Origin: Flavobacterium magnum
GTDB lineage: Bacteria > Bacteroidota > Bacteroidia > Flavobacteriales > Flavobacteriaceae
Length of the DNA stretch: 64,000 bases
Direction of reading: 5' to 3'
Assembly: GCF_003055625.1 (NCBI RefSeq)
Contig: NZ_CP028811.1
Span: 186,001-250,000, forward strand
In this document: in pieces, positions 1 to 64,000 of the stretch
Numbering within the stretch: the stretch's first letter is position 1
How the letters are laid out: each line of letters opens with the position of its first letter
Translations under genes and position numbers: made by a program
The notes under the pieces: generated by a model
What the model saw: the letters and a program-made list of their open reading frames with translations, nothing else
Databases searched by the model: none
Told to the model about the DNA's origin: nothing

Positions 1-2592
1 GCCTATGACAACACCGAAATTACGACATCAAGCCAAGTTACCGGTGGTGGTGGATACCAGAACGGACTTTCCAGTCTTGACCCGAATGACATTGCGACCT
101 TCAACGTACTGAAGAGTGCGGCTGCTTCTGCGCTTTACGGCTCAAGGGCGCGTAACGGGGTTATCGTAATCACTACAAAATCAGGATCAGGTGGCAAGAA
201 AGACAGCAAACTGAGCGTGAATGTGGGTACCGGAACTTATTTCGAGACCATTGCCAATTTACCGGATTACCAAAACAAATATGGGGCTGGAGCCAATGGA
301 AATTATTCCAATTCGAATGGTTCGTGGGGACCAAGTTTCGAATCGCTGACAACGATCCCTACATGGGGTCCACTGCTTGATGCGTTTCCTGAATTGGGAC
401 CAACACAACCTTACGTAGCCCATCCGAATAACGTTAAGGACCTGTTCCAGACCGGTACGGTGATCGATAATACAATCGGTTTCAGCTACAGCGGACAGGA
501 CGGCAGTTTCAATGTAACCATCTCGGATCTCGATCAGGACGGTTATATTCCTTACAACACGTATGACAGGACGTCAATAGCTGTTGGAGGTACTTTTAAA
601 TTGGCCAACAAACTTACCGTAGGGGCAAATGCCAGTTTATCTAAAACTGCTCAGGTAGGCGGTTTCTTCGGTGAAAACCAATTTGACGGTTCTTCGTCTT
701 CGTTTGCAAGGACATTGTACCTGGCAAGGAACTGGGACTTCAACTTACCATACAAGGATCCTGTTACAGGCTACTCCGTGACTCCCGTTGCCGGACAGTT
801 TGACCATCCATTATGGTCCTGGGAGCATGATCAGATTTCCACAGACACTTACAGGACCGTGACGGGTATGAATTTGAACTATGCCATCAACGACCACATC
901 TCAGCAAGCTACCGCATCGGTGTGAACCGCTACAACCTGGCCCGTAAGGAAATTCGTGACCTTGGATCGCGTGCTGAAGGCGGATTGGGATCCATCACTA
1001 CTGATAATTACACCAATCAAAACATCGAATCCACTTTGTTGCTGAACTTTAATTATAAGTTAAGCGACAGTTTTAATTTCGAAGGTATACTTGGAAACAA
1101 CATATTCGATGAAACAGTACATCGCATAGTTTATTACGGCAAGGAATTAAACCTTCCGAACATTTACACCATGCACAACGTAAAAAACATTTCGAACCTG
1201 CTCGATGAAAGTACAAGGAAAAGGAATGCGGGTATTTTCGCCGACGTCACATTCTCTTACAAAGAATACCTGTTCCTTAATGCAACAGCCAGGAATGATT
1301 TCAGTTCCTCACTGCCAAAAGACAACAATTCGTACTTCTACCCTTCCGCAAGTGCCTCTATTATCCTGACCGATGCACTCGGAATTAAAAGTGATGTACT
1401 TGGTTTTGCAAAACTGCGTGCCGCGTACGCAAAAGTGGGTAACGATGCCGATGCCGAATTTATCAAACGCAGCTTCGTACAGGGGCAGGCTTATAATGGA
1501 GCGACAATCATCAGAAATGACACTGAAATCGGAGATCCGAATGTCACTCCTGAATTTACGGATGAATTTGAAATCGGAACGGATTTAGAATTCTTCAAAA
1601 GGAGGATTATCGTTGACCTGAGCTTGTACAACAAAACCACAAAGGATCTGCTTACTCCTGTAACGGTTCCAACTTCAAGCGGTTATGAAATATTAAGGAC
1701 GAACCTTGGGGAAATGACCAATAAGGGTATCGAACTTGGATTGACCCTGGTGCCGGTCCAGAACACAAACTTCAAATGGACATTATACACCACGTTCACG
1801 AAAAACAAAAATGAGGTTACTGAGCTGATTGAAGGGCTCGACAGGTTTGCGCTTGATCCTAATGAACCTTCTTATGTCATTAAGGGAGAGCCATTCGGGG
1901 TATTTTATGGTACAAAATTCGCTCGTGACGCGAACGGAAATTACCTGATCGATCAGGATGGTGGTGGTATCATTGCCGATCCTACTCCGGGTATCATCGG
2001 TGATCCAAACCCTGATTTCAAAATGAGCTTTACAAACACTTTATCTTACAAAGGGTTTACACTTCGCGGACAATTCGATTACCGTAAAGGTGGCGACATC
2101 AGTTCAACGACTATCGAATCGCTTCTCGGCCGCGGTGTTACAAGAGATACCGAAGATCGTGAACATACTTTCATCATCCCGGGTTTTTATGGTAATTCTG
2201 ATGGAACCCCGGTACTGGATGGCGCCGGCAATCAAATCCCGAACACGACGCAGATTAATATGAATGAGCTGTATTTCTCGCCTGCAGGCGGTAACACTTT
2301 TGCCATCAATAGTGTGGACGAAGCCGATATTTACGACGGTACGGTCTTCAGGTTGAGAGAGGTGAGCCTTACTTATGATGTGCCAAAGAAATTCCTTGAG
2401 AAAACACCATTTGGCGGTATCAGCTTTTCCGTTATCGGAAACAACCTATGGTACTTTGCGCCAAACGTACCAAAATATACCAATTTCGATCCAGATACAA
2501 CAAGTTTTGGAGGAACGGCGTTACAAGGTGTGGAAATCACCGCTGCCCCTACTGCGAAGCGTTATGGATTTAGACTTAATTTAACTTTCTAA
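1..2592 (+). CDS. SusC/RagA-family TonB-dependent outer-membrane receptor (5' end cut off)
   Basis: This gene enters from the left edge, and the frame is open from base 1. The first residues belong to the plug domain: a stretch ending ALYGSRARNGVIVITTKSG (bases about 121-183) is the typical end of a SusC plug. The remaining roughly 800 residues are beta-barrel, rich in aromatic and polar alternating strands, and end in a C-terminal aromatic strand (FRLNLTF). SusC proteins import oligosaccharides or peptides across the outer membrane using TonB energy, with a SusD lipoprotein as lid. The SusD partner starts 10 bp downstream. The signal peptide, carboxypeptidase-like domain and TonB box lie outside the window. 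The substrate cannot be read from the sequence. Confidence 0.95.
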   Translation, partial: AYDNTEITTSSQVTGGGGYQNGLSSLDPNDIATFNVLKSAAASALYGSRARNGVIVITTKSGSGGKKDSKLSVNVGTGTYFETIANLPDYQNKYGAGANGNYSNSNGSWGPSFESLTTIPTWGPLLDAFPELGPTQPYVAHPNNVKDLFQTGTVIDNTIGFSYSGQDGSFNVTISDLDQDGYIPYNTYDRTSIAVGGTFKLANKLTVGANASLSKTAQVGGFFGENQFDGSSSSFARTLYLARNWDFNLPYKDPVTGYSVTPVAGQFDHPLWSWEHDQISTDTYRTVTGMNLNYAINDHISASYRIGVNRYNLARKEIRDLGSRAEGGLGSITTDNYTNQNIESTLLLNFNYKLSDSFNFEGILGNNIFDETVHRIVYYGKELNLPNIYTMHNVKNISNLLDESTRKRNAGIFADVTFSYKEYLFLNATARNDFSSSLPKDNNSYFYPSASASIILTDALGIKSDVLGFAKLRAAYAKVGNDADAEFIKRSFVQGQAYNGATIIRNDTEIGDPNVTPEFTDEFEIGTDLEFFKRRIIVDLSLYNKTTKDLLTPVTVPTSSGYEILRTNLGEMTNKGIELGLTLVPVQNTNFKWTLYTTFTKNKNEVTELIEGLDRFALDPNEPSYVIKGEPFGVFYGTKFARDANGNYLIDQDGGGIIADPTPGIIGDPNPDFKMSFTNTLSYKGFTLRGQFDYRKGGDISSTTIESLLGRGVTRDTEDREHTFIIPGFYGNSDGTPVLDGAGNQIPNTTQINMNELYFSPAGGNTFAINSVDEADIYDGTVFRLREVSLTYDVPKKFLEKTPFGGISFSVIGNNLWYFAPNVPKYTNFDPDTTSFGGTALQGVEITAAPTAKRYGFRLNLTF

Positions 2593-2602
2593 AAAAAATA
2601 AT

Positions 2603-4306
2603 ATGAAACTGTTCGATATAATAAATAAAAACAAAGGGAAACTGGTTATTGCCTCCGCGGCAATGCTGGTCCTGAGTTGCAGTGAATATCTCGATGTGGA
2701 TACGGATACTGACAACCCGACGGTGGCACCGCTGACACAATTGCTCAGTGGTATCGAAGTCGACCTCAATAACACTAACAATTTCCTGAATTATACCGGC
2801 AGCATACTGCAGGTGTATACGCACCAGATGACCGTTAGGGAAGAGCAGGACCAATATGGTACGAAAGTCGACAACATCAACATGAAGAATGACTGGGATA
2901 ATACTTACCTGACCCTGACCAATATCGAAACGCTGATTGCCCAGGCGACTGAGTCCGGTGATATGCAATACGTCGGTATCGCACAGATGCTTAAAGCGTA
3001 TTCTATGTCCACAGCAGTCGACTTGTGGGGCGACATTCCTTATTCAGAGGCCGCGCAATTGGCGTCGACAGGGATCAAGAGTCCAAAATTTGACGACCAG
3101 AAAGAAATTTATGCGGCAATCCTTGCATTGATTGACACGGCGAAAGGCAATATGGCAAGCCCGGATGGGCAAACTCCAGGCAGTGATGACCTGATCTACG
3201 GTGGCGATATGGACAAATGGATCCGATTTGCCAATACGTTCAAATTGAAACTGTATAACCAAACCAGGTTGACGCCTGATTTCGACCAGGCTGGTTTTGA
3301 CGCCTTAATCACTGAAAATAATTTCTTCGATTCAATTGATGACGATTTCCAGTTTAACCAAACCAACAAGCTGTCCCCAACCGACGAGCGAAATAAATTT
3401 TTCCTGGAATCGTATAACAGCACCCAGTTTTCTACGTACATGAGCCCATGGTTCTACGAAATTCTTAAAGGAATGAATCCAACTATCCACAATGGAAATC
3501 CCGACCCAAGGATTCCGTACTATTTCTACAATCAATTGGCTCCCGGAGAGTTTCCACCAGATCAGGGCGATACTGCAACAGGAGATCCAAAAGCGGACTA
3601 TTGGGACGCATCGACAGGATTCTTCAGCATCCGTTTTGGAAGTACCGGCCCTAACCGTGATTTCAGTGCAGAAAATTCCTATACATACCCTGGTATATTT
3701 CCGGCCGGAGGTCGTTATGATGATGGAGGTGCACAGGTTCAGAGCGGGACTACCGCAACAGGAATCGCTCCGCACAGGATCCTTACTTACGATGAGTTCC
3801 TGTACATTCAGGCAGAGTTGATGCTTGCCGGAAAAATTACAGGCGATCCTGCAGCCAAGCTCCAGGAGGCTATGGAGGCCAGCTTCGAAAAAGTCGATCA
3901 GGTAGTAGCGCGAAACTTGACTTCACAGGATGTTCCTGTACTGACAGGGTCTGCGGAAGTGACTTCATTTATTGCAAACGTGATTACAGAATTTAATGCG
4001 GGCAGTGCAGCCAAGAAATTAGAAGTGGTGATGACGCAGAAATGGGTGGCCACTTTCGGGGATCCGGCTGACCAGTATAATGATTACAGAAGGACCGGCT
4101 ACCCTGTTCTTGCCAATCCAGACGGCCCGTCTCCTGAATATCAACTGAACAATGGCGACGGTTTCCCGATCATCGATTCACAAACGGTACTGAATAATGA
4201 TTACCAATTTTCATTATTCTGGCCACAAAGTGAATTGAACGCAAACCAAAACGCGCCGGCACAGAAGAACCCAGGTACGTACAAGATTTTTTGGGATGTT
4301 AACTAA
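2603..4306 (+). CDS. SusD/RagB-family outer-membrane lipoprotein
   Basis: The protein has 567 residues. A hydrophobic N-terminus ends in a lipobox (LVLSC, Cys near residue 26) followed by SEYLDVDTD, the usual start of a mature SusD. The middle is alpha-helical with TPR-like character, and the C-terminus has the SusD signature FWPQSELNANQNAPAQKNPG. SusD forms the substrate-capturing lid on SusC, and the SusC gene lies immediately upstream. Motifs of the SusD-like/SusD-2 type (aromatic and Asp-rich loops) are present. The ligand is unknown because no glycoside hydrolase or peptidase gene accompanies the pair inside the window. Confidence 0.95.
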   Translation: MKLFDIINKNKGKLVIASAAMLVLSCSEYLDVDTDTDNPTVAPLTQLLSGIEVDLNNTNNFLNYTGSILQVYTHQMTVREEQDQYGTKVDNINMKNDWDNTYLTLTNIETLIAQATESGDMQYVGIAQMLKAYSMSTAVDLWGDIPYSEAAQLASTGIKSPKFDDQKEIYAAILALIDTAKGNMASPDGQTPGSDDLIYGGDMDKWIRFANTFKLKLYNQTRLTPDFDQAGFDALITENNFFDSIDDDFQFNQTNKLSPTDERNKFFLESYNSTQFSTYMSPWFYEILKGMNPTIHNGNPDPRIPYYFYNQLAPGEFPPDQGDTATGDPKADYWDASTGFFSIRFGSTGPNRDFSAENSYTYPGIFPAGGRYDDGGAQVQSGTTATGIAPHRILTYDEFLYIQAELMLAGKITGDPAAKLQEAMEASFEKVDQVVARNLTSQDVPVLTGSAEVTSFIANVITEFNAGSAAKKLEVVMTQKWVATFGDPADQYNDYRRTGYPVLANPDGPSPEYQLNNGDGFPIIDSQTVLNNDYQFSLFWPQSELNANQNAPAQKNPGTYKIFWDVN

Positions 4307-4319
4307 ATAAAAAAATATT

Positions 4320-5216
4320 ATGAAAAAAATCAAATTAATACTTACGTTGCTGGCAGTAACCCTGCTGGTTCCGTCTTGCGAAAATGACGGAGGGGACTCA
4401 GTCATAGAAACGCAGAAAGGCACTGTCCCTGATATACAGAAAGTGGCCGATTCAGAACAGTCGATAAATTTTATCAGGATAAATGATGGAGGAGATGTCA
4501 ACCTCAATTTTTCTGTAGGACTTGGGCTTGGACAAGAAGAGTTTCAATCGCTTGACGTAGTGCTTTTTTATCTCAAAGGAGACGGCACGGTGAACCGCTT
4601 TGTCCTTGATTCAGGGGTCACATCGCTGCCTAAGACTTACAGCCTGAAACTTGCGGACATATTCGCGGCCTTTCCGGATGTGAATTCGGTGGCGGATATC
4701 ACGACTCAGGACCAATTATTAGTTTCTACCGATATTACGTTGAAAGACGGGACAGTCATCAAAATGACCAACGATGACGGGACCGCTAACTACGGACAGA
4801 ATATTGCCAATTCGGCCTACTATTCCGTAATTCAGACTTATGATGTTTCCTGCCCAATCGATGACGCATCAAACTTTAGCGGAAACTATAAAGTAGTGAG
4901 TGACGCATGGCAGGATTACGCAGCTGGAGACGTCATTCCTTTAGAATATCATCCAGAGGACGGCCAATATACTTTCAGGATCATGAGCACAAACAATCCT
5001 TACTTAATCAATTATGACACAAGTTATATGCTTGTAACTATTGACCCGGCTACAGGAGAAGTAACGGTAGCTGCAAACGAACCCTTCAATTACGGTCCAC
5101 CGGCGCCATACGTAGTCAGCGGAACGGGAGATGTAAAATCATGTACTGGTGCTGTGACGCTTGATTTACTTTTCTCAGGTAACGGTCCATATAAGCTCGT
5201 GATCGAAAAGGAATAA
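4320..5216 (+). CDS. Surface lipoprotein of the SusCD operon (unknown ligand)
   Basis: This 298-residue protein has a signal peptide and lipobox (LLVPSC, Cys near residue 20) followed by an acidic ENDGGD stretch. Such a stretch after the lipid-bearing Cys is known to favour surface export in Bacteroidota. The body is predicted beta-rich with no catalytic motif that I recognise. It occupies the third position after SusC and SusD, 13 bp downstream of susD, where other loci encode SusE/SusF-like or Ig-like glycan-binding proteins. A strong terminator follows. A role in binding the SusCD substrate is inferred from position only. Confidence 0.8.
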   Translation: MKKIKLILTLLAVTLLVPSCENDGGDSVIETQKGTVPDIQKVADSEQSINFIRINDGGDVNLNFSVGLGLGQEEFQSLDVVLFYLKGDGTVNRFVLDSGVTSLPKTYSLKLADIFAAFPDVNSVADITTQDQLLVSTDITLKDGTVIKMTNDDGTANYGQNIANSAYYSVIQTYDVSCPIDDASNFSGNYKVVSDAWQDYAAGDVIPLEYHPEDGQYTFRIMSTNNPYLINYDTSYMLVTIDPATGEVTVAANEPFNYGPPAPYVVSGTGDVKSCTGAVTLDLLFSGNGPYKLVIEKE

Positions 5217-5234
5217 ACCAAATTTCTGTAAATA

Positions 5235-5264
5235 AAGCCGTCACCCAGAAGTGGCGGCTTTTTT
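5235..5264 (+). terminator. Rho-independent terminator of the first SusCD operon
   Basis: AAGCCGTCAC and GTGGCGGCTT form a 10-bp stem with one G-U wobble and a 6-nt loop, followed by a run of T. It lies 18 bp after the lipoprotein stop codon. Confidence 0.85.
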
Positions 5265-5269
5265 ATTTA

Positions 5270-5277
5270 TATCTTTG
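5270..5277 (+). promoter_or_regulatory. -7 element of the rlmB promoter
   Basis: TATCTTTG matches the Bacteroidota consensus TAnnTTTG and ends only 7 nt before the rlmB ATG. The transcript would therefore start at or within a few bases of the start codon. No clear -33 TTG is visible because that region overlaps the preceding terminator. Confidence 0.6.
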
Positions 5278-5284
5278 CCGCATC

Positions 5285-6019
5285 ATGGAAAAAGAACAAC
5301 AGATTTTTGGAATCAGGGCCATCATTGAAGCGATTACAGCTAAAAAAGAAATAGATAAAGTATTCATTCAGAAGGATGCTGCAGGCGAACTGATGAAAGA
5401 CCTGATGAAAGTCATGAAAAGGAACAACGTCAACTTTTCCTACGTCCCTGTTGAAAAACTGAATCGCCTTACCCACAACAACCACCAGGGTGCCGTCGCT
5501 TCGATATCCCCTGTCAGTTTCTATGATCTGGAGTCGCTGACAGAAAAAGTCATAGCAACAGGAAAAATGCCGTTATTGCTTATTTTGGATCAAATCTCAG
5601 ACGCGCGAAATTTCGGTGCCATCATCCGTACTGCAGAATGCACCGGTGTGGATGGCATTATCGTACAGAAAGCGGGTTCCGCGCCAGTCAACGGAGATAC
5701 CGTCAAAACGTCTGCAGGCGCCGTTTTCAACGTACCGATCTGCAAGGTAGAGCACATCAAGGATGCCATATTTTATCTGCAGGGATCCGGAATTAAGACG
5801 GTCGCAGCCACCGAAAAAACAGAACACAGCCTTTACGACATCAATTTAAATGAACCACTTGCGATTGTGATGGGTTCAGAAGACCGCGGCATCAATCCAT
5901 CGGTGCTCAAGATTATAGATGAGAAAGCCAGCCTTCCGATGGCAGGCAGCATCGGTTCGCTGAATGTTTCAGTAGCCTGTGGCGCATTCCTTTATGAAGC
6001 GGTGCGTCAGCGCGCCTGA
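5285..6019 (+). CDS. rlmB: 23S rRNA (guanosine-2'-O-)-methyltransferase RlmB (SpoU/TrmH family)
   Basis: The protein has 244 residues, the usual length for RlmB. An N-terminal substrate-binding domain starts with IFGIRAIIEAI, followed by a SpoU methyltransferase domain with all three motifs: motif 1 DARNFGAIIRTAE (about residue 105), motif 2 IVMGSEDRGINP (about 195) and motif 3 GSLNVSVACGAFLYE (about 222). The knotted AdoMet site is formed by motifs 2 and 3. RlmB modifies G2251 of 23S rRNA; the paralogous TrmH family cannot be fully excluded. The start is supported by the -7 element directly upstream. Its 3' end overlaps the convergent rhomboid gene by 13 bp. Confidence 0.9.
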   Translation: MEKEQQIFGIRAIIEAITAKKEIDKVFIQKDAAGELMKDLMKVMKRNNVNFSYVPVEKLNRLTHNNHQGAVASISPVSFYDLESLTEKVIATGKMPLLLILDQISDARNFGAIIRTAECTGVDGIIVQKAGSAPVNGDTVKTSAGAVFNVPICKVEHIKDAIFYLQGSGIKTVAATEKTEHSLYDINLNEPLAIVMGSEDRGINPSVLKIIDEKASLPMAGSIGSLNVSVACGAFLYEAVRQRA

Positions 6020-6774
6020 TTGTCCTCCGGCTTTTCTTCTTTGGTTTCAGGAATAAAATCATAAACAAATATGTAGCCCGGGAAGACCTCAGGCTCCGGT
6101 TCCGGCGGTGGCGGATTGACAAAATTTCCATTTTCATCGAAGCGCTGCATGAATTTATCTGCGGAAGCATCATATTCTGGCTTTTCCCACTCATAACGGA
6201 TTTCCTTTTGATAATCCGGTGTTTTATAGATTACCGAGAACGCAAAGCCCGTAAGCAGGCCACTGAGATGCCCTTCCCAGGAAATCGTCTCATCCACACC
6301 CGGAAATACAAACCAGATCAGGCTGCCGTAAATCAGCACCACCATCATGGATAAGGCAACCAGCCGATAATATCCCGTCCGGATCCCTTTAAAAAAAATG
6401 AAACTCACCAGTACATAAATCAGGGAACTGGCGCCGATATGGAATGCATCGCGGGCAATCATCCATGTAAGCATCCCTGAAACGAGGATGCCGTAACCTA
6501 TGACCCTGAAAGTCAGCTCGCGGTAGAAATAGCGCAAAGCCGCGAGCAGTATGAACAATGGGATAGAGTTGTTGAAAAGATGACTGATATCACCATGCAG
6601 GAATGGACTGAAGAGGATGCCGCGCAATCCTTCAAAAGTACGCGGATAAATGCCGTAATCCCGAAGGTGCAGGCCGAACTTCGCATTGGCCCAGAACACA
6701 ATCCACAATAACAGCACCGAAAAAAGCGGCAACGCTATCACGGACAGCGAAAATTTGAAGTAATTGTCTTTCAT
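6007..6774 (-). CDS. Rhomboid-family intramembrane serine protease
   Basis: This 255-residue protein has about six hydrophobic segments in its first 185 residues. It shows the rhomboid features HGDISHLFNN (60-69), the active-site loop GASS (Ser116) and EGHLSG with the catalytic His169. The canonical GxSG glycine after the serine is Ser117 here. After the last membrane segment there is a 70-residue soluble tail with a PPPPEPEPE stretch. Rhomboids cleave transmembrane substrates in the bilayer; the substrate here is unknown. The gene is convergent with rlmB and divergent from rarA. AATCTTTG (minus strand, 6805-6812) is a possible -7 element. Confidence 0.9.
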   Translation of the reverse strand: MKDNYFKFSLSVIALPLFSVLLLWIVFWANAKFGLHLRDYGIYPRTFEGLRGILFSPFLHGDISHLFNNSIPLFILLAALRYFYRELTFRVIGYGILVSGMLTWMIARDAFHIGASSLIYVLVSFIFFKGIRTGYYRLVALSMMVVLIYGSLIWFVFPGVDETISWEGHLSGLLTGFAFSVIYKTPDYQKEIRYEWEKPEYDASADKFMQRFDENGNFVNPPPPEPEPEVFPGYIFVYDFIPETKEEKPEDNQAR

Positions 6775-6897
6775 CGTCTATTGAAATGATTGACCCAGCG
6801 GTAACAAAGATTTGCCCAAAGCGGCATCGGTGCTATTTTGTCAGTTTTCACGACAAACGGACGCCCAAAAAATTAATTTCCGGTGCCTTAAAAATCG

Positions 6898-6905
6898 TAA
6901 TTTTG
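6898..6905 (+). promoter_or_regulatory. -7 element of the rarA promoter
   Basis: TAATTTTG fits TAnnTTTG and ends 5 nt before the ATG at 6911. This decides the start: an upstream in-frame ATG at 6812 would lie before the promoter. A leaderless transcript is implied. Confidence 0.65.
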
Positions 6906-6910
6906 CAGTT

Positions 6911-8188
6911 ATGGAAGCACCATTAGCCGAACGCGTTCGCCCGAAGCGATTAGAAGATTATATCAGTCAGGAACACCTTGTCGGCCCAAAGGGTTCGCTG
7001 ACGCTCCAGATTGAAAAAGGCATCATCCCTTCACTGATTTTCTGGGGGCCGCCGGGCACGGGTAAAACGACATTGGCGGAAATCATTGCCGAGGAATCGC
7101 GGCGTCCGTTTTACATCCTGAGCGCAATCAACTCGGGCGTAAAAGACATTCGCGACGTAATCGATAAGGCCAAGCAGAGTGGAGGGCTTTTCACCGCAAA
7201 AAACCCAATCCTTTTTATTGATGAGATCCACCGTTTCAGCAAATCGCAGCAGGACTCGTTACTGGCAGCCGTCGAAAAAGGATGGATTACGCTGATTGGG
7301 GCTACGACTGAAAATCCGAGTTTCGAAGTCATCCCCGCGTTACTGTCGAGATGTCAGGTTTACGTCCTTAATGCCTTTTCGCGCAGTGACCTGGAGAAAC
7401 TGCTCCGGCGCGCGATGGAGCAGGACGCTTATCTCAAAACCAAAAAAATCGTCCTGAAAGAAACCGAAGCCCTGCTGAGGCTCTCCGGAGGCGACGGACG
7501 CAAATTGCTCAACGTGTTTGAACTCGTGGTCAACGCTTCCCCGGAAGGAAAAATCACCATCACAAACAACGAGGTGCTTCGATTGGCGCAGCAGAACACC
7601 GTACTTTATGACAAAACCGGCGAGCAACATTACGACATCATCTCGGCATTTATCAAATCAATACGCGGCAGCGACCCCAATGGTGCTGTGTATTGGCTTG
7701 CGCGAATGATTGAAGGCGGCGAAGACGTGAAGTTTATTGCCCGCAGGCTGCTGATCCTTGCCAGTGAGGATATCGGTAACGCAAACCCCACCGCGTTGAT
7801 TATGGCCAACAACACTTTTCAGGCCGTCACGACAATCGGTTATCCCGAAAGCCGGATTATCCTGAGCCAGTGCGCGGTCTATCTGGCCACGTCGCCGAAA
7901 AGCAACGCCAGCTACATGGCTATAGGCAAAGCACAGCAAACGGTAAAGCAAACCGGAGATTTGCCCGTACCCCTGCATTTGCGCAACGCGCCTACGAAAC
8001 TGATGAAAGAATTAGGGTACGGTGACGATTATAAGTACTCACATGATTACGCAAATAATTTCGCCGAACAGGAATTCCTGCCTGATGCTATTGCCAATAC
8101 GGCATTTTACGAACCCGGGAACAATGCGCGTGAAAATGCCACACGCGATTTCCTGAGGAACCGTTGGAAAAATAAATACGGATATTAG
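6911..8188 (+). CDS. rarA: Replication-associated recombination protein A (RarA/MgsA AAA+ ATPase)
   Basis: The protein has 425 residues from the chosen start. An AAA+ core carries Walker A GPPGTGKTT (46-54), Walker B ILFIDEIH (100-107) and sensor 1 GATTENP, followed by the RarA-specific helical region and C-terminal tetramerisation domain (LPVPLHLRNAPTKLM, YKYSHDY). RarA acts at stalled replication forks with SSB and RecA-type repair. A longer reading from 6812 adds 33 residues without family similarity, and the -7 box sits just before 6911, so the short start is preferred. The stop overlaps the convergent downstream gene by 4 bp. Confidence 0.95.
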   Translation: MEAPLAERVRPKRLEDYISQEHLVGPKGSLTLQIEKGIIPSLIFWGPPGTGKTTLAEIIAEESRRPFYILSAINSGVKDIRDVIDKAKQSGGLFTAKNPILFIDEIHRFSKSQQDSLLAAVEKGWITLIGATTENPSFEVIPALLSRCQVYVLNAFSRSDLEKLLRRAMEQDAYLKTKKIVLKETEALLRLSGGDGRKLLNVFELVVNASPEGKITITNNEVLRLAQQNTVLYDKTGEQHYDIISAFIKSIRGSDPNGAVYWLARMIEGGEDVKFIARRLLILASEDIGNANPTALIMANNTFQAVTTIGYPESRIILSQCAVYLATSPKSNASYMAIGKAQQTVKQTGDLPVPLHLRNAPTKLMKELGYGDDYKYSHDYANNFAEQEFLPDAIANTAFYEPGNNARENATRDFLRNRWKNKYGY

Positions 8189-8943
8189 AGTTTGAGGTTT
8201 GTCTGTTCTGAGACCAATTGGTCATTCTCGTAGCATTCAAAAAACCACGTACCGTTTTTCTTCAGCAACACCCCTTGCCTGCCCTGCGATACCGCAATAA
8301 AAATACCAGGATCGGTGGTTTTTGAGAGCCTGAATTTTACGGTCGAAGAGCTTTCCTCGATGATAAGGTAGCCGTTTGCAGTTTTCTCGGTAGTAAATGC
8401 CGCCCCGGTTGACGGAGTTTTGGCTTGAAGTGCTACTGGTTTTTCCCCGACGGCATTTTCTTTCGGCTTTATTTGGTCGCTTACAGGCACTTTCGCATCA
8501 TTAGCCTGCCTGTACCCCGAAAACTTATAATTAAGGGCCGCAACCGACTCAAATGCACGCGTGAGTGCCTCAGCATACGCTTCATTGAAATCTTTCTTTT
8601 TACTGGATCCGAAAACGCTCTTGAAAACCACCGCATTCTGACAATCCCTGAAAATGAGTGCAAGCTTCGTGGTCATGAGCGAATTGTTGCGCTCCACCTC
8701 CACGAAAAGCTTGTCGCACCGATTAGCCGCGACAGCGTCAGGCAGGATTTCGGTGTCGTAATATGTTTTAAATCCAAGTTCGTTGAGTTTCATCTTTACA
8801 ATCGTACTCACACGATATTGATTCTCTTTTGACATCCAGTCAAATTTTACAGGGACGATGGCAAACTCAAAGTCATTAAGGGTTTTCTGGGCAGAAGCCA
8901 CAAAAGAAATGACGAACAGCAGCAGGCAAAGTTGTTTTTTCAT
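8185..8943 (-). CDS. Secreted protein of unknown function
   Basis: This 252-residue protein has a clear signal peptide (MKKQLCLLLFVISFVASAQ). Mature residues 20-140 include NDFEFAIVPVKFDW and ELGFKTYYDTEILP, resembling the small uncharacterised envelope proteins of Flavobacteria. There is a Pro/Lys/Thr-rich linker (about 155-185) and a C-terminal stretch (TEKTANGYLIIEESSSTVKF) predicted to form beta strands. I recognise no enzyme motif. It follows yjjG by 3 bp on the same strand and is probably co-transcribed with it. The function is not assignable. Confidence 0.75.
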   Translation of the reverse strand: MKKQLCLLLFVISFVASAQKTLNDFEFAIVPVKFDWMSKENQYRVSTIVKMKLNELGFKTYYDTEILPDAVAANRCDKLFVEVERNNSLMTTKLALIFRDCQNAVVFKSVFGSSKKKDFNEAYAEALTRAFESVAALNYKFSGYRQANDAKVPVSDQIKPKENAVGEKPVALQAKTPSTGAAFTTEKTANGYLIIEESSSTVKFRLSKTTDPGIFIAVSQGRQGVLLKKNGTWFFECYENDQLVSEQTNLKL

Positions 8944-8946
8944 GGT

Positions 8947-9633
8947 TTAAAGGTATTCTTTTAAGTGCAGCAAATGTGCTATCGATTTAATATCCTGGTT
9001 TGTCCCTGACTTTCCAGGGGTGAAATGAATGGCGTCAAACCCGCATTTTAAGGCGCCGAGCACGTCAGCTTCCAGGTTATCGCCTATCATCAGGCAACGC
9101 TCCTTTTGGGTGTTGGCTTGTTTAAGCGCGTATTCAAATATCTGCGGATGCGGCTTTTTTACGCCTGCCGTCTCAGAATTGGTTATGGTGTTAAAATAGT
9201 GGTCGATCTTGGAATTCCTGAGTTTACTGCCCTGTATGTCGTGAAATCCGTTGGTGATGATGTGAAGCCGGTACTTTTTACTGAGATATTCGAGAATTTC
9301 GGCTGTCCCTTCAAAAAGGTGGTTGAATTGCGGCAGGCAGCGGATGTATTCGGCCGATAGGACGTGAATCAAATCATCCTCAATCTGATATCCGGTTGCG
9401 TCAAACGCGTCTTTGAGCCGTCCGTAACGCAACTCGCTTTGTGTAATCTTGTCGTATTGGTACAACTCCCAATACTTCAGGTTTATGGGTACGTAGTGCA
9501 AAAGGAATTCGTCCAGATCCACAGCAACATTATTGGTACCGAAAATCTCCCTGAACGCCAATGCTGAATTTGTCTCAAAATCCCATAGCGTGTGGTCGAG
9601 GTCGAAAAAGATGTCGGATATTTTAGTTTCCAT
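8947..9633 (-). CDS. yjjG: HAD-superfamily hydrolase, YjjG-type pyrimidine nucleotidase
   Basis: The protein has 228 residues. HAD motif I is FFDLDHTLWDFE (about residue 8), motif II is IITNGF, motif III Lys is in GVKKPHPQIFEYAL, and motif IV is MIGDNLEADVLGA. DLDHTLWDFE plus the helical cap are typical of YjjG, a house-cleaning 5'-nucleotidase acting on non-canonical pyrimidine nucleotides. The ATG at 9633 was chosen over one at 9678 because a promoter-like -33/-7 pair lies between them and the extra residues have no family match. The hydrolase class is certain; the substrate is by family resemblance. Confidence 0.88.
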   Translation of the reverse strand: METKISDIFFDLDHTLWDFETNSALAFREIFGTNNVAVDLDEFLLHYVPINLKYWELYQYDKITQSELRYGRLKDAFDATGYQIEDDLIHVLSAEYIRCLPQFNHLFEGTAEILEYLSKKYRLHIITNGFHDIQGSKLRNSKIDHYFNTITNSETAGVKKPHPQIFEYALKQANTQKERCLMIGDNLEADVLGALKCGFDAIHFTPGKSGTNQDIKSIAHLLHLKEYL

Positions 9634-9650
9634 AACCGGGTGTTGCTGTG

Positions 9651-9681
9651 CAAATGTCGGAAAGTTATTCCATCGCACAAT
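9651..9681 (-). promoter_or_regulatory. Probable yjjG promoter
   Basis: On the minus strand ATTG (9678-9681), a 19-bp spacer and GACATTTG (9651-9658) fit the Bacteroidota -33/-7 pattern with one mismatch in each box. The predicted start site is about 15 nt before the ATG at 9633. Confidence 0.5.
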
Positions 9682-9686
9682 ACTTT

Positions 9687-10382
9687 TTATAAAATACCCT
9701 GATCGGCAAAACTCAGGTAATGGCTTTCAGTCACGATCAAATGATCGAGCACCTTAATGTCAAGGTTCTCGCCTGCCGAAACCAGCTTACGGGTAATGGT
9801 CTTGTCGGCATCACTGGCGACCAAAGTACCGGATGGATGGTTGTGGCAGAGGATTACGGCTGTGGCGCCAAACTCCAACGCATGTTTATAGACCAGCCTC
9901 ACATCGACCAAAGTCCCGGTAATCCCACCTTTACTGAGCTGTAGTTTTGTGATGACCTTATTGGAGTTATTGAGGTAAATAACCCAAAACTCCTCGTGCG
10001 GCAGGTCGCCGATAACAGGTTGCATCAATTCAAAAATGGAACGGCTCGAAAGTACTTTCTGCGTTTCGGGGATTTCGGCGGCTTTTTTCCTGCGTGCCAA
10101 TTCTAGCGCCGCAATAATTGAAACGGCTTTTGCCTCGCCGATTCCTTTAAATTGCATCAATTGCTGCAACGATAATTTCGATAACTGATTCAGGTTGTTT
10201 CCGGAAGCCGCCAGGATGCGCTTGCTAAGATCGACCGCTGTCTCATTACGGCCGCCCGAGCCGATGAGGATGGCTATGAGCTCAGCGTCGCTAAGCGAAC
10301 TCCTGCCTTTAAGCATTAACTTCTCACGGGGACGGTCGTCTTCGGACCAACTGCGGATGGGGAATGGGGCATTTTCTGACAT
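9687..10382 (-). CDS. radC: RadC-family JAB/MPN domain protein
   Basis: The 231 residues match the RadC length. The N-terminal helix-hairpin-helix part includes LSDAELIAILIGSGG and LMQFKGIGEAKAVSIIAALE. The C-terminal JAMM metal site includes the invariant CHNHPSG (about residue 177) and a downstream Asp (SDADKTITRKL). The family was historically linked to DNA repair, but a biochemical role is not established. It lies 53 bp downstream of mpl on the same strand. Confidence 0.93.
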   Translation of the reverse strand: MSENAPFPIRSWSEDDRPREKLMLKGRSSLSDAELIAILIGSGGRNETAVDLSKRILAASGNNLNQLSKLSLQQLMQFKGIGEAKAVSIIAALELARRKKAAEIPETQKVLSSRSIFELMQPVIGDLPHEEFWVIYLNNSNKVITKLQLSKGGITGTLVDVRLVYKHALEFGATAVILCHNHPSGTLVASDADKTITRKLVSAGENLDIKVLDHLIVTESHYLSFADQGIL

Positions 10383-10435
10383 GTTGCATGGCGTTTATTA
10401 CCGCAATATATCAAAAAACAACATAACCTATCCCA

Positions 10436-11797
10436 TTATTGCATTAATTGTCTGATCTCGTCGAAATGAAGCCCTCCATAATTTCCGGAACTCATCAATA
10501 GTAATGCGATACTTTCGGTATCGAACTTCAGATGGAAAAGATACTCCTTAAACGCCTCCGGATTGGTGTAGATAATCAGGTCGTTTCGTTTGAAAGCGGA
10601 TCCAATCTGTTCGGCAGAGATGTCGTCAAGTTGCTTGATCCTGACGGCATCTGGCGAATAAAATACCACCGCGACATCGGCCGCGTCGAGTGCGCCTTGA
10701 TACTCCTTCAGGAAATCGGGATTCAGGCTGCTGTAAGTATGCAGTTCGAGGCAGGCAATCAAGGTGCGTTCAGGATACTGCTCTTTTACCGCTTTAGTGG
10801 TTGCTGACACTTTGCTGGGCGAATGCGCAAAATCCTTGTAAGCCACGTTTCGCTTATTTTCTGCAATTTTTTCGAGCCTTTTCGAAGCGCCCTTAAAACT
10901 GGCAATCGCTTCATAAAAATCCGACTCGTCGATACCCATATTCTGGCAAATCCACTTCGCGCCGGCCAGATTGTTCAGGTTGTGGCCGCCGAATACTGAA
11001 ATCGGCATGTTGCCCTCGCCAGTTACAAGGTAAGTCGTTCCATCCTTAACAAAATAGTCGGGCGTGCGGTAAGGCAATTTCCGGATCGGATTTGTGGCAG
11101 CCTCCGCAACGCGTTTCACTTCAGGATCATCTTCATTATAAACCAGGATTCCTCCATTGGTAATCATGCTGACAAAGGTTTCAAACTGGGCCACATAATT
11201 ATCATAGGTTGGAAAAACGTTGATGTGATCCCAAGCGATCCCTGAGATCAGCGCGATATTGGGTTGATACAAATGGAACTTCGGACGGCGGTCCATCGGT
11301 GAAGATAAATACTCATCGCCTTCGAGCACGATAAAATCGTTGTCTTCTGTGAGATGAACCATGTTATCGAAGCCTTCAAGTTGGGCACCCACCATATAAT
11401 CCACAGCAACATTGTGGTAGTGCATGACATGCAGAATCATGGAGGTGATGGTGGTTTTGCCGTGGGATCCGCCGATGACGACCCGTGTCTTATTTTTGGA
11501 TTGCTCGTATAGAAACTCCGGATAGGAATAAATCTTAAGGCCCAATTCCTGTGCGCGCAGCAGTTCGGGATTATCCGGCTTGGCATGCATGCCCAATATC
11601 ACAGCATCGATTTCATTTGTGATCTTGTCGGGAAACCACCCGAACTCCTGGGGAAGAAGACCTTTTTTGGCCAGCCTGCTTTTTGATGGTTCGAAGATCG
11701 CGTCGTCACTTCCGGTAATCTCGTAACCTTTGTCATGTAATGCCAGTGCCAGGTTGTGCATGGCGCTGCCTCCAATGGCAATAAAATGTGTTCGCAT
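10436..11797 (-). CDS. mpl: UDP-N-acetylmuramate:L-Ala-gamma-D-Glu-meso-DAP ligase (Mpl)
   Basis: This 453-residue Mur-ligase-family enzyme has an N-terminal Rossmann domain (HFIAIGGSAMHNLALAL, ITGSDD), an ATP-binding loop GGSHGKTT (109-116), and central and C-terminal ligase domains (LEGDEYLSSPMDRRPKF; FAHSPSKV). Mpl reattaches recycled cell-wall tripeptide to UDP-MurNAc. The MHNLA stretch after the glycine loop separates Mpl from MurC. Its ATG overlaps the last base of the upstream TPR gene's stop codon, so the two are translationally coupled. Confidence 0.92.
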   Translation of the reverse strand: MRTHFIAIGGSAMHNLALALHDKGYEITGSDDAIFEPSKSRLAKKGLLPQEFGWFPDKITNEIDAVILGMHAKPDNPELLRAQELGLKIYSYPEFLYEQSKNKTRVVIGGSHGKTTITSMILHVMHYHNVAVDYMVGAQLEGFDNMVHLTEDNDFIVLEGDEYLSSPMDRRPKFHLYQPNIALISGIAWDHINVFPTYDNYVAQFETFVSMITNGGILVYNEDDPEVKRVAEAATNPIRKLPYRTPDYFVKDGTTYLVTGEGNMPISVFGGHNLNNLAGAKWICQNMGIDESDFYEAIASFKGASKRLEKIAENKRNVAYKDFAHSPSKVSATTKAVKEQYPERTLIACLELHTYSSLNPDFLKEYQGALDAADVAVVFYSPDAVRIKQLDDISAEQIGSAFKRNDLIIYTNPEAFKEYLFHLKFDTESIALLLMSSGNYGGLHFDEIRQLMQ

Positions 11798-12495
11798 CAG
11801 GATTTATTTTTTTCGTTGTATTCAGCCAAGGTAAGTCTCGCTTTTTCGGGTTGGTTCATTTTGTTTTTGTAAAGGTCGGCTAACTTTTGATAACAAACCC
11901 TTGAACTGCCGAGTGCGATTGCTTTCCTGTACTCTTGTTCGGCGATGGTGTAGCGTTCAAAATATTCGTCGATGTGCCCTTTAGCCAGATAGCCGTCAAT
12001 GGGGGAAATCTTCATGAGCTGGTCAGAATATGCAATGGCTTTCCTTTCACTGCCGCCGACGATTCCTGGGAGCTGCAGGTACAGCTCAATTAACGCCCAC
12101 CGCGCGTCAATGTGTTTAGGATCGAGCTTAATCGCTTTCTCAAAAGAGCTTCGAATCTCACCAATCATGCCCAAAGCTTTAAATTTATTGGATTCTTTGG
12201 CTATCATGCCCAGCACACCGCCATATTTATAAACATAATCGGCAGTGTTAGGCTGTAATTGTTTGAGTTTCCGGTAATACGCAAGGGCTGACTTCCAGTT
12301 CTTCTGTATCCCATTGATATCCCCGAGATATTCCATAGTTTTCAAATGGCCCGGCGACGCTTTCAACACCTTTTCGAACAGGACTTGCGACTGCGCGTAT
12401 TTCTGTTGCCGAAAGAGCGTTTCAGCCTTCTCAAAATCAGTTTGGGAAAACAAAAAGCCCGGGCATGAGAGAAGAAGCAAAAACAAGTATTTCAT
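11797..12495 (-). CDS. Secreted TPR-repeat protein
   Basis: The protein has 232 residues with a signal peptide (MKYLFLLLLSCPGFLFSQ). TPR-like helical pairs follow from about residue 20 to 215 (AETLFRQQKYAQSQVLFEKVL, TMEYLGDINGIQKNWKSALAYYRKL, AEQEYRKAIALGSS). TPR proteins act as periplasmic scaffolds. Coupling to mpl hints at an envelope role, which is inference. Upstream on the minus strand are two TATTTTTG -7 boxes (12513-12520 and 12522-12529), the nearer about 17 nt from the ATG. Confidence 0.85.
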   Translation of the reverse strand: MKYLFLLLLSCPGFLFSQTDFEKAETLFRQQKYAQSQVLFEKVLKASPGHLKTMEYLGDINGIQKNWKSALAYYRKLKQLQPNTADYVYKYGGVLGMIAKESNKFKALGMIGEIRSSFEKAIKLDPKHIDARWALIELYLQLPGIVGGSERKAIAYSDQLMKISPIDGYLAKGHIDEYFERYTIAEQEYRKAIALGSSRVCYQKLADLYKNKMNQPEKARLTLAEYNEKNKS

Positions 12496-12550
12496 ATGAC
12501 GTTGCTGAGTTCCAAAAATAACAAAAATAGTGTTACAGGTTCGTTAAGCC

Positions 12551-12580
12551 ATAAAAAAAGCCCGCTTAAAAAGCGGGCTT
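12551..12580 (-). terminator. Terminator of the second SusCD operon
   Basis: AAGCCCGCTT-AAA-AAGCGGGCTT is a perfect 10-bp stem. On the minus strand it is followed by seven T, 20 bp past the last lipoprotein stop codon. Confidence 0.9.
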
Positions 12581-12600
12581 AATTATTCTGAGACATCTAC

Positions 12601-13500
12601 CTATTCAGCCGGAACCGGTGAGTAAGTTACGTCAACAGTAAATGGATTGGTCGGGAATACACCCTGCCTCAATCTGATACTGAAAACATCGTTGCAAGCG
12701 TCATAGGTGTCAAATGAATCTGTACCGCCTGGGTATCTTGATGGCGATGCAGGATCATTGATTCCTTCAACATGAACCTTATACTTACCTTCGCTATTCT
12801 TTTGGTCAGTAATGGTAATGATGGCAGGATAATTCCTGATTGCCGCCGGATTACCTACTAACTCCGGGATAAACTGAACACCCCACGCTGAAGCTGTAGT
12901 AAATTGTCTTGGGTTACCTTCAACAGGTGTCAAGACCTGTGTAAAATCAGGTCCCATAAAACCGATTGAAGCAGCAGCACTGCCTGCATAAGTGTAAGAG
13001 GCACCGCCAAAGCCCCGCACAATGACGTGCACGACTACAGGCTTAGTGTTATCTGACAAACCAACAGTAACCTCTTGCTTGCTGGTTGACGTCAGCGTAA
13101 CATCGAATTCAGCGGTTTGTGCAAGACCTGCATCTGTAAGATTCAAAACAAGGTCCTTTAACATGATACGCTCCGTGGCGCCACCGCCGATTTGGTCATC
13201 AGACGTGATGGTCACGCTTCCTGTACGTTCCGGAATAATTGCGGTTGAGCTTCCGTTTGTATCGGTAATGCTGTAATACACTTCAGTCCCCTCTTTATTC
13301 ACAGGAACATGCATTTCCACAGGAATATTAATTTGCGAGTTCGCTTCATATACAACACCCACACAAAAGTCGTCGCTAAACTGTACCCAACCACTGGAGG
13401 TCTTTGCACTGTCAAACCTGCCGTCGTTTTTGTCATTTTCGTTACACGAACTTAAGCCAAAAGCAGCGCCCAGGAAAAATATATAAATGGATTTTTTCAT
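12601..13500 (-). CDS. SusCD-associated surface lipoprotein A
   Basis: The protein has 299 residues. The signal peptide ends in lipobox GLSSC (Cys19) followed by the acidic NENDKNDG stretch typical of surface-exposed lipoproteins. The body is beta-rich; residues about 55-160 (INIPVEMHVPVNKEGTEVYYS, VTITSDDQIGG, FDVTLTSTS) resemble a Calx-beta-like fold seen in Bacteroidota polysaccharide-locus lipoproteins. No catalytic motif is visible. It is the last gene of the susC-susD-lipoprotein-lipoprotein operon. Ligand binding is inferred from context. Confidence 0.8.
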   Translation of the reverse strand: MKKSIYIFFLGAAFGLSSCNENDKNDGRFDSAKTSSGWVQFSDDFCVGVVYEANSQINIPVEMHVPVNKEGTEVYYSITDTNGSSTAIIPERTGSVTITSDDQIGGGATERIMLKDLVLNLTDAGLAQTAEFDVTLTSTSKQEVTVGLSDNTKPVVVHVIVRGFGGASYTYAGSAAASIGFMGPDFTQVLTPVEGNPRQFTTASAWGVQFIPELVGNPAAIRNYPAIITITDQKNSEGKYKVHVEGINDPASPSRYPGGTDSFDTYDACNDVFSIRLRQGVFPTNPFTVDVTYSPVPAE

Positions 13501-13506
13501 TGTTTT

Positions 13507-14319
13507 TTATTGTTTTGTTAAAACTACTTTGCTGGCACCGAAACTTCCGGCCGAAACACGAACCCTGAAATTGAGTGTGATCACATCGACACAGGCATCA
13601 ACAGTACTATCTTCCAAAGCGGAATCACTGTCATCTACATAGGCGTTACCGTATTGACCGTTCACGTAAAGGAAATTATCCAGATAGAAAGGATACGTAA
13701 TGATAGAATCATATGGATCATCTCCGTTGAAAAAGATTGAGGTCGTGGAATTAGGATCTACATCCCAAATATTCCTTAAAACCAATTCGTTAGGCTGGTC
13801 ACCAGGCTCACCGACAACAGTATAACTGTACGGGCCAGGCGTCTCGATAGCATCATATGTACCAACGAACTCGTCCCTAATGATCGGACAAATCTGGGTA
13901 ACATTGATGATGGCCTTGTTAGAATCGAAAACCTGATTTTCAGCATTGGTCGCGAACGTTACCGTCAATACTGTGGTTTCCTCTAAACCATTATCGATAC
14001 CATGAACCTTAAGTATACCCTGATTTGTATTTGCAGGGATAGTCACCGTCGAAGGAATGGTATAAGTTGCAGGATCTGCGTTGCTTTCCTCAGCCACAAC
14101 CGTTACGTTGAACACCCGGTCGACATCGGATTTTGTACTGGAATACAGCACTACATCCAAATCTCCTTCAGAGTCGACTACAACAGGTAATGTATATACC
14201 GCTTTTGAGAAGGAAAGTAAAGTCTGGTTATCAGACGTACCGTCATAGACTGCCGTATCGGCTTCTCCGCAAGAAACAAAGAAAACAGAAGCAATCAGTA
14301 ATTTAAAAATTGTTTTCAT
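13507..14319 (-). CDS. SusCD-associated surface lipoprotein B
   Basis: The protein has 270 residues. Lipobox VFFVSC (Cys17) is followed by GEADTAVYDG. Residues about 35-140 (LPVVVDSEGDLDVVLYSSTKSDVDRVFNV; YTIPSTVTIPANTNQGILKV) look like the Calx-beta-like N-terminal domain found in SusE-type and DUF1735/DUF4843-type lipoproteins. The second half is a separate beta domain beginning at CPIIRDEFVGTYDAIE. It lies 6 bp upstream of lipoprotein A and 15 bp downstream of susD. A role in substrate binding is inferred. Confidence 0.8.
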   Translation of the reverse strand: MKTIFKLLIASVFFVSCGEADTAVYDGTSDNQTLLSFSKAVYTLPVVVDSEGDLDVVLYSSTKSDVDRVFNVTVVAEESNADPATYTIPSTVTIPANTNQGILKVHGIDNGLEETTVLTVTFATNAENQVFDSNKAIINVTQICPIIRDEFVGTYDAIETPGPYSYTVVGEPGDQPNELVLRNIWDVDPNSTTSIFFNGDDPYDSIITYPFYLDNFLYVNGQYGNAYVDDSDSALEDSTVDACVDVITLNFRVRVSAGSFGASKVVLTKQ

Positions 14320-14334
14320 AGAAATTTTATTTAA

Positions 14335-15843
14335 TTAATTATCATCATAGCCAGGGTTCTGAACCATCAGGTTGTTTGCGTTCAATTCACTTTGAGGAAT
14401 TGGAAGTGTAAACCTGTAATCATTTGCAGGAAGGTCAGTCGGCGCAGAGAAAGTAGCAGCATCATCAGATCTTCTGCTCACGCCGATATTCAATTCTCCA
14501 CCGAGTCGCTTTAGATCAAGATACCTGTGTCCTTCGAAAGCGAATTCTTTACGCCTTTCTAAAAGGATGTCTTCCAATGCAACACCCAAGGAACCATAAG
14601 TACTCAAACCGGCAGAAGCACCCCTTGCAGCCCTGATAGCCTGAACAGAAGCAGCAGCTGCGGCCAAATCACCACGTCTTGCCTGCGCTTCAGCCAAAAT
14701 CAATTGCATTTCAGATGCCCTGAAGATTTTCACGTCATTTACCAATGCATCAGCAGGAATACCAGGATATTTACCAATAAGGATAATACCGTTATTAATT
14801 GGGTAGTCGAAATCAGATCCGTTTCCGGTAGGGCCATCATCTGGAACAAAAGTCACTGCCTTACGAACGTCACCGTCATCAAAAAGATTTAAAAGCTGCT
14901 CTGAAGCTTCGAGAATCGGGCTTCCGTCTCTTGTTACCGTGTTTGCATACCAGTTGTTTGCAATTCCGTTATCATTAGCGGTACGCTTGAGGGCAAAAAT
15001 AGTTTCACCTCTTGTTGGGGCAGCGACACCAGCAAACATTTCAGCATAGGTAGCAGCGTCAGACAGCGGGAACGCAGTTAACAAATCAGTTGCCAGCGCT
15101 TCAGCACGAGCGTAATCCTCAGTGTCCAGTGAAAGCCTGGCCTCAATAGCCTGAATCACGTTAGTGTTAAGGTAATACATTGAATTTCCCTGAACAGTCA
15201 CACCATTAAGTAGTTCGTAAGCCTGCGAAATATCATCCTTCATGAATGCAACAATCTCGCCCACTGTGTTGCGTGGAAAAGTATCATTCACAAACAATTC
15301 AGGAACAAAATCCATTTTTATTACTGACGGCCCTGCAGTATTGGTGTAATCCGGAGTAAAATACTCGAAAAGATCCAGTGTACATAAAGCCCTCATCGCC
15401 AATAACTGTCCTTTGATAACGTCAGCATCAGCCTTGTCACTGTCAGAAAAAGTATCATAAATCCTATTGTAAGCCTCGAGTACCCTGTTTACGCGGTTGA
15501 TGGTAGCGTAACGGTTGGCCCAGATGCTTTCAGGTGTAGAATTACTTGGCTGCAAAACGAAGTTGTATTCACTTGAGCCCTGTCCGCTACTCGCAGACCC
15601 TTTCTTCATGTTATCCGTAAAAAGATCATTAAAGAAGATGGCGTCACCGTTACCGTTACTTCCAAAGTCAGGGCCATAAGCAGCATACACACCGTTTAAT
15701 CCTGATTGTAAATGCCCAACGGTTTTATAAGCTGATATAGGATCCAGCTCAGATTCCTGAACTATATCGGTTGCGTCATTGCAAGCTGCCACACTAAACA
15801 ATAAAGCAATAAAACCAAATTTAAATATTTTTTTCATTATCAT
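14335..15843 (-). CDS. SusD/RagB-family outer-membrane lipoprotein
   Basis: The protein has 502 residues, with lipobox LFSVAAC (Cys near 21) and the SusD C-terminal signature RFTLPIPQSELNANNLMVQNPGY. The region MQLILAEAQARRGDLAAAAASVQAIRAARG is a SusD helical segment, and LEDILLERRKEFAFEGHRYLDLKR is a highly typical SusD/RagB motif. An internal ATG two codons downstream (15837) is an equally good start. It lies 5 bp downstream of susC and pairs with it as the lid of the import complex. Confidence 0.96.
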   Translation of the reverse strand: MIMKKIFKFGFIALLFSVAACNDATDIVQESELDPISAYKTVGHLQSGLNGVYAAYGPDFGSNGNGDAIFFNDLFTDNMKKGSASSGQGSSEYNFVLQPSNSTPESIWANRYATINRVNRVLEAYNRIYDTFSDSDKADADVIKGQLLAMRALCTLDLFEYFTPDYTNTAGPSVIKMDFVPELFVNDTFPRNTVGEIVAFMKDDISQAYELLNGVTVQGNSMYYLNTNVIQAIEARLSLDTEDYARAEALATDLLTAFPLSDAATYAEMFAGVAAPTRGETIFALKRTANDNGIANNWYANTVTRDGSPILEASEQLLNLFDDGDVRKAVTFVPDDGPTGNGSDFDYPINNGIILIGKYPGIPADALVNDVKIFRASEMQLILAEAQARRGDLAAAAASVQAIRAARGASAGLSTYGSLGVALEDILLERRKEFAFEGHRYLDLKRLGGELNIGVSRRSDDAATFSAPTDLPANDYRFTLPIPQSELNANNLMVQNPGYDDN

Positions 15844-15848
15844 TTTTT

Positions 15849-18800
15849 TTAGAAATTAATTGTAGCACCAAAGGTATAGATCTTCGGAGTAGGGTAGTTA
15901 CCCCTGTCGGTAGAACGGAAACCTGCTTCAGCATCCCAACCCCTGTATGAGCTGAAAGTGATGATGTTCTCCGCTTGGATAAAGAATTTAACGCCGCTGA
16001 AAGGAGTTTTTTCCAAAGTCTTCGAGTTGAAAGAGTATCCTAACGAAACGTTTCTCAGTCTTAAGAAGGAACCATCCTCAAGATAACGGTCAGTACCATT
16101 GATATAATCTACAGAATTGAATGGATTACCTACCCTCGGCACTGAAGTGATATCCCCAGGATTCTGCCAAGCTGTCAACACTGATGTCGCACGGTTACCA
16201 CCATCGTCAATAACGTTGGTCTCTTCCACTGTTCCAAGGTCAAGGTTATTCCTCCAAAGGTCAGCCATCCAGCTCCATTGTGTTGTAAATTCAAATCCTT
16301 TAAAACCGATATTGGTTCCAAAACCTCCCTGCCACACAGGGTATACAGATTTCCCGGTAGAAACCCTGTCTGCATCAAGCATATTTTCTGTCAAATTTCC
16401 TTCAGCATCCAAGAACAGAGCGTTACCATTTGCAGGGTTAACGCCGACATATCTTTGAACGTAAAACACGTCAACCGGTTCTCCCTCAATCAAAGCAGAG
16501 GCACCACCGTTGAATTCAATACCTTCAAAACTTGGAGCCAACTCCAAAATTTTATTCTTGTTGTAAGACGCATTCGCATTTACAGAAATATTCCAGTTGC
16601 TCTTATCGTAAAGAACATATTTCAAGTCAGCCTCAATACCCCTGTTCTCCATAGATCCGATGTTGGCTTGTATAATGCTTGTACCATTTACCGGAGAAAC
16701 CGGACGGTCCTGGAACAGTTCTTCAGTAGTTTTCACGTACACGTCAACGGTACCCGAAAGTTTGTTTTTCCAAACACCGAAATCAACACCGATGTTAGCT
16801 TGTTTAAGTTCCTCCCACTGTAGGAAAGAGTTCCCCAGCTGGGTAAGAAATGTAGAGTTGCCACTGTCATAACCTCCACCCTGTCCGTACAAGGTACGTG
16901 TAAGGTTCAAGCCTGAATATTGGGCGTTGATAATCCGTTGGTTACCTGAAGTTCCGTAAGAACCTCTTAACTTCAACAGGTTAAAGGCAGTCTTGTCTTT
17001 CATGAAAGCTTCCTGATCGATACTCCAGCCCGCTCCAACAGACCAAAAAGTACCCCACTTGTTGTCATCGATAAAACGGAACGAAGCATCCCTCCTGATT
17101 GTACCAGACAATACATATTTGCTGTCGTAATCGTATTGAGCGTTCGCAAAGTAAGAAAACAAACCTTCCTGTAGTTTAAAAGATCCGATTGTTGGCGTAT
17201 AAATTTCACCTCCAAGCTCCTGAGTATTAAAATCAACAAATGCCGCACCAGTACCAAGCAACCTTGGATCAAGACCTCTTACCTGGAAATTGATTCCGTC
17301 ATAATGTGCCTTATTGTATTCCGTGTAGGCAGTAACATCGATATTATGCTTTCCGAATGTGTTATTGTAATTCAGACTCGCAGTAGTATTGAACCTGAAA
17401 TCGCGTGTAGATCCCTCACTTTGGATACCACCAAACTCAGCAGCCTGATTTACCTGAAATGGCCCAAGAATACTGTTTGGATGCAAAACCTCTTTAGTTG
17501 TGAAAGTTGAATAATCAACACCCATCTGAATTCCAGCAGTCAGATTTTTCGCAAAGTTATAATTGGCGTTAAATGCAGTAACCATTTTAAACTCATCCTC
17601 AATATCCGTATTCATTCTTACAGAATTCAACAACACATAAGGAATCTTATCCGGAGTAATACCTGAAGCATCGCCGGAAGCAATACCGCCATCCATTGTA
17701 ATAGATCCATCTGCATCATACGGAGATAAGTAAGGAAGACCTCTTAGCGCAGCAGAGAACGGAGCAAAGTAAATTGCATTTGTTCCCGCACCGTCAATAC
17801 CATTCTGACGTGAAAAGTTAGCAGAATAATTTAAAGAGTAAGTAAATTTATTGTTCTCTGAACGACCGGTAAAATTGTTCCTTAAACTGAACCTTTTGAA
17901 GTTTGTATTCAAAAAGATACCGTCCTGCTCAAAATAACTCAAAGATGTAAAATTTGTAGTCTTCTCAGAACCTGAAGTGATAGACAAGTCATGAGTCTGT
18001 GTAGCGCCTTTCCTGAAGAAAATATCCGCCCAGTTTGTATTTGCCTGCTTTGCGCGGGCTTCGATTTCAGCATCTGTTTTTCCACCACCTAAACCGCCAC
18101 CATATTGCTGTTCCAGTTTAAGCATCTGCCTCGAATTCATCAGCTCGATATTCAAGCCCTGAATCTCGTTGATTCCATATTGTGAAGAGTACCTGAACTT
18201 CATTTTTTCGTTCAGTTTACCTCTTTTTGTAGTAATAACGATAACACCGTTACCTCCCCTGTTTCCGTAAATAGAAGTCGCCGAAGCATCCTTCAAAACA
18301 CTGATTGTAGCAATGTCATTCTGGTTGATACTCCTGAAACCATCTTCGTCAACCGGACTTCCGTCAACGATAAACAATGGCTCAATGTTACCATTGATTG
18401 ATCCGACACCACGAAGGATGATCGTACTATCCGCTCCAGGCTGACCGCTTCCTGTCGAAACACTAAGACCAGAAACCTGTCCTTGAAGGTTTTGAATTAC
18501 GGAAGCATTGGCCCGTTCTTCAATAGCATCAATTGAAATTGTGGAGATAGCTGAAGGATTATCCCTTTTCGTAAAGGTTTTGTATCCTGTGTTAATGGTA
18601 ACAACCTCCAGATCAGTTTGTGCCGCTTTAAGTGTCACGTCGATGTTGCTTGATGCACCAACCGGCTGGGTCTGCGTGGCAAGCCCAACGTATGAAAACA
18701 CTAACGACTGACCTTGTGCAGCTGTGATGGAGTATTTACCATCAATATCTGTGTTGGCCCCTTTATTAGTTCCAGCTACGGTAACGGTAACGCCCGGCAA

Positions 18801-18914
18801 AGGAAATCCTTCGCTATCTTTCACGGTACCTGTCACAGTTTTTTCCTGCGCAAAGGTTACCTGCACTGAAAGTGCCAGTAAAAGCGCAAAAATCCATTTG
18901 AATTTCGATCTCAT
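15849..18914 (-). CDS. SusC/RagA-family TonB-dependent outer-membrane receptor
   Basis: The protein is full length at 1021 residues. The signal peptide (MRSKFKWIFALLLALSVQVTFAQ) is followed by a carboxypeptidase-D-like regulatory domain (about 25-100, TVTGTVKDSEGFPLPGVTV), a TonB-box region (VVTINTGYKTFTKRD), a plug domain (about 115-235) ending IYGNRGGNGVIVITTKRGK, and a large barrel ending FGATINF. It imports an unknown substrate with the SusD encoded 5 bp downstream. No anti-sigma, hybrid sensor or hydrolase gene is adjacent, so the regulator and substrate cannot be read here. Confidence 0.97.
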   Translation of the reverse strand: MRSKFKWIFALLLALSVQVTFAQEKTVTGTVKDSEGFPLPGVTVTVAGTNKGANTDIDGKYSITAAQGQSLVFSYVGLATQTQPVGASSNIDVTLKAAQTDLEVVTINTGYKTFTKRDNPSAISTISIDAIEERANASVIQNLQGQVSGLSVSTGSGQPGADSTIILRGVGSINGNIEPLFIVDGSPVDEDGFRSINQNDIATISVLKDASATSIYGNRGGNGVIVITTKRGKLNEKMKFRYSSQYGINEIQGLNIELMNSRQMLKLEQQYGGGLGGGKTDAEIEARAKQANTNWADIFFRKGATQTHDLSITSGSEKTTNFTSLSYFEQDGIFLNTNFKRFSLRNNFTGRSENNKFTYSLNYSANFSRQNGIDGAGTNAIYFAPFSAALRGLPYLSPYDADGSITMDGGIASGDASGITPDKIPYVLLNSVRMNTDIEDEFKMVTAFNANYNFAKNLTAGIQMGVDYSTFTTKEVLHPNSILGPFQVNQAAEFGGIQSEGSTRDFRFNTTASLNYNNTFGKHNIDVTAYTEYNKAHYDGINFQVRGLDPRLLGTGAAFVDFNTQELGGEIYTPTIGSFKLQEGLFSYFANAQYDYDSKYVLSGTIRRDASFRFIDDNKWGTFWSVGAGWSIDQEAFMKDKTAFNLLKLRGSYGTSGNQRIINAQYSGLNLTRTLYGQGGGYDSGNSTFLTQLGNSFLQWEELKQANIGVDFGVWKNKLSGTVDVYVKTTEELFQDRPVSPVNGTSIIQANIGSMENRGIEADLKYVLYDKSNWNISVNANASYNKNKILELAPSFEGIEFNGGASALIEGEPVDVFYVQRYVGVNPANGNALFLDAEGNLTENMLDADRVSTGKSVYPVWQGGFGTNIGFKGFEFTTQWSWMADLWRNNLDLGTVEETNVIDDGGNRATSVLTAWQNPGDITSVPRVGNPFNSVDYINGTDRYLEDGSFLRLRNVSLGYSFNSKTLEKTPFSGVKFFIQAENIITFSSYRGWDAEAGFRSTDRGNYPTPKIYTFGATINF

Positions 18915-18944
18915 AATTAAATTTAATTTGAATTAGTTATTCCG

Positions 18945-18976
18945 CAAACTTCTTAATAATTTCTTAATTAAACAAA
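18945..18976 (-). promoter_or_regulatory. Probable promoter of the second SusCD operon
   Basis: On the minus strand TTTG (18973-18976), a 20-bp spacer and GAAGTTTG (18945-18952) match the Bacteroidota -33/-7 pattern with one mismatch. The predicted leader is about 25 nt. Confidence 0.5.
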
Positions 18977-19225
18977 TAAATGCATTTAATATTCCAAAAT
19001 TAACTTTTACGGATTCCCCAATTCTTTACTGAAATTTTACCGTATTTAAACCAGAGATGATATTAATTTAAAATGGTTGCGTAAAAATCATTTTTTTTAA
19101 CTTTTATGCAATGCGCCCATTTGAAGAGCGACAAAACGCGTTGATTTTTAGTAATTAAATTTCTGTTAAAATCATATAGTGGGCAATTGTTCCAGAAGGC
19201 TCATCCGCGTATCCGCAGAAAATAT

Positions 19226-19233
19226 TATTTTTG
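19226..19233 (+). promoter_or_regulatory. -7 element of the rnhB promoter
   Basis: TATTTTTG fits TAnnTTTG and ends 16 nt before the ATG at 19250. No convincing -33 TTG is visible at the right spacing. Confidence 0.5.
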
Positions 19234-19249
19234 ACGCAAAAACAACACG

Positions 19250-19864
19250 ATGCTTCTGGGGAATTTTTCAGAGTTTTTATTGGAGTCAGGGACCGATGAA
19301 GCCGGTCGTGGCTGCCTTGCGGGCCCTGTGACCGCAGCTGCCGTGCTATTGCCAACAGGTTTCAGGCACGAATTGCTGAATGATTCCAAACAGCTTACCG
19401 AGAAACAGCGGCAATATCTTCGGCCGATTATCGAGGAACATGCGATCAGTTTCGCCGTGACCCATCTGGACCCATTGACGATTGACGAAATCAACATCCT
19501 CAACGCCTCGATTAAGGCCATGCAGGATTCGGTTTTAAAACTCAATCCGTTACCTTTATATATTATAGTAGATGGGAATCGGTTCAAACCCCTCAGCAAC
19601 ATCCCCCACAGCTGCATTGTTAAAGGCGACTCAAAGTACCTGAGCATCGCAGCGGCATCGGTGCTCGCAAAAACTTACCGCGACGAGTATATGGAAACCT
19701 TGCACCAGGAATTTCCCATGTACAATTGGAAACAAAATAAGGGCTATCCCACAGCCGAACACCGGCAGGCGATTGCTGCTTTTGGGCCGACAAAGCACCA
19801 CAGGATGAGTTTCAGGCTATTGCCCGAAGAACAATTGGAATTCAACCTTGATCTTGAATTGTAA
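19250..19864 (+). CDS. rnhB: Ribonuclease HII
   Basis: The 204 residues match the normal RNase HII length. The N-terminal [22 protein letters not shown] carries the catalytic Asp and Glu, [10 protein letters not shown] follows, and further metal ligands lie in IIVDGNRF and [14 protein letters not shown]. The enzyme cuts the RNA strand of RNA-DNA hybrids and starts removal of single ribonucleotides from DNA. It is monocistronic and converges with lipB with a 1-bp gap. Confidence 0.95.
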
Positions 19865-19865
19865 G

Positions 19866-20573
19866 TTATCGGGTATAGGATGCCTCAAACAGCGCGGCAA
19901 AATGTCTCAGGATTTTTTCCTTCACCCCCTGCTCGTCCACACTGTCAACACCCAGCTCTACATGAAGTGAGGTCACGGCTTTACCGCGGATCCCGCACGG
20001 TATGATATTGTCGAAATAACCGAGGTCGGCGTTCACATTCAGGGCAAATCCGTGCATGGTCACCCAGCGGGACGCCCGTACGCCCATGGCGCATATTTTC
20101 CTGGCAAATGGTGTTCCGACGCCCAGCCAAACACCTGTTTCACCTTCACTCCTGCTGCAGTGAAGTCCGTAGTCAGCGAGTGTAAGTATGACAGCTTCCT
20201 CCAGAAAGCGTAAATATTTATGGATGTCCATGAAGAAATTTTCCAGGTCCAGGATAGGATAGCCCACAATCTGCCCGGGACCGTGGTAAGTGATGTCACC
20301 GCCACGGTTGATGCGATAAAAAGTTGCTCCCTTGGCCTCCAATTGTGACTCGTTGAGCAACAAATTGCCCAGGTCGCCGCTTTTTCCTAATGTATACACA
20401 TGCGGATGCTCTACGAACAAGAAGTGATTTGGTGTTTCAAGGCTGAGATCCTCCCTGCGGTTCCTGATTTTTAAATCAACAATCTCTCCAAAGAGCCGTT
20501 CCTGATAGTCCCAGGCCTCCTTATAATCGACTAGTCCAAGATCTTCGACACGTACGGCTTTATTTTGTGGCAT
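19866..20573 (-). CDS. lipB: Octanoyl-[acyl-carrier-protein]:protein N-octanoyltransferase (LipB)
   Basis: The protein has 235 residues. It contains the LipB signature RGGDITYHGPGQIVGYPILDL (90-110), the acyl-site Cys193 in IIPCGIRGK and the catalytic Lys159 in RKICAMGVRASRWVTMHG. LipB transfers octanoate from ACP to lipoyl domains, such as the E2 protein encoded at 34483-35775. The ATG overlaps the upstream lipoprotein stop codon by one base, suggesting coupling. Confidence 0.95.
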   Translation of the reverse strand: MPQNKAVRVEDLGLVDYKEAWDYQERLFGEIVDLKIRNRREDLSLETPNHFLFVEHPHVYTLGKSGDLGNLLLNESQLEAKGATFYRINRGGDITYHGPGQIVGYPILDLENFFMDIHKYLRFLEEAVILTLADYGLHCSRSEGETGVWLGVGTPFARKICAMGVRASRWVTMHGFALNVNADLGYFDNIIPCGIRGKAVTSLHVELGVDSVDEQGVKEKILRHFAALFEASYTR

Positions 20574-21325
20574 TATTCAAATTCAACGTCAAAATTAAGC
20601 TTTTCCGGAGCCTTCATGTAATCCGTGAATGGATATTCAACAGTCACAGTCTTCTTGTCTGAACTTATCGAAGCAGCCGAATTGCTGACTTTTTTTATTT
20701 TTTTCGGAAAGTGGTACTTTACCGTGTAGGTAGATGACTCATAAATCATGCTGAAAGCTTCATTGAGCGAATCATTAGCCACTTCCGTAGTCTCTTTCTT
20801 CAGCAAGGTAGCCTTCCTGGAAAACTTTTTCCCATCGTAAGCATACTTCAGCGTCGAGTTGTTGTTGCCGATACCACCCATCTGGGCCAACGGATTGGTT
20901 TCTCCCATCCCTTTGCCTAATGAAGTTACCCCCGTCATTGCCGACATGGCGTCTTCCAGCGCGGCGACGCTTTTAAAATCTGTCGCTATGGTAAACATCA
21001 TTTGCTGTTCGGCCGCATTCATCTTCATCGCCATGGTGTAATTTTCCAGTTTACGCAAACGCTCCTGCTCGGCTACGGGCAGTTTGGCAATGCTGTCTTT
21101 TTTCGCAGCAAAAACATCCTTAAAACTGAAAGTGGAGTCGATGACCTTCCCGGCCTGGGGATCATTCTGCATTTCCTTTCCGGCCATCGCCATCAATTGC
21201 GAGCCGTCCATCTGTATCGAGAACTTGCCCCCGCCGTCATTATTTACGTAAATCTCTTCGGTGAAATTGCAGCTTGTCAGCGCGAAGCCAACCAGCAAGC
21301 CCATTAGCAGTCTTGTAATTTTCAT
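20573..21325 (-). CDS. Lipoprotein of unknown function upstream of lipB
   Basis: The protein has 250 residues with a signal peptide and lipobox FALTSC (Cys19). The mature start FTEEIYVNNDGGGKFSIQMDGSQLMAMAG recalls a group of uncharacterised Bacteroidota lipoproteins. The middle is rich in Met and Lys and partly helical, and the C-terminus is beta-rich. No catalytic motif was found. A consensus -7 box TATATTTG (minus strand, 21365-21372) lies about 40 nt upstream. It is translationally coupled to lipB, but nothing shows a functional link. Confidence 0.75.
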   Translation of the reverse strand: MKITRLLMGLLVGFALTSCNFTEEIYVNNDGGGKFSIQMDGSQLMAMAGKEMQNDPQAGKVIDSTFSFKDVFAAKKDSIAKLPVAEQERLRKLENYTMAMKMNAAEQQMMFTIATDFKSVAALEDAMSAMTGVTSLGKGMGETNPLAQMGGIGNNNSTLKYAYDGKKFSRKATLLKKETTEVANDSLNEAFSMIYESSTYTVKYHFPKKIKKVSNSAASISSDKKTVTVEYPFTDYMKAPEKLNFDVEFE

Positions 21326-21431
21326 ATTTAAGGTGTTTTTGGTTTATGTCGGTTTAATCTGTGCCAAATATAATCAATAATATTATTATTCGGCACACTG
21401 CGCGCCCTAAGCCCTCGCCCATCGCCCACTG

Positions 21432-21462
21432 TTTGTAACATCTCAATTATTAGTTATCTTTG
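21432..21462 (+). promoter_or_regulatory. lysS promoter
   Basis: TTTG (21432-21435), a 19-bp spacer and TATCTTTG (21455-21462) are a textbook Bacteroidota promoter. It lies 20 nt before the lysS ATG. Confidence 0.75.
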
Positions 21463-21482
21463 CGGTCTTAAAATGAAAAACC

Positions 21483-23192
21483 ATGGCATTATCCGAACAG
21501 GAAGTCCTTCGCAGGGAAGCGCTTCAGGAATTGCGCGACCTGGGCATCGAGCCTTATCCCGCAAATGAATTTACCACGACTGCGTACTCATCGCAAATCC
21601 TCAACAACTTTGAACACTACGAAGGGAAAGAGGTCGTTTTGGCCGGAAGGCTGATGGGAAAGCGAAAGATGGGTAAGGCTTCCTTTGCAGAGCTAAAGGA
21701 TTCGGAAGGCCGCATACAACTTTATGTATCGCGCGACGACATTTCCACGGATGCCGAGAATACGATGTATACCACGGTGTTCCTTCGCTTGCTGGATATC
21801 GGCGACTTCATCGGTATTGAAGGAAAGGTATTCAGGACACAGGTAGGCGAAATTTCGGTTCATGTTACCAAACTGACCGTGCTCGCAAAAGCCCTGAAGC
21901 CGCTTCCGGTGGTAAAAACTGACGCCGACGGTGTGGTACACGACGCTTTCGCAGATGCTGAACAAAGGTACCGCCGGCGTTATGTGGACCTCACCGTAAA
22001 TGACCATGTGAAAGAGACGTTCATCAAGCGAACAAAACTGTTCAACGCCATGCGTGAGTTCTTCAATGCCAAAGGGTATCTCGAAGTGGAAACGCCGGTC
22101 CTCCAACCGATTCCGGGCGGTGCCGCCGCACGACCGTTCATGACGCACCACAATGCACTGGACGTGCCGCTGTACATGAGGATTGCCAATGAATTGTACC
22201 TGAAAAGACTTATCGTCGGCGGATTTGAAGGCGTATACGAGTTTTCAAAAAATTTCCGCAATGAAGGAATGGACCGTACGCACAACCCCGAGTTCACCGC
22301 TATGGAAATTTACGTCGCCTATAAGGATTACAACTGGATGATGGCCTTTACCGAAAAACTGCTTGAACATTGCGCGATGGCTGTTAACGGTACGACAGAA
22401 GCTACTTTCGGGGAACATAAGGTGAACTTCAGGGCGCCCTACCCGCGCGTTACTATGACCGATGCGATAAAACAGTACACCGGTTTCGATATTTCTGGGA
22501 AAAGTGAAGCGGAATTGTTCGAAGCCGCGAGGAGCATGGGCATAGAGGTGGATGCGACGATGGGCAAAGGAAAACTGATTGATGAAATCTTCGGGGCCAA
22601 ATGCGAAGGGAACTTCATCCAGCCTACTTTTATCACCGATTATCCAAAAGAGATGAGCCCGCTTTGCAAGCAGCACCGCGACAATCCTGAGTTAACAGAG
22701 CGTTTTGAGCTGATGGTCTGCGGCAAGGAAGTCGCCAACGCCTATTCGGAACTTAATGACCCTATTGACCAGAAAGAACGTTTTGAACACCAACTCCAGC
22801 TGGCTGAAAAAGGCGATGATGAAGCAACACAGTTTATCGATTACGATTTCCTGCGCGCGTTGGAGTACGGCATGCCGCCAACATCAGGTCTCGGTATCGG
22901 TATGGACCGCCTGATCATGTTCCTGACCAATAACGCCTCGATACAGGAGGTTTTATTCTTCCCGCAGATGCGCCCTGAAAAGAAACAAATACAGGTCGAG
23001 CTTTCCGATGAAGAAAAATTGATAGTATCCCTATTGCAGGCGAACGAGGGCAAAATGGATCTCGCTAGCCTAAAAATTAAAACCGAACTCAGCGGAAAGA
23101 AATGGGACGCGGCCACTAAGGCCCTGTCTAAACACGGCATGATCCGGGTTGCCGTCGAAGGCGACTTCAAAACAATGGAACTCGTCAGTTAA
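21483..23192 (+). CDS. lysS: Lysyl-tRNA synthetase, class II
   Basis: The protein has 569 residues. An N-terminal OB anticodon-binding domain (about 50-150) is followed by a class II catalytic core with motif 2 (FRNEGMDRTHNPEFTAMEIY) and motif 3 (GLGIGMDRLIMFLTN). It charges tRNA-Lys. Compared with the about 505-residue E. coli enzyme there is an extra C-terminal segment of about 65 residues (after PQMRPEK) rich in Lys and Glu that looks like a small winged-helix-like domain. A promoter and a terminator flank the gene, so it is monocistronic. Confidence 0.97.
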   Translation: MALSEQEVLRREALQELRDLGIEPYPANEFTTTAYSSQILNNFEHYEGKEVVLAGRLMGKRKMGKASFAELKDSEGRIQLYVSRDDISTDAENTMYTTVFLRLLDIGDFIGIEGKVFRTQVGEISVHVTKLTVLAKALKPLPVVKTDADGVVHDAFADAEQRYRRRYVDLTVNDHVKETFIKRTKLFNAMREFFNAKGYLEVETPVLQPIPGGAAARPFMTHHNALDVPLYMRIANELYLKRLIVGGFEGVYEFSKNFRNEGMDRTHNPEFTAMEIYVAYKDYNWMMAFTEKLLEHCAMAVNGTTEATFGEHKVNFRAPYPRVTMTDAIKQYTGFDISGKSEAELFEAARSMGIEVDATMGKGKLIDEIFGAKCEGNFIQPTFITDYPKEMSPLCKQHRDNPELTERFELMVCGKEVANAYSELNDPIDQKERFEHQLQLAEKGDDEATQFIDYDFLRALEYGMPPTSGLGIGMDRLIMFLTNNASIQEVLFFPQMRPEKKQIQVELSDEEKLIVSLLQANEGKMDLASLKIKTELSGKKWDAATKALSKHGMIRVAVEGDFKTMELVS

Positions 23193-23212
23193 AGATTGTT
23201 ATCCCCAATAAG

Positions 23213-23244
23213 AAATCCGTTCAATGAACGGATTTCCCGTTTTT
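23213..23244 (+). terminator. lysS terminator
   Basis: AAATCCGTTCA and TGAACGGATTT are perfect 11-base complements around a single base, followed by CCCGTTTTT. It starts 21 bp after the lysS stop. Confidence 0.8.
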
Positions 23245-23354
23245 GAAGACATCCGGTTGCATACGCGATTTCGTTAAATCTACCTTAAATTGACTCATCC
23301 GTTAAACCAATAGGGAACCCGGACGTCCTACGGGCCAACTTAAATTCTTAAACA

Positions 23355-23810
23355 ATGAAAAAAATGATTGCATTGGCAATGCTGGTATCAGGAATGGTAT
23401 CGTTTGCCCAGGAAAAACCAAACGCCCTTAAAGACGACAGGCAAAAGATGGAACAGTTCACCCCTGCACAACAGAATGAGCTCCGTGTAAAGGAACTGAC
23501 TTTAAAACTCGACCTCAATGCTTCTCAGCAAAAGGAAATGGCAAAAGTCGTGGCAGATTTACAAGCGAGAAAAGAAGCCGCGAAAACGGAGCTTAAAAAG
23601 ATGAAAGACTCGGGTAAAAGGCCTACTGCAGATGAGCGTTTTGCGATGCGCAGCAAGATGTTGGACGAGCAGATCGCGATGAAAGAAAGGGTCAGGAAAA
23701 TTCTCACCGACGAACAAATGGAAAAATGGGAAAAAATGACGGACAGCAAAAAGCGCCATATCAAGAAGGCTGTTGGCGAGCACCGCGGGAAAAAGCAAAG
23801 GCGTGATTAA
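23355..23810 (+). CDS. Spy/CpxP-like small periplasmic protein
   Basis: The protein has 151 residues: a signal peptide (MKKMIALAMLVSGMVSFAQ) then a highly charged, almost entirely helical body. FTPAQQNELRVKELTLKLDLNASQQKEM and ILTDEQMEKWEKM resemble the LTxxQ motifs of Spy/CpxP envelope-stress chaperones. The C-terminal tail is very basic (KKRHIKKAVGEHRGKKQRRD). The 110 bp upstream contain GGGAAC, a possible ECF-sigma -35, but no firm promoter. Chaperone function is by resemblance only. Confidence 0.75.
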   Translation: MKKMIALAMLVSGMVSFAQEKPNALKDDRQKMEQFTPAQQNELRVKELTLKLDLNASQQKEMAKVVADLQARKEAAKTELKKMKDSGKRPTADERFAMRSKMLDEQIAMKERVRKILTDEQMEKWEKMTDSKKRHIKKAVGEHRGKKQRRD

Positions 23811-23882
23811 GAATAAAATAAATTATATTGGTATTTAAAAAATAATTAGATTTGGCATACTTAATTTTTTAATCACCACACT

Positions 23883-24257
23883 ATGAAAAATCTGATTATA
23901 GCTTTATCCCTGTTTTTTGCGGTTGGCGCGAGTGCCCAGGCTAAAAAGCCGTTAACGTCTGCAAAGGTTCCTTCTAAAGCTACGGTTGCCGCAGCCCCGA
24001 CGATGACCAATTTGGAAAAAGCGAAGAAAAACACAGCAGAACTCAACGCCTTTACTCCATTATCGATGGAAAGACAGGCAGTATTCACTGAACTTTTTAC
24101 TACAAAATATAAGATGATGGCGGATGCCGGTGACTCGGCTGACAGAAAGCAGATTGTTTCTCAGATCATAGCCCGTAAACTCGAGGCCTCGCTTGATGGT
24201 GAAACTTTCGAAAAGGTAAAAAGCAACGAGGCATTATTTAAGAGCCTTACAAATTAA
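23883..24257 (+). CDS. Small secreted helical protein
   Basis: The protein has 124 residues with a signal peptide (MKNLIIALSLFFAVGASAQ), a low-complexity Ala/Lys/Pro linker (about 20-45) and a helical domain (LEKAKKNTAELNAFTPLSMERQAVF, KQIVSQIIARKLEASLDGETFEKV). The last part weakly echoes the LTxxQ pattern of the upstream Spy-like protein, so the two may be distant paralogues. A -7 box TAGATTTG (23847-23854) lies 28 nt upstream, so it has its own promoter. The function is unknown. Confidence 0.7.
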   Translation: MKNLIIALSLFFAVGASAQAKKPLTSAKVPSKATVAAAPTMTNLEKAKKNTAELNAFTPLSMERQAVFTELFTTKYKMMADAGDSADRKQIVSQIIARKLEASLDGETFEKVKSNEALFKSLTN

Positions 24258-24273
24258 TTCCAGCTTTTTAAAT

Positions 24274-24305
24274 AAAAAAAAACGTCCCGATTGGGACGTT
24301 TTTTT
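24274..24305. terminator. Bidirectional terminator between the small secreted protein gene and hemL
   Basis: AACGTCCC-GATT-GGGACGTT is a perfect 8-bp stem flanked by an A run on the left and a T run on the right, so it can end transcripts from both convergent genes. Confidence 0.9.
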
Positions 24306-25593
24306 ATATCAGGCTTTTCGCAACTTTATCAATCGCCGCAATCGTAAAATCAAGGTCATCATACGTGAGCGCGTCACTGATGAACCAGGTTTCATAAGCA
24401 GATGGCGCAATGTAAACGCCTGCCTCAACCAGTCCGTGAAAGAATTTCCTGAAGCGTTCATTGTCACCATTTCCGGCTGATTTAAAATCGGTTACCGGGC
24501 GGTGGTCAAAATGTACTGATATCATTGATCCTACCCGGTTTATGGTATGCGCAATAGCGTGGGCTGTCAATACCTCACGGATTCCTTTCTCAAGATACGC
24601 GGTCTTTTCCTCAAGCCTGTTGAAAATGTTCCCGTCGGCATTGAGTTGACGGAGCATCGCCAGACCGGCGGCCATCGCCAACGGATTCCCGGACAAAGTC
24701 CCTGCCTGATACACCGGGCCTAAAGGCGCAAGATAATTCATGATTTCGGCACGTGCCGCGAAGGCACCTACCGGTAGCCCGCCCCCAATCACTTTCCCAA
24801 AAGCAACAATATCCGCCTGGATGCTGAACAATTCCTGGGCACCGCCCTTTGCAAGGCGAAAACCCGTCATCACTTCATCAAAGATCAGCAGGATCCCGTC
24901 TGCATCGCACAGCGCGCGAAGCCCTTCCAAAAAGCCTTCCGCGGGCGCGATACAGCCCATATTGCCTGCCACCGGCTCTATAATGATGGCGGCTATTTCC
25001 TTCGGATTGGCATCAATGAGGCGCCTCACATTGTCAAGGTCATTGTATGTGGCCAAAAGCGTGTCTTTCGCAGTGCCGGCAGTGACACCCGGACTGTTTG
25101 GCGTACCGAAAGTGATTGCGCCGCTTCCTGCCTGTATCAGGAATGAGTCTGAATGGCCGTGGTAACAGCCCGCAAACTTGATGATTTTGTCCCTTTTTGT
25201 GAAACCGCGCGCCAGGCGCACAGCGCTCATACAGGCTTCGGTACCCGAGTTTACGAAGCGGATCTTGTCAATACCCGGCACCATGCTTACGGCCAAAGCA
25301 GCAATCTCTGTCTCGAGCTCGGTGGGCATCCCGAAAGAGGTCCCCAATTTTGCCTTTTCGGTTATGGCTTCTACCACCGGATCATAGGCGTGGCCTAAAA
25401 TCATCGGGCCCCACGAGTTAATATAATCGATAAGTCGGTTGCCGTCTTCATCATATAAATACGCCCCTTTGGCACTTTTTACAAATATTGGCGTACCTCC
25501 AACCGCGCGGAAGGCACGCACCGGAGAATTTACGCCACCTGGAATGACTTTTTCCGCTTCGGCGAAAAGCCGGCTGCTTCTTTGGTATAACAT
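24304..25593 (-). CDS. hemL: Glutamate-1-semialdehyde 2,1-aminomutase
   Basis: The protein has 429 residues. The N-terminus [22 protein letters not shown] is diagnostic of HemL. The PLP-binding Lys is in [15 protein letters not shown] (near residue 270), preceded by [12 protein letters not shown] with the cofactor Asp. The enzyme converts glutamate-1-semialdehyde to 5-aminolevulinate for heme. It is the last gene of a three-gene minus-strand run (PLP enzyme, glucosaminidase, hemL), 15 bp after its neighbour. Confidence 0.96.
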
Positions 25594-25608
25594 TTTGTTT
25601 TGGATTAG

Positions 25609-26505
25609 CTATTGTACCACCAAACGCTGGCCGATGGACAGCGCGTTGTCGGTTAGGTTATTTTTTTGCTTCAACTGGTCGACCGTAAGGCTGAATTTTT
25701 TCGATATCGAATACAGTGTATCGCCTTTCTGGACTTCGTACGTCCCTGCAACGGCGGCGGAAGTCCCTGCATTTGAAACCTTCACGGGCTGCCCTTCAAA
25801 GGGCACAAACTCAGTGCCCAATACCTGCGAATCGTATTGGTGAAGGTTGTAACGCTCGATATAGCTGATCAGTTTTTCAGGATATCTCGGGTCAGTAGCG
25901 TAGCCTGCCGCACGCAAGCCACGTGCCCACGCTTCATAATCGCCCTTGGGTAACTTGAAAAGCCCGGAATACCTCGAACGCGTTGTGAGGAATAAGGCAT
26001 GATCACGATAGGATTCGGCGGGATCTTTGTATTTCCTGAAACACTCCTGGTCAGAGTCGTCGTCGTGCCTGACGCTCTCTCCCGTCCAATCCGCGTGGCA
26101 CTTGATACCGAAATGGTTGTTTGCGCTCACCGCGAGGTCGCCTTTTCCGGCGCCGGATTCGAGAATGCCCTGCGCGAGTATGATGCTGGCCGGGATGCCG
26201 TATGATTTCATATTTCCCATTGCGATATCCTTGAACTGATTTACGTAATCATTAACCACTTCTGTATATACTACAGTCTTCGATGTAGACACGATCACTT
26301 CCTGCCCCTGTTGCCCTGAACTGCTGGCTGCCTTGGGTTGTGATGTCGCGGCAACAGGCCTTGAGGGTGTGGGTTTCCTGGGTATCCGCGTGGCCGTCCT
26401 TGTGGTTTTACTCGGCACTTTTTTGGTCGTCCTTACTACGGTCTGGGTCGTATGGCAGGCTGAAAAACCGATGAGGATAAGTAAAAGAAGTGTTTTTTTA
26501 AACAT
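25609..26505 (-). CDS. LysM-bearing N-acetylglucosaminidase (GH73-like) lipoprotein
   Basis: The protein has 298 residues. Lipobox GFSAC (Cys17) is followed by a basic Thr/Pro/Ser-rich linker (about 20-70). A FlgJ-type glucosaminidase domain (about 80-230) contains LAQGILESGAGKGDLA with the catalytic Glu and ANNHFGIKC. A C-terminal LysM peptidoglycan-binding domain follows (about 250-298, YEVQKGDTLYSISKKFSLT). It probably cleaves glycan strands of the cell wall from an outer- or inner-membrane anchor. The start overlaps the upstream PLP-enzyme gene by 8 bp. Confidence 0.92.
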   Translation of the reverse strand: MFKKTLLLLILIGFSACHTTQTVVRTTKKVPSKTTRTATRIPRKPTPSRPVAATSQPKAASSSGQQGQEVIVSTSKTVVYTEVVNDYVNQFKDIAMGNMKSYGIPASIILAQGILESGAGKGDLAVSANNHFGIKCHADWTGESVRHDDDSDQECFRKYKDPAESYRDHALFLTTRSRYSGLFKLPKGDYEAWARGLRAAGYATDPRYPEKLISYIERYNLHQYDSQVLGTEFVPFEGQPVKVSNAGTSAAVAGTYEVQKGDTLYSISKKFSLTVDQLKQKNNLTDNALSIGQRLVVQ

Positions 26506-27403
26506 GCGTATTGATGATTGGTAATTTGTCTTTTTCTAACCTGATGTTCATTCCCTGAATTCCCTGCAAACCGCCTGTATGTATGAGCAATATCTTGGCA
26601 TAATCTGGAAAATAGCCCTTGCTGATCATATCCATAACGCCGAAAACCATCTTTCCCGTATAGACGGGATCAAGCAGGATCCTGTAATCGGCGGAAAAAC
26701 CATTCAGGAACGAAATCAGTTCCGTACTGACTTTTCCGTAGCCTCCGAAATGGTAATCGGGAATCAGTTCCCAGGACATGCTTTGCGCAAAAATACGAAT
26801 TTCATCTTTTAAAAAATCCCCTTTTAACGCCGGAAATCCCAAAACTTTCTGATGCGGCAGCGCACTGTTGATGATCCCTGAAAGGGTTCCGCCGGTTCCG
26901 ACCGCACAACAGATAAAATCGAAAGCGGCATCCGATTCGGTTAAAATTTCTTCGCAGCCTTTCACCGCCAGCGCGTTAGTCCCGCCCTCAGGCAACAGGT
27001 AATAATCCCCGAATTTCTTCGCAAGCCCATCTAAAAAGACAGCATCATTTTTCTGCCGATACTGTGCTCTTGTCACAAAATGCAGTTGCATTCCGCAGGA
27101 AACGGCAAAAGTAAGCGTGGGGTTGTGTTCGATCTTTTCTGATAGTTCTTCGCCGCGAACCACGCCAATCGTTTTTAAACCGGCTTCTTTTCCTGCGTAG
27201 GCCGTCGCAGCAATATGATTTGAAAACGCGCCTCCGAAAGTCAGCAATGCCGCGTTACCCTGCGCCCTGGCCTCAACCAAATTGTATTTCAGCTTCCTGT
27301 ACTTATTTCCGGATACTATCGGGTGGATTGCGTCTTCGCGTTTGATATAAACCGTTACATTTCGCTGGGCGTCAGTAAATAAAAATTGATTTTGGGTTTG
27401 CAT
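26498..27403 (-). CDS. ACC deaminase / D-cysteine desulfhydrase family PLP enzyme
   Basis: The protein has 301 residues of PLP fold-type II. The Schiff-base Lys is in SGNKYRKLKYNL (about residue 32), followed by LLTFGGAFSNHIAATA and the phosphate-binding CCAVGTGGTLSGI. Members deaminate 1-aminocyclopropane-1-carboxylate or desulfhydrate D-cysteine. The residues that separate the two activities cannot be judged here, so no symbol is given. It is the first gene of the run leading to hemL. Confidence 0.88.
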   Translation of the reverse strand: MQTQNQFLFTDAQRNVTVYIKREDAIHPIVSGNKYRKLKYNLVEARAQGNAALLTFGGAFSNHIAATAYAGKEAGLKTIGVVRGEELSEKIEHNPTLTFAVSCGMQLHFVTRAQYRQKNDAVFLDGLAKKFGDYYLLPEGGTNALAVKGCEEILTESDAAFDFICCAVGTGGTLSGIINSALPHQKVLGFPALKGDFLKDEIRIFAQSMSWELIPDYHFGGYGKVSTELISFLNGFSADYRILLDPVYTGKMVFGVMDMISKGYFPDYAKILLIHTGGLQGIQGMNIRLEKDKLPIINTHV

Positions 27404-27406
27404 CGC

Positions 27407-27736
27407 TTACAGGTATTTGATAAAATTCCAAAAATTGCGATGCTGAAGAAAGCCGGGATGGTGTTCGTTCGCGTATGCTTCGGCCTCAAAACTGATTTTT
27501 TTGTACGCTTCCTGATGATTGCGAAAGCGACACAATCTAATCAGATATTCAAATCCATACCATATAAAAAAACCGACTACCAGTAATTCCATTTGCTGCC
27601 TGATGTGGATTCTTTCATGGTTTATCAGGACTTTATTCTGCCTTTGTCCCGAACGCCCAATAATGATAAAAGGAAAAATAGCGATAGACGCATATCCTCT
27701 CGGAATTAAATATTGGGAAGTAACAATAAACATCAA
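27407..27736 (-). CDS. Small membrane protein with an HExxH motif
   Basis: The protein has 109 residues. HERIH (residues 40-44) fits the zinc-metallopeptidase HExxH motif. It is followed by a hydrophobic segment (LLVVGFFIWYGFEYLI, 51-66) and by FEAEAYAN (83-90), whose Glu residues could be a third ligand as in gluzincins. A short hydrophobic stretch precedes the motif (about 17-27). It lies 3 bp upstream of the PLP-enzyme gene on the same strand and is divergent from the DUF5522 gene. I recognise it as a conserved Flavobacterial hypothetical; peptidase activity is unproven. Confidence 0.7.
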   Translation of the reverse strand: MMFIVTSQYLIPRGYASIAIFPFIIIGRSGQRQNKVLINHERIHIRQQMELLVVGFFIWYGFEYLIRLCRFRNHQEAYKKISFEAEAYANEHHPGFLQHRNFWNFIKYL

Positions 27737-27747
27737 TGATAAGTTTA

Positions 27748-27755
27748 TAAATTTG
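27748..27755 (+). promoter_or_regulatory. -7 element before the DUF5522 gene
   Basis: TAAATTTG fits TAnnTTTG and ends 6 nt before the ATG at 27762, so the transcript would be nearly leaderless. Confidence 0.6.
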
Positions 27756-27758
27756 TAG

Positions 27759-27947
<189 letters not shown>

Positions 27948-27984
27948 AACAGCGCATTCATACTTTAAAACTTTACATCAGCAT

Positions 27985-29976
27985 ATGACTTTCAAAGAAC
28001 AAATAAAGCAGGGAATCCCTACCGTGCTGCCCGAACCGAAACCGTACGAAACCAACATCAACCACGCACCGAAAAGGAAGGAAATCCTTTCTGCCGATGA
28101 AAAAAAACTTGCCATCCGGAACGCGCTGCGTTATTTTGATCCGAAAGACCACGCGATTTTAGCCAAAGAATTTCTGGACGAACTCAATACTTACGGCCGT
28201 ATTTATATGTACCGGCTGCGTCCCGATTATAAGATGTATGCCCATCCGATTGACGAATATCCGGGCAAGTGTGAACAGGCAAAAGCCATTATGCTCATGA
28301 TCCAGAACAACCTGGACTATGCCGTGGCGCAACATCCGCACGAACTGATCACGTATGGCGGAAACGGTGCCGTGTTCCAGAACTGGGCCCAATACCTGCT
28401 GACAATGAAGTATTTGTCGGAAATGACGGAAGAACAGACACTGACCATATATTCCGGACATCCGATGGGATTATTCCCTTCACACCGCGATGCGCCGCGA
28501 GTCGTTGTGACCAATGGCATGATGATCCCGAATTACTCCAAACCGGATGATTGGGAAAAATTCAATGCGCTTGGTGTGACACAATACGGGCAGATGACCG
28601 CCGGAAGTTATATGTATATCGGGCCACAGGGAATCGTTCATGGCACAACAATCACCGTCTTAAATGCCGGAAGGAAAATTGCAAAAAATAAGGAAAGTCT
28701 CGCCGGAAAATTATTTGTCACGTCCGGTTTGGGCGGGATGAGTGGCGCGCAACCCAAGGCAGGAAATATAGCAGGCTGCATCACGGTGTGTGCCGAAGTG
28801 AATCCCAAAGCGGTGCAAACGCGACATTCACAAGGCTGGGTTGACGAAGTGATCACTGATCTGGACGCGCTCGTCGCCCGCGTCAATTCGGCTAAAGCGC
28901 AGAAAGAAATTGTGTCGGTCGCCTACCTGGGCAATATCGTCGACGTATTGGAAAAATTTGACACGGAAAACCTTTATATTGATCTGGGGAGCGACCAGAC
29001 ATCACTCCACAACCCGTGGGCCGGTGGCTACTATCCTGTCGAGCTGGATTTTGAAACGGCGCAAACCATGATGTCTGAAAATCCGGAACTCTTTAAGGAA
29101 AAGGTGCAGCAATCTCTGAGGAGGCACGCCGCGGCGGTGAACAGACATACCGCCAAGGGCACTTACTTCTTCGATTATGGCAATGCATTCCTGCTCGAAA
29201 GTTCGCGTGCCGGTGCCGATGTGTTTGCTGCGAACGGGATTGATTTCAAATATCCGAGTTACGTACAGGATATTTTGGGACCGATGTGTTTCGATTACGG
29301 ATTCGGGCCGTTCCGTTGGGTCTGTGCTTCAGGAAAACCCGAAGATTTGCAGAAAACAGATGATATCGCCTGTAAAGTGTTGGAAGACATGGCCAAGGAT
29401 GCGCCCGCCGAAATCCAGCAGCAGATGCAGGACAACATTCAGTGGATTAAAGGCGCACAACAGAATAAACTCGTTGTAGGCTCGCAGGCACGTATTTTAT
29501 ATGCTGATGCTGAAGGCCGAATAAAAATCGCACAGGCTTTCAATGAGGCGATAAAAAAAGGCGAAATCGGCTACGTGGTTTTAGGCCGGGACCATCACGA
29601 CGTGTCGGGGACGGATTCCCCTTACCGTGAAACCTCGAATATTTACGATGGTTCTCGTTTCACTGCCGATATGGCGATACAAAATGTGATTGGGGACAGT
29701 TTCCGCGGCGCGACCTGGGTGTCGATCCATAACGGCGGTGGCGTAGGCTGGGGCGAGGTAATCAACGGTGGATTTGGCATGGTTCTTGACGGTTCGAAAG
29801 ACGCAGCCCGACGCTTGGAATCCATGTTGTTCTGGGACGTCAATAACGGCATTTCAAGACGCAGCTGGGCACGCAATGACGAAGCGACTTTTGCGATAAA
29901 AAGGGCGATGGAAACGCAACCTTTATTGAAGGTCACCATCCCTAATAAGGTTGATGACGCTATCCTGGATTTCTAA
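27985..29976 (+). CDS. hutU: Urocanate hydratase
   Basis: The protein has 663 residues from the ATG at 27985. It contains the urocanase NAD-binding signature FVTSGLGGMSGAQPKAG and the typical C-terminal SIHNGGGVGWGEVINGGFGM. It converts urocanate to imidazolone propionate in histidine degradation. An upstream in-frame ATG at 27907 would add 26 residues inside the DUF5522 gene without family similarity, so the start beginning MTFKEQIKQG was chosen. No hutH, hutI or hutG lies in the window. Confidence 0.95.
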   Translation: MTFKEQIKQGIPTVLPEPKPYETNINHAPKRKEILSADEKKLAIRNALRYFDPKDHAILAKEFLDELNTYGRIYMYRLRPDYKMYAHPIDEYPGKCEQAKAIMLMIQNNLDYAVAQHPHELITYGGNGAVFQNWAQYLLTMKYLSEMTEEQTLTIYSGHPMGLFPSHRDAPRVVVTNGMMIPNYSKPDDWEKFNALGVTQYGQMTAGSYMYIGPQGIVHGTTITVLNAGRKIAKNKESLAGKLFVTSGLGGMSGAQPKAGNIAGCITVCAEVNPKAVQTRHSQGWVDEVITDLDALVARVNSAKAQKEIVSVAYLGNIVDVLEKFDTENLYIDLGSDQTSLHNPWAGGYYPVELDFETAQTMMSENPELFKEKVQQSLRRHAAAVNRHTAKGTYFFDYGNAFLLESSRAGADVFAANGIDFKYPSYVQDILGPMCFDYGFGPFRWVCASGKPEDLQKTDDIACKVLEDMAKDAPAEIQQQMQDNIQWIKGAQQNKLVVGSQARILYADAEGRIKIAQAFNEAIKKGEIGYVVLGRDHHDVSGTDSPYRETSNIYDGSRFTADMAIQNVIGDSFRGATWVSIHNGGGVGWGEVINGGFGMVLDGSKDAARRLESMLFWDVNNGISRRSWARNDEATFAIKRAMETQPLLKVTIPNKVDDAILDF

Positions 29977-29980
29977 CTCC

Positions 29981-30151
29981 ATGAAAAAGTACAACAGCTT
30001 ATGGCTCCTCCTATTCGGGACATTGCTCATTCCCGTCGCCATGCGTACAGAAAATATTTATGTACGGTACAGCCTGCTGTGCACATCGATTATCATCAGC
30101 ATCGTGGCGGTGGTAAAAAGTTTCATTGACAAAAGAAATGACAAACGATAA
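29981..30151 (+). CDS. Small two-helix membrane protein
   Basis: The protein has 56 residues: MKKYNSLWLLLFGTLLIPVAM, a short polar turn, a second hydrophobic segment (about 27-46) and a basic tail (KRNDKR). It starts 5 bp after the hutU stop. A longer reading from 29951 would overlap hutU. The gene is real by position and composition, but nothing indicates a function. Confidence 0.55.
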   Translation: MKKYNSLWLLLFGTLLIPVAMRTENIYVRYSLLCTSIIISIVAVVKSFIDKRNDKR

Positions 30152-30167
30152 TTTTAAATATGACGCT

Positions 30168-30698
30168 ATGAAAATGATTAGAATGATTTCATTATTATCT
30201 GTCCTGCTGCTGGTTTCTTGCTCGTCGGTACGGGTCGCCAGCGATTATGACAAAACTGTTGACTATTCCCAATTTAAGACTTTCGCGTTCCACAAACAGG
30301 GCGTTGACAAAGTAGAAATCTCCGACCTGGACAAAAAACGCATCCTGCATGCGATTGAAGATGAAATGACGAAGAAGGGCCTCACCAAAAGTGAGAATCC
30401 TGATTTGGTTGTCAATATCTTCACTAAGGCAAGGCAGGAAGTGAATGTAAACCAATTCTATTCGGGATGGGGCTATGGCTGGGGATGGGGATGGAATCCC
30501 TGGGGTTTCAATAACACCTATGTATCCACCAAAACTGAAGGCACCTTGTTTATCGATTTGATCGATGCCAAGAAGAAAGAACTCGTTTGGCAGGGCGAAG
30601 GCTCAGGCTACCTGACTAAAAATGCAGACGCCAAGGATGCGCGAATCAAGGAATTTGTCACGAAAATCCTCGGGCAGTATCCACCGGCAAAAAAATAA
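30168..30698 (+). CDS. DUF4136 lipoprotein
   Basis: The protein has 176 residues. Lipobox LLLVSC (Cys near 18) is followed by the DUF4136 hallmark VDYSQFKTFAF and a helical and beta body (LHAIEDEMTKKGLTKSENPDLVVNI; GTLFIDLIDAKKKELVWQGEGSG). An aromatic Gly/Trp-rich loop (GWGYGWGWGWNPWGF) lies near residue 105. An upstream ATG at 30126 would place the lipobox too far inside, so 30168 is preferred. A terminator follows. The family is widespread in Bacteroidota envelopes and of unknown function. Confidence 0.85.
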   Translation: MKMIRMISLLSVLLLVSCSSVRVASDYDKTVDYSQFKTFAFHKQGVDKVEISDLDKKRILHAIEDEMTKKGLTKSENPDLVVNIFTKARQEVNVNQFYSGWGYGWGWGWNPWGFNNTYVSTKTEGTLFIDLIDAKKKELVWQGEGSGYLTKNADAKDARIKEFVTKILGQYPPAKK

Positions 30699-30726
30699 GG
30701 CAGTTTGACAGTATTTGCTTAAAATG

Positions 30727-30759
30727 AAAACCCGCTGATGACCATTCGGCGGGTTTTTT
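30727..30759 (+). terminator. Terminator after the DUF4136 gene
   Basis: AAAACCCGCTGA pairs with TCGGCGGGTTTT (one wobble) around a 7-nt loop, followed by T residues, 28 bp past the stop. Confidence 0.85.
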
Positions 30760-30760
30760 A

Positions 30761-31186
30761 TTTTACGATTATTCGGAACTTTATACCAAAGACGAAAATA
30801 TAGAACTTCTTCTTTTGTCTTGAAACAAAAGAAGCAAAAATTCAAGCCTACCTCTTCTCGGCGACCTGCTATTTCTCAATTCCTAAAATCAAAAAACTCG
30901 CTGCGCTCAAACAGTTTTGATTTTTACGGAATCTTCGAAATCAGGTGCCCGCCTGCGAAGCGGAGGGCCGAGCTGTATGCGAAGTCTGGCTTACCGTAAA
31001 GTTTCCGATGTTGAGCCAATTTTTACAGTTACGTGTCACGATTATAGCTCGGATTGCAAACGGAAAGCTTTTTGAAAAAGACGCCGCATTTTGCGGTTTT
31101 CAAAAAGCGACCAACGGAAGCTCTTTTGAAAACCTGCAAAAAAGAGCGGATTTGAAAAAACTTGCAGTGAAAAGCCGGACCAGCTT
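30761..31186. repeat. Non-coding region made of successive inverted repeats
   Basis: About 430 bp without a credible gene. I see a 10-bp perfect inverted repeat CTTCTTTTGT/ACAAAAGAAG (30809-30834), AAAATCAAAA/TTTTGATTTT (30885-30924) around a CTCGCTGCGCTC word, GCTTTTTGAAAA/TTTTCAAAAAGC (31067-31108) enclosing an inner CCGC/GCGG hairpin, and GCTCTTTT/AAAAGAGC near 31120-31150. Elements of this look recur between genes in Flavobacteria as I remember them; I cannot count copies here. Confidence 0.55.
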
Positions 31187-33250
31187 CTAATAATGAAGCA
31201 ACTCCTCCATCTTCACTTTCACCTTCTCCATCGACGGAATCATCGTCTGCTCCAAAGTCATGTTCAGCGGGATTGCGGGCAGGTTCTCAGACCCAATCAC
31301 CATCACCGGCGCATCAAGGTATTTGAAGCATCTCTCCTGAATCATCCCTGCCAGACTTCGCGCAAATGAATTATTTACAGGCTCTTCGGTAACAACAAGG
31401 CATTTCTTCGTTTTCTTAACCGATTTTAAAATCGTTTCCTCGTCTAAAGGATATAACGTCCGTAAATCAATGATTTCCACTTTTTCCTTCATATCCTTTG
31501 AAGCGTTCAACGCCCAGTGTACTCCCATACCATAAGTGATCACAGTGATCGTTTCTTCCGTGTCCTGCCCCCAGATTTCCTGTACAGTATTGGCTTTGCC
31601 AAAAGGTAAGATGTAATCCTCTGACGGCTCGTTGACGCGCGCCTCATCGGTACCTTTTACTTTTGACCAATACAAGCCTTTATGTTCTAAAATAACTACC
31701 GGATTCGGGTCATAATAGGCGGCTTTCATCAATCCTTTTAAATCGGCACCATTGCTCGGATAAGCGATTTTTATCCCACGGATGTTCGTCAGCACACTCT
31801 CTACCGAAGACGAATGATAAGGACCGCCGCTGCCATACGCGCCAATCGGGACACGCAAAATCATTGAAACCGGCCATTTTCCGTTGGTTAAGTACGACGA
31901 ACGGCTGACTTCCGTAAACAACTGGTTCAGTCCCGGCCAGATGTAGTCAGCGAATTGCACCTCAACAATCGGTTTTAAACCAACTGCCGACATGCCCACG
32001 GTAGAGCCAACAATAAAGGCCTCCTGGATGGGTGTATTAAACACACGCTCGTCGCCGAATTTCTGTGCCAGTGTAGCCGCTTCACGGAATACACCGCCAA
32101 GCCTCCCCCCTACATCCTGTCCGTATAACAGGCATTCCTTGTGCTTTTTCATCAACTCTTCCACGGCGAACAACGCGCAGTCGACCATGACCACTTTATC
32201 TTCACGGATGGGATTCCGTTCGCCTTTTTCCTCGGTTACCGGCGTGGGCGCAAAATCATGCGTAAACAGATCTTCCGGCTTCGGATCCTCGGCCTGCAAT
32301 GCCTTGTCGTAGTCGGCCTGTACTTTTGAAACGGCTGTACGGTTTATCTTTTCAATCTCCTCTGACGAAAATCCTGCATCGGCCAATTGCTGTTTCAACA
32401 CCGGAAACGGGTCGCGCGATTTCGCTTCGTCCAAATCATCACGGTACCATTCCATACGAACCCCGGAAGTATGGTGGTTCAACAACGGCACTTTGGCATG
32501 CACCAAAAACGGACGGCGCTCAGCACGCATCGTTTTCAATACTTTCTGCATCGTCAGGTAACTTTCGGTAAAATCAGCACCATCGATGGAAACGGCTTCA
32601 AGGCCGTGAAAGCCCTTGGCATACTCGAACGCATTTTGCGCGCGTGTTTCGTTTGCGTTTGCTGAAATGTCCCAGCCGTTATCCTGAACTAAATATAAAA
32701 TCGGCAATTGCTTTAACGCGGCCATCTGGAACGCTTCGGCTATCTCACCTTCCGTTACGGAGGCGTCGCCAAGCGAACAAATTACAATCGGCTTTTGCTC
32801 ATTTTTATCTTCGATTCCTATATTTTCCTTATACCAAAAACCCATCGCCGCGCCTGTAGCAGGAATCGCCTGCATACCCGTCGCCGAAGATTGGTGCGGA
32901 ATTTTTGGCTTATCGGCGTCACGTAAACTTGGGTGGCAGTAATACGTACGCCCACCTGAAAACGGGTCGTCTTTCTTCGCCATCAACTGCAGCATCAAAT
33001 CATACGGTTGCATGCCAATGCCCAGCATCATCGCATCATCGCGGTAATACGGGAACGCATAATCCTGCGGCAGCAACTGCATCGCGAGCGCAATCTGTAT
33101 GGCCTCATGCCCGCGCGAAGTCGCATGTACGTATTTGGAAACCGTCTTGAAATTCTCCTCATACAGTTCCGTCATCGCCTTGGCAGTGGCCATCGTCGCA
33201 AATGCCTTTTCTAAAACAGTTTTATTCAATGTGCTTTCTGCAATCTCCAT
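31187..33250 (-). CDS. Branched-chain-type 2-oxoacid dehydrogenase E1, fused alpha and beta subunits
   Basis: The protein has 687 residues. The N-terminal half is E1-alpha, with the thiamine-diphosphate motif GDASVTEGEIAEAF to QDNGWDIS (about 170-205). The C-terminal half is E1-beta (from VVMVDCALFAVEELMKKHKE, about 345) with FNTPIQEAFIVGSTVGMSAVGLKPIVE. It decarboxylates branched-chain 2-oxoacids and passes the acyl group to the E2 lipoyl domain encoded two genes upstream. Separate subunits are usual elsewhere; the fusion is common in Bacteroidota. No E3 gene is in the window. Substrate preference is inferred from the neighbouring ilvE. Confidence 0.9.
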   Translation of the reverse strand: MEIAESTLNKTVLEKAFATMATAKAMTELYEENFKTVSKYVHATSRGHEAIQIALAMQLLPQDYAFPYYRDDAMMLGIGMQPYDLMLQLMAKKDDPFSGGRTYYCHPSLRDADKPKIPHQSSATGMQAIPATGAAMGFWYKENIGIEDKNEQKPIVICSLGDASVTEGEIAEAFQMAALKQLPILYLVQDNGWDISANANETRAQNAFEYAKGFHGLEAVSIDGADFTESYLTMQKVLKTMRAERRPFLVHAKVPLLNHHTSGVRMEWYRDDLDEAKSRDPFPVLKQQLADAGFSSEEIEKINRTAVSKVQADYDKALQAEDPKPEDLFTHDFAPTPVTEEKGERNPIREDKVVMVDCALFAVEELMKKHKECLLYGQDVGGRLGGVFREAATLAQKFGDERVFNTPIQEAFIVGSTVGMSAVGLKPIVEVQFADYIWPGLNQLFTEVSRSSYLTNGKWPVSMILRVPIGAYGSGGPYHSSSVESVLTNIRGIKIAYPSNGADLKGLMKAAYYDPNPVVILEHKGLYWSKVKGTDEARVNEPSEDYILPFGKANTVQEIWGQDTEETITVITYGMGVHWALNASKDMKEKVEIIDLRTLYPLDEETILKSVKKTKKCLVVTEEPVNNSFARSLAGMIQERCFKYLDAPVMVIGSENLPAIPLNMTLEQTMIPSMEKVKVKMEELLHY

Positions 33251-33264
33251 TTTAATATTTTTTT

Positions 33265-33385
33265 GGGCAGCATTTCCCGCTATCCGTTACAATCTTTTTG
33301 CAATTCCGCTGCGCTCCATTGAAGATTTCTCTTCGCTGCGCTACGGGTAATCCAAAAAGGATTTCCACTCCTATCGGGGCTGCGG
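33265..33385 (-). repeat. Structured intergenic repeat, copy C
   Basis: On the minus strand it begins AGCCCCGATAGGAGTGG, AATCCTTTTT, then a loop of about 55 nt containing two AGCGCAGCG words, then AAAAAGATTGTAACGG and ATAGCGGG. It aligns with copies A and B, and its arm changes are compensatory. It lies between ilvE and the E1 gene. Confidence 0.7.
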
Positions 33386-33386
33386 T

Positions 33387-34463
33387 TTACGCGTTCACCG
33401 ACGCATCGAGCTCCACAGGAACAATCCATCCGAACTTATCCTCGATTTCCTGGTGCTTTATTTTCTCCAAAGTCTGCTTCACGTCTTCCGACACCGGATT
33501 CTCCGCCGGGAATTTGATTTTCATATCCTTATACCCTATTTCTTCTACCATCGCGATTCCAACTGCCGTTCCCGCGCCGAAAGCTTCTTCCAAAGTTCCG
33601 TTTTCAAAAGCGCCAACAATTTCCTGCATCGTAATCGGTCTTTCTTCCACTTCAAATCCTTTGTCGCGCAGTAAATCGATTACGCTCATCCTCGTAATTC
33701 CGGCAAGGATCGAACCACCGAGATTTGGTGTAATCCATTTCCCTGCAATCTTAAGAAAGAAATTCATCGTCCCGACTTCCTGCACATATTCGAAATCGCG
33801 TGCATCGAGCCACAATACCTGATCATAGCCTTTGGTCCGGGCGATTTCTGTCGGCCGAATCGCCGCGGCGTAATTTCCTGCAGCTTTGGCTTCGCCGGTT
33901 CCACCGTTAGCGGCACGGATGAATTTGGTTTCAGCCCACAATTTAATCGGTTTGCTGAAAAACGGCCCGGCCGGTGAGGCGAAAATGATAAATTTGTATT
34001 TTGTCGCGGCACGCATGCCTATGAACGCCTCGTCGGCATACATAAACGGACGTAAATACAATGCGCTTCCCTCGCTCGTCGGGATCCAGTTGTGCTCTAT
34101 CGCCATAAATCTTTTCAATCCTTCCATGAATAAATCTTCAGGAAACAAAGGCATCCCCATACGGTCCGCACTGAAATTCAGTCGCTTCGCGTTTTCATCG
34201 GGACGGAACAACAACGGCGAACCGTCTTTTCCTAAAGTCGCTTTCATCCCTTCAAAAATCGCCTGCCCGTAATGCAAAGCCATAGCGGCAGGATGCGTTG
34301 GGATTTCGTGCAGTGGTTCGATACGCGGATTTTTCCATTGGCCATCTTCATAATCGCAGATGAACATGTGATCCGTAAAGGCATGACCCATCACGGAATT
34401 GTTGATATCCACTTCGTTAATCCTTGAAGTTGTTGCTCTTGTTTCTTTGATAGTGTAAGACAT
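33387..34463 (-). CDS. ilvE: Branched-chain amino acid aminotransferase
   Basis: The protein has 358 residues of the class IV PLP aminotransferase fold. The PLP-Lys is in GEAKAAGNYAAA, followed by QVLWLDA and EVGTMNFFL, typical of large bacterial or mitochondrial-type BCATs. It interconverts Leu, Ile and Val with their 2-oxoacids, which the flanking E1 and E2 would then oxidise. The ATG at 34463 was preferred over 34505 because the longer reading would overlap the E2 gene and adds unrelated residues. Confidence 0.93.
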   Translation of the reverse strand: MSYTIKETRATTSRINEVDINNSVMGHAFTDHMFICDYEDGQWKNPRIEPLHEIPTHPAAMALHYGQAIFEGMKATLGKDGSPLLFRPDENAKRLNFSADRMGMPLFPEDLFMEGLKRFMAIEHNWIPTSEGSALYLRPFMYADEAFIGMRAATKYKFIIFASPAGPFFSKPIKLWAETKFIRAANGGTGEAKAAGNYAAAIRPTEIARTKGYDQVLWLDARDFEYVQEVGTMNFFLKIAGKWITPNLGGSILAGITRMSVIDLLRDKGFEVEERPITMQEIVGAFENGTLEEAFGAGTAVGIAMVEEIGYKDMKIKFPAENPVSEDVKQTLEKIKHQEIEDKFGWIVPVELDASVNA

Positions 34464-34482
34464 AGTGTTTATATTTAGGGAA

Positions 34483-35775
34483 TCAGATTGCCGTATTGAG
34501 ATCAAATTGTTCGAGGTAATCGCCTACCTTACGCAGGAACGACCCACCTAAAAATCCATCCACGACGCGGTGGTCGAACGACAGTGACAGGTACATCATG
34601 CTGCGTATTGCAATCTCATCCCCTTTTTCGGTCGTCATCACTTCAGGACGTTTCTTGATGATTCCCAACGCCAGGATCGCCACTTCCGGTTGGTTGATAA
34701 TCGGTGTGCCCATCAGGCTTCCGAATGTCCCCACATTGGAGATTGTAAAAGTACTTCCCTGAACCTCATCAGGTTTTAATTTATTATTGCGTGAACTGTC
34801 CGCCAGGTGATTTACAGTTGCTGCCAATTGCACAAGATTCATTTCATTCGCATTTTTTACTACCGGGACAATCAGGTTTCCGCTTGGCAAAGCGGTCGCC
34901 ATCCCAATGTTGATGTCGCTGTGAACAATGATATTCTTGCCATCCACCGATACATTGATCATCGGGAAATCTGCAATCGCTTTGGCAACCGCATCGACAA
35001 AAATGGGTGTGAATGTCAGTTTCTGGTTGTGCCTCTCTGCAAAAATATCTTTGTTTTTATTGCGCCATTCGACCAGATTCGTCACATCCACTTCAATATA
35101 GGAAGTCACATGCGGCGAGGTCTGTTTCGAATACACCATATGATCTGCAATCATCTTACGCATACGGTCCATTTCGACGATGCGGTCCTTGCCCTCCGTG
35201 AATTGGATTACCGGTTTTGGATAAGTATTGGTGGCATTTGGGATTTGCATATTTGCATTTTCCTTCCTGATCGGGTATTTCCTGCTTTTCAGATAGTTGA
35301 AAACATCACTTTTCTGAATCCTTCTGTCAGCACCCGACCCGGGAATGCTCTGTACTTCCTCGAGTGACAGGTTTTCCTTCTGTGCAATACTGATGATCAA
35401 TGGGGAAAGGAACGCGTCGGGATTGCTCCTGGCCTGTAATTTCACTTCCTCCTTTTTGGTATCATTCGGCAGTGGTTTTGCTGCCTGTTTTACTTCCTCG
35501 GTTTTACCAATGGTTATTTTTTTGCCCGCTACACTGCCATCTGCCTCGATTAGTGCTAAAACCTCGCCCACTTTCACCACCTCATCTTTACCGAAACGAA
35601 TCTCAGTGATAACGCCTGACACCGGTGACGGCACATCGCTGTCGACCTTGTCCGTAGCCACTTCCAAAATCGTTTCTTCTGCATCCACGCTATCCCCGAC
35701 ATTTTTCAGCCAGTTGATAATGGTCGCTTCGGAAATGCTTTCGCCCATTTTGGGCATTTTAAATTCTGTTATCAT
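34483..35775 (-). CDS. Dihydrolipoamide acyltransferase E2 of a branched-chain-type 2-oxoacid dehydrogenase
   Basis: The protein has 430 residues. It has one N-terminal lipoyl domain (Lys in EVATDKVDSDVPSP, about residue 43), a peripheral-subunit-binding domain (about 120-165, FLSPLIISIAQKENLSLEEV) and the catalytic acyltransferase domain with SLSFDHRVVDGFLGG. It accepts the acyl group from the E1 encoded two genes downstream. The lipoyl group would need LipB-type attachment. It is separated from paaY by a 58-bp gap that holds a short tandem repeat. Confidence 0.92.
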   Translation of the reverse strand: MITEFKMPKMGESISEATIINWLKNVGDSVDAEETILEVATDKVDSDVPSPVSGVITEIRFGKDEVVKVGEVLALIEADGSVAGKKITIGKTEEVKQAAKPLPNDTKKEEVKLQARSNPDAFLSPLIISIAQKENLSLEEVQSIPGSGADRRIQKSDVFNYLKSRKYPIRKENANMQIPNATNTYPKPVIQFTEGKDRIVEMDRMRKMIADHMVYSKQTSPHVTSYIEVDVTNLVEWRNKNKDIFAERHNQKLTFTPIFVDAVAKAIADFPMINVSVDGKNIIVHSDINIGMATALPSGNLIVPVVKNANEMNLVQLAATVNHLADSSRNNKLKPDEVQGSTFTISNVGTFGSLMGTPIINQPEVAILALGIIKKRPEVMTTEKGDEIAIRSMMYLSLSFDHRVVDGFLGGSFLRKVGDYLEQFDLNTAI

Positions 35776-35782
35776 TTTAGTT

Positions 35783-35814
35783 CCTAAGTGCCTGATTGCC
35801 TGAGTGCCTTAGCA
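35783..35814. repeat. Short 8-bp tandem repeat
   Basis: CCTAAGTG, CCTGATTG, CCTGAGTG and CCTTAGCA stand head to tail (consensus CCTRAKTG) between the E2 gene and paaY. Confidence 0.7.
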
Positions 35815-35833
35815 ACCATGCGTACCGACTATT

Positions 35834-36430
35834 TTATTTTTTCCTAAATTCTTCTAACGTCATGTAATTCGTTTCCTGAACGGGTCGATCTTTCGGGATT
35901 TCCCGTAAAGGTTCGACGGCTTTCAGCGTTTCGTATAAATCTTTTGGCAACTTTTGATACAACTCCGTGCCTTTCGTTTTCCAGGCAATCATTTCGTCGC
36001 TGATGTCTTTTACAATCATTGCCGGATTCCCTACAACCATTTTACGGTTTGGGATTTTCATTTCGGCCTTGATGAAAGTCAAAGCACCAACGATACACTC
36101 ATCACCCAATTCGGCATCATCCATGATTACCGCATTCATCCCGACGAGGCAATTCGCGCCGATATTGGCGCCATGGATAATCGCTCCGTGCCCGATATGC
36201 GCTCCTTTCTTCAAAGTAATGCTCTTTCCCGGAAACATGTGTACCGTACAATTTTCCTGCACATTACAGCCGTCTTCAATGACAATGCCACCCCAATCGC
36301 CTCGGATTGCCGCACCAGGCCCGACATATACATCCTTACCGATAATCACGTTGCCGGTGACCGCAGCCTGCGGATGGATGAAGCTGCTTTCGTGGATGAC
36401 GGGGATAAAGCCTTTGAATTCGTATATCAT
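35834..36430 (-). CDS. paaY: PaaY-type hexapeptide-repeat protein (gamma-carbonic-anhydrase fold)
   Basis: The protein has 198 residues. A left-handed beta-helix is shown by hexapeptide turns (VTGNVIIGKDVYVGPGAAIRG, GAHIGHGAIIHGANIGANCLVG) and the metal-ligand histidines H79, H101 and H106-like positions in VHMFPG, GHGAIIHG. PaaY is reported as a thioesterase that relieves CoA depletion in phenylacetate degradation; the fold is also shared with gamma-carbonic anhydrases. Its place inside the paa cluster favours PaaY. Confidence 0.85.
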   Translation of the reverse strand: MIYEFKGFIPVIHESSFIHPQAAVTGNVIIGKDVYVGPGAAIRGDWGGIVIEDGCNVQENCTVHMFPGKSITLKKGAHIGHGAIIHGANIGANCLVGMNAVIMDDAELGDECIVGALTFIKAEMKIPNRKMVVGNPAMIVKDISDEMIAWKTKGTELYQKLPKDLYETLKAVEPLREIPKDRPVQETNYMTLEEFRKK

Positions 36431-36440
36431 TTTAGTTGAC

Positions 36441-36495
36441 AGTTGACAGTTTACAATTCCGGAACAGATAAGCTGTTAACCGTAAACTGTGAACT
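36441..36495. repeat. GTTTAC-type intergenic hairpin 1
   Basis: AGTTGACAGTTTAC (36441-36454) and GTAAACTGTGAACT (36482-36495) are inverted copies with one mismatch. The right arm overlaps the stop codon of the hydratase gene. Related arms occur at 44914-44949 and 45249-45287. Confidence 0.65.
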
Positions 36496-37249
36496 ATTTA
36501 AATTTCTTCAATGTTTCTTTCGTAAAATCACTCAACACCAATCGTCCACTTATTGCGGCGCGTTCTGCTAATAGATTATCCCAATCGTCTGTGCCTTTCC
36601 AGAAGATTTTTTTCATTTCGGTCATGGCTTCGGAATTGTAAGTACACAGATGTTTGGCGAAGGCGTCTACTTTGGTATCCATGTCTTCAATCGATTCGAA
36701 AACCTCGGCAAACAGTCCTTTGCTTCTCGCCCATTCCGCTTCGTAAAAAGTGTTGGCATCGATGGCGATTTGTGACATGGCGGAAACACCCATTTTCCTT
36801 TCAATGGCCGGTGAAACCACAAATGGCCCGATACCGACATTGAGTTCGCTTAATTTTACCGCCGCGAATTTCGTCGCAAAACAATAATCTGTTGATGCCG
36901 CAATACCGACACCGCCACCGACGGTTTTCCCCTGAATTCTTCCGATGATGAATTTCGGGCATTTGCGCATCGCGTTGATGACATTGGCAAAACCTGAGAA
37001 AAATACTTTCCCTGTTGCCGCATCATTGATGTTGATCAATTCCTTGAAACTGGCTCCGGCGCAAAACGTGCGGTCCCCGCCGCTTTTGAGGATGATGACT
37101 TTTACATTGTCGTCATTTCCGGTTTTTGTAATCGTATCGGCCAATTCCGCGAGAATATTCCCCGGCAGGGAATTCTGCTCCGGATGGAAAAATTCTATTG
37201 TCGCGATGTGGTTTTCTATGGTTGATGTTACGTATGCTTCTGTTGACAT
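36494..37249 (-). CDS. Enoyl-CoA hydratase/isomerase-family protein (PaaF position)
   Basis: The protein has 251 residues of the crotonase fold, with the oxyanion-hole stretch GGDRTFCAGASFKEL (about 57-71) and GKTVGGGVGIAASTDYCFA (about 108-126). In classical hydratases the first catalytic Glu follows GGG-x; here that position is Gly. The second catalytic Glu is kept (KLSELNVG). It may be the 2,3-dehydroadipyl-CoA hydratase PaaF needed by the pathway, or an isomerase-like crotonase. The symbol is withheld because of the changed residue. Confidence 0.8.
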   Translation of the reverse strand: MSTEAYVTSTIENHIATIEFFHPEQNSLPGNILAELADTITKTGNDDNVKVIILKSGGDRTFCAGASFKELININDAATGKVFFSGFANVINAMRKCPKFIIGRIQGKTVGGGVGIAASTDYCFATKFAAVKLSELNVGIGPFVVSPAIERKMGVSAMSQIAIDANTFYEAEWARSKGLFAEVFESIEDMDTKVDAFAKHLCTYNSEAMTEMKKIFWKGTDDWDNLLAERAAISGRLVLSDFTKETLKKFK

Positions 37250-37286
37250 TGCTTAATTGTTGTCTATATTTTAATTTGAGTACAAA

Positions 37287-37367
37287 TCCCTAGCCCTGAT
37301 TGAAATGAAAATCCTTTTTCGAGGCTACGAGAAAAAGATTGTAATGGAAAGCAGGTTCCCGGCTCCT
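37287..37367 (+). repeat. Structured intergenic repeat, copy A
   Basis: CCCTAGCCCTGATTGAAATG, AATCCTTTTTC, loop, GAAAAAGATTGTAATGG, AAAGCAGGTTCCCGGCTCC. The arms CTTTTTC/GAAAAAG and CCTG/CAGG can pair. The right end touches the paaZ stop codon. Confidence 0.75.
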
Positions 37368-39864
37368 AATCCAAAATCCCAAACTGCTTAAAATGATGAT
37401 CAAAATGCTTATTGGCCAGTAAATCCCACTCGAATTTATCCATCATGCCAAATACCACATTTTTCGTACGGACTTCCGGGTTTTCCTTGAAATATTGTTC
37501 GTAAGCGTCCATGGCTTCGAGTAATTTCATTTTAGCCATTGGCAAATCCGCATGCTCTAAATCCTCATTCCATTCTGCTCTCATCAGCGGATGTTTATGT
37601 CCCTGCGGCATCGGCCTGTGATTGAAAATGGTTTCGCGGTATTTATCCAGATGCTCCGCAGGCGTGGCGATTTCAAAATCTCCTTTCTGATTTGCGGCAA
37701 AACGGTATTGCTGTTCCATGTGCTCCACCATATGCTGTGGCGTCATGGTGCCCCAGTTGGCTTTGTGATTTACGGTAAGTTTCGTCAGGTATTCATTAAT
37801 ATTGTTCCGGTTGATTTCGGTGAAAGGCGACTTTTTCTGAACCATGGTAAGAATCGTGGCAATGGCTGTAAGCTCATCATTTTGGTCAAAAACCTCCACA
37901 AACCATTTCACGATTCCTGATGGCAATTCCTCGCCGCGGCTGTCGCGTTCCACTTTTTGCTTGCACGTCAATCGTACATACATCGTATCATTGTGGTAAA
38001 TCGGGCGCAGGAAACGGCATTCTTCCAATCCGTAATTTGCGGCAACCGGACCTTTATTCGGCCAGACAAACAAACCTGCGGCAGCGGCTAAAATAAAATA
38101 ACCGTGTGCGGTGCGCTTTTCGAAAATACTTCCTTTCAGCGAAGTAATATCGGTATGGGCATAAAAATGGTCCCACGTTAAGTTTGCAAAATTGATGATG
38201 TCGGTATCGGTCACCGTGCGTTTGTGCGTTTTCAGCGACATGCCCGGCTCGATATCATCCCAGTAATATTTAAACGGATGCTCCGGCGCTTCTTTATAGG
38301 CGGAATTCGGCTGATAAATTCCCGTAATTTCGGTCAAGGTTGTCGGGGAACCCTGTATCGCACAACGCTGCATATAATGCTTTACACCACGAACACCGCC
38401 CATTTCTTCGCCGCCGCCTGCTCTTCCAGGACCGCCATGCACCAATTGCGGTAATGGCGAACCATGACCGGTGCTTTGTTTCGCATTTTCGCGGTTCAGG
38501 ACTAAAATCCTTCCGTGATGCGATGCGGCGCTCACGACATAATCTTTAGCAATTTTATCCGAATTGGTCACGATCGAAGAAACCAGTGAGCCTTTGCCCA
38601 GTTTTGCCAATTCCACTGCCTCCTCAATATTTTTGTACGGCATTAAGGTCGCTACCGGACCGAAAGCTTCCGTTTCATGAACAGTTATATTCTTAAACGG
38701 ATTGTCCTCACGCAACAACATCGGACTGATGAATGCGCCTTTTGAGGCATCGGCACCCACCGTGGCAATCTTATCGTAATCGCCATAAACGATCGAAGCT
38801 GTTTTCGCGATTTCCCTGGTACGCATTTTCACTTCATTGACCTGATCATTGCTGACGAGTGATCCCATACGGACTTCCTTCAATCTTGGGTCACCGATAG
38901 TTACTTTATCCAAGGCCTTCCCTAACGCAATCTGCACGTCCTCAATAAGGCTTTCCGGAACGATTATACGGCGGATGGCGGTACATTTCTGGCCACATTT
39001 TACCGTCATTTCAGAACGTACCTGATTTACAAACAAATCGAATTCAGGCGTTCCCGGAACGGCATCTTCGCCTAAAACAGAACAGTTCAGGGAATCGGCT
39101 TCCATATTAAACGGAACGGCTTCGCTGATGATTCTTGGATTTGCTTTCAGTTTACGCCCTGTATCTGCAGAGCCTGTGAACGTCACCACATCCTGTGATT
39201 CCACAAAGTCGAGTATATTGTGTGCGCTGCCGCAGATCAATTGTAATGCGCCTTCAGGCAGAATTCCTGAAGTGATGATTTCCTTAACGACCGCTTCAGT
39301 AAGATACGACGTTGATGTTGCCGGTTTCACAACTGCAGGCATGCCCGCCATCCAGTTCACGGCACATTTTTCAAGCATGCCCCAGATTGGGAAGTTGAAT
39401 GCATTGATGTGTACGGCGACGCCCGGTTTCGGCACCAGGATATGATGTGCCATGAATCGGCCGCCACGGGAAAGGTCGATTGGGTCGCCTTCGACGTCAT
39501 ACGGTTGGTTCGGGAACAATTTACGCAGCGAGGCATTGGCAAATAAATTACCGAAACCGCCTTCAATATCAATCCAGCTGTCGACGCGTGTTGCTCCCGT
39601 CCGATAACTGATTTCGTAGAACAGCTCTTTTTTCTTTGTAAGGTACAACGCCAGTTTCTTGAGCATGTTGCCGCGTTCCTGGAAAGTCATTTTTCGGAGT
39701 TTTGCGCCGCCGGTTGTCCTTCCGTAGTGCAGGATTTCCTCGAAATTCAAGCCTTCTGTGGAAGCATGCGTGATAATTTCACCAGTAACAGAATCGAACA
39801 AAGGCGCGCCTTCGCCGTGTCCTGCTGTCCAATGTCCGTTTACGTAATTTTGTAGTTTACTCAT
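37366..39864 (-). CDS. paaZ: PaaZ: oxepin-CoA hydrolase / 3-oxo-5,6-dehydrosuberyl-CoA semialdehyde dehydrogenase with extra C-terminal domain
   Basis: The protein has 832 residues against about 680 for E. coli PaaZ. Residues 1 to about 520 are the aldehyde dehydrogenase with catalytic Cys in VKCGQKCTAIRR and Glu in PFNMEADSLN. A MaoC-type hydratase follows (about 540-685, active-site LTWDHFYAHTD). It opens the oxepin ring and oxidises the resulting aldehyde. A further 145 residues (WGTMTPQHMVEHMEQQ to HFDHHFKQFGI) resemble a DinB/DUF1569-like helical domain and are His-rich. It lies in the paa operon between paaJ and the hydratase gene. Confidence 0.93.
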   Translation of the reverse strand: MSKLQNYVNGHWTAGHGEGAPLFDSVTGEIITHASTEGLNFEEILHYGRTTGGAKLRKMTFQERGNMLKKLALYLTKKKELFYEISYRTGATRVDSWIDIEGGFGNLFANASLRKLFPNQPYDVEGDPIDLSRGGRFMAHHILVPKPGVAVHINAFNFPIWGMLEKCAVNWMAGMPAVVKPATSTSYLTEAVVKEIITSGILPEGALQLICGSAHNILDFVESQDVVTFTGSADTGRKLKANPRIISEAVPFNMEADSLNCSVLGEDAVPGTPEFDLFVNQVRSEMTVKCGQKCTAIRRIIVPESLIEDVQIALGKALDKVTIGDPRLKEVRMGSLVSNDQVNEVKMRTREIAKTASIVYGDYDKIATVGADASKGAFISPMLLREDNPFKNITVHETEAFGPVATLMPYKNIEEAVELAKLGKGSLVSSIVTNSDKIAKDYVVSAASHHGRILVLNRENAKQSTGHGSPLPQLVHGGPGRAGGGEEMGGVRGVKHYMQRCAIQGSPTTLTEITGIYQPNSAYKEAPEHPFKYYWDDIEPGMSLKTHKRTVTDTDIINFANLTWDHFYAHTDITSLKGSIFEKRTAHGYFILAAAAGLFVWPNKGPVAANYGLEECRFLRPIYHNDTMYVRLTCKQKVERDSRGEELPSGIVKWFVEVFDQNDELTAIATILTMVQKKSPFTEINRNNINEYLTKLTVNHKANWGTMTPQHMVEHMEQQYRFAANQKGDFEIATPAEHLDKYRETIFNHRPMPQGHKHPLMRAEWNEDLEHADLPMAKMKLLEAMDAYEQYFKENPEVRTKNVVFGMMDKFEWDLLANKHFDHHFKQFGILD

Positions 39865-39920
39865 AATTTATTTTTTAGCCGCAAAGTCCGCGATGGTTTA
39901 CGCGAAGTCGGCAGAGTTTT

Positions 39921-41123
39921 CTAAGCTTTTTCAATAATCACTGCATACCCTTGCCCCACTCCGATGCACATCGTAACGAGCGCATATTTTTTGCCTGTCA
40001 GGCTCAATTCCAGTGCAGCTGAATAGGCAATCCTGGCTCCGGTTACACCCAGTGGATGCCCGATCGCAATGGCACCGCCGTTCGGGTTAATCCGTGGATC
40101 ATCATCCTCTAATCCCAATGCACGTATGCAGGCGATGCTTTGTGCGGCAAATGCTTCGTTTAGTTCGATAATGTCGATTTGATCCAATGTCAGGTTCGCT
40201 TTTGCCAAAGCTTTCTTCGTCGCTTCTACGGGACCGATCCCCATAATCCTTGGTTCCACACCCACCACTGCTGAGCTTACAATTCTGGCCAATGGCTTTA
40301 AATTGTATTTTTTGACCGCTTCCGCAGAGGCGACTAAGACTGCTGCGGCACCATCGTTTAAGCCGGAAGCATTTCCTGCTGTGACGGTACCTGCCTTACG
40401 GAAAGCGCCACGCAGTTTGGACAATCCTTCCATAGAGGAATTCGGTTTGATGAATTCGTCTTTGTCGAAAACAATCGGTTCTCCTTTTCTTTGCGGAATT
40501 TCAACAGGAGTAATTTCCTTTGCCAAACGTCCGTTTTGCTGCGCCTTTGCCGCTTTTTGCTGACTGTGTAAGGCAAATTTATCCTGGTCTTCCCTTGATA
40601 TCTGGTATTGATCCACGAGGTTTTCAGCGGTTTCCCCCATGGCATCGACACCGTACATTTGCTGCATTTTCGGGTTGATGAAACGCCAGCCGAAGCTCGA
40701 GTCGTACATTTTCGAATCGGTTCCGTAAGCCGATGAGGGTTTTGAAACCACAAGTGGTCCACGGGTCATATTCTCGACACCGCCGGCGATGAATAAATCA
40801 CCGTCCCCTGCTTTAATTGCCCGGTTCGCATGAATCACTGCTGACAAGCCCGAGCTGCACAAACGGTTTACGGTTTCACCCGGCACAGTCTGTGGCAAGC
40901 CCGCCAAAAGCAAAGACATACGCGCCACATTTCGGTTGTCTTCCCCAGCCTGATTGGCACAGCCGATGATCACATCATCATAGTCGCTTTGCGGAATTTC
41001 GGGATGTTTTTCAGCCAAAGTTTTTATGACCAAAGCGCCGAGGTCGTCAGCGCGAACGGCTGCTAAAGTTCCCTGGTAATTCCCGATTGGCGTGCGTACG
41101 CCGTCTATAATATATGCTTCCAT
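39921..41123 (-). CDS. paaJ: Thiolase, probable 3-oxoadipyl-CoA thiolase PaaJ
   Basis: The protein has 400 residues. The N-terminus [18 protein letters not shown] matches thiolases. The nucleophile Cys is in [12 protein letters not shown] (near 90), the distal NEAFAAQ is present, and the C-terminal general-base motif is [12 protein letters not shown]. It cleaves 3-oxoadipyl-CoA to succinyl-CoA and acetyl-CoA in the paa pathway. The ATG at 41123 is preferred over 41177, since the longer form overlaps paaI and adds non-thiolase residues. Only 1 bp separates it from paaI. Confidence 0.92.
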
Positions 41124-41124
41124 T

Positions 41125-41529
41125 TTATTTCCATTCTTTATCACTCCGAAACACCGTCCCTTTAAACAAAGCAACAACTGTTTCTCCTTTTTTTATCTCG
41201 ACGGTATAAAAACCGAATTTATTCTTTAATGCATTTTCTTTGGCTATAGCCTGAATTGTATCGCCTTCCTTCAGCGATTCGATGTGGTTAATTGAGGTAT
41301 CGATGCTTAGTGCCGGCCTGCCGTGTGAATTTGAGGCAAATGCTAATGCACTGTCGGCAATCGAGTACGTAATGCCTCCGTGTGCAATCCCAAACCCATT
41401 CAGCATCTCCTTCTTGATGGTCATTGACAAGGTGCAGCTGCCTTCGGAAATATCCTCCACAACAATACCCAGCCATTGGCTGAAGGCATCGTTAACGAAC
41501 ATTTTATGGACTATTTCCTTTGGCGCCAT
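41125..41529 (-). CDS. paaI: PaaI hotdog-fold acyl-CoA thioesterase
   Basis: The protein has 134 residues. The hotdog core contains NGFGIAHGGITYSIADSALAFASNSHG, the PaaI signature with HGG and the catalytic acidic residue in the following helix. It hydrolyses ring-hydroxylated phenylacetyl-CoA side products and so frees CoA. Gaps to both neighbours (paaJ 1 bp, paaH 0 bp) show tight operon packing. Confidence 0.93.
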   Translation of the reverse strand: MAPKEIVHKMFVNDAFSQWLGIVVEDISEGSCTLSMTIKKEMLNGFGIAHGGITYSIADSALAFASNSHGRPALSIDTSINHIESLKEGDTIQAIAKENALKNKFGFYTVEIKKGETVVALFKGTVFRSDKEWK

Positions 41530-42678
41530 TTAAAAAAACTTTCTGTTTTCGTTATGCATTTTACGCAACAGCGGACTGCAGCGGTAACGGTCTTCGTGGT
41601 ATTCGTTATAAAGATTGTCCAATGCATTTACGCACCAGTCTATTCCCATTTCGTCTGCCCATGCGAGTAATCCTTTCGGATAATTCACGCCTTTAGTCAT
41701 GGCATTGTCGATGTCTTTCGCGGAAGCGATGTTCAGGAATAAGGCTTCAGCTGCATCGTTGATCAGCATGACTAAAACGCGTTCGAAAATCTGCTTTCCT
41801 AAAACCGCGGCTTCGTTCGGTTTCGGCAATTCTTCAGCGTAATTGTAAAATCCGCGTCCGGTTTTCCTGCCTAAGAATCCTGCCTCCGTCAAACGTTTTT
41901 GTGTGAATGACGGCTTGTACCTTGGGTCAAAATAAAATGCGGTGAAAACGGTTTCCGTCACCACATAATTCACATCGTGCCCAATGAAATCCATCAATTC
42001 AAAAGGTCCCATACGGAAGTCCCCGAAGGTTTTCATCGCCCAGTCGATGGTTGCAAAATCTGCTTTTCCTTCTTCGTAAATGCGCAATGCTTCACCGTAA
42101 AAAGGTCGTGCGACGCGGTTTACGATAAATCCGGGCGTGTCTTTGGCAACGGCGACAACTTTCTTCCAGCCTGAAATGATTTCGACGGTTTTTTCTAAAA
42201 CCTTTGAATCTGTCTGTACCGCCGGTATGACTTCAACCAATTGCATCAATGGCGCCGGGTTGAAGAAATGGATTCCGATGACGCGGTCAGATTTTTTACA
42301 GGAAGCCGCGATTGACGCGATGGATAATGACGAAGTATTTGATGCTAAAATCGCATTTCCGGAAACAACGCTTTCGAGTTCGCTGAACAATTTGCGTTTG
42401 ATGTCAAGGTTTTCAATAATGGCTTCGATCACCAGATCGGAGTCTGATAAATCCTCAATGGAATGGGCGTACGCAATGTTTCCAAAAATCATGGCTTTTT
42501 CTTCGGCGTTGATTTTGCCTTTCTCCAAAAGCGTCGCCATGGTTTTCTCCAAAGCCGATTTGCTTTTGGCAATGGCTTCGAGATTGGTATCGTAAATCTT
42601 TACGACACAGCCGGCGGTAGCCGCTACTTGTGCGATGCCGCTTCCCATGGTTCCGGAGCCTATAACTGCTACTTTCAT
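41530..42678 (-). CDS. paaH: 3-hydroxyacyl-CoA dehydrogenase PaaH
   Basis: The protein has 382 residues. The NAD-binding loop is VIGSGTMGSGIAQVAATAG at the N-terminus. The catalytic region has ASNTSSLSIASIAASCKKSDRVIGIHFFNPAPLM with the His-Asn pair, followed by the C-terminal dehydrogenase domain (DTPGFIVNRVARPFYGEALR; a second partial domain after GFYNYAEE). It oxidises 3-hydroxyadipyl-CoA to 3-oxoadipyl-CoA. It is directly adjacent to paaI. Confidence 0.92.
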   Translation of the reverse strand: MKVAVIGSGTMGSGIAQVAATAGCVVKIYDTNLEAIAKSKSALEKTMATLLEKGKINAEEKAMIFGNIAYAHSIEDLSDSDLVIEAIIENLDIKRKLFSELESVVSGNAILASNTSSLSIASIAASCKKSDRVIGIHFFNPAPLMQLVEVIPAVQTDSKVLEKTVEIISGWKKVVAVAKDTPGFIVNRVARPFYGEALRIYEEGKADFATIDWAMKTFGDFRMGPFELMDFIGHDVNYVVTETVFTAFYFDPRYKPSFTQKRLTEAGFLGRKTGRGFYNYAEELPKPNEAAVLGKQIFERVLVMLINDAAEALFLNIASAKDIDNAMTKGVNYPKGLLAWADEMGIDWCVNALDNLYNEYHEDRYRCSPLLRKMHNENRKFF

Positions 42679-42740
42679 TTTAGATTTTTAAAAACGCCTG
42701 CGGCTATAAAGACGCTGCGATAAAATTTATCGAATGGTTA

Positions 42741-43520
42741 TTAATTCCCTCTGAATACCGGTTGCCTCTTCTCGACAAATGCCGTTACACCTTCATTATA
42801 ATCGTATGACTCAGCCGATTCAATCTGCAATTCGGATTCGAGCGCGAGTTGCTGCTGCAAATTATTCGTCATGGATTCGTTAAGCAGTCTCTTTGTCAAA
42901 CCTAATGCTTTTGTAGGCATATTGGCCAACGTTACTGCAAGTTTTGAGACTTCGGCTTCGAATGATTCCAATGGAAATGTTTTGTAAATCATGCCCATTT
43001 GCAACGCTTCGGCAGACGTTACTTTGTCGCCCAGCATCATCAGTGCCATCGCTTTCTGGAAACCGACCAATCTTGGCAAAAAGAACGTTCCTGCGCTGTC
43101 CGGTACGAGTCCGATTTTACTGAATGCCTGGATGAATGCTGCGTTTTCTGAAGCGACGACGATATCACACGCCAATGCAATGTTAGCGCCGGCTCCCGCA
43201 GCAACGCCGTTTACGGCACCTATAACAGGTTTTTCAATAGTTCGTATTCTTTCTATAATGGGATTGTAATGCTCTTCCAGTATTTTACGGAAACCCGGCA
43301 TCAATTCCGGCGTGGTGACTTCTTTTAAGTCCTGTCCGGCACAAAACGCTTTTCCCGAACCGGTAATTACGATCGCGCGGACGGTGTCATCCGATTGGCA
43401 TTTGTCCAGGGCAGACTGCATCTCCAAAGCCATTTCGCGGTTGAAACTGTTGAACACCTCAGGGCGGTTTAGTGTGATGAAACCGATGTTGTTTTCTATA
43501 TTTAAGATGATGCTGCTCAT
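42741..43520 (-). CDS. paaG: 1,2-epoxyphenylacetyl-CoA isomerase PaaG (crotonase family)
   Basis: The protein has 259 residues. The oxyanion-hole stretches are SGKAFCAGQDLKEV and NGVAAGAGANIALACDIVVAS. Both classical hydratase Glu positions are replaced (GAGAN; QAFSK), and an Asp follows in IGLVPDSAGTFFLPR, as expected of the PaaG isomerase. PaaG converts the ring epoxide to oxepin-CoA and later shifts a double bond. Its position between paaD and paaH agrees. Confidence 0.92.
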   Translation of the reverse strand: MSSIILNIENNIGFITLNRPEVFNSFNREMALEMQSALDKCQSDDTVRAIVITGSGKAFCAGQDLKEVTTPELMPGFRKILEEHYNPIIERIRTIEKPVIGAVNGVAAGAGANIALACDIVVASENAAFIQAFSKIGLVPDSAGTFFLPRLVGFQKAMALMMLGDKVTSAEALQMGMIYKTFPLESFEAEVSKLAVTLANMPTKALGLTKRLLNESMTNNLQQQLALESELQIESAESYDYNEGVTAFVEKRQPVFRGN

Positions 43521-43547
43521 TATTAATTTGTAATTATCAGTTGTCAG

Positions 43548-44048
43548 TTATTTCAGGCATTTAAAATAATCAAACGGTTCCTGGCAATCCTGGCATTGGA
43601 AAAACGCCTTGCATGCCGTGGAGCCGAACTGGCTGATCATTTTCGTATTAAGTGAGCCGCATTGCGGGCATTTCACTATTTTTTTGTTTCCGAGCAGCGC
43701 TTCGATATCGGCTTCGGGCTCAAGTGGAGCGGCAATGCCGTAATCCTCCAATGCTTTTCGCCCTTTGGTCGTAATCCAGTCGGTGCTCCAGGCCGGGGAC
43801 AATACGAGGCTGACTTTACTTTCGAGGCCGGCCGCTTTCAGTGCTTTTTTAATGTCGTCACCGATGACATCCATGGCGGGGCAACCGCTGTAGGTTGGCG
43901 TAACCTTTATTTCAGCGACACCATCCTTCATTTCTGCGGAGCGTACGACACCCATTTCCATAATCGACAAAACCGGAATCTCGGGATCGGAAACCGATTC
44001 GAGTATCTGGGCGAGTTTGGGGTCGATATGTTGTTGTGTGTCTGTCAT
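43548..44048 (-). CDS. paaD: Phenylacetyl-CoA epoxidase assembly protein PaaD
   Basis: The protein has 166 residues: an N-terminal MIP18/DUF59 domain (ESVSDPEIPVLSIMEMGVVR, TPTYSGCPAMDVIGDDI) and a C-terminal zinc ribbon (CPQCGS, then CKAFFQCQDCQEPFDYFKC). PaaD is required for a functional PaaABC epoxidase and is thought to help metal-centre maturation. The N-terminal Cys in YSGCPAM matches the DUF59 Cys that binds or transfers iron or iron-sulfur clusters. Confidence 0.93.
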   Translation of the reverse strand: MTDTQQHIDPKLAQILESVSDPEIPVLSIMEMGVVRSAEMKDGVAEIKVTPTYSGCPAMDVIGDDIKKALKAAGLESKVSLVLSPAWSTDWITTKGRKALEDYGIAAPLEPEADIEALLGNKKIVKCPQCGSLNTKMISQFGSTACKAFFQCQDCQEPFDYFKCLK

Positions 44049-44062
44049 TTCATTTTGGTTCG

Positions 44063-44149
44063 GAACCCTAGCCCTGATGGAAGCGGCATCCTTTTTCCTG
44101 CTGCGGCCAGCAGGGAAAAGATACAGCGGACAGCAGGTTCCCGGCTCCT
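44063..44149 (+). repeat. Structured intergenic repeat, copy B
   Basis: CCCTAGCCCTGATGGAAGCG, CATCCTTTTTCCTGCT, loop GCGGCC, AGCAGGGAAAAGATACAGCG, GACAGCAGGTTCCCGGCTCC. The inner arms form a 12-bp stem with one wobble. It fills most of the gap between paaD and paaC. Confidence 0.75.
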
Positions 44150-44156
44150 GAAAAAA

Positions 44157-44906
44157 CTACCAGTTCATATCTGGATAAGTACGCTGCATGTACTGCAAAT
44201 CGGCGAGCAGGTAACCCATATGCTCGCTGTGGATGCCGTGTTTGCCTCCTTTTTGGAAATATTTCATGTCCGGAACCTGCAATGTCGCTTCTTCCAGGAT
44301 TTGCTTTATTTTAGTAAAAAATTCTTCCTTTAAGGCTGTTACGTCGACGCCGATTCCTTCAGCAACCATGGTTTTGTCGGCATCGGTCTGGTGGAACAAC
44401 TCGTCGGTGAATGTCCACAAATCGTTGATCGCGGTTTGCATGCGTTGGTGGCTTTCTTCCGTACCATCGCCCAGCCTCTTCACCCAATCCGATGAAAAAC
44501 GGTAGTGGTAACTGACTTCCTTGATGCTTTTGTTGGCAATTGCCGCGAGTGTTTCGTCTTTACTGTGCTGCAATTCCTCCAAAAGCAAAAGATGGAAGGC
44601 GTCATATAAAAATTGCCTTCCGATGGAATACGCGAAATCGGTATTCGGCTGTTCGACCAGCAATACGTTTTTGTATTCCCTTTCGTTGCGCAGGAATGCG
44701 ATGGTGTCTTCTGTCGCATCGGCACCTGAAATTTGTGCGGCATACTGATAATAGCTGCGTGTCTGACCAAGCAGATCAAGGGCGATATTGGTCATGGCTA
44801 TATCGACTTCGAGATTCGGGCCATGGCCACAGAGTTCCCCGAGGCGTTGGCCGAGGATGAGCGCGTTATCTGCGATGCCGTAGATGTATTGGACTAGATT
44901 GTTCAT
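44157..44906 (-). CDS. paaC: Phenylacetyl-CoA epoxidase structural subunit PaaC
   Basis: The protein has 249 residues, all helical, of the ferritin-like PaaA/PaaC fold. QRLGELCGHGPNLEVDIAMTNIALDLLGQ and LEELQHSKDETLAAIANKSIKEV are typical of PaaC, which keeps the four-helix bundle but is the structural partner of catalytic PaaA. It forms the PaaABC oxygenase with the two downstream-numbered neighbours on this strand. Confidence 0.94.
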   Translation of the reverse strand: MNNLVQYIYGIADNALILGQRLGELCGHGPNLEVDIAMTNIALDLLGQTRSYYQYAAQISGADATEDTIAFLRNEREYKNVLLVEQPNTDFAYSIGRQFLYDAFHLLLLEELQHSKDETLAAIANKSIKEVSYHYRFSSDWVKRLGDGTEESHQRMQTAINDLWTFTDELFHQTDADKTMVAEGIGVDVTALKEEFFTKIKQILEEATLQVPDMKYFQKGGKHGIHSEHMGYLLADLQYMQRTYPDMNW

Positions 44907-44913
44907 GTTGATG

Positions 44914-44949
44914 AGTTGACAGTTTACGGTTTACGGTTAACCAGTTTAC
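44914..44949. repeat. GTTTAC-type intergenic repeat 2
   Basis: GAGTTGACAGTTTACGGTTTACGGTTAACC followed by AGTTTAC: iterated GTTTACG units with the same GTTGACAGTTTAC arm as hairpin 1. It fills the paaC-paaB gap. Confidence 0.6.
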
Positions 44950-45227
44950 ATATGCTTTAATTCCTCCGGCAGTTCGTAAAATGTCGGGTGTCTGTAAGCC
45001 TTGTCTTTTGCGGGTTCGAAGAATTCCCCGTTATTTTCAGGATTTGAAGCCGTGATTTCGCTTGAGGGAACTACCCAGATGCTGACACCTTCCATCCTTC
45101 TTGTATATACATCGCGGGCGTTTTCAAGTGCCATTGTCGCATCACTTGCGTGGAGGCTTCCGCAGTGGCGGTGTTCGAGTCCGTTTTTAGAGCGGACAAA
45201 TACTTCCCAAAGTGGCCAGTTTTTCAT
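44946..45227 (-). CDS. paaB: Phenylacetyl-CoA epoxidase subunit PaaB
   Basis: The protein has 93 residues. WPLWEVFVRSKNGLEHRHCGSLHASDATMALENARDVYTRR is a near-diagnostic PaaB sequence. PaaB is the small subunit that bridges PaaAC dimers and binds the reductase. It starts with MKN and has no signal peptide. The gaps on both sides hold the GTTTAC-type hairpin repeats. Confidence 0.95.
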   Translation of the reverse strand: MKNWPLWEVFVRSKNGLEHRHCGSLHASDATMALENARDVYTRRMEGVSIWVVPSSEITASNPENNGEFFEPAKDKAYRHPTFYELPEELKHM

Positions 45228-45248
45228 GGTTTATAGTTTATGGTTGAC

Positions 45249-45287
45249 AGTTAACGGTTAACAGCTGTGGACTGTAAACCGTTAACT
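45249..45287. repeat. GTTTAC-type intergenic hairpin 3
   Basis: AGTTAACGGTTAACAG (45249-45264) and CTGTAAACCGTTAACT (45272-45287) are 16-base arms with a single mismatch and a 7-nt loop, just after the paaA stop codon on the minus strand. Confidence 0.75.
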
Positions 45288-45290
45288 CAA

Positions 45291-46229
45291 TTATGCTGTT
45301 TCTAATTGCTCTTGTTTCTCGGCATACGCCATGGCCGCGTCGCGTACCCATTCGCCTTTGTTCCAGGCGTTGCGGCGGGCATCCATACGGACTTTGTTGC
45401 ATGGACCGTGGCCTTTTACGACCTGCCAGAATTCATCCCAATCCATCTCGCCGAAATCATAGCGTTTGGTTTCCTCGTTCCATTTTAAATCCGGGTCGGG
45501 GATGGTCAATCCGATCAGCTCGGCCTGTGGAACCGTCTGGTCCACAAACTGCTGGCGCAATTCGTCGTTGGTTTTGCGTTTCAGTTTCCATTTCATGGAC
45601 TGTTCGGTGTGCACGGATTCTGCGTCTGTCGGCCCGAGCATCATGAGCGATGGCCACCACCAGCGATTAAGCGCATCCTGTGCCATGGCTTTTTGTTCGG
45701 GTGTACCATTGGCTAAGGTCATCATGATTTCGAAACCCTGCCTTTGGTGGAAACTTTCTTCCTTGCAGACACGCACCATCGCGCGGGCGTACGGACCATA
45801 GGATGTTGCAGTAAGCGGCACCTGGTTGATGATCGCGGCGCCATCAACGAGCCAGCCTATGGCACCCATATCGGCCCAGGTAACGGTTGGGTAATTGAAG
45901 ATGCTCGAATATTTGGCCTCGCCGGAATGTAATTGATCATAAAGTTCTTCACGCGAAACGCCCAATGTTTCGCAGGCACTGTATAAATATAAACCGTGAC
46001 CGGCCTCATCCTGGACTTTTGCCAATAGCGCAACCTTCCTTCTAAGCGAAGGAGCCCGTGTAATCCAGTTGCCTTCAGGCAGCATGCCGACGATTTCGGA
46101 ATGGGCGTGCTGGGAAATCTGGCGGATGTGTGTCTTGCGGTATTTCTCCGGCATCCAGTCTTTCGGCTCAATCTTTTGGTCGTTTGCGATCTTTCTTTCG
46201 AATTCGGCTTCCAGTTCCAGTTCTGACAT
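45291..46229 (-). CDS. paaA: Phenylacetyl-CoA epoxidase catalytic subunit PaaA
   Basis: The protein has 312 residues of the di-iron ferritin-like fold. [20 protein letters not shown] carries the ExxH-type iron ligands, and [11 protein letters not shown] and MLGPTD follow. PaaA holds the di-iron site that epoxidises the aromatic ring of phenylacetyl-CoA. It is second in the operon after paaE, an order different from the E. coli paaABCDE order. Confidence 0.95.
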
Positions 46230-46290
46230 AACTTTTATAATTTATAACTGACGATGTGAACGCCAATCAGATTAAACAAACCTGTTTCTA

Positions 46291-47364
46291 TTACACCCCA
46301 AAGTCGACCACCACTTTTTCAGACGTGGGTACGGCCTGACAACTCAGAATTAAATTTTGCGCCACTTCTTTCTCGTCGAGCGCGTAATTGATTTTCATTT
46401 CTACCGTACCTTCGATCACTTTGCAACGACAGGTACTGCATACGCCGCCCTTGCACGCGAACGGCAGATCGGCACCTGCGGCGAGCGCTCCATCAAGGAT
46501 GTTATCATAATCATCCTCCATGATGAAATGGAATTCCTTGCCGCCATCGATGATGGTGACTTCCGTTCCCTCGATTTTCCTTTCAAGGATTTGGCTGACG
46601 CGCTGCCTGTCTTCTTCCGATGTACCGGTGTTGAAAAGCTCGAAATGGATTTTGTCCTTTGGCAAACCGGCCGCCGTCAGTTCATCGCGGATCAGGAAAA
46701 TCATTTGTTCGGGGCCGCAGATAAAACATTCGTCGGTGGCATCGATATCGATAAGGCTCTTGATAATGGTTTCCAATTTCTCTTTAGTGAACCGGCCATT
46801 AAACAATTCGATGCTGCGGAGCTCTTTGGTGAGGAAATGGAAGATCTCAAGCCTTCCGAAATACCTGTTTTTCAGCTGCTCGATCTCTTCCTTAAAGATA
46901 ATCGATTTTACGCTGCGGTTCAGGTAAAACAGCTTGAAAGTACAGTTCGGCTCTAAAGCCAGGTGTGTTTTCATGATGGACAGTATCGGTGTGATGCCGC
47001 TCCCCGCCGCAAATACGATGTAGTTTTTGGCTTTCTCGGGTTCTACAGGAGTGTTGAACACGCCATTTGGCGGCATGATCTCCAGCATATCGCCCTTTTT
47101 GAGCGTTTCATGTACAAATGAAGAAAACAAACCGCCATTAATCCGCTTTACGGCGACTTTCCATTTATTTTCTACCGGACTCGAACACAATGAATAAGAA
47201 CGGCGGACATCCTGGCCTTCAATATTCGCTTTCAGCGTCAGGTGCTGCCCGTGTGAAAAACGGAAATCCTCTTTAATACTTTCAGGGATTTCGAAAGAGA
47301 TAACCGAACAATCCTTGGTTTCCTTATAAATATCAAGCACTTTGATGTTGTGGAACTTTGCCAT
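46291..47364 (-). CDS. paaE: Phenylacetyl-CoA epoxidase reductase PaaE
   Basis: The protein has 357 residues. An N-terminal FAD domain (RRSYSLCSSP flavin motif) precedes an NAD(P) domain (IVFAAGSGITPILSIM; ECFICGPEQM) and a C-terminal plant-type [2Fe-2S] ferredoxin domain with CKGGVCSTCRC and a distal Cys (LILSCQAVP). It passes electrons from NAD(P)H to PaaABC. It is the first gene of the operon, directly behind the promoter and palindromic operator at 47388-47442. Confidence 0.95.
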   Translation of the reverse strand: MAKFHNIKVLDIYKETKDCSVISFEIPESIKEDFRFSHGQHLTLKANIEGQDVRRSYSLCSSPVENKWKVAVKRINGGLFSSFVHETLKKGDMLEIMPPNGVFNTPVEPEKAKNYIVFAAGSGITPILSIMKTHLALEPNCTFKLFYLNRSVKSIIFKEEIEQLKNRYFGRLEIFHFLTKELRSIELFNGRFTKEKLETIIKSLIDIDATDECFICGPEQMIFLIRDELTAAGLPKDKIHFELFNTGTSEEDRQRVSQILERKIEGTEVTIIDGGKEFHFIMEDDYDNILDGALAAGADLPFACKGGVCSTCRCKVIEGTVEMKINYALDEKEVAQNLILSCQAVPTSEKVVVDFGV

Positions 47365-47387
47365 ACTATACTACAACGTTTGATTTC

Positions 47388-47405
47388 AACTAACATTTGT
47401 TAGTT
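47388..47405. promoter_or_regulatory. Probable TetR-type operator of the paa operon
   Basis: AACTAACA-TT-TGTTAGTT has perfect 8-bp arms. It lies immediately downstream of the -7 element and covers about +1 to +18 of the predicted paaE transcript, a position where a bound repressor would block initiation. The adjacent upstream gene encodes a TetR-family protein. Confidence 0.65.
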
Positions 47406-47412
47406 TACTATG

Positions 47413-47442
47413 CAAATTTAGTAATAATTTCTTAATGTGAAA
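47413..47442 (-). promoter_or_regulatory. paa operon promoter
   Basis: On the minus strand TTTC (47439-47442), an 18-bp spacer and a perfect TAAATTTG (47413-47420) form the Bacteroidota -33/-7 pair. The predicted start is near 47407, about 43 nt before the paaE ATG. Confidence 0.6.
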
Positions 47443-47443
47443 G

Positions 47444-48013
47444 TTAAATTATACCGCGCAGCAGAATTTGCTTCAGGTTCTTTTCCAGTACATTAGCAGA
47501 GAAATCTTTCTTTTTACCATACCACAGATACAGCGTACGGATTGTGGAAAGTATCGTAAAAATCATCACTTCGGCGTTGTGGTTCCTGAGTTCGCCGTCC
47601 TGAATCCCTTTTTTGATGATACTTCGGAAAATGGCTTCATATTCTTCCCGCATCCGCAGAAAATACTGCAATTGCGTCTCGGGCAGATGCATCCAGTCAT
47701 TGTTGAGTGAGGCCAACGCCTCAGGGTTCCTTACGGTAATGTCGATGTGCAGTTGGATGACTTCTTCAATCTTGCTGACCGATGTTGCCGATGATGCTTC
47801 GATGCTGCGGATGGTATGCGTATATTCTTCCGCGATTTCGATGATGATGAGTTCGAGTATTTGCTGTTTCGACTTGATGTGGTTATACAGGCTCGCAGCC
47901 TTGATGTCGAGCGCCTGCGCAATGTCGCGCATCGTGACGGCGCTGTAACCTTTCTCCTTGAAAAGTGCGGCGGAGATATTGATGATCTCTGATTTGCGGT
48001 CGGTGGGTTTCAT
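47444..48013 (-). CDS. TetR/AcrR-family regulator, candidate paa repressor
   Basis: The protein has 189 residues from the ATG at 48013. The N-terminal TetR helix-turn-helix (SEIINISAALFKEKGYSAVTMRDIAQ, LDIKAASLYNHIKSK) is followed by a helical ligand domain. A much longer reading (from 48241) runs through a GC-rich repeat with no family similarity, and TACATTTA, a near -7 box, lies 6 nt before 48013. It stands directly upstream of paaE with the palindrome in between. By analogy to PaaR-type regulators the effector would be phenylacetyl-CoA; this is inference. Confidence 0.88.
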   Translation of the reverse strand: MKPTDRKSEIINISAALFKEKGYSAVTMRDIAQALDIKAASLYNHIKSKQQILELIIIEIAEEYTHTIRSIEASSATSVSKIEEVIQLHIDITVRNPEALASLNNDWMHLPETQLQYFLRMREEYEAIFRSIIKKGIQDGELRNHNAEVMIFTILSTIRTLYLWYGKKKDFSANVLEKNLKQILLRGII

Positions 48014-48019
48014 TGGTGG

Positions 48020-48027
48020 TAAATGTA
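48020..48027 (-). promoter_or_regulatory. Probable -7 element of the TetR gene
   Basis: TACATTTA (minus strand) matches 7 of 8 positions of TAnnTTTG and ends 6 nt before the ATG, implying a nearly leaderless mRNA. Confidence 0.4.
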
Positions 48028-48060
48028 ATGGAATTACCCGAAAGCCAAAAACCGAAAATC

Positions 48061-48150
48061 GGAATGGGAACATGAAATCCTTGTGGCGCAGCGCGAGGGA
48101 TCGCAGCAAGGTGCCGTGCACCGCGGAGAGCCCGGCCCGGAGGGCGCGCC
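48061..48150 (+). repeat. GC-rich intergenic element, possible divergent copy D
   Basis: It contains GGGAACATGAAATCCTT, a loop with a GGCGCAGCGCGAGG stretch, CAAGG, and CGCGGAGAGCCCGG. The AAATCCTT block, the GCGCAGCG loop word and the GCGGAGAGC block correspond in order to copies A-C, but the arms are shorter. It is strikingly GC-rich compared with its surroundings. Confidence 0.4.
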
Positions 48151-48190
48151 ATAAAAAAAATTGGCGTTCGGTTTCACCTGGCATTATCCA

Positions 48191-48220
48191 TAAAAAAAGA
48201 AAACCACCCGAAGGTGGCTT
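48191..48220 (-). terminator. Terminator of the adhesin gene
   Basis: On the minus strand AAGCCACC-TTCG-GGTGGTTT forms a stable stem with a tetraloop, then a T-rich tract, 26 bp past the stop codon. Confidence 0.8.
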
Positions 48221-48245
48221 TCCAAACAAAACAGGAAACAAGATG

Positions 48246-51200
48246 TTACCTTTTGATAATCTTGATGGTTTTGAACAGGTTGTCTGCTGAAACCTTTACA
48301 AGATATGTTCCTGCAGCGAGTTGTGACATATCCAGTCTGGTTTCAGCCGAATTGATTTTCCTGTCCAGTACAATCTGGCCGATCATGTTTACTACCTGCA
48401 CGTGGCTGATGTCGCGTGTGTAGGAAATAGTCACGAAATCGGCGACCGGGTTCGGATAGACATTCAGTGCATCTGATTCGAGTTGCTCCACTTCGAGACA
48501 GGCGCCCGTGGTCACGGTAACCGCCAGTCTCACATCGCTGTCACAGCTGCCATCATTCTGGGAGGCATAATATGTCGTTCCCGAAACGAGTGGTGTGCTG
48601 TCTGCAACGAGGTTTCCGCCGGTTGCAGTATCATACCAGCTTATATCCGTACCGTTTGTCACCAATTGGCTTACCGTTTGTCCGGTACAAAAAGTCTGAT
48701 TGCTGCTTCCCGTTGGTGCGGCCACGATATTCACTGTTGCAGTAACAGGGGTACGCACCGATGTACAATCCCCATTTATCGCCTCGGCATAGAACGTAGT
48801 CGTAGCGCTGAGGCTGCCGGTTTGAAACAGGCTGCCGGTTGCCAGCGGTGTGCCGCCGGTTGGAGCATCATACCAGTTTACCGTCCCTGCGCCAGCATTG
48901 GCTTCAAGCATTACGTCTCCGCTACCGCAACGTGTGCCGGGAACAGTTGAAATGATTGTTGGAATCGCATTGATTGCAGCGATTACCGCAGTCCTTGCGG
49001 AAGTACAGTTGCCATTGTCCACCTCAACATAATACGTAGTCGTGGTGCTGATCGACGGTGTTACAAAGGATGTTCCGGTACCCAATACAGCACCTCCGGA
49101 AGCAACACTGTACCAATTCAGCGTTCCTGCACCAGTGGCACCAAGGGTCACTGTACCCGATCCGCAACGCTCACCAGGAACTGTTGCAGTGACTGACGGA
49201 ATGGCGTTCACCGAAGCGGTTACTGCCGTCCGCGCGGAGGTACAGGTTCCGTTTGAAACCTCAGCATAATACGTCGTGTCGGCAGTGATTGGCGGTGTTG
49301 TAAAGTTCTCACCTGTTGCCAAAACTGTTCCGCCTGCCGGTACATCATACCAGCTTATCGTACCGGCGCTTGCAGTTGCCGTTAGTGTCGCTGTACCGCC
49401 TCCACAAACTGCTCCGGGGGTCGTTACAACGATTTGTGGAATGTCGTTCACTGTCGCAGTAACTGCTGTCCTTGCAGAATTACATCCGGTGGCCCTGGCT
49501 TCAACGTAATATGTAGTTGTAGCAGTGATCACCGGCGTGGTGAAGCTTGCTCCTGTTGCCAAAAGCGAACCGCCTGTGGGCAGGGCATACCACCGTAGTG
49601 TGCCGGCACTTGACACGGCGTTAAGTGTTACCGTACCCGCGCCGCAACGGGCTGCAGGCGTAACCGAAGTCACGGATGGTGTTACATTGACCGTAGCGAC
49701 CACTGCAATACGCGAAGAAGTGCAGCTGCCATTCGTCGCCTCGACATAGTAGGTCGTCGATGCGGTGATGGAAGGCGTTATAAAATCTGTTCCTGTGCCT
49801 AAGATACTGCCACCTGAAGCAACTCCATACCAATTTAATATACCGGAATCCGAGGTGGCCTGCAATGTGACACTGCCGGAATCACAACGGCTCGCCGGGG
49901 TGGTCGACGTGACCAGTGGTGTCGCATTCACGGTGGCTGTTACCGCTGTCCTTGTTGAATTACAGGTTCCGTTTGAAGCCTCTACGTAATAGGTTGTAGT
50001 ATTGCTGATGGCTGGCGTTACAAACGAGGTGCCTGTTCCCAATACTGATCCGCCCGACGGGAGATTATACCAATTTAAGGTACCTGAACTTGCTGTGGCA
50101 CCTAAAGTCACAGGTCCTGAATCGCAACGGCTCGCCGGTGTAGTTGATGCCACCGTTGGGGAAACATTGACAGTGGCCAATACGGCTACCCTTGGTGAGA
50201 TGCAGCTTCCATTCACTGCTTCAGCATAGAAATTTGTATCCGTGCTGATGGATGGGGTGGCAAAAGACGTGCCTGTACCCAATACACTTCCTCCCGTAGA
50301 AACGTTGTACCAATTAATCGTTCCGGCAGTGGCCGTCGCGCCCAAAGTGACTGACCCGTTACCGCAACGGCTTCCCGGTACAGTGGCGCTGACAGCTGGT
50401 GTCGCATTCACCGTTGCGGTTACAGCCGTCCTTGGTGAAATACAGCTTCCGCTGGTCGCTTCCACATAATAGGTTGTCGTAGCGCTGAGGTTTGGCGTTG
50501 TGAAATTATTGCCTGTGCCTAACGGACTTCCTCCGTTTGCGACGTCATACCAATTCAGGGTGCCGGCACTGGCTGTGGCGCTTAATGTCAGCACACCCGC
50601 ATCACAGCGGCTTGCCGGTACCGTAGTATTGATTGTCGGCATGGTGCTGATGGTTGCTGTTACCGGAGTCCTTGCAGAGGAGCAGCTACCGTTGACAGCC
50701 TCTACGTAATAAGTGGTTGTGGCGGCAATATTCGGCGTAGCGAATCCTGTTCCGGAACCTAAGATTGTTCCTCCGACAGCAACGCCATACCAGTTCAATG
50801 TTCCTGCGCTTGCCGTGGCGCCAAGTGTCACGCTACCAGTCCCGCAACGGCCCGCAGGCGTTGTGGTTGTTACTGAGGGCGTAGTGGTCACTGTCGCAAT
50901 CACGGGAACACGTGTGGATATGCAGCTTCCATTCGCAGTCTCGACATAATATGTAGTCGTGCTGCTCAGTACAGGTGTTATGAAATTGGTTCCCGTTCCT
51001 ACTGCACTTCCGCCGGAAGGCACATCAAACCAACTGATATTTCCTGCGCTTGCGGTGGCACTTAAAGTGACCGTACCTGCATCACATCTGCCGGAAGGCG
51101 TTGTACCCGTAATGGCAGGTGACGGACTTGCTGTTGCTAAAACGGCAGTCCTTGCGGAAGAACAGCTTCCGTTTGTAGCTTCAACATAGAAATTAGTATT

Positions 51201-52556
51201 GCTGCTGATTGATGGCGTTACAAAAGAAGTTCCCGTTCCCAATACAGCTCCTCCTGACGGAACGCTGTACCAGTTTAAGGTTCCGGAACTGGCCGTGGCT
51301 GCCAAGGTGACGCTTCCCGCATCGCAACGGCTGCCCGGTGTTACAGAAGTGACTGTTGGCGCACTATTGACAGTAGCTAAAACAGCTGTCCTGGCCGAAA
51401 CGCAGCTTCCGTTGGTGGCCTGAACATAGTAAGTCGTGTTGCCACTGATGGATGGTGTTGCAAACGAGGTTCCTGTTCCTATGGCACTGCCTCCGCTTGC
51501 CACATCGAACCAGCTGAGTGTCCCGGCGCTAGCGGTTGCATTTAAGGTTACAGAACCTGTCCCGCAACGTGAACCGGGAGTTGTGGTGGCCACAGTTGGC
51601 GTGCTATTCACTGTAGCGATCACAGGCGTACGCGCAGAGACACAGCTTCCGCTTGCCGCTTCTACATAGAATGTGGTGGTCGCGCTGATGATCCCCGTTG
51701 GGAAGAACGGCCCTGTACCGAGTATCGGACCACCCGATGGCACGTTGTACCATCTCAGCACACCGGCGCTGGCAGTAGCCTGAAGGTTGACCACACCCGT
51801 ATCACAACGGGATCCCGGCGTGGTGGATGCTACAGTGGGTACTGCAGTTACGGTGATGTAGCCGGTAGCGGTTTTTGTATCGCTCCCGTTGTAATTGGTA
51901 GCGGTTAAGGTCACAGCGTAAATTCCGGGCGTATTGTATACCACGGAAGGATGCTGTACGGTTGAAGTAGCCGGCGTACCGCCTGCAAAGGTCCAGCTCC
52001 ATACGAACGGGATATTTGTGGAGGTATCGGTAAAGTCTATCGAACCACCTACACAGGTTGCCAAAGCAGAAGCAGAAAAGTCGGCAACCGGAGGTGTAAC
52101 GGGGCAACTCCCTATCACATCCATGGCAGAACCGTCATCGCTGCCACCGAAGTAGGCATAGAACTGGTTCGGGATACCGCAGGAAACGGCGAGAAGGTCA
52201 TCTACGTGGGCGCTGTCATTGTCTCCGCCCATGTAGGCAAAAAACGATGGCGGCGTCCCGCATGCAGTGGCGCTGAGCTCTTCCACGCCGGCACTGTCAT
52301 TGTCTCCGCCCATATAGGCAAAGAACGACGGCGGCGGTGCGCTGCAGCTTGTATTCATCAATACGTCAACTGTTACATTGTCATCGGTGCTCCCGAAGTA
52401 CGCATAAAAATGCGCGGGCACCGGACACGAAGTCATCCCAAACTGGTCGGCAGCAGCAGCAGCGGCATCGCCTCCATGATATTGGGCCTGAGATTTTGTA
52501 CCAGCCAAAATAAATGTAACGAATACAATTATGTAGTATTTAATTGCTTTCATCAT
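48246..52556 (-). CDS. Large repeat adhesin with PKD and Ig-like repeats and a T9SS sorting domain
   Basis: The protein has 1436 residues. After a signal peptide (to about 25) come four tandem repeats of about 27 residues beginning with Cys and containing FYAYFGG/FFAYMGG plus DNDSA (44-151). A PKD domain (155-238, VWSWTFAGGTPATSTVQHPSVVY) follows, then thirteen Ig-like repeats of about 80 residues (239-1278) and one divergent repeat. The end is a type A T9SS signal (LNVYPNPVADFVTISY to FKTIKIIKR). It is exported to the cell surface by T9SS, probably as an adhesin. It follows the SUMF1-fold gene by 71 bp and has its own terminator. Confidence 0.9.
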   Translation of the reverse strand: MMKAIKYYIIVFVTFILAGTKSQAQYHGGDAAAAAADQFGMTSCPVPAHFYAYFGSTDDNVTVDVLMNTSCSAPPPSFFAYMGGDNDSAGVEELSATACGTPPSFFAYMGGDNDSAHVDDLLAVSCGIPNQFYAYFGGSDDGSAMDVIGSCPVTPPVADFSASALATCVGGSIDFTDTSTNIPFVWSWTFAGGTPATSTVQHPSVVYNTPGIYAVTLTATNYNGSDTKTATGYITVTAVPTVASTTPGSRCDTGVVNLQATASAGVLRWYNVPSGGPILGTGPFFPTGIISATTTFYVEAASGSCVSARTPVIATVNSTPTVATTTPGSRCGTGSVTLNATASAGTLSWFDVASGGSAIGTGTSFATPSISGNTTYYVQATNGSCVSARTAVLATVNSAPTVTSVTPGSRCDAGSVTLAATASSGTLNWYSVPSGGAVLGTGTSFVTPSISSNTNFYVEATNGSCSSARTAVLATASPSPAITGTTPSGRCDAGTVTLSATASAGNISWFDVPSGGSAVGTGTNFITPVLSSTTTYYVETANGSCISTRVPVIATVTTTPSVTTTTPAGRCGTGSVTLGATASAGTLNWYGVAVGGTILGSGTGFATPNIAATTTYYVEAVNGSCSSARTPVTATISTMPTINTTVPASRCDAGVLTLSATASAGTLNWYDVANGGSPLGTGNNFTTPNLSATTTYYVEATSGSCISPRTAVTATVNATPAVSATVPGSRCGNGSVTLGATATAGTINWYNVSTGGSVLGTGTSFATPSISTDTNFYAEAVNGSCISPRVAVLATVNVSPTVASTTPASRCDSGPVTLGATASSGTLNWYNLPSGGSVLGTGTSFVTPAISNTTTYYVEASNGTCNSTRTAVTATVNATPLVTSTTPASRCDSGSVTLQATSDSGILNWYGVASGGSILGTGTDFITPSITASTTYYVEATNGSCTSSRIAVVATVNVTPSVTSVTPAARCGAGTVTLNAVSSAGTLRWYALPTGGSLLATGASFTTPVITATTTYYVEARATGCNSARTAVTATVNDIPQIVVTTPGAVCGGGTATLTATASAGTISWYDVPAGGTVLATGENFTTPPITADTTYYAEVSNGTCTSARTAVTASVNAIPSVTATVPGERCGSGTVTLGATGAGTLNWYSVASGGAVLGTGTSFVTPSISTTTTYYVEVDNGNCTSARTAVIAAINAIPTIISTVPGTRCGSGDVMLEANAGAGTVNWYDAPTGGTPLATGSLFQTGSLSATTTFYAEAINGDCTSVRTPVTATVNIVAAPTGSSNQTFCTGQTVSQLVTNGTDISWYDTATGGNLVADSTPLVSGTTYYASQNDGSCDSDVRLAVTVTTGACLEVEQLESDALNVYPNPVADFVTISYTRDISHVQVVNMIGQIVLDRKINSAETRLDMSQLAAGTYLVKVSADNLFKTIKIIKR
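48723..51842 (-). repeat. Thirteen tandem 240-bp units in the adhesin gene
   Basis: Each unit encodes about 80 residues of the pattern P-x-V-x-x-T-x-P-x-x-RC, VTL-x-ATASAGTLNWY, GGS-x-LGTG, TP-x-I, TTYYVEA-x-NGSC, SARTAVTATVN. Every unit keeps two Cys (after R and after NGS), likely a disulfide per domain. Unit 12 is one residue shorter. Confidence 0.9.
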
Positions 52557-52627
52557 TTAATTTGAATTTAAAATTGTTTGTCATTTTTAATGTGATGCCT
52601 GTCGGGGCATCTGCTCAAATTAAATGA

Positions 52628-54082
52628 TTACCTCACACCCCTTCCACCGAAAGTTGGATATCTTGACGCATCTACCGTGGTTACGCTGGCCCTGTCAGAA
52701 GTGCGTACCCTGCCGGCAACATCAATATAGCTTCCTCCACGGAAACCTGTACCGGCAGCGGTTGTCGGTGAAGGCCAGGTTGATTGGTTTGCGTCTCCGT
52801 TGGCGGCGATGGTGCCGTCACCGTTTGTACCGTTAAAAGTAACGCCGGCTGCAGTTGTGTTTACAACATGCTCCCAAACGTTTCCGCCCATTTCCATAGC
52901 GCCATAGTAAGCCGCGCCCGCAGAGGATCTTCCTGAAGTTCCTGAAGCGAAAGCCCCTACCCTTATTGGTCCGTAAGCAGGATTGGCACTGCCTACGCCA
53001 TAGGTACACATTCCATTAGCTACAGGAGTATAGGTTTCATTCGACATATAATCGTTGATAAGTCCGCCGAGGGTGCTGTACACCTGTGTCAGGTCAGTCG
53101 TTCCCCATGGGTATTCACCGGCCACGCGGGGCATACTGCCACGGCATACTTTTTCATATTCCAGTTCAGTCATCGGGCGTAGCGCGGCCCAGTCCAGGTA
53201 AGCGGTCAAATCGCCCCAGCTTAAATTGTTGGCAACAATGCTTTGTCCGTCATCGCTATTGTTTTCAACTCCTGTAGAAGCATCGCAGGCATATACGGCG
53301 GGAATCGCAGCATTATTACCCGGGGTTGAAATGATGATACCGTTACGGAAACCGAAACTTCCGAACATGACATACGTGCCGGCAGCACTGATCGGGTCGC
53401 TGTAGGTATGTGCCTTTTGCTGATCATAAGTCAGGGAATTCAGGTATTCTACGTATTGCAATTGCGAAATCTCATTCTTCATGCAGTAGAAGGAATTGTA
53501 TCCGGTAGGATAAGTATTAGGAATTGTCGATGAGCCGCCACCTATGGCTGCTGCTGAAATTCCCGAGGCCTGAGAAGTGGAGTTTACAGTAATGCTGTTG
53601 AATGTCGACGCGCTCGTGCCATCGCCCAGTTCGAAGTTACCCTGTGGCACATTGACCATTTCAATCCCAAAAACCTTATAGTTATAAGTTCCGGCCGGAA
53701 TGTTCATTTTCAAAGTGACCTGTGTGGGCGCAATCGTCCCGCCTCCCAAGGCACTTCTTCTAACGAATACGCCTTTTCCATCGGCGACAGGGTCAACCTG
53801 AAGCGGAGAGGAGGTCGAATGGTCAGACCCTACAGTGCTGAGTCCGGCGTGTGCCCAGATGCGCGTATTGCAATCCTGGTATTTGATGAACACCCATACG
53901 GCGTCCCAATTGGCCGGAGCCACGTTCGCATTCCAGCTGTTTTCCCAGCTGATGGTAAAAGTAATGTTCGATCCGGTCACGGAAGTCCCGGTAATCTGTA
54001 CGTTATTTGCGCGGGATATTCCGAACGCAAACAAGAGCATAAAGCTCAGGGTCATTTTTGAAAATAAAGTCTTGGTTTTCAT
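52628..54082 (-). CDS. Secreted SUMF1/formylglycine-generating-enzyme-fold protein
   Basis: The protein has 484 residues with a signal peptide ending near ISRANN. Residues 26-135 form a beta-rich domain. Residues about 137-484 carry the SUMF1 fold: YCMKNEISQLQYVEYLNSL, LSWGDLTAYLDWAALRPMTELEYEKVCRG, AYYGAMEMGGNVWEHVV, GFRGGSY and the final FGGRGVR. The active-site Cys pair of true formylglycine generators is not evident, so a structural or binding role is more likely. It is preceded by one of the three palindromic promoters and followed by the adhesin gene, which is probably co-transcribed. Confidence 0.85.
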   Translation of the reverse strand: MKTKTLFSKMTLSFMLLFAFGISRANNVQITGTSVTGSNITFTISWENSWNANVAPANWDAVWVFIKYQDCNTRIWAHAGLSTVGSDHSTSSPLQVDPVADGKGVFVRRSALGGGTIAPTQVTLKMNIPAGTYNYKVFGIEMVNVPQGNFELGDGTSASTFNSITVNSTSQASGISAAAIGGGSSTIPNTYPTGYNSFYCMKNEISQLQYVEYLNSLTYDQQKAHTYSDPISAAGTYVMFGSFGFRNGIIISTPGNNAAIPAVYACDASTGVENNSDDGQSIVANNLSWGDLTAYLDWAALRPMTELEYEKVCRGSMPRVAGEYPWGTTDLTQVYSTLGGLINDYMSNETYTPVANGMCTYGVGSANPAYGPIRVGAFASGTSGRSSAGAAYYGAMEMGGNVWEHVVNTTAAGVTFNGTNGDGTIAANGDANQSTWPSPTTAAGTGFRGGSYIDVAGRVRTSDRASVTTVDASRYPTFGGRGVR

Positions 54083-54108
54083 CTTATTTCTTTTTTAAAG
54101 TTATAAGA

Positions 54109-54159
54109 CAAAACTAGGCGACGGGGTTATGCGACAAAATACGTACTATTTCGTATTTT
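54109..54159 (-). promoter_or_regulatory. Palindromic promoter P1 (SUMF1/adhesin)
   Basis: On the minus strand AAAATACG, 8 bp, CGTATTTT (54136-54159), then TAGTTTTG (54109-54116). The inner AATACG half-site (as read on the plus strand) ends 21 bp from the -7 box; the -33 TTTG overlaps the palindrome. It shares layout with P2 and P3. Confidence 0.75.
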
Positions 54160-54196
54160 TATTCGCCGGGCCATCCTGACCTATCCCGACGGCCGC

Positions 54197-54841
54197 TCAG
54201 ATCAGTTTGTTGTTTTTCGCTTTTTCGACCGCTTCGAGCTTGTTGTGCACCTGGAGTTTGGTGTAGATGTTTTCGATGTGCTTCCGCACGGTACTGGGAG
54301 ACAAGATCAGGTTTTCCGCGATATTGTTGTAATTCAGGCCTTTGCTTAATTGTTCCAACACTTCGATTTCACGTTGCGAAAGCTTAATTTCCTCCGTGTT
54401 TGCTTTTTCGAAAGGAACCGGATCGCGCAACAATTTCAGGGTCTTGAACGCAATCGACGGATGCATCGCTGCGCCACCGTTCATCGTTTCTATAATGCCC
54501 TGGTATAAATCTTTCGGGTTGATTTCCTTGAGCAGGTAACCGTCTGCCCCGGCCTTGATGGCATTGAAGATGTTCTCGTCGTTGTCAAATACGGTCAGCA
54601 TGATGATCCTGATGTGCGGGTATTTTGACTTGATGAGCACGGTCGCCTCGATGCCGTTCATTTCGGGCATTTCAATATCCATGAGGATCAGGTCGATATT
54701 GCGGTTTGCCTGCAGTTTCTCGAGTAAATCCCTGCCATCGCAGGCTACGCAGCGTACGGCGAATTCGTCAAAAAATGACAGCTTTTCCTGTACTGTCCTG
54801 ATCAGGAATGAATTGTCGTCGGCTATGGCTATCTTAATCAT
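54197..54841 (-). CDS. LuxR/NarL-family response regulator 1
   Basis: The protein has 214 residues. The receiver domain has acidic pocket ADD (8-9), phospho-acceptor Asp55 in LILMDIEMP, and a conserved Thr and Lys (MLTVFDN; LLKEINP). The C-terminal LuxR helix-turn-helix is LSQREIEVLEQLSKGLNYNNIAENLILSPSTVRKHIENIY. It lies 1 bp after the histidine kinase 1 gene, its obvious partner. Its recognition region is nearly identical to that of response regulator 2, so both may bind the AATACG-N8-CGTATT palindrome. Confidence 0.95.
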   Translation of the reverse strand: MIKIAIADDNSFLIRTVQEKLSFFDEFAVRCVACDGRDLLEKLQANRNIDLILMDIEMPEMNGIEATVLIKSKYPHIRIIMLTVFDNDENIFNAIKAGADGYLLKEINPKDLYQGIIETMNGGAAMHPSIAFKTLKLLRDPVPFEKANTEEIKLSQREIEVLEQLSKGLNYNNIAENLILSPSTVRKHIENIYTKLQVHNKLEAVEKAKNNKLI

Positions 54842-54842
54842 G

Positions 54843-56783
54843 CTATGTGTTTAATACGTCTTTACTGATGTGAAGGACAATCCGGGTACCAGCTCCCGGC
54901 GCCGAGTCGATTGTGGCAGTGCCCCCGATGCTCTTAATGCGTTTTTTCATGTTGTGTAAACCGTTCCCGTTGACGACCGATGCGATGTCAAAACCGGATC
55001 CGTTGTCAGTGATACCGATGTCAATCCCATCGTTATCCTCTGTAATGCGCACCACAATTTCGGTCGCCTGTGCATACTTGATGGCATTGTTCACGGCTTC
55101 CTGTATTGTGCGGTAAATGTTCATCCCAACAACTGATGAGAACCCGAGGTGGCTGAGCTTTTCATCGATTTCAAAACGAAATTGGATGTTTTCTGCGGCG
55201 AGTCTGGCTTTTTCGATGAAATTCATAATACGCATGTGCAGGTCTTCGAATGTAATCGCATCACTGTTCATCGCCCAGATGGTATCGCGCAGTTCAATGA
55301 TCGTGGATTGGGTAAATCCACTGATGTTGTCGAGTTTTCCGTTAAGTTTTGAGTCTTTCAGGTCAAAAGCAAATTTGAGATTGTCGACGGACGAAATGAT
55401 AAAGGTAAGCTGCGCCCCGATGTTGTCGTGCAAATCACGTGAAATACTGAGCCGCTGTTCCTGCAGCTTGTTCTGAGTTTCAATTTTTGCAATGGCTTTT
55501 TCTAACCGGTGTTCCTGCTCCTGCTGCCGGTTGCGTAGCTTTTGCTGTCGATACACGAGCGCTCCGCCTGCCACGGTCGTCACCACCAAAAAACCTAAAA
55601 TGATCAGCCAAAGATTGCGTTGCCTGGCTTCGACTTCCCTGAGCAGCAACAATTTTTCCTTTTTTTCGGTCTGGTATTTGGCATCCAGTTCGAAAATAGC
55701 CTTGGTTTTTTCCTTTCTGAAAAGGCTGTCTTTCCCGATGCAATACAATCTGGCATGTTCGTAGGCTTGTTGGAAACTGCCGGTTTTGGCATAGGCTTTC
55801 GCGAGATTGTCATTGGCCATCGTCTCGACCAGTTCCGCCTCTGATTTCTTCGCTGATGTCCTGGCTTTCTGAGACACGGCGATGCTTTCTGAAAACCGCT
55901 TCTGCTTGAGCAGGCACTGGGCGTATGCGTTTCCGGTGTTGGCGACTTCAAACCAGTTCTCGAATTTTTCGTGCAGCGCAATCGACTCCTTGTAGTAGGT
56001 GTCGGCGACGTCAAACCGGTGCAGGCTGTCATACACCATCGCCAAATTGCCCAGCGGGTAAGCGACATAACGGTCATACCCTAACTTTTGATAGCCTTTC
56101 CGGGCCATTTCGGAGTATTTCAAAGACTCTTTATAATGTGCGAAATTAATCAGGATTGAACCGAGGTTGCCCGAGGAAACGGTCATTCCAAACGCATCCT
56201 TTGCCTTTACGTAAAAATCATAGGCCTTGCGGTAATAGGTCAGGGCCTTTTTATAATCTTCATGGGTTTTGTACACAATCCCGATATTGGTGTACGTCAT
56301 CGCCTGCTTGGACAAATCATTCTTTTTGTCGTAATAGTACAATGCCCTGAAATAATTCCTGAGTGCCTGCTCGAAGTCTCCTTTGGTATCAAATGCGATG
56401 CCGATGTTATTGTAAGAATCGGCGATCCCAAGCGAATCCTTAATCCGGATCCTGGATCCCAGCGCCTTACGATGGTAGATGATGGCTGAATCGAGTTCGC
56501 TGCGGTATTGAAAAGTATTGGCAATTGCATTGTAGGCCATCCCCAGGCACGGCTCGCTTTTAATCCTGCGCGCCTGCGCAAGTGCCTGTTTCCCATATGA
56601 CAACGCCTGATCAAGGTCGCTGTAACTGAATTCATCGGACAGGGCGCACAGGGTATGGAATCTCTTCTGCCCGGTTTGTTTCGCAAGGACATGCTTCAGG
56701 CTGTCGGTTTTGGAAGTCTGGGGATTTTGCGGAAACGCTCCTATTGCCGTAAAGCACAGCAGCAGTACGATGAATGACCTCAT
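54843..56783 (-). CDS. TPR sensor histidine kinase 1 (HisKA_3/NarX-type)
   Basis: The protein has 646 residues. A signal peptide (about 1-18) is followed by periplasmic TPR repeats (about 40-350), a single membrane segment (390-411), a coiled coil, a HisKA_3 dimerisation domain with His452 in SRDLHDNIGAQLTF, and an HATPase domain (EAVNNAIKYA N-box; DNGSGFD; GNGLHNMKKR). The design suggests sensing a periplasmic protein or peptide partner. It is followed by response regulator 1 and preceded by a small membrane coiled-coil protein 61 bp upstream. Confidence 0.95.
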   Translation of the reverse strand: MRSFIVLLLCFTAIGAFPQNPQTSKTDSLKHVLAKQTGQKRFHTLCALSDEFSYSDLDQALSYGKQALAQARRIKSEPCLGMAYNAIANTFQYRSELDSAIIYHRKALGSRIRIKDSLGIADSYNNIGIAFDTKGDFEQALRNYFRALYYYDKKNDLSKQAMTYTNIGIVYKTHEDYKKALTYYRKAYDFYVKAKDAFGMTVSSGNLGSILINFAHYKESLKYSEMARKGYQKLGYDRYVAYPLGNLAMVYDSLHRFDVADTYYKESIALHEKFENWFEVANTGNAYAQCLLKQKRFSESIAVSQKARTSAKKSEAELVETMANDNLAKAYAKTGSFQQAYEHARLYCIGKDSLFRKEKTKAIFELDAKYQTEKKEKLLLLREVEARQRNLWLIILGFLVVTTVAGGALVYRQQKLRNRQQEQEHRLEKAIAKIETQNKLQEQRLSISRDLHDNIGAQLTFIISSVDNLKFAFDLKDSKLNGKLDNISGFTQSTIIELRDTIWAMNSDAITFEDLHMRIMNFIEKARLAAENIQFRFEIDEKLSHLGFSSVVGMNIYRTIQEAVNNAIKYAQATEIVVRITEDNDGIDIGITDNGSGFDIASVVNGNGLHNMKKRIKSIGGTATIDSAPGAGTRIVLHISKDVLNT

Positions 56784-56844
56784 TTGAATTGTTTTGGCTA
56801 TCCCATAAAAGTATTAAAAAAATGTTAACATGGCGCTCGGGACC

Positions 56845-57129
56845 TTATTCGATGAGATTGTTTTTAGCCAGCGTGTCAATGAGTTGGTATTGCAGTGACA
56901 GGATTTCCTCGCCAATACGCTTCTGCGAGGTGCGCAGCGTTTCCTTGAGGTCATCGGCCATCTGAACGCGCCCCTGCTGTGTCGCCTGGTTTTCAAGCAA
57001 TGTCACGATCATGGATTCGTACGCTGCGGTCTTGAGTTTGTGGGCCTTTTTTGATTTCCTGAAATCGGCCGACACAATGGCAATCAGCGCGAGATTGACC
57101 AGCAGCAGGATAAGTAGGAATGGGGTCAT
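56845..57129 (-). CDS. Small membrane coiled-coil protein A (paralogue of 62573-62872)
   Basis: The protein has 94 residues: an N-terminal membrane segment (TPFLLILLLVNLALIAIVSA), a basic stretch (RKSKKAHKLK) and a long amphipathic helix ending RVQMADDLKETLRTSQKRIG and LQYQLIDTLAKNNLI. It aligns along its whole length with the 99-residue protein encoded at 62573-62872, and both stand immediately upstream of a TPR histidine kinase. The family is not known to me. A role as accessory subunit of the kinase is inferred from this repeated arrangement. Confidence 0.75.
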   Translation of the reverse strand: MTPFLLILLLVNLALIAIVSADFRKSKKAHKLKTAAYESMIVTLLENQATQQGRVQMADDLKETLRTSQKRIGEEILSLQYQLIDTLAKNNLIE

Positions 57130-57151
57130 AGGAAGGTTAGCATCAGTGAGG

Positions 57152-57203
57152 AAAAAATGTCCTTTTCAAAGCAGGATGTTACTCCGTTCGAAAAGGACAA
57201 AAT
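57152..57203 (-). terminator. Terminator or attenuator after the DUF6252 gene
   Basis: TGTCCTTTTC (57190-57199 on the minus strand) and GAAAAGGACA (57158-57167) pair perfectly around a 22-nt loop, followed by six T. It lies between the DUF6252 lipoprotein gene and the small protein A gene, so it could set a lower level of the downstream kinase and regulator. Confidence 0.65.
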
Positions 57204-57275
57204 CACACAAAACAAGTAGCTTGATCCGATACCGGCCGCGGCCATACAGGCGTGGGCTTTTTCGGAAAAATTATT

Positions 57276-57800
57276 TTAGAATTCCAGGTTAAAGGCACCA
57301 TTGGTGATTTCCTTGGTGTCGATGGCATTGTCCTGGTTGGTACCTGTAAAGTGGAAAGTCCCTACCAGTTTAGCATCGGTAAGCTCGGAAATCGTAACCG
57401 AACCTTTAACGGCACCACCTTCTGTTGGCGCCACATACACCACTGAATTTGCAGGGTCCTGCATGTTGAGTGCCGTATATGAACCTACGATTGAAATGCT
57501 GTTATCGCCACCAATATCATAGGTCCCGGCCTGCGAAACCCCGTTCATAATCAGGCTGATTGATTTTCCCGAAGAATCTGCACCGACCAGGCTAATGGTC
57601 GTCATGTTGCCAGATGTTACGCGCTGCGCACTGGTAGCCATCGCCATTGATGTAAAGCCCGAACCTGCAATTTTTGCCGTTACGGTCCCAAGGGAAGCGC
57701 TACCGCCACCACCGCCGCCATCACTGTCGCTGCTGCAGGATAGTGCCAGGAACATTACGGCAACCAATGTCATTTTTGAGATCATTTTGAGTGTTTTCAT
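57276..57800 (-). CDS. DUF6252-like lipoprotein
   Basis: The protein has 174 residues. Lipobox FLALSC (Cys near 22) is followed by SSDSDGGGGGGSA, an acidic and Gly-rich surface-export-type tether. The beta-rich body shows GTVTAKIAGSGFTSM, KSISLIMNGVSQAGTYDIGG and a terminal KEITNGAFNLEF, the pattern of DUF6252 lipoproteins. The gene follows palindromic promoter P2. Its position in the signalling island suggests that it is a target, or an extracellular partner, of the kinases; no function is known. Confidence 0.8.
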   Translation of the reverse strand: MKTLKMISKMTLVAVMFLALSCSSDSDGGGGGGSASLGTVTAKIAGSGFTSMAMATSAQRVTSGNMTTISLVGADSSGKSISLIMNGVSQAGTYDIGGDNSISIVGSYTALNMQDPANSVVYVAPTEGGAVKGSVTISELTDAKLVGTFHFTGTNQDNAIDTKEITNGAFNLEF

Positions 57801-57829
57801 GATAAAATAAATTTAAGTTAGTTATACGC

Positions 57830-57880
57830 CAAAATTGCGCCTATCATGAAAAGTAGACAATACGGCATTTGTCGTATTTT
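57830..57880 (-). promoter_or_regulatory. Palindromic promoter P2 (DUF6252 lipoprotein)
   Basis: On the minus strand AAAATACG, 8 bp, CGTATTGT (57857-57880), then CAATTTTG (57830-57837), a -7 box with one mismatch. The 21-bp gap between AATACG core and -7 box equals that of P1 and P3. Confidence 0.75.
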
Positions 57881-57918
57881 ATGGCCTGAACCTGGTTGCC
57901 GGACCCTGAAACCGCAGA

Positions 57919-58566
57919 CTATATGAGCTTATTGTTCTTCGCTTTCTGGATGGCCTCCAGCTTATTATGCACCTGAAGTTTTGCATAAATATTCTCGACG
58001 TGCTTGCGTACTGTACCCAGCGAAAGAATCAGGTTATCGGCAATATTGTGGTACTTCAGGCCTTTACTGAGTTGCTCGAGGACTTCGATTTCGCGCACGG
58101 TGAGCTTGATGTCCTCGCTATCCGAAGGGACGTCAAACGCAATCGGGTTGCGGAAGAGCTTCAGGGTCTTCAATGCAATCGATGGGGTCATCGTGGCGCC
58201 GCCATTGAGGGTCTCCATAATCCCCTGGTTCAGGTCGGCGGGGGTGACGTCCTTCAACAGGTAACCGTCGGCGCCGGCCTTAATCGACCTAAAGATGTTC
58301 TCATCATTATCAAAAATAGTAAGCATGATGATCTTGATGTGCGGGTATTTACTCTTTACGATGCCGGTGGCCTCGATGCCGTCCATTTTTGGCATTTCGA
58401 TATCCATCAGGATCAGGTCGATGTTGTGGTTGTTCTCGAGTTTTTCCAACAACTCGATGCCATTCACGGCCGTGTACCTGCACACGAGGTTCTCAAAGAA
58501 GGAAAGCTTTTCAGCCACCGCCTTTTGCAAAAAGATATTGTCGTCGACTATCACTATTTTAACCAT
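57919..58566 (-). CDS. LuxR/NarL-family response regulator 2
   Basis: The protein has 215 residues. The receiver has VDD (8-9) and phospho-acceptor Asp55 in LILMDIEMPKMDG. The helix-turn-helix is LTVREIEVLEQLSKGLKYHNIADNLILSLGTVRKHVENIY. It differs from response regulator 1 by few residues in the DNA-binding half and ends in the same KAKNNKLI. It is downstream of two tandem kinases (HK2 and HK3), which probably share it. Confidence 0.95.
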   Translation of the reverse strand: MVKIVIVDDNIFLQKAVAEKLSFFENLVCRYTAVNGIELLEKLENNHNIDLILMDIEMPKMDGIEATGIVKSKYPHIKIIMLTIFDNDENIFRSIKAGADGYLLKDVTPADLNQGIMETLNGGATMTPSIALKTLKLFRNPIAFDVPSDSEDIKLTVREIEVLEQLSKGLKYHNIADNLILSLGTVRKHVENIYAKLQVHNKLEAIQKAKNNKLI

Positions 58567-58576
58567 AACCTTAATT

Positions 58577-60514
58577 TTAATTGTTTTTGTTTTTAAGTGA
58601 AATGCTGATTTTTGTGCCTTCGGAGAGCGCCGTCTTGATCGAAATGGTCCCGCCGATATCCTCTATGCGTTTGCGCATGTTGTGCAGCCCATTCCCGTTG
58701 CCACTGTTTTCGGGGTCAAAACCGGCACCGTTGTCATTGATCGTGATTGATATTGTTCCGTCATCTGCGGAAGCGTAAATACCAATATCCTCCGCATCCG
58801 AGTATTTGATGGCATTATTTACCGCTTCCTGTATGGTCCGGTAAATGTTCATGCCTTCGATCGACGTGAGCGCTACCGCCTGCAGCGCGTCATCGATATC
58901 AAATGTGAAATGGATGTCTTCCCTGGCCATTTTCGCCTTTTCGATGAAGTTCAGGATACGCACTTTCAAATCTTCAAAGGTGATGGCGCTGTTGTTCATC
59001 GCCCAGATGGTATCGCGTAGTTCGACAATGGTCGATTTCGTAAAATCGCTGATGCTGCGCAGCTTGTCATTGAGCCTGATGTTCTGGATGTCAAACCCGT
59101 GCTTGATGTTGTCTACCGACGAAATAATAAAGGTCAGCTGCGCCCCGATATTGTCATGAAGGTCACGCGAAATGCTGAGCCGCTGCTCCTGGAGTTTGTT
59201 CTGTGTTTCGATTTGGGCAATGGCCGATTTGAGCCGGAATTCCTGTTGCTGCTGCCTGTTCTTCAATTTCTGTTGCCTGTAGAGCAGCAATGAGATGATG
59301 ATGACCAAAAACGTCAGCACGGAAATCCCAACCAGCAGCATATTCTTGCGGTGCGTTTCGGCACGCTGTTCCGCGAGCAGCTTTTCTTTTTTGGCCGTTT
59401 GGTATTTGGTCTCGAGCTCTGCGGTCTGCCGTAACATGCTCAGCCGCGTGAGGTGCTCACTGAGTTTTTTGTTCACTTCCTGGTAATAGAGCACGCTGTC
59501 CGGCTGTTTGAGGTAGGCGAAGGTCGGGATCATCAAATCGAGCGTGTAGTACAGGCTTTCATCTTTCTTCTCGCGCAGGAATTTGTCCCTGATTTCTGTT
59601 AGCAATGCGAGTGCCTCCTTGTATTTCCCGGTTTTGAGGTAACTGCGCGCGACACTGATCTTGAGGTTGTCCTGATCGTGGGCGGAGTTGACAACCTGGC
59701 CAACCTGTCTCGACTTTTCGTACATCACCGCGGCGCTGGCTTCGTTTTTTGCACGCGCCCGAAGCAGCCCAATGTTCTGGTACAGCACCGAGATTGCCCG
59801 GTTATTACCCGACAGCCTGCAATTCCTGAGGCTTTTCTCAAAAGCGACCCTGGCTTTGACCGTATCGTTGAGCCCGGAATACGCCTTGCCGAGATTTCCG
59901 TAGAATTCGCAGAGGCGGTCCGGCAGCTGCTGCTGTTCTGCGTAAGCGATGGCAGGATTCAGGTAGGCCAACGCTTTTTTGTAGTCGTGCAGGTTCACCA
60001 TGAGCATGCCGATATTGCTTTTGGCTATCGCGGTGCTTTTCAGGTCTTTTACGCTCTCAAAGTAGGTCAACGCTTCAAGGAATGCCTTCATTGATTGGGT
60101 GTACTCCTGGCGGTCGCGGTATACATTGCCCAGGTTGTTATTGATCTTTGCGATACCCGCAGCATCCCTGAGGCGTTTGCGGATGGCATAGGAACGCAGG
60201 TAACTCTGCTGGGCACGCGTGAGGTCTCCGTTGTTGAAGTACACCGAACCGATGTCACTGTAAATCTGCCCGAGCAACGTGGAATCCGCTAATTTCAGGG
60301 CTTCGGATTCGGCCTTTTTCCCATATGCCAAAGCCGAATCAACGGAAACGGTCGAATAATACCATGTCAGGTCCGAATAAATGGTGGCGGTCTTCCGCGC
60401 GCCGGGATTGTCCTTCAGCGCAGCTTTCAGGCCGGCGATCATCTGCTGCGTATTCTGGGCATTACAAGGCAGCAGGCAGCACAGCAGGCAAATGGAGAGG
60501 TATTTTTTAAGCAT
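58577..60514 (-). CDS. TPR sensor histidine kinase 2 (HisKA_3 type)
   Basis: The protein has 645 residues from the ATG at 60514, whose signal peptide (MLKKYLSICLLCCLLPCNAQ) decides the start. Periplasmic TPR repeats are followed by a membrane segment (LLVGISVLTFLVIIISLLLYRQQ), the phospho-acceptor His in SRDLHDNIGAQLTF, and an ATPase domain (EAVNNAIKYS; NGNGLHNMRKRI). It overlaps the upstream kinase 3 gene by 8 bp, so both are translationally coupled. Response regulator 2 follows after 10 bp. No small protein precedes it. Confidence 0.94.
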   Translation of the reverse strand: MLKKYLSICLLCCLLPCNAQNTQQMIAGLKAALKDNPGARKTATIYSDLTWYYSTVSVDSALAYGKKAESEALKLADSTLLGQIYSDIGSVYFNNGDLTRAQQSYLRSYAIRKRLRDAAGIAKINNNLGNVYRDRQEYTQSMKAFLEALTYFESVKDLKSTAIAKSNIGMLMVNLHDYKKALAYLNPAIAYAEQQQLPDRLCEFYGNLGKAYSGLNDTVKARVAFEKSLRNCRLSGNNRAISVLYQNIGLLRARAKNEASAAVMYEKSRQVGQVVNSAHDQDNLKISVARSYLKTGKYKEALALLTEIRDKFLREKKDESLYYTLDLMIPTFAYLKQPDSVLYYQEVNKKLSEHLTRLSMLRQTAELETKYQTAKKEKLLAEQRAETHRKNMLLVGISVLTFLVIIISLLLYRQQKLKNRQQQQEFRLKSAIAQIETQNKLQEQRLSISRDLHDNIGAQLTFIISSVDNIKHGFDIQNIRLNDKLRSISDFTKSTIVELRDTIWAMNNSAITFEDLKVRILNFIEKAKMAREDIHFTFDIDDALQAVALTSIEGMNIYRTIQEAVNNAIKYSDAEDIGIYASADDGTISITINDNGAGFDPENSGNGNGLHNMRKRIEDIGGTISIKTALSEGTKISISLKNKNN

Positions 60515-62540
60515 AATTGTTGTTGTTTTGAAAAGAAATCCGGACCGTAGTCCCTTCATTCCTTACAGATTGTATCGTACACTCCGCCCCTATTTCCTTC
60601 ATACGTTTCTTCATGTTGCCCAAACCATTGCCGCGGTCATTGTCAGACGTATCAAAACCGACGCCGTTGTCGCGGATTTCAATGGTAATCCTGCCCCGTT
60701 CCGGTTTGGCTTCTATAACAATTTTCGAAGGTGCGGCATATTTGATGGCATTATTTACCGCTTCCTGGATGGTGCGGTAGATGTTGATGCCCTGCAGGGA
60801 GGACAGTTTGACGTCGAGGATGGATGCATCCAGGTGGAAGGCGTAGTCGATACTGCTTTTGGCTGTTTTCGCTTTCTCGAGAAAATTGAAGATCCGCGAG
60901 CGCAATTCCTCAAAACTGATTTCGGCATGGTTCATCGCCCAGATTGTGTCGCGCAGTTCCAGGATGGTCGATTTGGTAAAGTCGCTGATGCTGTCGAGCT
61001 TGTCGCTGAGTTTGGTCTGCTCGAGGCTGAACCCGAACTTGACATTGTCAACCGACGAGATAATAAAGGTCAGCTGTGCGCCGATGTTGTCGTGCAGGTC
61101 GCGTGAAATGCTCAGCCGTTGTTCCTGGAGTTTGTTCTGGGTTTCAATCTGTGCGATGGCGGCCTTGAGCTGGAATTCCTTTTCGCGTTGTATGCCTTTG
61201 AGCCTTTGCTGACGGTAAACCAGGTACGCCAATATCACCACAAAGAACACCAGCGCGGCGAGCATGATAATCGTGGTATTCTTCTTTCTCGACTCGGATG
61301 ATTTCTGTAGCAGCGCCACTTTATGCTGCGCCAATTCCTTTTCCTTGATGGCAGTTTCATATTTCACCTGGGCATCCTTAAAGTATTTCTGCTTTTCACT
61401 GCCCAGGATGACGTCTTTTTGCGTCACAAAAAGCTTGTGGTTTTCCAACGCTTTTTTAAAGTCACCGGCCTGTTCATAAGCCTGCGACAGTGCTTCGTAA
61501 ATTTCAGCGATATCATCCCTGCGGTCGCCGAGCCGCGCTTCTCTTAACAGCGTGTTAAGCAAGGCCACCGCCTTTGCCGGCTGCGCATCATGCAGGTAAA
61601 TCCTAGCCAGGTTAGCCTTTACGGAATACATCTCGTTGGAGTTTTTTTTGTACTTGCTGCCCAGCGCCATCGCTTCAAAAACCAGCCTTTTGGCCTCAGA
61701 CATATCGTTTTGAAGCACCTTGAGCGTGATACCCGGCTTCAATATATCAAACTTTACGCTTTCGAGATGGGTTGAATCTGCGAGCGCGATGCCCTTACGG
61801 TAGTATTTTTCTGCCTCCGCATATTGGTGTGTATCGGTCAGCAGCGACGTCAGGTGTGCGTATGAGAGGAGCAGTCCATGGGGATTGTCGCGCTTACCCC
61901 CGAGTGCAATTTTCATCGCGGCGCGTGCCATATCCTGTGCTTTCCTGTTGTCGCCAATGGTCTCATACAATTCGGAGATGTTATTGAAAATTTCGACCTT
62001 AATGTACCGGTATTGTGACGTATCGACATGCTTTGCGGCGTCAAGCAGGTTCTTGATGGCAAGGTCGTACTGGCCCTGCACCTGATAAATGTTGGCTATA
62101 TTGTTTTTGGAAATCACCACCCCGATCCCGTCTTTCTGCTTTGCAAAAACCGAGTCGGCACGCCGGAAATACTTCATCGCCCCGACGAAATCTTCCTTAT
62201 TGAAGCAGGTTTCGGCGTACTGGCTGTAGGCGCACGGCAGTTGTCCGTCCACCTTGTTGTCTATGCAGTATTTTTCGGCCTTGCGAAAATCGCGGTAGGC
62301 ACCGGCATAATCCCGGATGAAATTCTTCTGCTCGATCAATTTGACCAGATACGCTGCCTTATGGTATTTGTCGTGCCGCTGCTCCGCATTCTTAATCCCA
62401 TTGAGAATGTGCTGCAATGCCCTTTCGGGATTTTTTTCCCGGTCGCGCTCGTACCAGATGAATACACTGTCAGGATCATGGTTCTGGGAGAAAGCCATAA
62501 TCGGCAACAGCAGGAAAAGCAGCAGTGGGATTTTATTCAT
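60507..62540 (-). CDS. TPR sensor histidine kinase 3 (HisKA_3 type)
   Basis: The protein has 677 residues with a signal peptide (to about FSQ, residue 19). Periplasmic TPR repeats (about 30-400) are followed by a membrane segment (TIIMLAALVFFVVILAYLVYRQQ), a HisKA_3 domain with the His in SRDLHDNIGAQLTF, and an HATPase (EAVNNAIKYA; RDNGVGFD; GNGLGNMKKR). The kinase core is very similar to HK1 and HK2, whereas the TPR sensor part has diverged, so the three probably read different ligands. It is the second gene after promoter P3, 32 bp downstream of small protein B. Confidence 0.94.
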   Translation of the reverse strand: MNKIPLLLFLLLPIMAFSQNHDPDSVFIWYERDREKNPERALQHILNGIKNAEQRHDKYHKAAYLVKLIEQKNFIRDYAGAYRDFRKAEKYCIDNKVDGQLPCAYSQYAETCFNKEDFVGAMKYFRRADSVFAKQKDGIGVVISKNNIANIYQVQGQYDLAIKNLLDAAKHVDTSQYRYIKVEIFNNISELYETIGDNRKAQDMARAAMKIALGGKRDNPHGLLLSYAHLTSLLTDTHQYAEAEKYYRKGIALADSTHLESVKFDILKPGITLKVLQNDMSEAKRLVFEAMALGSKYKKNSNEMYSVKANLARIYLHDAQPAKAVALLNTLLREARLGDRRDDIAEIYEALSQAYEQAGDFKKALENHKLFVTQKDVILGSEKQKYFKDAQVKYETAIKEKELAQHKVALLQKSSESRKKNTTIIMLAALVFFVVILAYLVYRQQRLKGIQREKEFQLKAAIAQIETQNKLQEQRLSISRDLHDNIGAQLTFIISSVDNVKFGFSLEQTKLSDKLDSISDFTKSTILELRDTIWAMNHAEISFEELRSRIFNFLEKAKTAKSSIDYAFHLDASILDVKLSSLQGINIYRTIQEAVNNAIKYAAPSKIVIEAKPERGRITIEIRDNGVGFDTSDNDRGNGLGNMKKRMKEIGAECTIQSVRNEGTTVRISFQNNNNYA

Positions 62541-62572
62541 GAGTAGTCGTGCATTCCATAAAAATAGGAAAT

Positions 62573-62872
62573 TTAGCCTTCGGGTTTATTTTTAAGCAAA
62601 TCGTTTTTTGACAGGAGATCAAACAATTCATAATTGAGTGTAAAGATGTCCTCATTAAGCACAACGCGGCTTTTTTTAAGACGCTCGTTCAGGTCGTCTG
62701 ACAGTTTTACCTGCCCCGACTGCGCAAGCTGCTTCCTGGTAATCTGGACGATGATGGCCTCGAGCGCAGCGATTTTTTCGCTAAATTTCTTCTTTTCCCG
62801 ATGCGAATATACGGCGAGGTAAATCATCGCAACAAACAACAGCAAGATCACAGCGGTCAGTAAAATAATCAT
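62573..62872 (-). CDS. Small membrane coiled-coil protein B (paralogue of 56845-57129)
   Basis: The protein has 99 residues: an N-terminal membrane helix (IILLTAVILLLFVAMIYLAV), a basic stretch (SHREKKKFSEK) and an amphipathic helix ending QVKLSDDLNERLKKSRVV and LNYELFDLLSKNDLL. The similarity to small protein A covers the membrane helix, spacing and C-terminal helix. It is the first gene after palindromic promoter P3 and directly precedes kinase 3. The function is unknown; a kinase accessory role is inferred. Confidence 0.75.
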   Translation of the reverse strand: MIILLTAVILLLFVAMIYLAVYSHREKKKFSEKIAALEAIIVQITRKQLAQSGQVKLSDDLNERLKKSRVVLNEDIFTLNYELFDLLSKNDLLKNKPEG

Positions 62873-62916
62873 ATCAAAAGGGATTAGTGGATTTGTTTTC
62901 GATTTAAGGCCGTTAA

Positions 62917-62967
62917 CAAATGTCCCGTTTCCCCCGCCGAAAAGAAATACGCAGTTATTCGTATTTT
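62917..62967 (-). promoter_or_regulatory. Palindromic promoter P3 (small protein B, HK3, HK2, RR2)
   Basis: On the minus strand AAAATACG, 8 bp, CGTATTT (62945-62967), then GACATTTG (62917-62924), a -7 box with one mismatch. The gap from core to -7 box is again 21 bp. The predicted leader to the ATG at 62872 is about 40 nt. Confidence 0.72.
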
Positions 62968-62968
62968 C

Positions 62969-64000
62969 CTATCCCTTCATCAGCTGTGACTTGGGCAAAT
63001 GCACATGGTAGATGCCCGTTTGCCCGTCGACGGTCCGGATGAAGTACAGTTCGCCATTACGCTCGTCATACCACGGGGATCCGTCAAAACTGCCACTATT
63101 GATGCTGCTGCCGAGATTGACCGGCTCTGACCAGTTCTTCCAGCTATCGTCTAAACGGTACGTCACGAAAATATCGTAGTCGCCGTAATTGCTGAAACCA
63201 TTGCTGGAAAACAGCAAAGTCTTATTGTCTGAGAGCAACCGCGGCATGCTTTCATCGGCGGCGCTGTTGATCGCTTTGCCCATGTTTTGTAAAAAACCGT
63301 ACGAACCGTCTTCCTTCCTATTCGAAAAGTACAGATCGGCACCGCCCTGGGTCATGTCGGTTTCAATGCCCATGATGATGGTTTGGGCGTCGGCGCTGAT
63401 TGTCAGTTCCGACGTGTCATCGTAGTTGTTGTAAGCCGCAACTTTCAATATGCCTGACACCGCCATTGCATCGCCCTGGCCTCCATAGAATGCGTAGCCC
63501 GTTTCGCCTGTACCGCGACTGTAGCTTTTTCCGCCTTTGAGCGCCCAGTTGTCGTGGATGCCGTAGAGATAATTGAACTGATCATCGTCATTCAGTGCAT
63601 TCATTTCCTGCGACGGAGCTGACCACCGGCCATCATTCTTTATGCACGAGTAAATGACCTCTTTAGGATTCGTAAAGTCCGTAAAATACAACTTATTACC
63701 ATCCGGGTTCAATATCGGATTGGAAGGCATGAGGCCACCGAGGTCGAGTTTCTCCGGCCTGGGCAGCGACGCAAATTCCTGTGCTGAGTGGATGGAGGCT
63801 TCCATCGGGGTTTCTGAATCCGAAATACCGATGGCGTCAACCTGCTTTTGCCCGGGAACCAATGCGAAACTGAAATCTACGCGTACCGCAACGACATGGG
63901 CTACAGCCTGGTCTAAGATCGCATGCTCAATGCCGGGATTGACATCCACTTCGGGCGCGGACTGGATTTTTCTCCTTTTTCGGTTGTAATAATATTTACG
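62969..64000 (-). CDS. PD40-type beta-propeller protein (5' end outside the window)
   Basis: The frame is open to the right edge; a GTG at 63949 is not taken as the start because coding continues upstream (RKYYYNRKRRKIQSAPEV). The visible 343 residues have WD40-like/PD40 repeats: LNPDGNKLYFTDFTNPKEVIYS, MPRLLSDNKTLLFSSNGFSNYGDYDIFVTYRLDDSWKNWSEPVNLGSSINS and GSPWYDERNGELYFIR. PD40 domains occur in periplasmic or surface propellers, often with OmpA domains, but its C-terminus lacks one. Its stop codon is at the edge of promoter P3. Confidence 0.8.
   Translation of the reverse strand, partial: RKYYYNRKRRKIQSAPEVDVNPGIEHAILDQAVAHVVAVRVDFSFALVPGQKQVDAIGISDSETPMEASIHSAQEFASLPRPEKLDLGGLMPSNPILNPDGNKLYFTDFTNPKEVIYSCIKNDGRWSAPSQEMNALNDDDQFNYLYGIHDNWALKGGKSYSRGTGETGYAFYGGQGDAMAVSGILKVAAYNNYDDTSELTISADAQTIIMGIETDMTQGGADLYFSNRKEDGSYGFLQNMGKAINSAADESMPRLLSDNKTLLFSSNGFSNYGDYDIFVTYRLDDSWKNWSEPVNLGSSINSGSFDGSPWYDERNGELYFIRTVDGQTGIYHVHLPKSQLMKG

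Follow-up and report, generated by a model that had tools for sequence, protein, structure and literature searches.

The lux box, the 20-bp inverted repeat of quorum-sensing LuxR, overlaps the upstream promoter element and is centred close to -42.5. To our knowledge, activator-dependent promoters have been little described in Bacteroidota. Their sigma-A promoters carry a TAnnTTTG element at -12 to -5, according to the transcription start site (TSS) map of F. psychrophilum (PMC9723704). A self-regulating two-component regulon, that of PhoPR in R. anatipestifer, is known for the Flavobacteriales from DAP-seq (PMC9603813).

A cluster of two-component and putative surface-protein genes is present in the window (the whole stretch of DNA analysed, 64,000 nt):

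48246..52556, minus strand: Ig-repeat protein, 1436 aa, with 14 Ig_7 stretches and a Por_Secre_tail (type IX secretion sorting tail)
52628..54082, minus strand: secreted FGE-sulfatase (SUMF1-fold) protein, with site 1 in front of its gene
54197..54841, minus strand: RR1, LuxR/NarL-type response regulator
54843..56783, minus strand: HK1, histidine kinase
56845..57129, minus strand: small protein A, 94 aa, N-terminus hydrophobic by eye
57276..57800, minus strand: DUF6252 putative lipoprotein
57919..58566, minus strand: RR2, LuxR/NarL-type response regulator
58577..60559, minus strand: HK2, histidine kinase
60507..62540, minus strand: HK3, histidine kinase
62573..62872, minus strand: small protein B, 99 aa

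Each of the three kinases combines TPR, HisKA_3 and HATPase_c regions and has an RDLHDNIG H-box. RR1 and RR2 consist of a receiver (Response_reg, PF00072) followed by a GerE domain (PF00196), both above the curated cut-offs, and inspection of the alignment by eye revealed the receiver residues in both (DDN near residue 8, LILMDIEM, MLT and LLK), that is, the acidic pair, the phospho-acceptor Asp, the Thr and the Lys. The nearest solved full-length structures are VraR, ChrA, NarL and DesR. The two regulators had been annotated as having almost identical HTH regions; this is a little strong for the GerE region as a whole (50 of 61 residues identical, and 78 of 114 in the receiver), but holds for the stretch TVRKH.ENIY.KLQVHNKLEA, which contains the recognition helix and is nearly the same in RR1 and RR2. 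Conservation of this helix extends over 60 distinct members of the family. Neither small protein matched a Pfam family at E 0.001; relatives of small protein B are also located behind a site in other genomes. The gene for the Ig-repeat protein comes after the SUMF1-fold gene.

The initial annotation described three intergenic copies of AATACG-N8-CGTATT with a common distal half-site, each at a fixed distance from a TAnnTTTG-like box, and no further full copy in the window. All of this was borne out, the last point for the exact palindrome. The distal half-site is AAAATACG (minus strand) in all three, and the box lies exactly 21 bp past the palindrome each time. The TSS positions given here are predicted, with the position of the box relative to the TSS taken from PMC9723704:

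54138..54157, minus strand: palindromic site 1, AATACGAAATAGTACGTATT, upstream of the SUMF1-fold gene and 39 bp past the RR1 stop
54109..54116, minus strand: -7-like box of site 1, TAGTTTTG, 21 bp from the palindrome, predicted TSS ~54104
57859..57878, minus strand: palindromic site 2, AATACGACAAATGCCGTATT, upstream of DUF6252 lipoprotein/small protein A/HK1/RR1 and 40 bp past the RR2 stop
57830..57837, minus strand: -7-like box of site 2, CAATTTTG, 21 bp from the palindrome, predicted TSS ~57825
62946..62965, minus strand: palindromic site 3, AATACGAATAACTGCGTATT, upstream of small protein B/HK3/HK2/RR2
62917..62924, minus strand: -7-like box of site 3, GACATTTG, 21 bp from the palindrome, predicted TSS ~62912

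Boxes CAATTTTG and GACATTTG are each one base off TAnnTTTG, and site 3 starts 3 bp past the stop of the preceding gene. The observed position, spacing and conservation of the palindrome and its co-occurrence with the regulator make it very probable that it is the operator of RR1 and RR2, which would bind it and, presumably in response to a signal, activate their own operons together with surface and lipoprotein genes.

Three exact copies in the window compare with a mean of 0.01 in dinucleotide shuffles (none of 100 reached three), and a search of the whole window gave no fourth. When up to two mismatches were allowed, six matches were found against 2.46 expected and 7 of 100 shuffles reached six, so only the exact palindromes stand out. 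At the level of the genome there are seven exact palindromes in 3.46 Mb (0.25 expected from the base composition of the window) and 25 sites with at most one mismatch (two for the reversed pattern); the motif is thus above chance genome-wide, a point on which the initial annotation could have been refuted. Five of the seven exact copies are within 14.3 kb around RR1/RR2. Beyond the window, two copies just to its right and one elsewhere have identical geometry. The full arrangement (intergenic, with a box at 21 bp) is found for six of the seven exact copies and for one copy with a single mismatch; the box at genome position 252719 departs from TAnnTTTG at two bases, and the remaining exact copy, at 2369917, is inside a coding frame and has no box. 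With only three copies in view at first, chance or a dispersed repeat might have explained the pattern. Chance is refuted by the shuffles, by the genus-level comparison given below and by 119 controls with permuted half-sites, which averaged 0.18 exact copies and never exceeded 4 where the real motif has 81, and a dispersed repeat was rejected as conservation is limited to the palindrome, the box and a few flanking bases; this explanation can effectively be dismissed.

The distance between palindrome and box is rigidly maintained in relatives. At 79 loci sampled by the response regulator alone (a sample overlapping the other locus sample), the box was at offset 21 in 143 of 167 palindromes, while other offsets had 0 to 16 (16 at offset 34 and 11 each at 8, 13 and 35); 10 of these loci had no site with a box. 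In 42 sequences of the genus, 86 box matches fell at offset 21 around 109 palindromes, with 0 to 14 at any other offset. When every inverted repeat with an 8-bp gap was scanned, repeats between loci being retained, ATACG had 200 box matches at 21 around 249 sites (other offsets: mean 6.3, largest 21). The arms were 8 bp apart in 220 cases, and no other gap between 4 and 15 occurred more than 3 times. Inner positions 8 and 13 are complementary (C/G or A/T) in 51 of 66 sites against 28.5 expected. The sites are also kept at corresponding promoters, as the annotation had required of a regulon. Among loci of the regulator that also have a neighbouring GSCFA gene, a site with box follows GSCFA within 400 bp in 46 of 52. 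The operon of the regulator itself is preceded by a site, or contains one, in 46 of the 79 loci (none in the other 33 at the thresholds used).

Two other roles for the palindrome have to be weighed against this spacing. It could be an intrinsic terminator of the upstream operon, since two of the three palindromes are 39 to 40 bp past a regulator stop codon, the three sites can fold as RNA (-6.8, -4.6 and -8.5 kcal/mol, with z-scores of -2.2, -0.9 and -4.0) and T-runs follow some sites of relatives. However, there is no general T-run (32 of 66 sites have G as the first base of the spacer), it is the distal side that carries the conserved A-run, and termination leaves unexplained why a promoter box should always follow at 21 bp. 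Mainly because of the spacing and the absence of a general T-run, terminators are rejected as a very improbable explanation. The absence of the sites from a terminator scan is no evidence in this respect, as its rule of three G-C pairs excludes this stem. Alternatively, RR1 and RR2 may bind the sites as repressors, as a dimer over -53 to -34 might equally get in the way of polymerase. A repressor can usually work from more than one position, whereas contact with polymerase demands a constant distance, such as the 21 bp between palindrome and -7 box. In addition, the spacer has G or T at its first position and is rich in T at its fourth but shows no other strong element, so that the promoters look activator-dependent. 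Repression is thus unlikely, and activation is the preferred reading.

Motif presence tracks presence of the RR1/RR2 family. In the genus sample the full pattern was found in 37 of 54 genomes with the regulator and 9 of 145 without it (Fisher P = 8e-19), in the order sample in 12 of 23 and 9 of 223, respectively (P = 3e-9), and counted by genus in 7 of 13 and 5 of 68 (P = 3e-4); species are non-independent samples, the genus and order samples share genomes and the two locus samples overlap. The correspondence is incomplete: 17 of the 54 regulator-bearing genomes had no full-pattern match at up to one mismatch, and of the nine regulator-free genomes carrying the pattern, three (G009, G052 and G163) hold another LuxR-type lineage. 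At up to three mismatches, 182 of 199 genus genomes matched, often along with the control, a search too loose to discriminate.

Another LuxR-type lineage, whose recognition helix differs from that of the RR1/RR2 family, has the same palindrome beside its gene in G076, G163, G382 and G052, and a motif exclusive to the RR1/RR2 family was accordingly rejected. A different LuxR-type regulator, for instance of this second lineage, might then own the sites, with RR1 and RR2 bystanders or acting elsewhere. In its favour, AATACGTATAAATACGTATT-like sites with a box at 21 flank the second lineage in G382, G163 and G052, genomes without the first regulator family at E 1e-50, and a relative is encoded in this genome (2456804-2457502, 54-58% identity). 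Against it, five of the seven exact copies cluster around RR1/RR2 as described, motif presence follows the RR1/RR2 family, and the inner bases of the second-lineage sites differ (TATAAATA-like). In this genome, no palindrome matching to within one mismatch lies closer than 10 kb to the second-lineage gene or to the two other LuxR-type regulators considered, at 2531643 and 2905881. Ownership by another regulator is therefore rather improbable, and RR1 and RR2 remain the favoured candidates.

The AATACC-N8-GGTATT variant has the same 21-bp geometry and, together with the second lineage, suggests that several LuxR-type regulators share a single promoter architecture. A wider promoter code of the Flavobacteriales is an evenly balanced proposal. 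In it, a 20-bp LuxR-type operator would lie at a distance of exactly 21 bp from the -7 box of sigma-A, with ATAC[G/C]-type half-sites 8 bp apart, and would be read by several distantly related LuxR-type response regulators, distinguished by their half-site, AATACG or AATACC, and by the inner bases. At 16 further second-lineage loci (L144-L159), palindromes were sought within 5 kb (arms at least 5/6 complementary, box at 21). None was of the AATACG type; ATTACG...CGTATT stands beside the regulator in G203 and G180, and AATACC...AGTATT in G184, while the second-lineage copy of this genome has no such palindrome. Nor did other LuxR-type regulators of this genome (L160 and L161) have one. If the code is real, polymerase sets the geometry and the regulator sets the letters, and regulons could be read directly from genomes.

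Activation by RR1 and RR2 would be of the class II type. A phosphorylated dimer is predicted to occupy the 20-bp inverted repeat, with each GerE domain on one half-site, beside sigma-A bound at TAnnTTTG. With TAnnTTTG at -12 to -5, the palindrome abuts the -33 region and is centred at about -43.5, a refinement of the first proposal (near -43, overlapping the -33 element). The proximal half-site ends at -34 and may stand in for that element, so that the bound regulator would recruit RNA polymerase; the operator abutting the -33 region and the box offset reported above have the geometry of a class II sigma-A promoter. The three promoters of the window, another two immediately past its end and two or more in other parts of the genome would be switched together. 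Both kinase/regulator operons are among the putative targets, which would amount to positive autoregulation, and the genes behind the sites are consistent with the autoregulation and surface-protein control originally suggested. The other candidates encode DUF6252 lipoproteins, an outer-membrane barrel, the SUMF1-fold protein together with the type-IX-secreted protein of Ig repeats, and a small secreted protein with a BamB-like propeller. If so, uncharacterised surface proteins (DUF6252, small proteins A and B) have a shared control system, TPR-kinase regulons become predictable from sequence, given a regulator family, its operator and a precise operator-to-box distance that are conserved across genera, and the system offers a test bed for activator action at TAnnTTTG promoters.

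RR1 and RR2 resemble NarL/FixJ (LuxR-type) regulators in having a receiver, a GerE domain and HisKA_3-class partner kinases, but the kinases here carry TPR arrays. NarL heptamers and VraR sites are unlike the putative 20-bp site AATACG-N8-CGTATT. The lux box, used in class II (ambidextrous) activation, is likewise a 20-bp inverted repeat at the upstream promoter element, and its centre is near the one predicted here. Its sequence is different, however, and in this locus the promoter is of the Bacteroidota sigma-A type with TAnnTTTG. The regulators are of the phosphorylation type: Response_reg and GerE were their sole Pfam matches at E 0.001, and the autoinducer-binding domain expected for a quorum-sensing LuxR regulon is not among these. 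A literature search, with most subscription papers outside its scope, found nothing on the motif or regulator family. The PhoPR motif (PMC9603813) has an ArcA-like TTTAACA core, unlike the palindrome here. The box 21 bp from the palindrome is the sigma-A TAnnTTTG element of PMC9723704, and in the main text of that article 'palindrom', 'LuxR' and 'response regulator' are absent; relative to that text, the fixed upstream palindrome is an addition to the F. psychrophilum TSS map.

Three exact copies of the palindrome AATACG-N8-CGTATT lie in the window, each with a TAnnTTTG-like box at the same distance, and the observation made in the initial annotation is thus confirmed:

Site 1, 54138-54157, minus strand: palindrome with box TAGTTTTG exactly 21 bp downstream.
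Site 2, 57859-57878, minus strand: palindrome with box CAATTTTG exactly 21 bp downstream.
Site 3, 62946-62965, minus strand: palindrome with box GACATTTG exactly 21 bp downstream.

Shuffled windows held a mean of 0.01 exact palindromes, and none of 100 shuffles reached three. At up to two mismatches the window's count is unremarkable (6 vs 2.46 expected). Both response regulators encoded here, RR1 and RR2, consist of receiver and GerE domains (152/215 residues identical overall, 50/61 in the GerE region), and the kinases combine TPR, HisKA_3 and HATPase_c domains. The recognition-helix stretch is nearly invariant among 60 distinct family members, reading T[VI]RKH in most and RRH or KKH in a few. 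Interpretation of the sites as a LuxR-type regulon is supported, as far as sequence evidence can take it.

The palindrome is above chance genome-wide, as the initial annotation would require of a regulon. The F. magnum genome, a single contig of 3,464,207 bp (the window being bases 186001-250000), has seven exact copies, where the base composition of the window predicts 0.25 (Poisson tail 1e-8); allowing one mismatch raises the number to 25, vs 2 for the reversed pattern. Five of the seven lie within 240138-254466, namely the window's three and two immediately to its right. Reading from palindrome to start codon, AAAATACG with a box at 21 bp was present at these five cluster sites, at 1910709 (upstream of an outer-membrane barrel gene) and at 2648071, where a palindrome with one mismatch precedes the gene for a 1467-aa secreted protein. 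At cluster site 252748 the box is CAGTTTCG, with two departures from TAnnTTTG. The seventh exact copy (2369917) is within a long open frame and lacks a box. When the pattern was made to end in NAnnTTTG and up to three mismatches were allowed, 14 matches were obtained vs 2 for the control; seven are good, and AATACC variants account for four of the other seven. The 1467-aa protein (locus L022, 1586-5989) has a MopE-type metal-binding motif as well as a long repeat of near-identical sequence.

The 21-bp spacing is kept in relatives. RR1 (54197-54841) was searched in 199 Flavobacterium genomes and was present in 54 (E ≤ 1e-50). In 40 stretches around the regulator from 36 of these 54, plus the window and locus L016, 109 palindromes had 86 box matches at offset 21 vs 0 to 14 at each other offset from 0 to 44 (≤ 1 mismatch each in palindrome and box, both orientations counted). 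Sites with a box at 21 (≤ 2 mismatches) were inside an open frame in only 2 of 118 site/orientation rows. A profile was built from 87 sites (box ≤ 1 mismatch; window, L016, L018, L022 and the 40 loci), 66 after removal of near-copies. It reads A-A-AATACG-N8-CGTATT, a spacer, then xAnnTTTG at 21; the first spacer base is G or T in 65 of the 66, and 51 have complementary bases at inner positions 8 and 13, vs 28.5 expected.

A second sample, which shares species with the first, was chosen by regulator only and comprises the best 79 distinct loci of at least 552 stretches encoding a relative in named genomes (regulator identity 70 to 93%; Flavobacterium, Winogradskyella, Psychroserpens, Bizionia, Algibacter, Mariniflexile, Gilvibacter, Gelidibacter and others). 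It contained 167 palindromes at up to one mismatch, 81 of them exact; 119 permuted half-sites gave a mean of 0.18 exact copies and at most 4. A box at 21 was found in at least one orientation for 143 of the 167 (the next-best offset had 16), and 69 of the 79 loci had at least one such palindrome.

Pattern and regulator also occur together. Of the 199 genus genomes, 46 contained the full pattern (≤ 1 mismatch) and none its reversed control; the pattern was in 37 of the 54 regulator-bearing genomes vs 9 of the 145 lacking the regulator (Fisher 8e-19; 2e-18 minus F. magnum). At up to three mismatches the search says little, because matches occur in 182 of 199 genomes and control matches are frequent too. 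Among 246 genomes sampled from the order, the pattern was found in 21, the regulator in 23 and both in 12 (Fisher 3e-9). As related species are not independent, the count by genus is safer: 7 of 13 regulator genera had the pattern vs 5 of 68 others (3e-4), although in one of the seven, pattern and regulator came from different genomes.

Downstream genes were called for 96 sites (box ≤ 2 mismatches) from the window, L016, L018, L022 and the 40 loci.

Genes behind the 96 sites
DUF6252/lipoprotein-type: 17, of which 14 match the two F. magnum DUF6252 proteins
Kinases: 13
Small proteins of 91-110 aa: 13 and 3, of which 11/16 match small protein A or B
Relatives of a 127-aa protein: 12
231-239-aa group: 8
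SUMF1-fold proteins: 7
RR1/RR2-type regulator itself: 5
784-800-aa proteins: 5 (the single member tested has a type IX sorting tail)
159-172-aa proteins: 5 (the single member tested is YbjN-like, Pfam)
694-722-aa proteins: 3 (the single member tested has OmpA and PD40, Pfam)
Single cases: 5

In the second sample, 46 of 79 loci had a site within the operon of the regulator or upstream of it (operons delimited by a simple gap rule), and 18 had one within 300 nt past the regulator stop. Of the 79 loci, 52 contain a GSCFA-family gene, and in 46 of the 52 a box-bearing site followed this gene in the same direction within 400 bp, often 5 to 10 bp past the match end. The same arrangement was seen in 23 of 28 cases among the 40 loci and L016. 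The conservation at corresponding promoters expected of a regulon is found across genera, the GSCFA-adjacent site being the clearest case of one position kept. In L016 (5545-9520) the GSCFA-family gene and alaS adjoin the cluster, and alaS is in 39 of the 79 relatives' loci. Two DUF6252 lipoprotein genes share the cluster (L016 4851-5387 and window 57276-57800), each directly behind a site copy. At 48246-52556 the window encodes a 1436-aa protein with 14 Ig_7 repeats, a PKD domain and a type IX secretion tail.

The palindrome is not exclusive to the RR1/RR2 family. Four genomes (G076, G163, G382 and G052) carry a further two-component operon that is flanked by AATACGTATAAATACGTATT-like sites with the box at 21; its regulator shares 27 to 30% identity with RR1/RR2 and differs from them in the recognition helix:

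L129 7886-11015, L124 6757-9993, L132 and L134: second LuxR-type two-component operon, AATACGTATAAATACGTATT-like sites on both sides, 21-bp geometry.

Relatives of this lineage were found in 20 of 199 genus genomes, F. magnum included (58% identity), where the palindrome search gave no such site near the relative. The F. magnum relative (2456804-2457502) shares its operon with genes for small proteins and for a kinase related to that of the second lineage. Of the nine pattern-bearing genomes that lack RR1/RR2, the second lineage was present in three and explains none of the other six.

A variant, AATACC-N8-GGTATT, had 24 exact copies in F. magnum and three other genomes (G144, G024 and G205), picked after box-bearing matches of this kind had been seen there. 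A box at 21 was present in 13 of the 16 copies whose surroundings were retrieved, and in four of the five in F. magnum, all of which were examined:

1406354, 1769770, 1809531 and 2668817: AATACC-N8-GGTATT with TAnnTTTG-like box at 21.

Every inverted repeat with arms 8 bp apart was scanned in 3.2 Mb of collected sequence, which is enriched for regulator loci and such sites and so gives no genome-wide estimate. The ATACG half-site had 200 box matches at offset 21 around 249 sites (other offsets: mean 6.3, largest 21) and ATACC had 16 around 21 (mean 0.6, largest 2); the sole other hint was ATAAG, with 4 around 10. T-runs follow some AATACC copies, which could be terminators as well. The AATACC sites possibly form a second half-site class that a different LuxR-type regulator reads, or some of them may be terminators. 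Several such regulators with differing half-sites may share a single promoter geometry.

A placement of the palindrome centre near -43 had been proposed. A transcription start map of F. psychrophilum puts TAnnTTTG at -12 to -5 (PMC9723704); with the box so positioned, the palindrome is predicted at -53 to -34, centred at -43.5, in agreement with that proposal. The same box position predicts these starts:

Site 1, 54104, minus strand: predicted transcription start, 22-nt leader.
Site 2, 57825, minus strand: predicted transcription start, 25-nt leader.
Site 3, 62912, minus strand: predicted transcription start, 40-nt leader.

A regulator dimer on the palindrome would touch polymerase at the usual position of the -33 element, as in class II activation; we infer binding by the regulators, activation and the existence of a signal alike. 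A literature search found no description of an AATACG-N8-CGTATT operator or of its rigid placement. Judged from sequence, this is a candidate two-component regulon whose activator site is palindromic, a kind of system already known. The lux box mediates class II activation, and the placement proposed here for the palindrome may be likened to it.
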